Shown: one piece after another, positions 1 to 30,598 of the stretch | How the letters are laid out: every line of letters begins with the position of its first letter | Position numbering within the stretch: the stretch's first letter is position 1 | DNA from: Flavobacteriales bacterium | Lineage (GTDB): Bacteria > Bacteroidota > Bacteroidia > Flavobacteriales > PHOS-HE28 | NCBI GenBank assembly: GCA_008016945.1 | Contig: SSGN01000172.1 | Location: 1 to 30,598 of the forward strand | Length of the DNA: 30,598 nt | Reading direction: 5' to 3' | Program-made: the position numbers and the translations under genes | Notes under the pieces: generated by a model | Told to the model about the DNA's origin: nothing | Seen by the model: only the letters and a program-made list of their open reading frames with translations | Databases searched by the model: none

Positions 1-1
1 C

Positions 2-1249
2 AACGAGGCGAATATCACGAGCCCGTGCACCTACAACGGCCTGGACGGGATCAACGTGGAGAACGTGAACTGGGTGGTGATCGAGGGCTTCACCGTGAAC
101 GGCATGCCCCGCACGGGGATCCGCACGGCGTTGAGCGATCACGTGCACATCCGCCACAACAGTTGACACGGCCATTACAAGTGGGGCAACCTCTGTGGCT
201 TCGCGGACCACGTGATCATCGAGCACAATGTGTGCAGCGGCAGCGAGGACGAACATGGCATCTACTTCAGCAACAGTGCTGACGACCCCATCATCCGGTA
301 CAACCATTGTTTCGACAACAATGGCAACGGTATCCACATGAACGGGGACGAGAGCATGGGCGGCGATGGGCTCATCAGCAATGCCCAGGTGTACGGGAAC
401 ACGATCCACGGGAACGGGGCGGCAGGCGGCAGCGGGATCAACTGCGATGGCGTTGTCGGTTCCGTCTTCTTCAATAACCTGCTCTACGATAACCACGCCA
501 GCGGCATCAGCCTCTACCGGATAGATGGTGGTGGTCCGAGCAGGAACAACCGCGTGTACAACAACACCATCGTCAACGCCAGCGAGGCGCGGTGGTGCGT
601 GAACATAACCGATGACTGCACCGGCAATCAGGTGCTGAACAACATCCTCATCAACCAGCATCCGTGGCGGGGCAGCATCGTCATCGCCGCCAGCGCGCTC
701 CCCGGGTTCGTGAGCGATCACAACCTGGTCACCGGTCGCCTTAGCCCGGATGGGGACGAGACCATCCTGGACCTGGCCGGTTGGCAGGCCCTGGGCTACG
801 ATGCGAACAGTGCCGTGGTGGATGCCCAATCCGCCTTGTTCGTTTCACCGGGGACCGACTTCCATCCCGTGGATGCCGCCGCCCAGATGGTGGATGCGGG
901 TACCTCGGCGGTGAACGATGTGGTGACGGACGACCTGGACGGCATGCCGCGCCCCCTGGGGTCCGGCTTCGACATCGGTTGTTACGAAGGCGGGTTGGCA
1001 ACGGCGCTGCATGCTGATCGCACCGGTGCGGGGATCCTGCTTCGGGCCGAGGGGCGGGTGTTGGTGTTGGATGCTCCGGCCGGTGCGCGAACGATCGTGC
1101 TGGACCCATCGGGCCGCCTGGTGCTCACGGCGAGCAGCAGCGGTGCATGGCAGCGTTTGCCTGTGCCGCTCTCGGGCCCGGCTCTGGTGTGCGTGTACGA
1201 TGGCTCGGGCGAACGCCTGGCCGTGGCGCGGCTCTTGTTCCTGGAGTGA
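2..1249 (+). pseudogene. Secreted right-handed parallel beta-helix protein, 5'-truncated by window, in-frame stop
   Basis: The reading frame is open from base 2 and carries the Asn/Gly-rich rungs of a pectate-lyase-like parallel beta-helix, for example VIEGFTVNG, VIIEHNVCSGSEDEHGIY and IVNASEARWCVNIT. An in-frame TGA at 164-166 breaks it: beta-helix sequence reads on without loss on both sides (HIRHNS, stop, HGHYKWGNLCGFADHVIIEHN), so the stop looks like a point mutation or a base-calling error rather than a gene end. The uninterrupted part, from ATG 212, is 345 residues. The last ~80 residues (ARTIVLDPSGRLVLTA through VCVYDGSGERLAVARLLF) resemble a degenerate T9SS sorting domain, suggesting export across the outer membrane. 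Such proteins often bind or cleave polysaccharides, but no catalytic residue can be named. It ends three bases before the convergent PNGase F-like gene. Confidence 0.7.
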
Positions 1250-1252
1250 TGG

Positions 1253-3178
1253 TCAGCGCTCCAACCTGATCCGCTGGCGGAACACCGACCGCCCATCGCG
1301 CAGCAGCGTTACCAGGTATCGCCCTGGCGGCGCCCATCCGAGGTCGATGGGGAAGGAGGCCTCCTTCACCGCCTGTGGCGGCTTGATCTCCATGATCGCC
1401 GTACTGTCCTCGCTGCTCACGGTGAGGTGCAACATGGAGGCGTCGTTGGCGAAGTAGTCCAGCCGGGTTCGGCCTTGTGTTCGGCGCGGGAAGAGGCTGA
1501 TCATCGGAACGGTGTCCGGCAGCACGGTGGGTCGTGTTCCGGTGCGGAAGACGTGGACCAGGCCGTTGCCGTGGTCGCTCTTGTAATACTTGAGCAACCG
1601 GCCAGCACGGTCCAACAGGCGCAGGTGGCCGCTGCCGCCCTCGGTGTTGTACCAGAACTCGAGCCCATCGCCGGCGGTATCCTGCAGCTGGAGACGATAG
1701 GTGGCCGACGGCAGGTGCAGCGTATCGGAATAGAGCGTGTCGGCGCGCAGCGAACCCAGTGGACGATCCACCAGCACCTTGCCCGAGGCCTCGGTCAGGC
1801 GCAGCGCGTTGTGCGCGGGCTGGGCATTGGTGCGCAGCTGCAGGATCACCGTGTCGGGCAGCACCTCCACCGATGGGTACGCGCTGCGCAGGCGGTTGTC
1901 GGCGGGCCAGGCATCGCGCTTGCCGTTCGGCTTCTCCAGTATGGCGGTGAACACGGCACCTCCCGCTCCATGGTCCATTGGACCCGGAAGGTCCACGGAG
2001 TCGCTGGCCCCGAAGGGCAGCAGGCCCTGCCAGAGGTGGGTGCGCAGCGTTCCGTCCACACGGCCATAGCGGATGGTGAGCGTGCGCAACGTATCGCCAC
2101 CCGCATTGGCGACCACGATCCGCGGACCATCGTGGCCTTCGTTCATGCGGGCGTGGCGTGGCTCGGCGCTGGGCACCAGCACCTCGGTGATCATCGCATC
2201 GTGCGCAGCGTTGGCCCGGCCCAGTTGCACGGCGTAGGCGGAAAGGTTGGTGAACGCCGAGCTGCTATCCACGGTGTACGGCTCCATGTCCACGTCCAAC
2301 ATGTGCTCGGAGCGGCCTGGTGCCATGGGCACGGTGATCCGGTCCGGCGGTTGCATTTCTCCCGGACACCAATCGGCGCGATCGAATATCCATGTGCCGG
2401 CCTGGGGGTGGAGCGGATTGCTGGCGCACTCCTTCCACAGCATACGGCGCTGCACCTCCCGGCCGTCCACGGTGATATGGCGCCATTTCGCGCAGAACTC
2501 GCCGCAGCCATCGGAAGGGTTCATGCCGTGGCCTGTCTGCTGGGTGCGGATGCGCAGCCATTCGGCCCCGGGCAAGGTGCGCACGCGGCGGGGTGCCAGC
2601 GCCTCCTCGATGGGGTGGGTGCTGTCGCCGTAGGCGTAGTGCCCGCGGTACAGTTCTTCGATGCCCAGTATCGGAGCGATGGGCTTGCCGGTGATGTAGT
2701 GCAGGTCCAGGCTCACCGCCCAGCCCCGGTCGTTGTTGGGCTCATAGCCGTGGTGCACATGGATCAGCTCCACGCTGTCGTGCAACACGGGCCAGAGCTC
2801 GCTCACCTCGGATGCCCACGTGAACTGCCAGCCCTGCTTGTAGTAGCTGCCATAAGGGGTGAGCATGCGGGCCAGTTCCACGGTGTCGGTGCTGTGCAGG
2901 GGCCTCACCAACACGTGGTCCAGGTAGTCCCATTCGGCGCAGTTCAGGCTGTCGGGGCAGGCGTAGGTGAGGTTGAGCAGGATGCGGCGCACGGGCGTGC
3001 TGGCCGGTGGCAGGGCCACGCGCTGGTGCAGGTACCGCACGCCATGGGCGGGGTCGGTCACCACCAACGCGCGGTCCAGGGCATGCACCGTGATGGTGTC
3101 CTGTGCGCTGGCCGTGAGGCACGTGAAGAGGAGGAGTGGCGTTAGGAAGTGCAGGTGGGCGGTGTGTCGGAGGTTCAT
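1253..3178 (-). CDS. Secreted PNGase F-like protein with T9SS sorting domain
   Basis: A 641-residue protein with a signal peptide (LHFLTPLLLFTCLTASAQ). The first half resembles the two-domain fold of peptide-N-glycosidase F, which removes N-linked glycans from glycoproteins. Family-like blocks are CPDSLNCAEWDYLDHVLV near residues 74-91, whose EWD Asp probably corresponds to a catalytic Asp of PNGase F, then GHGMNPSDGCGEFCAKW, the RRMLWKECASNP block and GTWIFDRADWCPGE. A middle beta-rich region follows. The last ~85 residues (PMISLFPRRTQGRTRL through FRQRIRLER) look like a T9SS type A sorting domain, so the protein is likely exported and surface-anchored or released. It is much longer than the ~350-residue classic enzyme, so activity cannot be assumed. 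It converges with the beta-helix gene and has no operon partner. Confidence 0.75.
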   Translation of the reverse strand: MNLRHTAHLHFLTPLLLFTCLTASAQDTITVHALDRALVVTDPAHGVRYLHQRVALPPASTPVRRILLNLTYACPDSLNCAEWDYLDHVLVRPLHSTDTVELARMLTPYGSYYKQGWQFTWASEVSELWPVLHDSVELIHVHHGYEPNNDRGWAVSLDLHYITGKPIAPILGIEELYRGHYAYGDSTHPIEEALAPRRVRTLPGAEWLRIRTQQTGHGMNPSDGCGEFCAKWRHITVDGREVQRRMLWKECASNPLHPQAGTWIFDRADWCPGEMQPPDRITVPMAPGRSEHMLDVDMEPYTVDSSSAFTNLSAYAVQLGRANAAHDAMITEVLVPSAEPRHARMNEGHDGPRIVVANAGGDTLRTLTIRYGRVDGTLRTHLWQGLLPFGASDSVDLPGPMDHGAGGAVFTAILEKPNGKRDAWPADNRLRSAYPSVEVLPDTVILQLRTNAQPAHNALRLTEASGKVLVDRPLGSLRADTLYSDTLHLPSATYRLQLQDTAGDGLEFWYNTEGGSGHLRLLDRAGRLLKYYKSDHGNGLVHVFRTGTRPTVLPDTVPMISLFPRRTQGRTRLDYFANDASMLHLTVSSEDSTAIMEIKPPQAVKEASFPIDLGWAPPGRYLVTLLRDGRSVFRQRIRLER

Positions 3179-3525
3179 GGAAGGCTAACGTCGGGTGTGG
3201 CGGAGGGCTTGGGGAAGGTAGGCTTCATCGCAGGACAAGGGAGAGCGCTGTGGACTCCCTTCGGCGCCCATCCGCCATAGCGAAGGCGAAGATGCGCCGC
3301 TTCTTTCGGTCTCGTCATGGGCAGGGGTGCGGGACGGACGCGCAAGGGAGGAGGCCTGGCGACCTGGTTCATCCCGCCGAGGGAAGTACCGGTACAGTGT
3401 GGTGCGGTGCGCTGGGGCTGTCTGTGCGGAGCTGTCCGTACCGCCTCCGGCACTGGGGCGTAGAACGGTCTGAAAAAGAGAAAGGCCCCGTTGCCGGAGC
3501 CTTTCGGAGTTCACGATCACAAGCC
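3179..3525. other. Intergenic region without a recognisable gene
   Basis: This 347-base stretch lies between the start of the PNGase F-like gene and the end of rplS. Open frames in it are short, lack family motifs and overlap each other, so I call none. It contains the rplS terminator at 3473-3504. The rest, 3179-3470, shows no tRNA-like fold, tandem repeat or clear promoter box. Confidence 0.5.
3473..3504 (-). terminator. Rho-independent terminator after rplS
   Basis: A 10-bp stem with one mismatch (3481-3490 paired with 3495-3504, loop TTGC) lies 22 bases beyond the rplS stop. On the minus strand it is followed by CTCTTTTTC, a T-rich tract. Confidence 0.75.
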
Positions 3526-3894
3526 TTACTTGGCCGGTTCGGCCACCAGTTGGCGCTTTTCCGTGATCCGGGCGCTCTTGCCGCGCAGACCACGCAGGTA
3601 GAAGATACGGGCCCGACGTACGGCACCGCGCTTGTTCACTTCGATCTTGTCGATGTAGGGCGAGGCCACCGGGAAGATCCGCTCCACGCCGATGTTGTTG
3701 CTGATCTTCCGCACGGTGAAGGTGGCGGTGCTGCCGCTGCCTTTGCGCTGGATCACCACGCCTTGGTATTGCTGGATACGCTCCTTGTTACCTTCCACGA
3801 TCTTGTAGTGGACGGTGATGGTGTCACCCGCCTTGAAATCGGGGAGCTGTTTTACCGGGGCGATCTCCTTTTCGAGCTGCTTGATACGGTCCAT
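3526..3894 (-). CDS. rplS: 50S ribosomal protein L19
   Basis: A 122-residue protein matching bacterial L19 along its length: [59 protein letters not shown] and the basic [18 protein letters not shown] tail. L19 sits at the 30S-50S interface of the ribosome. The gene follows trmD on the same strand with a 93-base gap, the classic trmD-rplS order. A -7-like box in that gap (3969-3976) suggests it also has its own promoter, and a hairpin terminator closes the unit. Length is within the usual 115-125 range, with a short Ala/Glu-rich C-terminal extension (VAEPAK). Confidence 0.97.
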
Positions 3895-3968
3895 GACCTT
3901 CTGATTTTTAGGGAGTTCCCAGCGCCTACGACACGTCGGAGGATTCGGATCCCGTGGATTTGGGGCCG

Positions 3969-3976
3969 CAATATTA
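3969..3976 (-). promoter_or_regulatory. Putative -7 box for rplS
   Basis: The minus strand reads TAATATTG, one mismatch from the Bacteroidota -7 element TAnnTTTG, 74 bases upstream of rplS in the trmD-rplS gap. No convincing -33 TTG was found. Confidence 0.35.
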
Positions 3977-3987
3977 CGGAATTCCCC

Positions 3988-4728
3988 TCAATCCTGATCC
4001 GTTGCCCCATCAAGCAGGTTCGGCCGCCGTTGCCGTGTGCGCTCCAGGGCTTGTTGGTGGCGCCAAGCGTCGATGTTGGCCTGGTGTCCGCTCAGCAGAA
4101 CGTCGGGCACCTTCCAACCGTTGTACTCGGCGGGGCGGGTATAATCCGGCGGGGCCACCAGCCCGTCCTGGAAACTATCGCTCAAGGCGGAGGTCTCATC
4201 GCCCAGCACGCCAGGGAGCAGGCGGATCACCGCATCGCTCAGCACCGCCGCAGCCAGCTCGCCACCGCTCAGCACATAATCCCCGATGCTCACCTCCCGC
4301 GTGATCAAGTGCTCCCGCACACGCTCATCAACCCCTTTGTAATGGCCGCACAGCAGGATCAGGTTGCCCGTCAGGCTCAGTTCATTGGCCAACGGCTGGT
4401 CCAACAGCTGGCCGTCCGGACAGAGGTAGATCACCTCTCCATAGGTCCGTTGGCTCCTTAGTTCCGAGATGGCCCGGTGGATCGGGTCGATGGTCATCAC
4501 CATGCCCGCGCCACCGCCGAAGGGGTAGTCGTCAAGCCGCCGGTGTTTATCCGTGCTCCAATCCCGTAGGTCGTGCACATGCACCTCGGCCAGTCCCTTT
4601 TTCTGAGCCCGTTCTAAGATGCTCTCATTGAACCAGCTGTCCAGCAGGCGCGGAACAGCACTAAGGATATCGATCCGTACCACGGTGCGAAGGTGCACAA
4701 AGGTCTGTCCACGACCGCACCTTGACAT
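3988..4728 (-). CDS. trmD: tRNA (guanine-37-N1)-methyltransferase TrmD
   Basis: SPOUT-class methyltransferase that makes m1G37 next to the anticodon and so prevents +1 frameshifting. Seen in the protein: [25 protein letters not shown] at the N-terminus, [13 protein letters not shown], and the knot/SAM-binding blocks [12 protein letters not shown] and [14 protein letters not shown]. The C-terminal domain contains [28 protein letters not shown], the typical TrmD tail. The ATG at 4728 gives 246 residues with an atypical first 15; the GTG at 4683-4681 would give a protein beginning VVRIDIL, closer to the family N-terminus. I keep the ATG but consider the GTG equally likely. It is followed by rplS. 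Confidence 0.96.
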
Positions 4729-4769
4729 CTTCGGAAGGCATCATTTCATCAATTGGCACGTAGGAGAAC

Positions 4770-4777
4770 TACCTTCG
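4770..4777 (+). promoter_or_regulatory. Putative -7 box upstream of the 4811 gene
   Basis: TACCTTCG differs from TAnnTTTG at one base and lies 33 bases before the ATG at 4811, in the gap between divergent trmD and this gene. A TTG at 4753-4755 is closer than the usual ~19-base spacing. Confidence 0.3.
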
Positions 4778-4810
4778 GCATGTTCCTTGCCGTAGAAGCA
4801 GGACAAGACC

Positions 4811-5530
4811 ATGAAGAAAATATTCGCCGCCGCCACCTTCCTGGCCGCTCTCTCGGTCCAGGCACAGAAACATGTCTACGAGGATCTGCTTGTCCTGTAT
4901 GTGGACGAGAAGTACGAGAAGTGCATGGAGAAGGCACTGACCTATACCGAGAACGATGCCACGAAGAAGGATGCCCTGCCGTTCCTCTATGTGAGCATGT
5001 GCAACTACGAGATGTCCAAACTGGAGAAGTATGCCGTGGACTATCCCAAGGCCGGCCGCGATGCCCTGAAATGGGCCGAGAAGTACCGGAAGAAGGACAA
5101 GGACAAGGAGTTCTTCAACAACTACGAGGACTACTGGGCCAGCCTCAACACCATGGCCGGCGAGACCGGGGAGAACCTGATCGACGACCCCAAGGGTCTC
5201 AGCAAGGCCAAGGCCAACTTCGATGCCATGACCGGCTACTACCCCGAGAACCCAGGCCCTTGGTTGATGTTGGCCATCGTGCAGTACAAGAGCAACCTGG
5301 CCAAGGAAGGCGACCTCAGCGTGGCGGCCTTCGACAAGGCCATCGCAGCGGCGGGCGATATCAAGACCCTGCCCAAGGACCAGCAGAAAATGCTGAAGAA
5401 CGCGTTGATCCGCTACGCCGACCTGTTGGTGAGCAAAGGCGACCGTTCGAAAGCCCGCAAATACGCCGAGATCGGCAAGGATGCCTTCATGGAAGAGCCT
5501 GACTTCAAAGGGCTCTGGGAATCGCTCTGA
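4811..5530 (+). CDS. Exported helical-repeat (TPR-like) protein of unknown function
   Basis: A 239-residue protein with a signal peptide (MKKIFAAATFLAALSVQAQ). The mature part is Lys/Glu/Ala-rich and predicted mostly helical. Segments such as DLLVLYVDEKYEKCMEKALTYTEND, AKANFDAMTGYYPENPGPWLMLAIVQY and ALIRYADLLVSKGDRSKARKYAEIGKDAF have the spacing of TPR helices, suggesting a periplasmic scaffold. I do not recognise a named family, so no function is assigned. The ATG is the first in frame directly before the hydrophobic segment. The gene stands alone, with trmD upstream on the opposite strand and a strong hairpin shared with ndk downstream. Confidence 0.85.
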   Translation: MKKIFAAATFLAALSVQAQKHVYEDLLVLYVDEKYEKCMEKALTYTENDATKKDALPFLYVSMCNYEMSKLEKYAVDYPKAGRDALKWAEKYRKKDKDKEFFNNYEDYWASLNTMAGETGENLIDDPKGLSKAKANFDAMTGYYPENPGPWLMLAIVQYKSNLAKEGDLSVAAFDKAIAAAGDIKTLPKDQQKMLKNALIRYADLLVSKGDRSKARKYAEIGKDAFMEEPDFKGLWESL

Positions 5531-5595
5531 CCTCCTTGACCCCTCCCGTGCGGAGGGTGCCCTCGGGCGGCCCGGTGCCCTCTACGCTGCCCGGA

Positions 5596-5648
5596 ACGAC
5601 AAGCGGCCCGCCATTGAAGTCCAGCTTCAACGGCGGGCCGCTTGTTGT
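5596..5648. terminator. Long bidirectional hairpin terminator
   Basis: A 24-bp stem (5596-5619 with 5625-5648, loop TCCAG) broken only by G-T type pairs lies between the convergent 4811 gene and ndk. No long T-tract follows on either strand. The core CGGCCCGCC/GGCGGGCCG recurs in the hairpin at 7765-7788. Confidence 0.7.
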
Positions 5649-5658
5649 ACGGAGAGGC

Positions 5659-6075
5659 TCAGAAACGCTCGCGGCCGCTGAAGAAGAAGTTCCCTTCAAT
5701 GGCGGCGTTCTCATCGCTGTCGCTGCCGTGGCAGGCGTTCTTCGCCTTGCTCTCGGCGAACCGCTTCCGGATGGTGCCTTCCTCGGCCTGGGCCGGATCC
5801 GTGGCGCCGATCAACTTGCGGAAATCCTCCACCGCGTTGCTCTTCTCCAGAATGGCAGCGTAGATGGGGCCGCTGGCCATGTAGTCCACCAATTCGCCGT
5901 AGAAGGGGCGTTCCTTGTGGACCTCGTAGAAATGACCGGCCTCCTCGCGGGAAAGGCGGGTGTACTTGAGGGCGATCACCTTGAAGCCGTTGCTCGTGAT
6001 CATGTCGATGATCTTGCCCGCATGCCCGGCGGCCACCGCCTCGGGCTTGATCATCGTGAAAGTCCTGTTGCTCAT
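5659..6075 (-). CDS. ndk: Nucleoside diphosphate kinase
   Basis: Transfers the gamma-phosphate of ATP to nucleoside diphosphates through a phosphohistidine, balancing NTP and dNTP pools. The 138-residue protein has the family start FTMIKPEAV with Lys10, the [22 protein letters not shown] region and the active-site block [20 protein letters not shown], in which His116 is the phosphorylated residue. Length is normal. The first residues [11 protein letters not shown] match the family, which fixes the start at 6075. It is transcribed alone, away from the lipoprotein gene at 6217, with a perfect TAnnTTTG box 34 bases upstream. Confidence 0.98.
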
Positions 6076-6109
6076 GCTGATGTTTCGGAAGGTTGTTGAA
6101 AAAGCCGCG

Positions 6110-6117
6110 CAAAACTA
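6110..6117 (-). promoter_or_regulatory. -7 promoter box for ndk
   Basis: The minus strand reads TAGTTTTG, a full match to TAnnTTTG, 34 bases upstream of the ndk ATG. The -33 region has no clear TTG. Confidence 0.55.
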
Positions 6118-6216
6118 AACGCTGGCATGGAACGTACACGCCCCCCGCACGACCTTCCTTCGTACCGTGAAGCAATGGTCTGGTTCCACGCTCTCCATCA
6201 ACATCCGATCGTCAAG

Positions 6217-7113
6217 ATGAAAGTCAAGGTGCTTCTGGTCGCACTGGCCGCATTTACACTCTCCGCATGTGGTGGAGGGCAGGAACCCGAAAAGGCGGGA
6301 GAAGGCCCCACGCTGGTGATCGGCGACGCGAACAGCGAGGAGGCCGTCACCGACCTCTATCAGATGCCCACGCCCAACGAACTGTTCAGCCTGGTGCGGC
6401 AGATGGCCGGCGATGGGCAGAAACGGCTGATGAACCCCGCCTCCAACGTGGACCGGTACGTGAGCTTGAAGGCCAGGGCACTGAACTTCGGCATCTATTC
6501 CACCGACCTGGTGTTCGCGAGCTACTTCAAATTGAACGTGGAGGTGGTACGCTACTACCTCACCACCAAGAAATTGGCGGAGAGCCTGGGGGTGGTGAGC
6601 GCCTTCTCCGATGCGGATTTCGTGCGGCTGGAGGCCAACCTCACCCGGGGCGATTCATTGGAGATCATCAGCAACGAGGCCTACGCGAAGGCCTATTCCA
6701 AACTGCAGGATGAGAAGATGGGGCCAACATTGGCCATGGTGCTCGCAGGGGGCTGGGTGGAGAGCATGCACCTGCTCATCAACCAGGTCGAAGCACATGG
6801 GAAGAGCGAAGCCTTGCTGACCCGGATGGGCGAACAGAAGGTGACATTGGAACACTTGGTGGAGATGATGCAGGCGCATGAGTCCGACTCCGATGTGGTG
6901 TCGGTGATGAAGGACCTGATCACCGTGCGCGACATCTACGATCAAGTGAATGTGAAGCGGGTCGTTCACCAAGGGGCCTCCGCAAGTGGCCGCATGGTGT
7001 TGGGCGACGACGTGCAGATCCAACTGACCGAGGAGAAGTATGGGGCATTGCGCGCCGCAGTGGAGGAACTGCGCGCACGCATGGTGGCTCCGGAGGATAA
7101 GTCCAATGTTTGA
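6217..7113 (+). CDS. Lipoprotein of unknown function
   Basis: A 298-residue protein beginning MKVKVLLVALAAFTLSAC, with a lipobox (LSAC) and lipidated Cys18, so it is probably membrane-anchored on the periplasmic side. An in-frame ATG at 6127 exists, but the 30 residues it would add are not signal-peptide-like; I choose 6217. The mature protein is largely helical and contains YQMPTPNELFSLVRQMAG, LNFGIYSTDLVFASYFKLN and VRYYLTTKKLAESLGV. This resembles lipoproteins seen across Bacteroidota without an assigned role. No catalytic motif is visible. It is followed 13 bases later by another exported protein gene, probably co-transcribed. Confidence 0.85.
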   Translation: MKVKVLLVALAAFTLSACGGGQEPEKAGEGPTLVIGDANSEEAVTDLYQMPTPNELFSLVRQMAGDGQKRLMNPASNVDRYVSLKARALNFGIYSTDLVFASYFKLNVEVVRYYLTTKKLAESLGVVSAFSDADFVRLEANLTRGDSLEIISNEAYAKAYSKLQDEKMGPTLAMVLAGGWVESMHLLINQVEAHGKSEALLTRMGEQKVTLEHLVEMMQAHESDSDVVSVMKDLITVRDIYDQVNVKRVVHQGASASGRMVLGDDVQIQLTEEKYGALRAAVEELRARMVAPEDKSNV

Positions 7114-7126
7114 ACGAGAACAAGAG

Positions 7127-7741
7127 ATGAAGACGAACTTCCGTGATCTTTTCGTCGTGGCCGCCACCCTCGGTGCCATGGCTGTGAACGCCCAGTACAA
7201 GTGCGCGGACTACCACCGGCTGAATGGGAACCTGAGCAGCGATAAAAGGTTCTCGATCAACGGCCAGAGCAAGAGCGCCATGGTGCAGGTGGGCAAGGAG
7301 ACCGAACTGAACATCGTGGTGTACCGTGGCCAAGACTACCGGATCTCGGTGAGTCACGATGAGAAGGTCCTGGGCGAGCAGGTCGCCATCCGGATCGTGG
7401 AGAAGGTGCGCGTACCCACCGACGAGGTGGTGGAGGGAACGTCCAAGGAACCCGTGGTGGATGAGCAAGGCAGGACCACCGGCACCACCCTGGAGGTGAA
7501 GACCACGGAAAAGAAACGCACCTACAAGGAGGAGGAGAAGGTGCTCTGGGATAACACCGAGCACGAAATGGCCAACGAGATCGAGTTCTCCTGCGCCGCG
7601 ACCAAACGCATCGCCATCGAGGTGATCGCCCCGGGCAGCAACGAGGAGAAACCCAAGAAAGGCGCTTCCAACGATATTGGCTGCGTCGGCATCCTCATCG
7701 AGCACATGCCTACCCCGTCGGTCGGCTTCGAGGCCCGGTGA
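7127..7741 (+). CDS. Exported protein of unknown function
   Basis: A 204-residue protein with a signal peptide (MKTNFRDLFVVAATLGAMAVNAQ). The mature domain looks beta-rich near YKCADYHRLNG and VYRGQDYRISVSHDEKVLGEQVAIRI, followed by a charged Lys/Glu/Thr stretch (EVKTTEKKRTYKEEEKVLW) and a C-terminal beta region (IEFSCAATKRIAIEVIAP). Two or three Cys could form disulphides. I recognise no named family. The ATG at 7127 is chosen because it directly precedes the hydrophobic core; an ATG at 7106 would add seven charged residues. It lies 13 bases after the lipoprotein gene, so the two probably form an operon. Confidence 0.82.
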   Translation: MKTNFRDLFVVAATLGAMAVNAQYKCADYHRLNGNLSSDKRFSINGQSKSAMVQVGKETELNIVVYRGQDYRISVSHDEKVLGEQVAIRIVEKVRVPTDEVVEGTSKEPVVDEQGRTTGTTLEVKTTEKKRTYKEEEKVLWDNTEHEMANEIEFSCAATKRIAIEVIAPGSNEEKPKKGASNDIGCVGILIEHMPTPSVGFEAR

Positions 7742-7756
7742 CCCTTTCCCCACGTG

Positions 7757-7764
7757 TACTTTTG
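7757..7764 (+). promoter_or_regulatory. -7 promoter box for the nrnA operon
   Basis: TACTTTTG is a full match to TAnnTTTG, 37 bases before the nrnA ATG. It abuts a hairpin at 7765-7788, so a transcript starting 4-7 bases downstream would begin inside the left arm. Confidence 0.5.
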
Positions 7765-7788
7765 CGGCCCGCCCCTCCCGGCGGGCCG
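7765..7788 (+). terminator. Hairpin after the 7127 gene
   Basis: A perfect 9-bp GC stem (7765-7773 with 7780-7788, loop CCTCCC) starts 23 bases after the stop at 7741. It is followed by TTCCATT, a weak T-tract. The same stem core occurs in the terminator at 5596-5648. Confidence 0.55.
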
Positions 7789-7801
7789 TTCCATTACCAC
7801 C

Positions 7802-8818
7802 ATGTCCCTACCCGCCGATCAACTCGCACTTCTTCGTCAACTGCTCGATCGGCCACGTCGAGTGGCCGTGGTCTCGCACCACAATCCCGATGGCGATGCC
7901 GTGGGTTCCTCCATGGGGCTGGTCCACCTGCTGAAGGCGGCAGGGCATCATGCGCGCGTGGTCCTTCCCAACACCCCGGCCGATCACTTGGACTGGATGC
8001 CCGGCCGGGCCGATGTGCTGTGCCTGGACCGATCCCCCGATGCCGCGCTCTCCACCATCCGCACCAGCGACCTGGTGTTCTGCCTGGACTTCAACCGCCT
8101 GGACCGCATCGGGGGCCTGGAGGACGTGGTGCGTGCAGCACGGACCAAGGTCCTGATCGATCACCACCAGGATCCCGAGGACTTCGCCGTGGCCACCTTC
8201 TCCGACACCTCCGCCAGCAGCACCTGTCAACTGGTGGTGGATATCGCCAAGGCCTTGGGCTGGGAACCGTTCCTCGATCGCGATAGCGCAACGTGCCTGT
8301 ACACCGGCATGGTGACCGACTCAGGGTCGTTCCGGTTCCGCAGCACCACACCGCACACCATGCGCACCGCTGCGGACCTGCTGGCCCATGGGGTCGATCT
8401 CGACCTGGTGCATGGCAACCTGTCCGATACCAACTCCGAGGATCGATTGCGGTTGTTGGGCTTCACGCTGCTCGAGCGCATGACCGTGCTTCCGGCCCTG
8501 CGCACGGTCATCATCGGTCTGGGGCAGGACGACCTCAAGAAGCACGGCTTCCGCCCCGGCGATACCGAAGGCTTCGTGAATTACGGACTGTCCATCAAAG
8601 GGACCAGGCTTGCGGCGTTCTTCGTGGAACATCCGGACCTGGTGAAGATCAGCCTGCGTTCCAAAGGCGACCTTCCGGTGGATCGTTTCTTGAAGGAGCA
8701 CTTCAACGGAGGAGGGCATGTGAATGCGGCCGGAGGCCGTTCGGAGCTGCGGCTCGAGGCCGCCGTGCAACGCTTCATGTCCTTGCTGCCCGCTTTCCTC
8801 GAAGCACACCCGGCATGA
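7802..8818 (+). CDS. nrnA: Bifunctional oligoribonuclease/PAP phosphatase, NrnA-type DHH phosphoesterase
   Basis: A cytoplasmic metal-dependent phosphoesterase that degrades short oligoribonucleotides and dephosphorylates pAp. The 338-residue protein has the ordered DHH motifs: HHNPDGDAVGS with NPDGD at 28-32, CLDFN with Asp96, DHHQDP at 120-124 and TDSGSFRF. The C-terminal DHHA1 domain ends in GGGHVNAAGG near 303-312. All metal ligands expected for the family appear present. The ATG at 7802 is chosen because an ATG at 7754 lies upstream of the hairpin and inside the promoter region. Its stop overlaps the start of the GldI-like gene (ATGA), placing it first in a three-gene operon. Confidence 0.93.
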   Translation: MSLPADQLALLRQLLDRPRRVAVVSHHNPDGDAVGSSMGLVHLLKAAGHHARVVLPNTPADHLDWMPGRADVLCLDRSPDAALSTIRTSDLVFCLDFNRLDRIGGLEDVVRAARTKVLIDHHQDPEDFAVATFSDTSASSTCQLVVDIAKALGWEPFLDRDSATCLYTGMVTDSGSFRFRSTTPHTMRTAADLLAHGVDLDLVHGNLSDTNSEDRLRLLGFTLLERMTVLPALRTVIIGLGQDDLKKHGFRPGDTEGFVNYGLSIKGTRLAAFFVEHPDLVKISLRSKGDLPVDRFLKEHFNGGGHVNAAGGRSELRLEAAVQRFMSLLPAFLEAHPA

Positions 8819-9333
8819 GGTCGCTGATCCTTGTACTGCTGCTGGCCACCGCATGCGGTGGCGATGGCCGTGTGCCGGTGCGCATACAGGAGCCGGTCGC
8901 GGGGCCCGATCTGGTGAGGGAGAACAAGGAGGCCATCAAACTCGAACAGCACGACATCAAGCTCTACGCGCAACGCCATGGGCTCACCCTCTCCCCAACG
9001 GCCACCGGCGTACACTACCTGGTGCTCCGCGACCTGGAAGGCCCCACGGCCCGGCCCGAGCAATGGGCGCGGGTGAACTACCGGCTGGAGTTGATCAACG
9101 GCGAGACCGCCTATGCCACCGAGCCCGGCAGGCCCGAATCGTTCATGGTGGAGAAGGACCAGGTGGAGAGCGGATTGCACGAGGTGATCCAGTTGCTCAG
9201 CCCGGGCGATAGCGCCGTGATCGTGATCCCTTCCTACAGGGCGCACGGCCTCATCGGTGATCAGGAGCGGATCCCCATGCGCAGTACCATCATCTATCAC
9301 CTCGGGGTGGTCGCGATCACCGACCGGCCATGA
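8815..9333 (+). CDS. gldI: GldI-like FKBP-type peptidyl-prolyl isomerase lipoprotein
   Basis: A 172-residue lipoprotein with signal MRSLILVLLLATAC and lipidated Cys14. The body is an FKBP domain: GVHYLVLRDLEGPTARPEQWARVNY, then FMVEKDQVESGLHEVIQLLSPGDSAVIVIPSYRAHGL, and a closing strand IPMRSTIIYHLGVV. FKBPs catalyse cis-trans isomerisation of prolyl bonds. GldI of flavobacteria is such a lipoprotein, required for gliding and T9SS folding or stability, and is found next to an nrnA-like gene; that context is the main basis for the symbol. Gliding itself is not shown by this window. The start overlaps nrnA by four bases (ATGA) and the end overlaps the next FKBP gene the same way. Confidence 0.8.
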   Translation: MRSLILVLLLATACGGDGRVPVRIQEPVAGPDLVRENKEAIKLEQHDIKLYAQRHGLTLSPTATGVHYLVLRDLEGPTARPEQWARVNYRLELINGETAYATEPGRPESFMVEKDQVESGLHEVIQLLSPGDSAVIVIPSYRAHGLIGDQERIPMRSTIIYHLGVVAITDRP

Positions 9334-10217
9334 ACATCCGGGTCATCTTCCTGTTGGCGGTGTTGGCCCTGGTCGGATGTGAGCGTTCGCCCTATGCCGG
9401 CTATAAGCTGGTGGATGATGACGTGCACATGCGACTGCTGGTGATCGGCGATGGCGAAGCCTTACCCACCGACAGCGACTCCGTGGTGGTGCGGTTGCGC
9501 ATGGGGCGCCCGATGGAACAGGTGGGGGCCATCTTCAGCACCGAGCGCGCCTACCTGGTGAAGGATATCCGGTCCGGCGCCTTGCGCCCTGTGCTGCGCC
9601 GTTCGCATGTGGGCGACAGCCTCAGCGTGGTGGCTCCGGCCGCCGCATGGCCTTGGAGCACCTTGGCGAACAACGCGGCCATCGATGTGCCCGATACGGG
9701 TATGGTACAGGCGGAGATCCTCTTGCAAGGACTGCGCACCCCGGCCATGGTGCGTGCCGAGATGGACCGGCTGCGGCAACACGATCCGTTGGGCTACGAA
9801 CTGCGTCTCGTAGCGGCCTGGGTGGAGCGCTCGAAGCTTCCTTTGGTGCAGTGGGGTACCAGCGATGTGTACTACCACATCGCGGGCCAGGCCGTGGACA
9901 CCAACGGGGTCGTGGTGGGCGATGAGGTCACCATATCCTACAAGGGTTCGCGTCTCGAGGACGGGCAGGTGTTCGATGATACGCGCCGCAATGGGGCGCC
10001 GCTCACCTTCATCTACGGCGATAGGGATCAGGTGATCAACGGACTGGAGGTGGCCATCCAGCTCCTGCGCGAAGGGCAGGAAGGCACGTTCATCTTACCG
10101 AGCCTGTATGCCTTCGGCACGAAGGGCATCCCCGGGGTGCTCGAGCCCGACATGCCGGTGGTGTATACCGTGCGCCTGGAGAAGGTCGTACGCGCCAAGG
10201 GCGTTCAGTTGCGCTAA
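9330..10217 (+). CDS. Second FKBP-type peptidyl-prolyl isomerase lipoprotein
   Basis: A 295-residue protein with signal MNIRVIFLLAVLALVGC and lipidated Cys17. The N-terminal ~190 residues contain a degenerate FKBP-like half (DSDSVVVRLRMGRPM, SHVGDSLSVVAPAAAWPW). The C-terminal ~110 residues form a clearer FKBP domain: VVGDEVTISYKGSRLEDGQVFDDT, PLTFIYGDRDQVINGLEVAIQLLREGQEGTFILPSLYAFG, then PVVYTVRLEKV. It probably assists folding of exported proteins in the periplasm together with the GldI-like partner. It overlaps that gene by an ATGA and its 3' end overlaps the convergent RsmI-like gene by four bases. The double-FKBP layout looks like duplication with decay of the first copy. Confidence 0.87.
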   Translation: MNIRVIFLLAVLALVGCERSPYAGYKLVDDDVHMRLLVIGDGEALPTDSDSVVVRLRMGRPMEQVGAIFSTERAYLVKDIRSGALRPVLRRSHVGDSLSVVAPAAAWPWSTLANNAAIDVPDTGMVQAEILLQGLRTPAMVRAEMDRLRQHDPLGYELRLVAAWVERSKLPLVQWGTSDVYYHIAGQAVDTNGVVVGDEVTISYKGSRLEDGQVFDDTRRNGAPLTFIYGDRDQVINGLEVAIQLLREGQEGTFILPSLYAFGTKGIPGVLEPDMPVVYTVRLEKVVRAKGVQLR

Positions 10218-10942
10218 CGTGCGCTGGTGCCGAGGATGAAGACAGCCGGTCGTTTGCCCAGCTCCGGGACACGCGATCGCCAGGCGACGATGGAGCGTGT
10301 CGCGATGGATCCACCCGGTTGCGTGAGGTCGATGGCGATCGTCAACAACGTATTCGGTGAACAGCTCTCCACGAGGTCCTTCACCAACGCATCGTTGCGA
10401 TAGGGTGTTTCGATGAACAACTGGGCCGCGCCGGTGCGTTGGGCATCGCCGTCGATGCGTTTGATCGCGGCCTTGCGCTCCGCGGGTTTCACCGGCAGGT
10501 AGCCGTGGAAGGTGAAGCGCTGCCCGTTGAGGCCGGAGGCGGCCAGCGCCAGGAAGAGCGAGCTGGGGCCGATCATCGGCACCACGGTGATGCTGGCGCG
10601 ATGTGCGGCGCCGACGAGCAACGCGCCTGGATCGGCGATGCCCGGCATGCCGGCCTCGCTCACGATGGCCGCATCGCGGCCGCCCTTCATCATCGCGATC
10701 AGGCCATCGGCTTCGCGTGGCGTGGTGTCCTTGTCCAGCCGATGGATCTCCAGCGAAGGCAGGCTGATGGTGGGCACCATGCGCCGGATCATCTGGCGCG
10801 CGGTCTTCTCGTGTTCCGCGAAATACAGGTCGATGCGAGCGACGGCCGCGATGTTCTCGGGCGGCAGTTGCTCCACACCACCGCTATCGCCCAACCACAC
10901 GGGTAACAGGTGGAGCGTGCCATATCCCTCAGCGGCGGACAT
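10214..10942 (-). CDS. RsmI-like SAM-dependent methyltransferase (tetrapyrrole methylase fold)
   Basis: A 242-residue protein resembling the short Bacteroidota form of the RsmI family, whose founding member 2'-O-methylates C1402 of 16S rRNA. Visible are EHEKTARQMIRRM, the SAM-pocket segment AAIVSEAGMPGIADPGALLV, the VVPMIGPSSLFLALAASGLNGQRFTFHGYLPVK block and LFIETPYRNDALVKDLV. The family-typical start (LYLIPTPIG-like) appears as TLHLLPVWLGD. Whether it modifies rRNA as RsmI does, or another substrate, is open. It overlaps the end of the phosphatase gene by 14 bases, so the two are almost certainly co-transcribed; its 3' end overlaps the convergent FKBP gene by four bases. Confidence 0.88.
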   Translation of the reverse strand: MSAAEGYGTLHLLPVWLGDSGGVEQLPPENIAAVARIDLYFAEHEKTARQMIRRMVPTISLPSLEIHRLDKDTTPREADGLIAMMKGGRDAAIVSEAGMPGIADPGALLVGAAHRASITVVPMIGPSSLFLALAASGLNGQRFTFHGYLPVKPAERKAAIKRIDGDAQRTGAAQLFIETPYRNDALVKDLVESCSPNTLLTIAIDLTQPGGSIATRSIVAWRSRVPELGKRPAVFILGTSAR

Positions 10943-11387
10943 CCTCGATCAGGTTGCGGCACGCCACGGTGAGCATCTCGTACACCTCCACGAACCCTTC
11001 GTCGCCACCGAAGTAGGGGTCGGGAACTTCGCGCAACGGATGTGCTGGTGCGTAGTCCATCACCAGGCGGGCCTTCTTCGCCAACTCGTGCGAAGTGGCC
11101 ACCTGCCGCATGTTCCGTAGGTTACTCGCATCCATGGCCAGCAACAGGTCGAACTCCTCGAAGTCCGATGCGCGCAGATGGCGAGCGCGCAGATCGCTGA
11201 TGTCGATGCCGTGTTCGCGCATGGTCCGCATCGCACGCTTGTCCGGCTGTTCGCCCACGTGGTAGTCGCCGGTGCCCGCGGAATCGGTACGCCAATCCAA
11301 GCCCTGGTCGGCGATCATGTGGCGCAGGATGCCTTCGGCCATCGGCGATCGGCAGATGTTGCCCAGGCAAACGAGGAGGATCTTCAT
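10929..11387 (-). CDS. Low-molecular-weight protein-tyrosine phosphatase
   Basis: A 152-residue protein with the LMW-PTP signature at the very N-terminus: VCLGNICRSP, where Cys7 is the nucleophile and Arg13-Ser14 complete C-x5-R-S. The general acid Asp123 is in VPDPYFGG near the C-terminus. These cytoplasmic enzymes remove phosphate from tyrosine residues and in some bacteria control capsule or exopolysaccharide kinases, but no such kinase is seen here. The ATG at 11387 gives the canonical MKILLVCLGN start. A CATCTTCG box ends four bases before it. It lies between dnaA and the RsmI-like gene, with the dnaA terminator upstream. Confidence 0.95.
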   Translation of the reverse strand: MKILLVCLGNICRSPMAEGILRHMIADQGLDWRTDSAGTGDYHVGEQPDKRAMRTMREHGIDISDLRARHLRASDFEEFDLLLAMDASNLRNMRQVATSHELAKKARLVMDYAPAHPLREVPDPYFGGDEGFVEVYEMLTVACRNLIEDVRR

Positions 11388-11391
11388 GGCG

Positions 11392-11399
11392 CGAAGATG
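11392..11399 (-). promoter_or_regulatory. Putative -7 box directly before the phosphatase start
   Basis: The minus strand reads CATCTTCG, two bases off TAnnTTTG, with only CGCC between it and the ATG. If used, the mRNA would be leaderless or nearly so. Confidence 0.35.
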
Positions 11400-11406
11400 C
11401 GGAAAT

Positions 11407-11437
11407 GCGAAAGCCTCCGGACATCGGAGGCTTTCGC
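11407..11437 (-). terminator. Terminator after dnaA
   Basis: A perfect 13-bp stem (11407-11419 with 11425-11437, loop of five) lies 18 bases after the dnaA stop on the minus strand. The trailing sequence ATTTCC is only weakly T-rich. Confidence 0.7.
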
Positions 11438-11454
11438 AGGGTTACCATTGGGTC

Positions 11455-12885
11455 TCAGTGGATGCTCAACTTCTTCTCGAGGTCTTCGAGGTAGCCGCGG
11501 AACTGCTTATCCGTCTCTTGCAGGTTGTTCACGGTGCGGCAGGCATGCAATACGGTGGCGTGGTCCTTGCCGCCGCAGTGTGCGCCGATGTTGGCCAGTG
11601 AGCTCTTCGTCATCTTCTTGGCGAAGTACATCGCGATCTGGCGGGCTTGCACCACTTCGCGCTTACGGGTCTTGCTCTTCAGCAGTTCGATCGGCAGGTC
11701 GAAGTAATCGCACACCACTTTCTGGATGTAGTCGATGCTCACCTCGCGCGCCGTGTTCTTCACGAACTTGTCGATCATCTGCTTGGCGAGATCGAGCGTC
11801 ACGGCCTTCTTGTTCAACGAGCTCTGCGCGATCAAGCTGATCATGGCACCTTCGAGCTCGCGGATGTTGGTGGTGATGCTGTACGCCAGGTATTCCACCA
11901 CCTCCTTGGGCAGGTCGATGCCCTCGGCGTACATCTTCTTCTCCAGGATGGCGATCCGGGTCTCCAGTCCAGGGGTCTGCAGGTCGGCGCTCAGGCCCCA
12001 CTTGAAGCGGGAGAGCAGGCGTTGCTCCATGCCGGCCATCTCCACCGGTGCCTTGTCGCTGGTGATCACTAACTGCTTGCCGCTTTGGTGCAGCGCATTG
12101 AACACGTGGAAGAACACGTCCTGGGTCTTCTCCTTGCCGGCGAGGAACTGCACATCGTCGATGATGAGCACATCCATCATCTGGTAGAACTGCGTGAAGT
12201 CGCCCACGGTGTTGTTCTTCACCGCTTCGATGAATTGCTGGGTGAACTTCTCGGCCGGGACGTACAGGATGGTCTTGTCCGGATGGTTCTTCTTGATCTC
12301 GATGCCGATCGCATGGGCCAGGTGGGTCTTACCCAGTCCAACGCCGCCGTAGAGCAGCAACGGATTGAAGGCGGTGCCTCCGGGCTTCTGGGCCACGGCA
12401 TAACCGGCACTGCGGGCCAATCGGTTGCAGTCCCCTTCGATGAAGGTATCGAAGGAGTAGTTGGCGTTGAGATGGCTTTCGACCTTGATCTTGCGCAGGC
12501 CGGGAATGATGAAGGGGTTCTTGATGGGGCTGTTGGCCACATCGATCGGGAGCGAAACCGCGGGGTTCTTCACCTCACGGGCATGGCTCGTCGGCATCTT
12601 CACCGTATACGGGTTGGCATTCTGGAAGCCGTTCTCCATGATGATGGAATACTCCAGACGCCCTTCGGTACCCAATTCTTTCTTGATGATCTTCTTGAGG
12701 AGGCCGATGTAATGTTCCTCCAGCCACTCGTAGAAGAACTGCGACGGAACCTGGATGGTCAGTACACTGTCTTGCAATCGCAGGGCCTTGATCGGGTCGA
12801 ACCAGGTCTTGAAGCTCTGCTCGCTTACGTTGTCCTTGATCACTTCCAGGCACCTGTCCCAGATCTTCTCATGGTCCTTCTTCAT
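11455..12885 (-). CDS. dnaA: Chromosomal replication initiator DnaA
   Basis: A 476-residue AAA+ ATPase that binds DnaA boxes at oriC and melts the origin. Domain I is at 1-80 (IWDRCLEVIKDNVSEQSFKTWF), a linker covers ~85-135, and the AAA+ core has Walker A GGVGLGKT at 180-187 and Walker B LIIDDVQFLAGKEKTQ from 240. Domain IV carries the DNA-binding signature GGKDHATVLHACRTV at 438-452. All key residues are present and length is normal. A promoter (TTG, 19 bases, CATATTTG) lies upstream at 12976-13005, and a hairpin terminator follows. I saw no cluster of DnaA boxes nearby, so the origin is probably not in this window. Confidence 0.98.
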   Translation of the reverse strand: MKKDHEKIWDRCLEVIKDNVSEQSFKTWFDPIKALRLQDSVLTIQVPSQFFYEWLEEHYIGLLKKIIKKELGTEGRLEYSIIMENGFQNANPYTVKMPTSHAREVKNPAVSLPIDVANSPIKNPFIIPGLRKIKVESHLNANYSFDTFIEGDCNRLARSAGYAVAQKPGGTAFNPLLLYGGVGLGKTHLAHAIGIEIKKNHPDKTILYVPAEKFTQQFIEAVKNNTVGDFTQFYQMMDVLIIDDVQFLAGKEKTQDVFFHVFNALHQSGKQLVITSDKAPVEMAGMEQRLLSRFKWGLSADLQTPGLETRIAILEKKMYAEGIDLPKEVVEYLAYSITTNIRELEGAMISLIAQSSLNKKAVTLDLAKQMIDKFVKNTAREVSIDYIQKVVCDYFDLPIELLKSKTRKREVVQARQIAMYFAKKMTKSSLANIGAHCGGKDHATVLHACRTVNNLQETDKQFRGYLEDLEKKLSIH

Positions 12886-13274
12886 GGATGGGTCTGAGAG
12901 TTAATGGGTGGTACCTTGTTGATGCTCGCGTGGGCGTCCGTGCGTGTAGTGCAACTGGTGCGTCCAACGAGGGGGCAAATATGGACCACACAAAGTGAAA
13001 AACAAAAGCGCCGGACACTTGCAATTGACGAAAATTTCACTTCTGCTGTTCTTGAGTGGTCGATCGCCGCAACCCTTGTCCGATGCGGGTTTGCCAGTAA
13101 TGCGCGGATCTTGTATGTTCCCGCAGAACGGATGACTTCGTGGGTGTTTCCACCGCTCTTGCGGTACGCGATGTCCATGGGTTCTAAGCGTACGGAAAGG
13201 TACGACCTCGGCAGCGCTTGGCAATGCTTCTCCACCAGGTACGGGGAAGGGGTGCGACGGGCTATCTTCCGGCC
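12886..13274. other. Divergent intergenic region between dnaA and the thioesterase gene
   Basis: A 389-base gap. Its dnaA-proximal half holds the dnaA promoter and an AT-rich patch at 12975-13045. No DnaA-box cluster (TTATCCACA-like) was seen. A plus-strand frame runs through it, but its translation has no domain-like character and clashes with the promoter, so no gene is called. From 13050 to 13260 I see nothing specific. Confidence 0.5.
12976..13005 (-). promoter_or_regulatory. dnaA promoter
   Basis: On the minus strand a TTG (13003-13005) is followed after exactly 19 bases by CATATTTG (12976-12983), one mismatch from the Bacteroidota -33/-7 consensus TTG-N19-TAnnTTTG. The predicted leader is roughly 85 bases. 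Confidence 0.65.
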
Positions 13275-13691
13275 ATGTTCAGTCACGAGACACAGGTGCG
13301 GGTACGCTATGGGGAGACGGACCAGATGGGCTATGTGTACTATGGCGATTACGCCGAATACTTCGAGGTGGGGCGTGTGGAGGCGTTGCGAAGCCTTGGT
13401 TTTCCGTACCGCCGCTTGGAGGAGGAGGGGGTGATGCTTCCCGTCCGCGACCTGCACACCACCTATCACCATCCGGCGCGGTACGATGATCTGCTCACCA
13501 TCCGTACCACCATCGTGGGCCTTCCAACGGTGCGCATCGTGTTCGGCTACGAGGTGCGCAACGTGGAGGGTGTGTTGCTTTGCGAGGCGAGCACCACCCT
13601 GGTGTTCGTGGACCGTTCCACGATGCGGCCGCGTCGGGCCCCGGAGCCACTGGTGGCCGCGCTGGCCGCGCTCCGTTCGGTTCAGGGGTGA
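13275..13691 (+). CDS. Acyl-CoA thioesterase, YbgC/4-hydroxybenzoyl-CoA type hotdog fold
   Basis: A 138-residue single hotdog-domain protein. The N-terminal motif VRYGETDQMGYVYYGDYAEYFEVGR contains Asp16, the catalytic acid position of the YbgC/4HBT group, followed by the hotdog helix. The strands LPVRDLHTTYHHPARYDDLLTIRT and VFGYEVRNVEGVLLCEASTTLVFVD complete the fold. It probably hydrolyses acyl-CoA thioesters in the cytoplasm; the substrate cannot be told from sequence. The ATG at 13275 is preferred over 13218 because the family begins just before this motif. A TATCTTCC box ends four bases before the ATG. Its 3' end overlaps the convergent YigZ-family gene by 10 bases. Confidence 0.93.
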   Translation: MFSHETQVRVRYGETDQMGYVYYGDYAEYFEVGRVEALRSLGFPYRRLEEEGVMLPVRDLHTTYHHPARYDDLLTIRTTIVGLPTVRIVFGYEVRNVEGVLLCEASTTLVFVDRSTMRPRRAPEPLVAALAALRSVQG

Positions 13692-14281
13692 TCCACCACG
13701 ATACCCCACAAGGCCCATTTGGGCTGCAGCGTGGGCAACAGGCCCTTCGGTAGTTCGATGGTGGCCGTGCAGTAGGTGGTGAAGGTGCTCTCCACGATGC
13801 GCCCACCCAGGGCCATCACCTCGGTCTTCAGCCCATCGTATCGGTCGTAACCGCAGGTGACGGTACAACGTTCCATCACCACGCGCTCCACGATCACTGC
13901 CGCCTCCAGTGCGAGCCGCGCCGCTTCACCATAGGCTTGGATCAATCCTGGTTTCCCGAGCAGGGTGCCACCGAAATAGCGCACCACCGCCACCCCGCAG
14001 TAGGTAAGGTCCAACGAACGGATCCGCCGAAGGATCGGAAGTCCGGCTGTACCGCTGGGCTCGCCATCATCATGGGCACGGTGGCGCGCACCGCCATCGC
14101 CCAGCACCCAGGCATAGCATACATGCCGCGATGCGGGATGCTCGTTGCTGAACCGATCGGTGATCCGCTTGAACTCCACCTCATCGGCCACGTTGAACGC
14201 GCGTGCGATGAACTTGCTGGCCAGTTCGCGGTACACGCCTTCGCTGGTGCCTTCGACGGTGCGGTATCGATCCGTGCTCAT
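13682..14281 (-). CDS. YigZ/IMPACT family protein
   Basis: A 199-residue protein with the UPF0029/IMPACT N-terminal domain: KFIARAFNV near 23-31, HPASRHVCYAWVLG, the hallmark DDGEPSGTAGLPIL, and CGVAVVRYFGGTLLGKPGLIQAYGEAA. The C-terminal ~65 residues form the DUF1949-like ferredoxin fold (MERCTVTCGYDRYDGLKTEVMALGGRIVES). E. coli YigZ and eukaryotic IMPACT are structurally known; IMPACT influences translation control, but the bacterial role is unsettled. The ATG at 14281 gives the typical length and overlaps the upstream EamA gene by ATGA. It is last of the ribD, EamA, YigZ operon. Confidence 0.92.
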   Translation of the reverse strand: MSTDRYRTVEGTSEGVYRELASKFIARAFNVADEVEFKRITDRFSNEHPASRHVCYAWVLGDGGARHRAHDDGEPSGTAGLPILRRIRSLDLTYCGVAVVRYFGGTLLGKPGLIQAYGEAARLALEAAVIVERVVMERCTVTCGYDRYDGLKTEVMALGGRIVESTFTTYCTATIELPKGLLPTLQPKWALWGIVVDHP

Positions 14282-15135
14282 GTGGTGGCGCTCATGATCA
14301 ACGAGAGTGAGGCAAGGCACAACAGGATCCCGCTCCATTGCCGTGCGGAGAGCCGCTCTTTGAAGAGGATAATGCCGGCGGCCGTGGCGATGAGGATGGC
14401 CAGGATGTTCATCACCGGGAAGATGACGGCGGCGGGGTGGGTGCCAGCGTTCAGTGCGTGCACCAAGAGCACCAACGATGCGTAGTTGACCATGCCCAAC
14501 ACCACCCCGCCGATCCAGGTGCGGGTCTGGCGAAGCGCCCCGTGCTCGCGACGAACCAACAGCAGCAGCACGCTCACCACGGTGGATGCACCGAAACACA
14601 GGGTGGGTAGGATGGCCGCGACCTCGCCTTGGGCCAGGGTCCGTTGGGTGTAGGTGAAGCCGATGTCCGCCGCGCCGCTGCATAGGAACAGGAGCATCGG
14701 AAGGAGCCACTGTCCTTGACCCGCTCCGTTGTTCTGCCCAGTAGCGGTGGTGAGCACCAGCCCGATCAGCGCCAAGGCGATCCCCACAACGGTGATCGGT
14801 TCGATCCGTTCGTGGAAGAGGAGGAGGGTGCCGGTGATGGTGAGCACCAGGCTCATCCGTCCGGCGATGGTGGTGCGTGCGGCACCGGCACGTTGGGCGG
14901 AAAGTCCAGCGAGGGTGAAGATGAGCACGAACAAGATCCCGATCAAGGACGCGGGCAACAGCAGGTCATTCGCGTCGTTGAGGCGCCCTGTCGGTGCCGC
15001 GATCAAGCCACAGGCGAAGGCCACGGTGTAGTTCACCGCGATCGCTGGAAGCAGGGCCACACGGTACCGCTCGAAGTAGCGGAACAGGATGGCGAACGCC
15101 GCTACGCACAACGCCGCCAACGTTACCAGTCCCAT
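14278..15135 (-). CDS. EamA/DMT-superfamily inner-membrane transporter
   Basis: A 285-residue integral membrane protein with about nine to ten hydrophobic segments, including VTLAALCVAAFAILFRYF, LIGILFVLIFTLAGLSA, VVGIALALIGLVLTTA and ILAILIATAAGIILF, typical of two tandem EamA units. The segments just before FHERIEPITVVGIALALIG and ILFKERLSARQWSGILLCLA carry the conserved E-R of EamA repeats. It likely exports a small metabolite; the substrate is unknown. The ATG at 15135 is chosen because longer frames add a hydrophilic, low-complexity N-terminus that overlaps ribD. It still overlaps the end of ribD by 13 bases and overlaps YigZ by ATGA, so translation of the three is probably coupled. Confidence 0.88.
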   Translation of the reverse strand: MGLVTLAALCVAAFAILFRYFERYRVALLPAIAVNYTVAFACGLIAAPTGRLNDANDLLLPASLIGILFVLIFTLAGLSAQRAGAARTTIAGRMSLVLTITGTLLLFHERIEPITVVGIALALIGLVLTTATGQNNGAGQGQWLLPMLLFLCSGAADIGFTYTQRTLAQGEVAAILPTLCFGASTVVSVLLLLVRREHGALRQTRTWIGGVVLGMVNYASLVLLVHALNAGTHPAAVIFPVMNILAILIATAAGIILFKERLSARQWSGILLCLASLSLIMSATT

Positions 15136-16196
15136 GTGCCGTGAAGCGTTCCGTTCGTATACAAGGCGATGTGGTCCCCTCCGCACCAGTTCTCCAGCGC
15201 GGGCGCACGTTCCAGTACAGGAGCGGGTGTTCCGGTGCCCAACGAGCGTTCTCCCGTGATCACACGAGCCTCGTCCCACAGACCGGATGCGATGAACTGG
15301 CCGATCAGCGTTGCGCCACCTTCCACGAGCACCGAGCGTATGTCCCGTTGGTGCAGTGCAGCGAGGATCGCCCGGATCGGGTCTTCGTGCGGATGTGTCC
15401 GCACTTGTTCTAGCCGCAGCGATGGGCGCGTGGATCCCGTGAAGAGCAGGGTAGGGCCACCATCGGCGTACAGCGTGCTGGTGTCCGGAGTGATCCCCCC
15501 TCGATCCAACACGATGCGCAACGGCTGCCTGCCGTGGACATGGCGTACCGTGAGGGATGGGTCATCATTCAGCACGGTGCGGCTGCCAACGAGGATGGCT
15601 TGTTCCTCCGTTCGCCAACGGTGTACAAGCACATCGGTGGTGGGGGATGAGATGCGCTGCACGCCACGTGCGGTGCGGGGATGTTGGTCCAGGAGGCCAT
15701 CCTGGGACCGGGCCCATTTCAGCACGATGTAGGGGCGGCCCTTTTCCAAGGAAGTGAGGAAGCGGCGCTGGGCCCAACGGCATTCGTGCTCCAAGAGCCC
15801 TTCGATCACGGCGGCACCGGCGTTCATCAGCTTAGCGATCCCGGCACCGGCCACCTGTGGGTGCGGGTCGCGCTGCCCCACTACCACGTGGTTCACGCCC
15901 CGCTTGATCAACAGGTCGGCACAGGGCGGTGTGCGTCCGTGGTGTGCACAGGGCTCCAGGTTCACATACATCACGGCATCGTGCGGTACAGGCGCATCAC
16001 CGAAGGCACGCAGGCATTCCACCTCGGCGTGGCCACTTCCCGGCACCTTGTGCCAGCCCTCCGCAAGCACCCGGTCGCCCTGCACCAACACCGCCCCCAC
16101 CATGGGGTTCGGTGCGGCGGATGCCGCGCCCAGGCGGGCCAGCTCCAGACATCGGCGCATCCAGTGTTCGTGCTGTGGTCGTTGGTCCGTGAACAT
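15123..16196 (-). CDS. ribD: Bifunctional riboflavin biosynthesis protein RibD
   Basis: Carries out two consecutive steps of riboflavin synthesis: deamination of the pyrimidine from GTP cyclohydrolase II, then reduction of its ribosyl side chain with NADPH. The N-terminal deaminase (1-145) has the zinc motif GHAEVE with His56 and Glu58 plus PCAHHGRTPPC with Cys83 and Cys92. The C-terminal reductase includes RPYIVLKWARSQDGLL, ILVGSRTVLNDDPSLTVR and SVLVEGGATLIGQF. At 357 residues the length is normal. Other rib genes are not in the window. It is divergent from prmC and heads the ribD-EamA-YigZ operon. Confidence 0.97.
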   Translation of the reverse strand: MFTDQRPQHEHWMRRCLELARLGAASAAPNPMVGAVLVQGDRVLAEGWHKVPGSGHAEVECLRAFGDAPVPHDAVMYVNLEPCAHHGRTPPCADLLIKRGVNHVVVGQRDPHPQVAGAGIAKLMNAGAAVIEGLLEHECRWAQRRFLTSLEKGRPYIVLKWARSQDGLLDQHPRTARGVQRISSPTTDVLVHRWRTEEQAILVGSRTVLNDDPSLTVRHVHGRQPLRIVLDRGGITPDTSTLYADGGPTLLFTGSTRPSLRLEQVRTHPHEDPIRAILAALHQRDIRSVLVEGGATLIGQFIASGLWDEARVITGERSLGTGTPAPVLERAPALENWCGGDHIALYTNGTLHGTWDW

Positions 16197-16207
16197 CGCT
16201 CAGGCCG

Positions 16208-16215
16208 CAAAGGTG
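16208..16215 (-). promoter_or_regulatory. Putative -7 box for the ribD operon
   Basis: The minus strand reads CACCTTTG, one mismatch from TAnnTTTG, 11 bases before the ribD ATG. No FMN-riboswitch-like leader fits in the 65-base gap to prmC. Confidence 0.4.
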
Positions 16216-16240
16216 CATCATCCGACCAGCCCGGCCGGGC

Positions 16241-16248
16241 TACTTTTA
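16241..16248 (+). promoter_or_regulatory. Putative -7 box for the prmC operon
   Basis: TACTTTTA is one mismatch from TAnnTTTG and ends 13 bases before the prmC ATG. Confidence 0.4.
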
Positions 16249-16261
16249 CGCCGTTCACGGA

Positions 16262-17115
16262 ATGCGCGTCTCCACCAACACGGTCGGTTCCCTGCTGGAC
16301 CTCTACCGGGCCGAGCTTGCCCCGCTCTTCGGTGATCCCGAGGCGCGCGCGATCGCACGTACCGTATTCCGTCACGCGTTCGGCTGGGATATGGGCGAGC
16401 TGGAGCTCCGGCGGCCCGCCGCACTGAGCGAGTCGGAGCTACTGAAGGTGTATGCACCGCTCACCCGTCTTCGGAAAGGCGAGCCGCTCCAGTACGTGTT
16501 GGGACATGCTTGGTTCATGGGCATGGAAGTACAGGTGGCGCCGGGTGTGCTGATCCCACGGCCGGAGACCGAGGAGCTTGTCGACCTCATCCGTCAAGAT
16601 GGCCGCACCGCCCAACGGATCATCGATATCGGCACCGGCAGCGGTTGCATCGCACTGGCGCTGAAGCGTCTTTACCCGCGGTCGCAGGTGTGGGCGGTGG
16701 ATGTGTCCGAAGAAGCCCTGGCCATTGCCCGGCGCAACGGCGCAACCCAAGGGTTGGACGTGCAGTGGTCCAAGTTGGACGTGCTCGATGCCACGGCCTC
16801 GCTACCGGACGGACTCGACCTCGTGGTGAGCAATCCCCCTTACGTGCCCCGCTCCGAAGAGCCTGCGCTGGCGGCCCATGTGCGCGGTTACGAACCGCAC
16901 CTGGCGCTCTTCGTGGACGATGTGGATCCGCTGGTGTTCTATCGGGCCATCGCACGCAAGGCTTGGGATGCGTTGGTGCCCGGTGGCGCGCTCTGGTTCG
17001 AAGGGCATCACCATCATGCCGCCGCCGTGGGAGCGATGCTTGTCCGGTCTGGTTATGATACGGTGTCCGTGTTGAACGACCTCAGTGGCTCCTCCCGCTT
17101 CATCCACGCCATCCG

Positions 17116-17119
<4 letters not shown>
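16262..17119 (+). CDS. prmC: Peptide chain release factor N5-glutamine methyltransferase PrmC
   Basis: Methylates the GGQ glutamine of release factors RF1 and RF2 with SAM, which is needed for efficient termination. The 285-residue protein has a helical N-terminal domain (1-75), then GEPLQYVLG and IPRPETEELVD at ~73-108, SAM motif I (IIDIGTGSGCIAL, 120-132), acidic VWAVDVSEEAL and the catalytic NPPY at 191-194. The C-terminal segment FEGHHHHAAAVGAMLV departs from the more usual FFEINE-like text but keeps the Glu. The ATG at 16262 leaves a 65-base divergent gap to ribD. Its stop overlaps the next gene by ATGA. Confidence 0.95.
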
Positions 17120-20325
<3,206 letters not shown>

Positions 20326-20342
20326 GCATACCAACAACGATC

Positions 20343-21236
20343 ATGGACAACCGTTTCCGCGGCCTTGGTGTCGCCCTCGTAACCCCCTTCCGCTCCAACG
20401 GTGGCATCGACTACGCCGGATTGGAGAAGCTCATCGAACACCAGATCACCGGCGGCGTGGATTATGTGGTGAGCATGGGCACCACCGGCGAGAGCGTCAC
20501 CCTCACCAAGGAGGAGAAGAAGCAGTTGCTCGCCACCACCGTGGAGCTGGTGCGCAACCGTGTGCCCGTGGTGCTTGGCGTGGGCGGCAACAACACGGCC
20601 GAGGTCATCGACAGCCTCAACAGCTTCGAGATGGACGGCGTGGACGGCATCCTTAGCGTGAGCCCGTACTACAACAAGCCCACGCAGGAAGGCATCTACC
20701 AGCATTTCAAGGCCATCGCGCAGGCCAGCCTTCGGCCCATCATCCTGTACAACGTGCCCGGCCGTACCGGCAGCAACATGAGCGCCGAGACCACCGTACG
20801 CCTCGCCAAGGACTTCCGCAACGTGGTGGCCATCAAGGAAGCCAGCGGCAACCTCGATCAAATGGGCATGATCCTCAAGCACAAGCCGAAGGATTTCATG
20901 CTCATCAGTGGCGATGATACGCTCACGTTGCCCACCATCGCCATCGGCGGGGTGGGGGTGATCAGTGTGATCGGCAACGCCCTGCCCGCCGAAACGAGCA
21001 GCTTGGTGCATGCCGCGCTGAAGGGCGACCTTGAAACCGCGCGCAGGGAGCATCTGCGTTTGATGGAGATCATCAACCTGCTCTTTGTTGAAGGAAACCC
21101 CGGCGGCATCAAGTACGTGCTGAAGTCGCTCGGTATCTGCGGCGATCACATGCGCCTGCCGTTGGTGAACATCAGCGAGGCCACGGAAAAGAAGCTGTAC
21201 CACGCTTTGGCGGATGCGGAGGTGGTGAAGTTGTGA
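20343..21236 (+). CDS. dapA: 4-hydroxy-tetrahydrodipicolinate synthase DapA
   Basis: Condenses pyruvate with aspartate semialdehyde, the first committed step of the lysine and diaminopimelate pathway. The 297-residue TIM-barrel protein has GTTGES (46-51), Tyr136 in LYNVPGRTG, Arg141, and the Schiff-base Lys165 in VVAIKEASGN. The late block GGVGVISVIGN is also typical. Length and ATG are canonical. The gene lies 17 bases after the DUF6913 gene and ends eight bases before a perfect palindrome at 21245-21285 that may act as its terminator. Confidence 0.98.
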   Translation: MDNRFRGLGVALVTPFRSNGGIDYAGLEKLIEHQITGGVDYVVSMGTTGESVTLTKEEKKQLLATTVELVRNRVPVVLGVGGNNTAEVIDSLNSFEMDGVDGILSVSPYYNKPTQEGIYQHFKAIAQASLRPIILYNVPGRTGSNMSAETTVRLAKDFRNVVAIKEASGNLDQMGMILKHKPKDFMLISGDDTLTLPTIAIGGVGVISVIGNALPAETSSLVHAALKGDLETARREHLRLMEIINLLFVEGNPGGIKYVLKSLGICGDHMRLPLVNISEATEKKLYHALADAEVVKL

Positions 21237-21244
21237 GGAACTTG

Positions 21245-21285
21245 GTGGTAGGAATTTCGCCACGCCGTGGCGAAATTCCTACCAC
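21245..21285. repeat. Palindromic repeat, copy 1
   Basis: A perfect 41-base palindrome with 20-base arms around a central C (21265), core GCCACG-C-CGTGGC. It starts eight bases after the dapA stop and lies between dapA and the convergent beta-barrel gene. Related copies are at 22173-22213 and 23489-23533. Confidence 0.9.
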
Positions 21286-21364
21286 GTACTCTTTCTTCAT
21301 CTGGCGCAGCCAAGGAGAAGAAATGCCCCGCGCACGGGTTGATGCGTGATGACGGAACGCCCGT

Positions 21365-22096
21365 TCACGATCGGTACACGTAGCTCAACATCAGCCCGGC
21401 GCTCCACAGGCGCTCTCCGATCGGGTTGTTGTTGCGTAGGTCAAGAAGACCGTAGCACAACGTGGGTTCGATACGCATCGCCCCCTTGCTGCCCAGATCA
21501 TAGAGCAGGCCGGTGCTTACGGTGGGCGATAGGCTGATGGTCCGGTATCCATCGACCTTCGTGGTCGAGTGTTCTCCAATCACGACCGTGCTGGTGGCTT
21601 TTAGCAGGATGTTCATGCTAATGCCTGCGGTGGTGATCCAACGGAAAGGTCCGTTCCCCAGCGTGAGCGTTCCCCGTACGGGCACATCCAGATAATGGAA
21701 GCTGCGACGAGCGGCCTTCAGGCTGTCATCTGTAGCATGAATGAACCCTCTGCGCGGCACGATTTGATCCCCGAGCGTCAGTTTGGAGACATCGAGTTGC
21801 CAGCCGCGCAACCCATAGCCTACGCCCGCTTCCAGTCCGAGCCGAGCATTGAACGCGTAACCGACAAAGAAGGTGCCTGTGCAGCCAAGTCGGGCCTGCT
21901 CTAATCGGTCACGGTCTTCCGCTATTCGTTCACTGAAGCCATTTCGCTGGTTCAGCTCCAATGCCCGGTAAGCGTGGTCAACGGAACCTTGGATGCCGAT
22001 GTGGAAGCGCGATGAAGCCGCTTTCACGGGTGCGTCCTGCGCATGGCAGATGCCCGCGAACAGGATGGCAGACAGGATGGATGTGCTGCACTTCAT
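21365..22096 (-). CDS. Outer-membrane beta-barrel protein
   Basis: A 243-residue protein with a signal peptide (MKCSTSILSAILFAGICHAQ). The mature part has barrel-like strands: FHIGIQGSVDHAYRAL, CTGTFFVGYAFNARLGLEAGVGYGLRGWQLDV, HYLDVPVRGTLTLGNGPFRWITTAGISMNILL, and a final LMLSYVYR strand. This resembles the PorT/OmpX-like small-barrel proteins of Bacteroidota; the function is unknown. The start at 22096 is chosen over 22213 because the longer frame would be translated palindromic repeat. A full-match TAnnTTTG box lies 15 bases upstream. Palindrome copies 1 and 2 flank the gene at 21245-21285 and 22173-22213. Confidence 0.88.
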   Translation of the reverse strand: MKCSTSILSAILFAGICHAQDAPVKAASSRFHIGIQGSVDHAYRALELNQRNGFSERIAEDRDRLEQARLGCTGTFFVGYAFNARLGLEAGVGYGLRGWQLDVSKLTLGDQIVPRRGFIHATDDSLKAARRSFHYLDVPVRGTLTLGNGPFRWITTAGISMNILLKATSTVVIGEHSTTKVDGYRTISLSPTVSTGLLYDLGSKGAMRIEPTLCYGLLDLRNNNPIGERLWSAGLMLSYVYRS

Positions 22097-22111
22097 GCGA
22101 TCAGGATCGAT

Positions 22112-22119
22112 CAAATATA
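22112..22119 (-). promoter_or_regulatory. -7 promoter box for the beta-barrel gene
   Basis: The minus strand reads TATATTTG, a full match to TAnnTTTG, 15 bases before the ATG at 22096. The -33 region lacks a clear TTG. Confidence 0.55.
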
Positions 22120-22172
22120 GCACGGATGGGAGAGTGGAACAGCCTTGCCCGTGCCATGGAATGCGGCATGGT

Positions 22173-22213
22173 GTGGTGGGAAATTCGCCACGCCGTGGCG
22201 AAATCCCCACCAC
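22173..22213. repeat. Palindromic repeat, copy 2
   Basis: A 41-base palindrome centred on 22193 with two mismatched pairs. It directly abuts the stop codon (22214-22216) of the minus-strand DUF4143 ATPase gene. The central 25 bases match copy 3 closely. Confidence 0.88.
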
Positions 22214-23449
22214 CTACCATTCCCACAAGGCGCTCAACGGTACTGCGTGGATGTCCTTGGCGAAGGGCGTGATGCCCAGCCCCGGATGCAGCAGGATGCC
22301 CCTCAGCCACTTGTCGCCGGCGGTTTCGCGCAGGTGCTTCAACCCGGCCATGTCACTGCTACCCACGGCCATGCCTGCCTTCACCTCGATGCCCACGATC
22401 CGGCCCTTGTTGTCCTCCAGCACCACGTCCACTTCCCGACCGGCCTCGGTGCGGAAGTGATGCAGCTTCACTCGCGTCCTGCTCCAACTGGCGGTCTTCC
22501 GTAGTTCGTTCACCACGAAGGTCTCCAGCAGTGGCCCGAACGACGGGCTGTCCATGATATCGGCCGGTTTGTCGATGCCCGCGAGATTCGCCGCGAAACC
22601 ACTGTCGGCAAGATGCAGCTTGGGCGCTTTCACCAGCCGCTTCCCCCGGTTGCTGTGCCACGCGTTGAGGGGTGTGCTGAGGAAGGTGGCTTCGAGCAGC
22701 GCCATGTACCGGCGCAGGGTGCTGTGGGGTATGTCCAGCGACCGTGAGAGGTCGGCCATGTTCAGCAGGCCGCTGCTCCGCAAGGCCAGCGCGCTGAGCA
22801 GCCGGGGCAGGTCGGTGAGGCCCGTGATGTTGCTGATGTCGCGCACGTCCCGTTGCAGGATGCTGGTGATGTAGGCGCCGTACCACGCATCGCGCCGCGC
22901 GGCGTCCTTCCGGGTCATCACCTCGGGGTAGCCACCGGCGGTGACCAGCGCGGCTACCTTCTTCCGCTCCAGCACGGTGGGGTCCGCCATTCGCGGCCTT
23001 GCCGCGAACACCTTGTCGATGAAGCTGCTCTTCCGGCCCAACAGTTCATCCTGCGCGAAGGGGAACAGCGGGATGATCTCCATCCGCCCGGCCAGCGAAT
23101 CGTCCAGGCGGGGCAGCACCAGCACGTTGGCGCTGCCGGTGAGCAGGAACCGCCCCGGCTTGCGGTCGCGGTCCACGCTGGCCTTGATGGCCCGGAAGAT
23201 GTTGGGCGCGTACTGCACCTCGTCGATCACCGCCAGCTTGCCCAGCCCTTGGATGAACGCGGGCGGGTCGTTCAGCGCAGCCTCCAGCGTGGGGTGATCG
23301 TCCAGCGTGACGTACCGTGCGCCACGCTCCCGCGCGATGGCCTTGGCAAGCGTGGTCTTACCCGTCTGACGCGCGCCGTGCAGCAGCACCACGGGGGTGT
23401 CCTTCAGCGCGATATCCACGGCATATTGGATGTTCCGGGCCTTTTCCAT
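22214..23449 (-). CDS. DUF4143-type AAA ATPase
   Basis: A 411-residue protein of the ATP-binding AAA_14/DUF4143 group. Walker A is GARQTGKT (25-32), Walker B is AVIDEVQ (73-79), and the LTGSANVL sensor block follows. A winged-helix-like region (LSRSLDIPHSTLRRYMALLEATFL) leads into the DUF4143 part. The C-terminal text REVDVVLEDNKGRIVGIEVKAG has the D then E-x-K pattern of a PD-(D/E)XK nuclease-like fold. These proteins are common, patchily distributed accessory genes of unproved function, often linked with mobile DNA. Frames starting upstream (to 23953) read through palindrome copy 3 and are not used; the ATG at 23449 is the first sensible start. Palindromes stand at both ends. Confidence 0.93.
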   Translation of the reverse strand: MEKARNIQYAVDIALKDTPVVLLHGARQTGKTTLAKAIARERGARYVTLDDHPTLEAALNDPPAFIQGLGKLAVIDEVQYAPNIFRAIKASVDRDRKPGRFLLTGSANVLVLPRLDDSLAGRMEIIPLFPFAQDELLGRKSSFIDKVFAARPRMADPTVLERKKVAALVTAGGYPEVMTRKDAARRDAWYGAYITSILQRDVRDISNITGLTDLPRLLSALALRSSGLLNMADLSRSLDIPHSTLRRYMALLEATFLSTPLNAWHSNRGKRLVKAPKLHLADSGFAANLAGIDKPADIMDSPSFGPLLETFVVNELRKTASWSRTRVKLHHFRTEAGREVDVVLEDNKGRIVGIEVKAGMAVGSSDMAGLKHLRETAGDKWLRGILLHPGLGITPFAKDIHAVPLSALWEW

Positions 23450-23488
23450 ATGGCGAATATAGGTGTTGGTGTACGGGAATGTGCCATT

Positions 23489-23533
23489 ACATGGTGGGAA
23501 ATTCGCCACGCCGTGGCGAATTTCCCACCATGT
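23489..23533. repeat. Palindromic repeat, copy 3
   Basis: A perfect 45-base palindrome with 22-base arms around C23511, 39 bases upstream of the DUF4143 ATPase start. Compared with copy 1 both arms differ in matching fashion, so base pairing is kept. Confidence 0.92.
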
Positions 23534-23834
23534 TGATCGAGACACCGCTCGTTCGGCGCTCGGTGGCGATCCATAGCGGTCGATGGTGTCCGGTCCTTCG
23601 CCCCAGGCCGATCCGAGGGACCGGTTGCGCTGCTTTCGGAACAGGCCGCTGGGAGATGGCATGTGGAAGAGGTGCGAGCGGATCGAGCGGCATGGGCATC
23701 TCTGGGGAATATCGGGCAGTGGTATGGGACCGATGGTGATGCGATCGATGGGTTCAGGAGCATGGCCATCGCCACGATCCTTTCGAGGCACACACCTGCA
23801 CCGTATTCCCCGTACATGCCGATCTTCGTGCCGC
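23534..23834. other. Intergenic region without a recognisable gene
   Basis: About 300 bases between palindrome copy 3 and the exonuclease start. Short overlapping frames occur on both strands but none has a signal peptide, motif or plausible start. GATCTTCG at 23821-23828, six bases before the exonuclease ATG, weakly resembles a -7 box. Otherwise I see nothing. Confidence 0.45.
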
Positions 23835-24437
23835 ATGGAGTTCCTCGCCCTTGACTTCGAGACCGCTACCTCGCAGCCCGACAGCCCTTGCGAGCTGGGC
23901 ATCGCCATCGTGCGGGGAGGTGTGGTGCGTGAGGTGCGGAGTTGGCTCATCAAGCCCAGGCAGTGGCCCTACTTCAGCCCGTACAACATCGCTGTGCATG
24001 GCATTCGGCCACAGGACGTGGCCCAGGCCCCGCGATGGGAAGGCATCTGGAGCGAGGTGGCGGATGTGTTGAACGGCCAGACGGTGGTGGCGCACAATGC
24101 GGCGTTCGACATGGCGGTGCTGCGCAGCACCCTCGTCAGCCATGGGTTGCCTTTCCCCACATTCCAGTACTTCTGCAGTGTGAGCATGGCACGGCGCATG
24201 TGGCCCGGACATCGTTCATACGGGCTGAAACCGATGTGCGACCTGCATGGGATCGGGCTGAAGCACCACCGCGCGGGCAACGACGCGGAGGCCACCGCCG
24301 AGCTGGTGCTGCGCGCCACGGATCAACGTCCGTCGTTCGATATCACCCAGTTCCTCCTCGATGCGAAGGTGAAGGTCGGTGCGTTCCATCCCGGTGGTCA
24401 CCGGACACCGGGCGGCAAGGTCACGTCCGCGGCGTAG
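23835..24437 (+). CDS. 3'-5' exonuclease, DnaQ-like DEDDh family
   Basis: A 200-residue exonuclease with the DEDDh metal-binding residues in order: Asp7 and Glu9 in LALDFETA, the Asp of VVAHNAAFDMAVL, and His and Asp in HHRAGNDAEATAEL. This is the stand-alone type related to the DNA polymerase III epsilon subunit (family names vary: DnaQ-like, RNase T/exonuclease), which trims 3' ends of DNA or RNA. There is no BRCT or helicase extension. The last ~30 residues (KVKVGAFHPGGHRTPGGKVTSAA) are basic and probably flexible. The ATG at 23835 matches the family N-terminus. It stands alone, converging with the cytochrome gene only 10 bases downstream. Confidence 0.92.
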   Translation: MEFLALDFETATSQPDSPCELGIAIVRGGVVREVRSWLIKPRQWPYFSPYNIAVHGIRPQDVAQAPRWEGIWSEVADVLNGQTVVAHNAAFDMAVLRSTLVSHGLPFPTFQYFCSVSMARRMWPGHRSYGLKPMCDLHGIGLKHHRAGNDAEATAELVLRATDQRPSFDITQFLLDAKVKVGAFHPGGHRTPGGKVTSAA

Positions 24438-24447
24438 CGCTATGGGA

Positions 24448-24885
24448 TCACTCCGCTGCGATGTACATCTTCTTGATGCGCATCAACGGGCCGGGGCAGT
24501 GTGTGCCGTGGCAGTTCGCACAGCTTTGCACCAGCGCGTTGTACGCCTGCTGCCGTTCGGATCCCTTCACCTTGTATAGCCGCCCCAGCTTGTTCTGGTA
24601 ATCCTTCGCGAAAGTGGGGAAGGTGATCGGGTCGATGTGCATACCCTTGGTGGGCTGGGCCTTTGGCAGACCTTTGAAGGCCTTGGGGTATCGCGGCAGA
24701 TCGTCACCTCGGTTCACTGCGGCCTTCACACTGTCCGCATGGGCGGCCATGGCACGCATCATCAAGGCGAGCTCGCTGGGTGGCGTAAGTTCCTGTGGCG
24801 GGTTCGCTGGTGCTGCCGCACGGAACGCGAAGCCGACGATCACAAGGGCGGTCAGCACCAGGAACGATGTGCGGTGGTGGATCAT
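24448..24885 (-). CDS. Cytochrome c'-like exported heme protein
   Basis: A 145-residue protein with an N-terminal hydrophobic export signal (TSFLVLTALVIVGFAFRAAAPA). A single heme-attachment motif CANCH lies near the C-terminus, followed by GTHCPGPLMRIKKMYI. The preceding helices (ELALMMRAMAAHADSVKAAVNRG and FAKDYQNKLGRLYKVKGSERQQAYNALVQSC) fit a four-helix cytochrome c'-like fold, in which CXXCH is always C-terminal. It is probably periplasmic and could bind NO or carry electrons; no partner is seen. An extra Cys three residues after the motif (CHGTHC) is unusual. The ATG at 24885 is chosen because longer starts add a non-signal N-terminus. Confidence 0.85.
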   Translation of the reverse strand: MIHHRTSFLVLTALVIVGFAFRAAAPANPPQELTPPSELALMMRAMAAHADSVKAAVNRGDDLPRYPKAFKGLPKAQPTKGMHIDPITFPTFAKDYQNKLGRLYKVKGSERQQAYNALVQSCANCHGTHCPGPLMRIKKMYIAAE

Positions 24886-24891
24886 CGCTGA

Positions 24892-24899
24892 CCAAGATA
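24892..24899 (-). promoter_or_regulatory. Putative -7 box for the cytochrome gene
   Basis: The minus strand reads TATCTTGG, one mismatch from TAnnTTTG, six bases before the ATG at 24885. Confidence 0.4.
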
Positions 24900-24915
24900 A
24901 TGCGGTCCTGACACA

Positions 24916-24947
24916 TTGGCCGTGCCGAACGTCAGGTGCGATCTTTG
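24916..24947 (+). promoter_or_regulatory. Putative promoter for the rhomboid gene
   Basis: TTG at 24916-24918 and GATCTTTG at 24940-24947 (one mismatch from TAnnTTTG), spacing 21 bases. The box ends 14 bases before the ATG at 24962. Confidence 0.4.
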
Positions 24948-24961
24948 AGGACCGACGAGCC

Positions 24962-25698
24962 ATGAACGAGGAACCTCACCGTTCTCCGGATCCGAGCGCC
25001 CCACCACGGGAACGGAAGCTGGCCCTTGCTGCGGTACTGCCGGCCCTTGCGGTGTTGTTGCTCTGGTGCGCCTTTCTCCTGGACCAGGGGTTGGAGCTTT
25101 CGCTCTATCGTTTCGGGATCCTGCCACGCACGGTTGATGGGTTGGTGGGCATTCTCGCATCGCCGATGGTCCATGGCGATCTGGATCACCTGTTGAACAA
25201 CTCGATCCCGGCGTTCGTGCTGGGCTGGGCACTGATGTACTTTTTTCCGCACCTGACGGGACGCGTGGTCCTGGGGGCATGGTTGCTGAGCGGCATCTGG
25301 GTGTGGATCAGTGCACGCGGCAATTACCACATCGGCGCCAGCGGGGTGGTCTACGGCATGGCCGCCTTCCTCTCACCAGTGGCATCCTGCGCCAGCAGCG
25401 CATGCTCATGGGTGTGGCGCTGTTGGTGGTGTTCCTCTATGGCAGCATGCTCTGGGGGGTGTTCCCGTTGTTCCCGCGCATCAGCTGGGAAAGCCATTTC
25501 TGGGGCGCCGCCACCGGTGTGGCCATGGCATTCGCCTTCCGCCACATACCGCCAGCGGTCAGCGATCCACGGGAGGTGATATGGGAAGATGAAGGGTTCG
25601 AACCAGAGGAAGGCTTGGGATCACCAGCGCCTGACGAGGAGGATGAACATGGGGGGCGCACATGGCGGAGCAGTAATTCGTGGGAACGGTTCAATTGA
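24962..25698 (+). pseudogene. Rhomboid-family intramembrane serine protease, frameshifted
   Basis: The first part reads from ATG 24962 through several membrane segments to GASGVVYGMAAFL, which contains the rhomboid GxSG with the catalytic Ser, after the TM2 motif HGDLDHLLNNS. Around 25371-25375 the frame shifts by -1; the second frame continues with SGILRQQRMLMGVALLVVFLYGSMLWGVFP and ESHFWGAATGVAMAFAF, containing the catalytic His, and ends at 25698 with an acidic tail. Adding one base after CTCT would restore FLFTSGIL, very like intact rhomboids. All catalytic elements survive, so a recent mutation or a sequencing error is as likely as true decay. An intact protein would be ~245 residues in the inner membrane. 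Confidence 0.85.
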
Positions 25699-26144
25699 GA
25701 CGTTGGCCCATTGGTGGAGCCTGTAGGCCTGCGGACCACCACGGGGCGTGATGGACGCGAGCGTCCATGATGCACGGCGCAGGAAAGGCCCTCGTTCCCG
25801 AGATGGGGGGGCGTTGGGGCGGCAACGAAGCGTTGACCATTGCGATGGTGACAAGGACCTGCCTCCTTGTTATACCATTTGGACATTCAATAGCGGCCGA
25901 AGATGCGCGGCCATCATTCACAGGCCGGTACGGTAGACCAGTTGTGGAGCGGAGCCAGGGAACAGGTCTCCGGTGATGGCACGAGGGAACAGGACATGTC
26001 GATCGGCTGGTTTGGGAGGTCTATGCGGCATACCACGTTCTCATTCGGTTCGCGGCCTGAGTACGGAGCTGGGCCTGATCCATCATGCGGGTCGAATGAC
26101 GCGGAGGGATGATCGAGTATCGTTGTCCGCTGGAACAAGTGGGG
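25699..26144. other. Intergenic region with hairpins and diverged repeat
   Basis: A 446-base gap between the convergent rhomboid and LamG genes. It has an inverted repeat at 25751-25768 (8-base arms, 2-base centre) and a hairpin at 25851-25870 (ACAAGGA/TCCTTGT, loop six), either of which could end rhomboid transcription. Repeat copy A fills 25872-26010. No gene is supported. Confidence 0.6.
25872..26010. repeat. Diverged intergenic repeat, copy A
   Basis: Shares with 28523-28701 an opening block of ~36 bases with four differences (ATACCA..TGGAC.TTCAA.AGCGGCC, then GAAGATGCG), later GTAGACC, a 13-base identity GGAACAGGTCTCC, and CGATCGGC. Copy A lacks about 40 bases found in copy B. Confidence 0.75.
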
Positions 26145-27080
26145 CTATTGCGCCATCACAGGCCAGCTACCATGGCTGTGGGCGCCGCGCACGTGCACCA
26201 GGTACAAGCCGGGGGGCACACGATTCAGGTCTATGCCGTTGGTGAGGTCGGTGCTCTCCAGGGGGCGTACCATTCTGCCGGAAGCATCCAGGAGCAGGCC
26301 GTGGCTCCATGGGCCATGTGGGATCAGCAGGCGACCATCGGGCAGAAGACGCGGCGATGCTCCTGGTCCGCTGGTGGCGATGTCGTCGCCCAACAGGATG
26401 TCGACCACGTCCTGCTGTGACAGACCACGATCGAACAGGCGGACATCATCCACCCAGCCGCTGAAGGGGGCGTTGCCGGTGCTGAGCGCGGCAATGGATG
26501 CGGGCGCTTGCGGATGGAAGCCCATGGCACCAGCTGCCGCAGTCTCCGCCATGAGGGCCCCGTTCAGGTAGATGCGCATGGTGCTGCCATCGAAGCTACC
26601 CACCACATGGTACCATGCACCACCGAAGATGGAGGATGGTGAGGTGCTGAGTTCGGTGGTGGAAGGGCCGGTGCGTAGTCTGAAGCGCAATACGCTCCCG
26701 CTCACCAAGGCCATGGACCAGATGTGGTCCTGCGCGGTGGTGCCCACGGTCTTGGCCAGTAGCGTGCGCTCCATCCCGGTGACGAGATCGGGTTTCACCC
26801 ACAACGAAAGGCTGAATCCGGGCCCACCGGTGGTGATCTCACAGGGCCCGAGGATGATCCGGTCGTCGACCCCATCGAATCGGCAGGCGCCGCCGTGGTG
26901 TCCGCCACCCGGTGCCCAGGTGGCGCCACCTTGCAGGATCCCCGTTGCGTTCGTATAGGCCTCGTGGGTCGTGGTACCGCTGGTTTCGTTCAACGGCCAG
27001 AGGAACACCGGGCTGGGTTGTGCGAGCGCAAGTCGCGTGGAGAGGAGAAGGGTGAAGGGCAGGAGTGCGCGTGTGGCCAT
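26145..27080 (-). CDS. Secreted LamG-domain protein with T9SS sorting domain
   Basis: A 311-residue protein with a signal peptide (MATRALLPFTLLLSTRLALAQ). Residues ~22-225 form a LamG/concanavalin-like jelly roll: FLWPLNETSGTTTHEAYTN, ACRFDGVDDRIILG, FSLSLWVKPD, WYHVVGSFDGSTMRIYLNGALMAE and GWVDDVRLFDRGLSQQDVVDIL, typical of LamG_3 proteins. The last ~60 residues (GLLLDASGRMVRPLES through LNRVPPGLYLVHVRG) are a T9SS type A sorting domain. It is therefore expected on the cell surface, probably binding carbohydrate or other ligands. The start is taken at the ATG immediately before the signal sequence; longer frames add a polar N-terminus. Confidence 0.9.
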   Translation of the reverse strand: MATRALLPFTLLLSTRLALAQPSPVFLWPLNETSGTTTHEAYTNATGILQGGATWAPGGGHHGGACRFDGVDDRIILGPCEITTGGPGFSLSLWVKPDLVTGMERTLLAKTVGTTAQDHIWSMALVSGSVLRFRLRTGPSTTELSTSPSSIFGGAWYHVVGSFDGSTMRIYLNGALMAETAAAGAMGFHPQAPASIAALSTGNAPFSGWVDDVRLFDRGLSQQDVVDILLGDDIATSGPGASPRLLPDGRLLIPHGPWSHGLLLDASGRMVRPLESTDLTNGIDLNRVPPGLYLVHVRGAHSHGSWPVMAQ

Positions 27081-27191
27081 GCTGCGAGCTTGTTGGGTTG
27101 CGCTCGCGATACGGACCTGCGATGGTGCAGGGTTCCCCTTGATCGACGGGGAGGGATCCACGCTCGATGGATCGGTCGGCAGGTACGCCGA

Positions 27192-28430
27192 TCACTGAAG
27201 GATCCGATCCTCCGCCAGGCAGGTGGCCAGCGTGCGATATACGCGCGCCAAGGTGGCGTGGTCCGGGTTCTTGCCGGTGTGCCTCAGGATGCGTCCGGCA
27301 AGGCAGCCGTGCTCCAGGATATGTGCGATGTGCATTCGGCAGCTTTCGCTCAGATCTCCGTACAGTTCCACGAAGAGATGCTGCCACAATTTCTGCGCGC
27401 TCATCTGCTCCTGCTTCATCAGACCGAACATCAACAGGTAATCGCGGTTCACCAGGCTGGCGTTCCCGCCATCCTTGATCACCTGGAGGAACAGCGGCAT
27501 CAGGTCGTGCTCGCTCCATGCCCGTTGGAGATAGGTGCTCACCCATCGCCCGCTGCAGAGTGCCTTCAGCACCACCACGATCAGTTCCGCGATGGCCAGG
27601 TCGGCTCCTGCGCACTCCTGGCCATCGATCACCCGGACCTCGATGGTGTCACGGTCGAACCGCGCGACCGCCCCACGGGCGTTGGCGGAGTAATGGTCGA
27701 TGGTGGTGCTCGGATCGAGCGCGGCCAAGGATCGGGCGATGGGGCTGAAGATCGTTCGGTAGTACTCTTCTTGGGAGAATACGGCCTCTGGGATGAACGG
27801 CCCCATCAGCTCGGGCAACTCGTCCTGGTGGTGCAGATGGGCTTCCAGTCGGCTGTCGAGAAATCCGGTGGACTTGCCGCTGAGGAGCGGCGTGCTTGCG
27901 CTCAAGGCCGGGATGATGGGAAGCAACAGGCGCGTGGCGGCGTGTAGCTTGCTGAATTCAGCGTCGTTCGCGAACGGCAGTTCGAGGTGGGTGTACAGCC
28001 CATTGCACCAACCCTGTGTGCGGCCACCGAAGTGCTGGTGGTAGAGCGCGAGCACATCGCGGCGGTCGTCCGTCCTGATCACAGCTTCGGTGGCCGGATC
28101 CATGAACGGGTGCGCTCCCGTTGGCAGCAGCATGGCGTTCTGGGGAGAGAGCATCGCATTGAGCACTCCGATCTCCGTGGCGATCTTCTTCCGGAAACCG
28201 CTGATGTTCTTCGTGGGCTTGGAGGCCATCACCCGCAGGATGTGACCAGCGGCACCGATGCCCCAGTTCACCTTGCCACGCGCCACCTCCACCGTGCTGC
28301 TACCCGCCACTTGCTTCAACAGGTCGTCCACGATGGGACGGGGACGTAGTGTGTCACGGTCCACCACCATCAGGTCCAGTCCAATGCCAGTGGCCTCGAA
28401 TGCTCTGTATGTCCTTGTTCCCGTGTTCAT
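27192..28430 (-). CDS. Glutamate-cysteine ligase family 2 (GCS2) carboxylate-amine ligase
   Basis: A 412-residue cytoplasmic protein of the GCS2 family (YbdK-like), which joins an amino acid amine to a carboxylate using ATP. Family-like segments in order: AFEATGIGLDLMVVDRDTL near the N-terminus, MLLPTGAHPFMDP, NGLYTHLELPF (usual G.HvHv.. position), LSGKSTGFLDSRLEAHLH, and FDRDTIEVRVIDGQECAGADLAIAELI. The His-containing and acidic metal/ATP sites look conserved, but the true substrate is not known; glutathione synthesis is only one option. The ATG at 28430 is preferred because a start at 28541 extends into repeat copy B and lacks family character. It lies alone, 111 bases before LamG on the same strand. 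Confidence 0.88.
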   Translation of the reverse strand: MNTGTRTYRAFEATGIGLDLMVVDRDTLRPRPIVDDLLKQVAGSSTVEVARGKVNWGIGAAGHILRVMASKPTKNISGFRKKIATEIGVLNAMLSPQNAMLLPTGAHPFMDPATEAVIRTDDRRDVLALYHQHFGGRTQGWCNGLYTHLELPFANDAEFSKLHAATRLLLPIIPALSASTPLLSGKSTGFLDSRLEAHLHHQDELPELMGPFIPEAVFSQEEYYRTIFSPIARSLAALDPSTTIDHYSANARGAVARFDRDTIEVRVIDGQECAGADLAIAELIVVVLKALCSGRWVSTYLQRAWSEHDLMPLFLQVIKDGGNASLVNRDYLLMFGLMKQEQMSAQKLWQHLFVELYGDLSESCRMHIAHILEHGCLAGRILRHTGKNPDHATLARVYRTLATCLAEDRILQ

Positions 28431-28459
28431 CGCTTTCCAACGCGACCTGGGTCTCTGGA

Positions 28460-28467
28460 CAAAGATG
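28460..28467 (-). promoter_or_regulatory. Putative -7 box for the GCS2-family gene
   Basis: The minus strand reads CATCTTTG, one mismatch from TAnnTTTG, 29 bases upstream of the ATG at 28430. Confidence 0.4.
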
Positions 28468-28522
28468 CATCCCCCGCACCGTTCGGTGGTGACCATGGCC
28501 GTTCCGTGGAGCCGGACGTGTA

Positions 28523-28701
28523 ATACCAGCTGGACCTTCAAGAGCGGCCGAAGATGCGGGACTGTTCATCTCCAGCTCATACGGAAGTCCTGGTGCAAGG
28601 CCGTAGGCGTAGACCGCAGGGAGCGAAGCTGCCGAGGGCCGAGCCGCTGGAACAGGTCTCCTGGTGAAGCCCGGAGGGAGTGGAGCGAACCGATCGGCCG
28701 G
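28523..28701. repeat. Diverged intergenic repeat, copy B
   Basis: The longer copy (179 bases) of the repeat at 25872-26010. The first block (28523-28558) is the best conserved; GGAACAGGTCTCC at 28649-28661 is identical. Both copies are intergenic and in the same orientation. Confidence 0.75.
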
Positions 28702-28805
28702 AATGAGATGTCCGCTTGGTATGAAGGCCGGACCCCGGTGTGCGGATCCCTTGGTGGGCACCTACGTTGGCGGTCCTGGTGCTTCATCGTTCGCTGGCGA
28801 GCACG

Positions 28806-28813
28806 TACATTCG
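28806..28813 (+). promoter_or_regulatory. Putative -7 box directly before the zinc-binding protein start
   Basis: TACATTCG is one mismatch from TAnnTTTG and ends four bases before the ATG at 28818, so the mRNA would be nearly leaderless. Confidence 0.4.
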
Positions 28814-28817
28814 GCCT

Positions 28818-29219
28818 ATGCCAGCCGCTGCCGAGAAAGTCTGTTTGGAGTGTGGCGAGGCCATTGTGGGCCGCACCGATAAACGGTTCTGCTCCGATGC
28901 TTGCCGGAACCTGTACCATTATCACACCAACAGTGCACCGATCAATTACGTGCGCAATGTGGTGAACGCATTGAAGCGGAACCGAAGGATCCTCTCGGAG
29001 TTGAACACCGGGCCGGATGGGAAGACCAAGGTGCACCGCGAACGCCTGCTGGAGAAGGGGTACAGTTTCATGTACCACACCAACACGCACCGCACCAAGG
29101 CGGGGAATCATTACGTGTTCTGTTTCGAGCAGGGCTACCTCGAGCTGGGCGAGAATTGGTTCATGCTCGTTCGCCGTGATGAATACCTCGGTCGTGCTGG
29201 CGACGTGAAGAAGGACTGA
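28818..29219 (+). CDS. Small zinc-binding (CxxC...CxxxC) protein of unknown function
   Basis: A 133-residue protein with Cys9, Cys12, Cys25 and Cys29 arranged as CLECGEAIVGRTDKRFCSDAC, a likely zinc ribbon or treble clef, followed by RNLYHYHTN. The rest is basic and alpha/beta in character: INYVRNVVNALKRNRRILSELN and GYSFMYHTNTHRTKAGNHYVFCFEQGYLELGENWFMLV. It resembles small Bacteroidota proteins annotated only as zinc-ribbon or DUF; it may bind nucleic acid, but this is not shown. The ATG at 28818 places the first Cys at position 9, as in related proteins; earlier in-frame ATGs run into intergenic sequence. Confidence 0.85.
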   Translation: MPAAAEKVCLECGEAIVGRTDKRFCSDACRNLYHYHTNSAPINYVRNVVNALKRNRRILSELNTGPDGKTKVHRERLLEKGYSFMYHTNTHRTKAGNHYVFCFEQGYLELGENWFMLVRRDEYLGRAGDVKKD

Positions 29220-29396
29220 TCCTGGTCCGAGGCCCTGGCAGAATGGGGGCGAGAATGATATTCGTCTTTGCGGTACGCAAGGATGGTCCCGCAACGATGA
29301 GCATAGCTACATGGACCTCGGGCCACCGGTCGGCACAGATGCCGTGGGCGTCCGTCCATGAAAAGAACCCGCGATCCGGCTCTACGACCGGTCCGG

Positions 29397-29522
29397 TCAG
29401 CCCAGCGCCCAGATCAGCAGAACGATCAGGGTGAGGACACCGACCCCGACAAGAACGGGTCCGGCGATCTCGTTCTGTTCTGCTTCTTCGGGGAATAGAC
29501 CTTCGAAGTTGTGGTCGCTCAT
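29397..29522 (-). CDS. 41-residue single-pass membrane microprotein
   Basis: A short frame (MSDHNFEGLFPEEAEQNEIA, then GPVLVGVGVLTLIVLLIWALG) with an acidic N-terminus of ~20 residues and one hydrophobic segment reaching the C-terminus, the layout of a small inner-membrane protein. A full-match -7 box (TATATTTG) lies 21 bases upstream on the same strand, which supports expression. I know no family for it and give no function. It is below the usual length cut-off for gene calling. The rest of the 29220-29616 region has no further gene that I can support. Confidence 0.6.
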   Translation of the reverse strand: MSDHNFEGLFPEEAEQNEIAGPVLVGVGVLTLIVLLIWALG

Positions 29523-29543
29523 GACGGAATGATATTGATCGGA

Positions 29544-29551
29544 CAAATATA
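29544..29551 (-). promoter_or_regulatory. -7 promoter box for the microprotein
   Basis: The minus strand reads TATATTTG, a full match to TAnnTTTG, 21 bases before the ATG at 29522. No clear -33 TTG at the usual distance. Confidence 0.5.
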
Positions 29552-29616
29552 GCCGGAAGCAGTAACGGCCGACCGCACCACCAACGATGGTCGGTTCCGG
29601 TGTACGATGGCCCTGT

Positions 29617-29808
29617 TCAGTTGAGGCTGAACGTGGGCTGGCGGAGAACCATGCGCGCGATCACGGAACTTTCGTTGGCCCGCATCCGTTGGATCATGAT
29701 CCGAACGTGTTCGTCCAACTCGCGATCGCTCAGTTTCGCCAGGTCCTTGTACACCGGCAGGCTGCTCTTGCTCTTGAGGATGAGCGCTATTTTATAGGAG
29801 CGTGACAT
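29617..29808 (-). CDS. Small cytoplasmic protein of unknown function
   Basis: A 63-residue basic protein (MSRSYKIALILKSKSSLPVY, KDLAKLSDRELDEHVRIMIQ, RMRANESSVIARMVLRQPTF). It has balanced, helix-forming composition with few of the Arg/Pro/Gly runs that mark shadow frames in this GC-rich DNA, and no competing convincing frame on the other strand. No motif or family is recognised. It sits alone between the microprotein and the tRNA terminator. A chance frame cannot be excluded. Confidence 0.55.
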   Translation of the reverse strand: MSRSYKIALILKSKSSLPVYKDLAKLSDRELDEHVRIMIQRMRANESSVIARMVLRQPTFSLN

Positions 29809-29932
29809 CGGGTTGCGATAAGAAGACGTGTGCGACCTGGGAAAGGATGCCTTGCCACCCCCGGCAAGGGAGGTGGAGTCCGGGCAACGGCCGGAATTGG
29901 CGGAGGAATGGTGCCTTGGCCGGCGATACGAA

Positions 29933-29963
29933 CAAGCCCTGGCGACCAGGTCACCAGGGCTTG
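29933..29963 (-). terminator. Terminator after tRNA-Pro
   Basis: A perfect 10-bp stem (29933-29942 with 29954-29963, loop of 11) begins seven bases after the tRNA on the minus strand, followed by TTCGTATC. Confidence 0.7.
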
Positions 29964-29970
29964 AAGTTTG

Positions 29971-30045
29971 TCGGGGTGAGAGGATTCGAACCTCCGACCT
30001 CGTCGTCCCGAACGACGCGCGCTAACCGGGCTGCGCTACACCCCG
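29971..30045 (-). tRNA. tRNA-Pro (anticodon CGG)
   Basis: A 75-base cloverleaf on the minus strand. The acceptor CGGGGTG pairs with CACCCCG, discriminator A at 29971. The D arm GCGC/GCGC encloses AGCCCGGTTA, the anticodon stem CGTCG/CGACG encloses TTCGGGA with anticodon CGG, and the T arm GGAGG-TTCGAAT-CCTCT has one G-T pair. The 3' CCA is not encoded. It reads CCG codons, which suits a GC-rich genome. Confidence 0.95.
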
Positions 30046-30087
30046 AACGATGAACCCAGCAGCTCGGGAATGTGCTGCAAGGGGCGG

Positions 30088-30095
30088 CAAATATA
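30088..30095 (-). promoter_or_regulatory. -7 promoter box for tRNA-Pro
   Basis: The minus strand reads TATATTTG, a full match to TAnnTTTG, 42 bases upstream of the tRNA. It could also be relevant only to the tRNA, since the response regulator gene ends 17 bases further upstream. Confidence 0.5.
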
Positions 30096-30111
30096 ACCGT
30101 GTTCAGGTAGC

Positions 30112-30598
30112 CTACGCGTCGAACTTGTAGCCGATGCCTTTGATCGTCTTGATGCGATCGTCGCCGATCTTCTCGCGCAGCTTGCGGATATGGACGTCGA
30201 TGGTCCGATCACCCACGAAGAGTTCGTTGCCCCAGATCTGGCTGTAGATCTCGTCCCGCTTGAACACTTTACCCGGCTTGCCGATCAGGAGCACCAACAA
30301 TTCGAATTCCTTCTTCGGCAATTGCAGTTCCTGATCGCCCACGTAGACCATCACGCGTTCGAGGTCCACTTTCACACCGTTCGATTCGAGGATCCTTCCC
30401 TCCGGACGGTCAGCACCACTGCGCTTCAATAGGGCTTTCACCTTGCTCACGAACACCTTCGGGCGCACAGGCTTCGTGATGTAATCGTCAGCTCCAGCAT
30501 CGAAGCCTGCTATCTGCGAGTAATCCTCCCCACGGGCCGTGAGGAAGGTGATCACCGTGTTCTTGAACTCCGGCAGCTGGCGCAATTGCATGCACACC
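30112..30598 (-). CDS. OmpR/PhoB-type response regulator, 5' part beyond window
   Basis: The 3' 161 codons of a two-component response regulator; the gene runs off the window at 30598, so the phosphoacceptor Asp is not seen. The visible receiver half has TVITFLTARGEDYSQIAGFDAGADDYITKPV, including the switch Thr and conserved Lys. The C-terminal winged helix is complete: LQLPKKEFELLVLLIGKPGKVFKRDEIYSQIW, then RTIDVHIRKLREKIGDDRIKTIKGIGYKF, the typical OmpR recognition helix and wing. It likely controls transcription after phosphorylation by a histidine kinase encoded outside the window. The sequence is close to PhoB-like regulators, but its target cannot be named. Confidence 0.95.
   Translation of the reverse strand, partial: VCMQLRQLPEFKNTVITFLTARGEDYSQIAGFDAGADDYITKPVRPKVFVSKVKALLKRSGADRPEGRILESNGVKVDLERVMVYVGDQELQLPKKEFELLVLLIGKPGKVFKRDEIYSQIWGNELFVGDRTIDVHIRKLREKIGDDRIKTIKGIGYKFDA

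What the first reader, a model, noticed from the sequence alone, without database searches (positions are those of the whole stretch)
21245..23533. Family of 41-45 bp palindromes with compensatory changes
Three near-identical palindromes (21245-21285, 22173-22213, 23489-23533) share the core TTCGCCACG-C-CGTGGCGAA. Copies 1 and 3 are perfect palindromes although their outer arms differ in sequence (GTGGTAGG versus TGGTGGGA), so changes in one arm are matched in the other. This implies selection on, or copying through, the paired form. Two copies begin within eight bases of a stop codon (dapA and the ATPase gene). They may be REP/BIME-like mobile palindromes, shared terminators, or targets of a DNA-binding protein. 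No RAYT-type transposase is seen in the window.
Basis: partly seen in the sequence, partly recalled or inferred. Interest (0 to 1): 0.72.

Follow-up and report, generated by a model that had tools for sequence, protein, structure and literature searches.

The report
Palindromes that bracket one ATPase gene
Two of the three DNA palindromes sit at the two ends of a single gene for an ATP-driven, nuclease-like protein that belongs to a very common but unexplained candidate anti-phage family, and related genes elsewhere carry their own matching DNA repeats, which suggests that the protein recognises the ends of its own gene.

Summary
The three palindromes are real and not chance. They are not REP-like: in 45 genomes of the nearest family a relaxed pattern gives at most three places each, and 26 of 33 places lie at ends of one AAA_14-DUF4143 ATPase gene or at the dapA site where it sits. 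Copies 2 and 3 bracket this gene in the window (copy 2 touches its stop codon, copy 3 lies 39 bp before its ATG). Copy 1 is a solo palindrome behind dapA, where relatives show full, truncated, solo and empty states. The paired changes hold across 18 copies. The ATPase strongly matches PADLOC's phage-defence candidate PDC-S01. Across phyla many relatives carry subfamily-specific repeats at the start codon: CCAC-n3-GTGG dyads, or iterons at 22-23 bp. Repeat type follows the protein tree. In clade B and on Azotobacter and Rhizobium plasmids, gene plus repeats is conserved between unrelated flanks. Best reading: cognate binding sites of a self-contained, at least occasionally transferred ATPase cassette. 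Binding and self-movement are inferred. Terminator and RAYT explanations are not supported.

The parts
23489..23533 (.). Copy 3: 5'-end palindrome of the ATPase cassette, 22-bp perfect arms, 39 bp upstream of the ATG
   Evidence: palindrome 5' of the gene also in L033, L030, L089, L090, L105, L108, L032
22214..23449 (-). ATPase gene, 411 aa: AAA_14 P-loop, STAND-like helical/winged-helix part, DUF4143 and PD-(D/E)XK-like C-terminus; PADLOC PDC-S01
   Evidence: Pfam; PADLOC (E 1.9e-161); model pLDDT 89, best structural matches 2qen and 2fna; invariant E339, V340, D341, E355, K357 in 50 homologs; dN/dS 0.05-0.15 among five genes
22173..22213 (.). Copy 2: 3'-end palindrome, abuts the TAG stop codon; 18 of 20 pairs
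21245..21285 (.). Copy 1: solo palindrome behind dapA, 20-bp perfect arms, outer arm unlike copies 2 and 3
   Evidence: solo palindromes at the same junction in L139, L145, L138
23454..23461 (-). TATATTCG, candidate -7 promoter box between copy 3 and the ATG (Bacteroidota consensus recalled, not tested)
   Evidence: sequence; inference
20343..21236 (+). dapA, left neighbour of the insertion site
   Evidence: Pfam DHDPS; synteny
23835..24437 (+). exonuclease-like gene, right neighbour; it follows dapA directly in empty sites
   Evidence: Pfam RNase_T
21365..22096 (-). Outer-membrane beta-barrel gene between copies 1 and 2, also beside the cassette in G001 (L033)
   Evidence: Pfam; tblastn

Best explanation
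The palindromes are the cognate DNA sites of the ATPase that they bracket. The protein (AAA/STAND-like NTPase, winged-helix part, PD-(D/E)XK-like nuclease part; the PDC-S01 family) would bind dyad units CCAC-n3-GTGG. In many relatives one such unit, or a row of direct repeats at 22-23 bp, lies at the start of the gene, which suits autoregulation. In this Flavobacteriales clade the site lies at both ends, so promoter, gene and sites form a closed cassette of about 1.36 kb. Such cassettes are kept for long at one place (behind dapA), lost there leaving truncated genes or a solo palindrome (copy 1), and in related groups found as a block between unrelated flanks. Shown: anatomy, near-exclusive association with the gene, paired changes, agreement of repeat type with the protein tree, block-like conservation between unrelated flanks. 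Inferred: that the ATPase binds the sites (about 0.8), that it represses itself (about 0.55), that it moves or excises its own cassette (about 0.3).
For: Pattern matches in 45 family genomes: 33 places, 26 at ATPase ends or the dapA site; the 7 others carry 2 mismatches each; reversed-pattern control 0 in 45; of these 7, the 5 with a fetched locus have 1, 1, 1, 3 and 7 of 12 outer pairs, against 10 of 12 for the G049 solo copy. In 64 ATPase loci (63 of the 75 matches, plus the window) hairpins cluster at the gene start (22 within 100 bp of the longest-frame start) and in the first 100 bp after the stop (17), with 0-2 per 100-bp bin elsewhere. Dyads (loose pattern) lie 5' of 30 of 104 ATPase genes (shuffles: mean 5.7, max 12), 22 of the 30 in genes at least 49% identical to the window's and 8 scattered as chance would give; 3' of 16 of 104 (mean 2.4, max 8), 12 of them in the window's own clade; iteron matches 50 against 0.8. 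Repeat type needs 15 changes on the protein tree against 44.9 shuffled, 0/200. Blocks between unrelated flanks: clade B 4 of 4 cross-site pairs, from 44-48 bp before the start to 30-42 bp past the stop of the query gene, which is the outer edge of its palindromes; Rhizobium 1391 bp at 96.5%; Azotobacter 92.5%, starting 9 bp outside the palindrome. Purifying selection on the ATPase.
Against: No binding data. 54 of the 104 genes carry neither the dyad, nor paired iterons, nor the clade B palindrome by my rules, although by eye many of them have other inverted repeats; by locus only 23 of 64 have a hairpin at the start and 15 of 64 at the end. In the window's clade the two ends share outer arms in 4 of 6 sources; in G003 and G032 they differ. 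At dapA the cassette looks mainly vertical, with many losses, so movement in this very clade is not shown. Only one of three solo sites has a right flank that matches a filled site. One clade B site (L070, L073) has a tyrosine-recombinase-like frame downstream, as has a Novosphingobium copy, so another enzyme may do the moving. The second Rhizobium copy (L297) is frameshifted. The left edge in the Thermus pair coincides with what looks like an IS605-type end. No target duplication was seen. Agreement of repeat type with the protein tree could in part be common descent of linked DNA.
Confidence: 0.66

Rival explanations
1. The palindromes act only as operators: an ordinary chromosomal or plasmid defence gene with autoregulatory sites, shared horizontally by normal recombination or by other mobile elements; the 3' copy is a spare site or a loop-forming partner. 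No self-mobility.
For: Dyads and iterons lie at the start of the gene across phyla; PDC-S01 match; near a restriction-modification gene in P. mendocina; mostly vertical at dapA; recombinase-like frames near some copies.
Against: Both ends carry the site in the window's clade and in clade B; blocks end at the palindromes between unrelated flanks; solo and empty states at one site.
Confidence: 0.45
2. REP/BIME-type repeats moved by a RAYT-like Y1 transposase elsewhere in the genome.
For: Size and palindromy; Y1_Tnp family genes in 16 of 17 palindrome-bearing genomes.
Against: At most 3 places per genome in 45 genomes; no Y1 hit lies within 100 kb of a palindrome on the same contig, and G022, with a solo palindrome, has none; no constant unpaired GTAG/CGTC tag (GTAG before copy 2 is the Trp-stop TGG-TAG, in copy 1 it is inside the paired arm, at copy 3 it is absent).
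Confidence: 0.04
3. Bidirectional transcription terminators or insulators at gene ends.
For: Copy 1 lies between convergent genes and has a T-rich tail; copy 2 follows a stop codon.
Against: Copy 3 lies between divergent genes; copies 2 and 3 are not among the terminator-like sites; such sites in the region 2 against 2.4 in shuffles; sites go with one gene family, not with gene ends in general.
Confidence: 0.07
4. The perfect symmetry is a mutational by-product (template-switch correction of imperfect palindromes) and carries no function.
For: Paired changes can arise without selection by this process (recalled, no call).
Against: Does not explain why the sites are tied to one gene family, why the inner core hardly varies, or the agreement of repeat type with the protein tree.
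Confidence: 0.08

Closest known systems
PDC-S01 (PADLOC phage-defence candidate; Pfam AAA_14 + DUF4143)
   Same: Full-length match to PADLOC model PDLC04790, E 1.9e-161; ATPase fused to a PD-(D/E)XK-like domain, as passages of PMC12988326 describe the family.
   Different: The passages that I read say nothing of DNA repeats at the gene; here the gene is bracketed by palindromes. [quoted passage not shown]
RAYT/REP systems
   Same: A gene bracketed by palindromes (that RAYT genes are flanked by GTAG repeats: abstract of PMC3733652).
   Different: The protein is a STAND-like ATPase with a nuclease-like domain, not a Y1 transposase; at most 3 places per genome; no constant GTAG/CGTC tag.
STAND/NLR-like ATPases: archaeal PAB2304 (2qen) and SSO1545 (2fna), Avs5, NB-ARC proteins
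   Different: C-terminal PD-(D/E)XK-like domain and gene-linked palindromes; the structural match does not tell function.
Autoregulated repressors with palindromic operators (recalled as a general class)
   Same: Dyads at the start of the gene.
   Different: Second copy behind the stop codon in the window's clade and clade B; solo copies at the insertion site.

Membership tests
PDC-S01 | Full-length match to the PADLOC model | tested here: met
   E 1.9e-161, residues 4-410 of 411
PDC-S01 | P-loop ATPase fused to a PD-(D/E)XK-like domain | tested here: met
   Pfam AAA_14 and DUF4143; invariant E339-V-D341 and E355-x-K357 among 50 homologs; a sub-threshold NucS match at 333-391. The nuclease fold was not tested on its own by structure search
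PDC-S01 | Protection against phage | not testable with these tools
   Validation pending for most such candidates per passages of PMC12988326
REP/BIME repeats | High copy number, dispersed between genes | tested here: not met
   At most 3 places per genome in 45 genomes; the window's own genome is not held
REP/BIME repeats | Unpaired GTAG or CGTC tag at one end | tested here: not met
   No constant unpaired tag at the three window copies, read by eye
REP/BIME repeats | Linked RAYT (Y1) gene | tested here: not met
   Y1 genes in 16 of 17 genomes, none near the palindromes
Intrinsic terminator | GC-rich hairpin followed by a T-run | tested here: not met
   Only copy 1 qualifies; count as in shuffles
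Mobile genetic element | Same block between unrelated flanks with fixed ends | tested here: met
   Met for clade B and for Rhizobium and Azotobacter plasmid pairs; for the window's clade two sites only: dapA, and another shared by L032, L091, L093, L086, L095, L104
Mobile genetic element | Target-site duplication or demonstrated transposition | tested here: inconclusive
   No duplication seen by eye at the Rhizobium ends; no experiment
STAND NTPase | NTPase, helical and winged-helix architecture | tested here: met
   Best matches 2qen and 2fna, model range 1-291; STAND sequence motifs were not tested

The most novel reading that the evidence does not exclude
PDC-S01 genes are self-mobilising elements: a STAND-like ATPase-nuclease that recognises, cuts and re-inserts its own short gene at its terminal palindromes or repeats, without any known transposase, so that one of the commonest 'defence candidates' is (also) a selfish cassette, and solo palindromes are its footprints.
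Probability: 0.25. Interest if true: 0.9.

Novelty: new variant of a known kind. Interest (0 to 1): 0.72.

Why it matters
PDC-S01 is called the fourth most common defence across all prokaryotes, and validation is pending for most such candidates (passages of PMC12988326). Cognate DNA sites beside the gene give a concrete ligand to test, an autoregulation hypothesis, and a reason to ask whether the family is defence, a selfish element, or both. My searches of the held library for DUF4143 with 'palindrom' and for AAA_14 with 'inverted repeats' found no paper; DUF4143 alone gave one paper, COG1373 seven, of which I saw passages of two that only list the family.

Tried and rejected
REP/RAYT: rejected on copy number and Y1 positions. 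Terminators: rejected as the common function. Rfam at gathering score: only a tRNA in the window. Integron attC sites: considered and set aside from recalled anatomy (attC arms differ from perfect symmetric palindromes at both gene ends); not tested. Joined-flank search for an empty site of a clade B locus: the upstream gene was found in relatives, but intergenic DNA is too diverged for a base-exact empty site. P. aeruginosa plasmid pWTJH2 as an empty site for L262: repetitive flanks, not base-exact, not used. Novosphingobium and Rhodoferax searches gave no second copy of the block among the rows shown (2 of 22 records not listed). Thermus pair (99.4%): left edge coincides with what looks like an IS605-type end, so not counted. 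Flank test of the solo sites: significant for 1 of 3. Viral contigs: one match of the core, without extended arms. Phage records: 8 ATPase hits at 23-32% identity. Class-wide search: 6 of 395 genomes with a relative at E 1e-60 or better, so the window's subfamily is uncommon in its class. Rows dropped: 12 of the 75 matches were not examined for hairpins (mostly weak or partial ones); L120 and L121 fell out of the 106 loci for because they gave no tblastn match. The structural second look hardly covers residues 315-411, so the fold of the nuclease-like part rests on motif and family; a family absent from that list is not excluded. Iteron pattern in 12 genomes of the iteron group: 10 had matches, most of them beside the ATPase, but some lie on other contigs that I did not examine, so exclusivity is not shown for that group. 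The last paper search was swamped by the short term AAA_14 and is uninformative.

Full report
What was checked. The three palindromes exist as stated and are far from chance: three exact cores against 0.04 matches expected even with 3 mismatches, DNA hairpins at -18 to -26 kcal/mol, none of 200 shuffles as good. Copies 1 and 3 are perfect, copy 2 has 18 of 20 pairs.

Where they are. Copies 2 and 3 lie at the two ends of one gene, 22214-23449 on the minus strand. Copy 2 abuts its TAG stop codon; copy 3 lies 39 bp upstream of its ATG, beyond a candidate promoter box. Copy 1 stands alone 8 nt behind dapA. The gene encodes 411 aa with Pfam AAA_14 and DUF4143, matches PADLOC PDC-S01 at E 1.9e-161, and models well (pLDDT 89). 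Residues 1-291 resemble the archaeal ATPases 2qen and 2fna and, further down the list, NB-ARC, CED-4 and Avs5 proteins. E339, V340, D341, E355 and K357 are invariant in 50 homologs, the pattern of PD-(D/E)XK nucleases (motif recalled); passages of PMC12988326 describe the family as ATPase plus PD-(D/E)XK, fourth most common defence, with validation pending for most such candidates. Among five genes of equal length, the window's included, dN/dS is 0.05-0.15, so the protein is kept by selection.

Relatives. A scan of the genome-contig collection (84,980 species) for the exact core gave 11 stretches, of which the 4 Flavobacteriales have extended arms and the 7 others, by eye, do not. In three of the four the copies come as pairs 1316-1350 bp apart around the same gene (in G004 the left one is imperfect, in G003 the outer right arm is decayed); the fourth (G002) has one palindrome next to the 3' remnant of the gene. 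In 45 genomes of the family of G003 a relaxed pattern gave 33 places in 22 genomes, never more than 3 per genome; 26 lie at ends of these ATPase genes or at the dapA junction (one of them, G042, at a truncated gene), the other 7 carry 2 mismatches each; the reversed pattern gave none. Five of the 7 had a locus: 1, 1, 1, 3 and 7 of 12 outer positions pair, against 10 in the G049 solo copy; the G042 copy pairs at only 4. The window's own genome is not held.

The dapA junction. dapA was found in 43 of 45 genomes; I examined the junction in 32 (30 fetched loci plus L105 and L108). Full cassette: G003, G052, G044, G032, G027. Truncated gene with its 3' palindrome: G002, G021. Solo palindrome: G022, G049, G045. 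G001 has the cassette, but dapA lies on another contig. The remaining 21 have neither: in 19 the exonuclease-like gene follows within 7-190 bp, in 2 there is other DNA (376 and 526 bp). The full state occurs in three separate parts of the dapA tree, mixed with empty neighbours; ATPase identities fall off roughly as dapA identities do. I read this as old presence with many losses, but repeated insertion is not excluded. The right flank of the G049 solo matches the flank outside the 5' palindrome of G052 (0 of 500 shuffles as good), as expected if recombination between the two palindromes removed the gene; against the other filled sites it does not, and the other two solos match none.

Paired changes. 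In 18 copies from 11 sources (G027's longer double palindromes and the second-site copies left out), 8 of 20 pairs have changes on both sides and 91.9% of cells pair; covariation 0.240 against 0.112 in shuffles, none of 500 as high, and sliding the partner destroys it. The main switch is TGGTGGG to TGGCTGG, answered in the other arm. The two ends of one cassette share this form in 4 of 6 sources and differ in G003 and G032. Hairpin, protein dyad and templated correction cannot be told apart by this.

The wider family. 64 ATPase loci were examined (63 of the 75 matches, and the window); hairpins cluster at gene starts (22 within 100 bp) and just behind stops (17), 0-2 per 100-bp bin elsewhere within 2 kb; by locus 23 of 64 have one at the start and 15 of 64 at the end. 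In clade B (L068, L069, L070, L071, L072, L073, L077) a different palindrome lies at the start codon and recurs behind the stop in all seven by eye; in L068 and L069 the stop codon lies inside the repeat. In Pseudomonadota (15 of 398 genomes with a match at E 1e-80) and the phylum of G010, a Verrucomicrobia MAG (15 of 288), and on plasmids, 10 of the 15 relatives at about 49-55% identity outside the window's clade carry a CCAC-n-GTGG dyad at one fixed distance, give or take 2 bp, from the start; three of the other five (L221, L261, L266) carry iterons instead, as do most relatives at 41-47%: TTTACAATTGGACG-like words, spaced 22-23 bp where several occur. Dyad units in the window's clade are also 22 bp apart where two occur. 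On the tree of 104 proteins the repeat type needs 15 changes, shuffled mean 44.9, none of 200 as low; L075, from a genome of the Flavobacteriales family searched, carries iterons and groups with two proteins from the phylum of G010. So, where a type could be assigned (50 of 104), the repeat goes with the protein rather than with the host.

Movement. Four of four comparisons between the L068/L069 site and the L070/L073 site share about 1.27-1.29 kb at 88.5-88.9% from just outside the 5' palindrome to the end of the 3' palindrome, with no further match in about 2 kb on either side. Members of one site share only one long flank: L068 and L069 the right one, L070 and L073 mainly the left one. Downstream of L070 and L073 lie frames that read like tyrosine recombinases (by eye), absent beside L068 as far as I read. 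Two Rhizobium plasmids share 1391 bp at 96.5%, from 83 bp before the ATG to 54 bp past the stop as I read the frame in L266, with unrelated flanks, and two other Rhizobium plasmids share the right flank of L266 from the same place on, within 2 bases; the second copy, L297, is frameshifted. Two Azotobacter plasmids share 92.5% from 9 bp outside the palindrome to 7 bp past the stop. In the intact blocks the ATPase is the only forward frame over 100 aa; overlapping antisense frames reach 196 aa. This shows block-wise transfer; it does not show that the ATPase performs it.

Verdict. The palindromes are best read as cognate sites of the ATPase and, in this clade, as the ends of its cassette.

Noticed in passing
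window 25868-25944 and 28519-28595: Two 77-nt stretches 71% alike, 2651 bp apart; nature unknown.
   Followed up: no
window 29933-29963: 15-bp-arm palindrome next to a tRNA gene (29971-30045, minus strand), terminator-like in position.
   Followed up: no
window 11406-11438: Perfect 14-bp-arm hairpin; may be a terminator, position relative to genes not checked.
   Followed up: no
L070 and L073, downstream of the clade B ATPase; L261: The downstream frames read like tyrosine recombinases, full length in L073 and a C-terminal part in L070 (by eye, no family search); the Novosphingobium ATPase (L261) has annotated integrases downstream.
   Followed up: partly
L303, 1396-2496: About 1.1 kb of extra DNA sits at the palindrome's outer edge compared with L265; may be an insertion sequence that chose the palindrome edge, not tested.
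   Followed up: partly
plasmid collection: 407 of 72,556 plasmid records encode a relative of this ATPase, Rhizobium and Agrobacterium leading; it is a common plasmid gene.
   Followed up: partly
L262 (P. mendocina plasmid): The ATPase lies near a type ISP restriction-modification gene, as a defence candidate might.
   Followed up: no
G697:C222:36100-36136 and G555:C395:2147-2183: Paired iterons of the TTTACAATTGGACG type on contigs other than the ATPase locus found; they may mark a second ATPase or a solo array.
   Followed up: no
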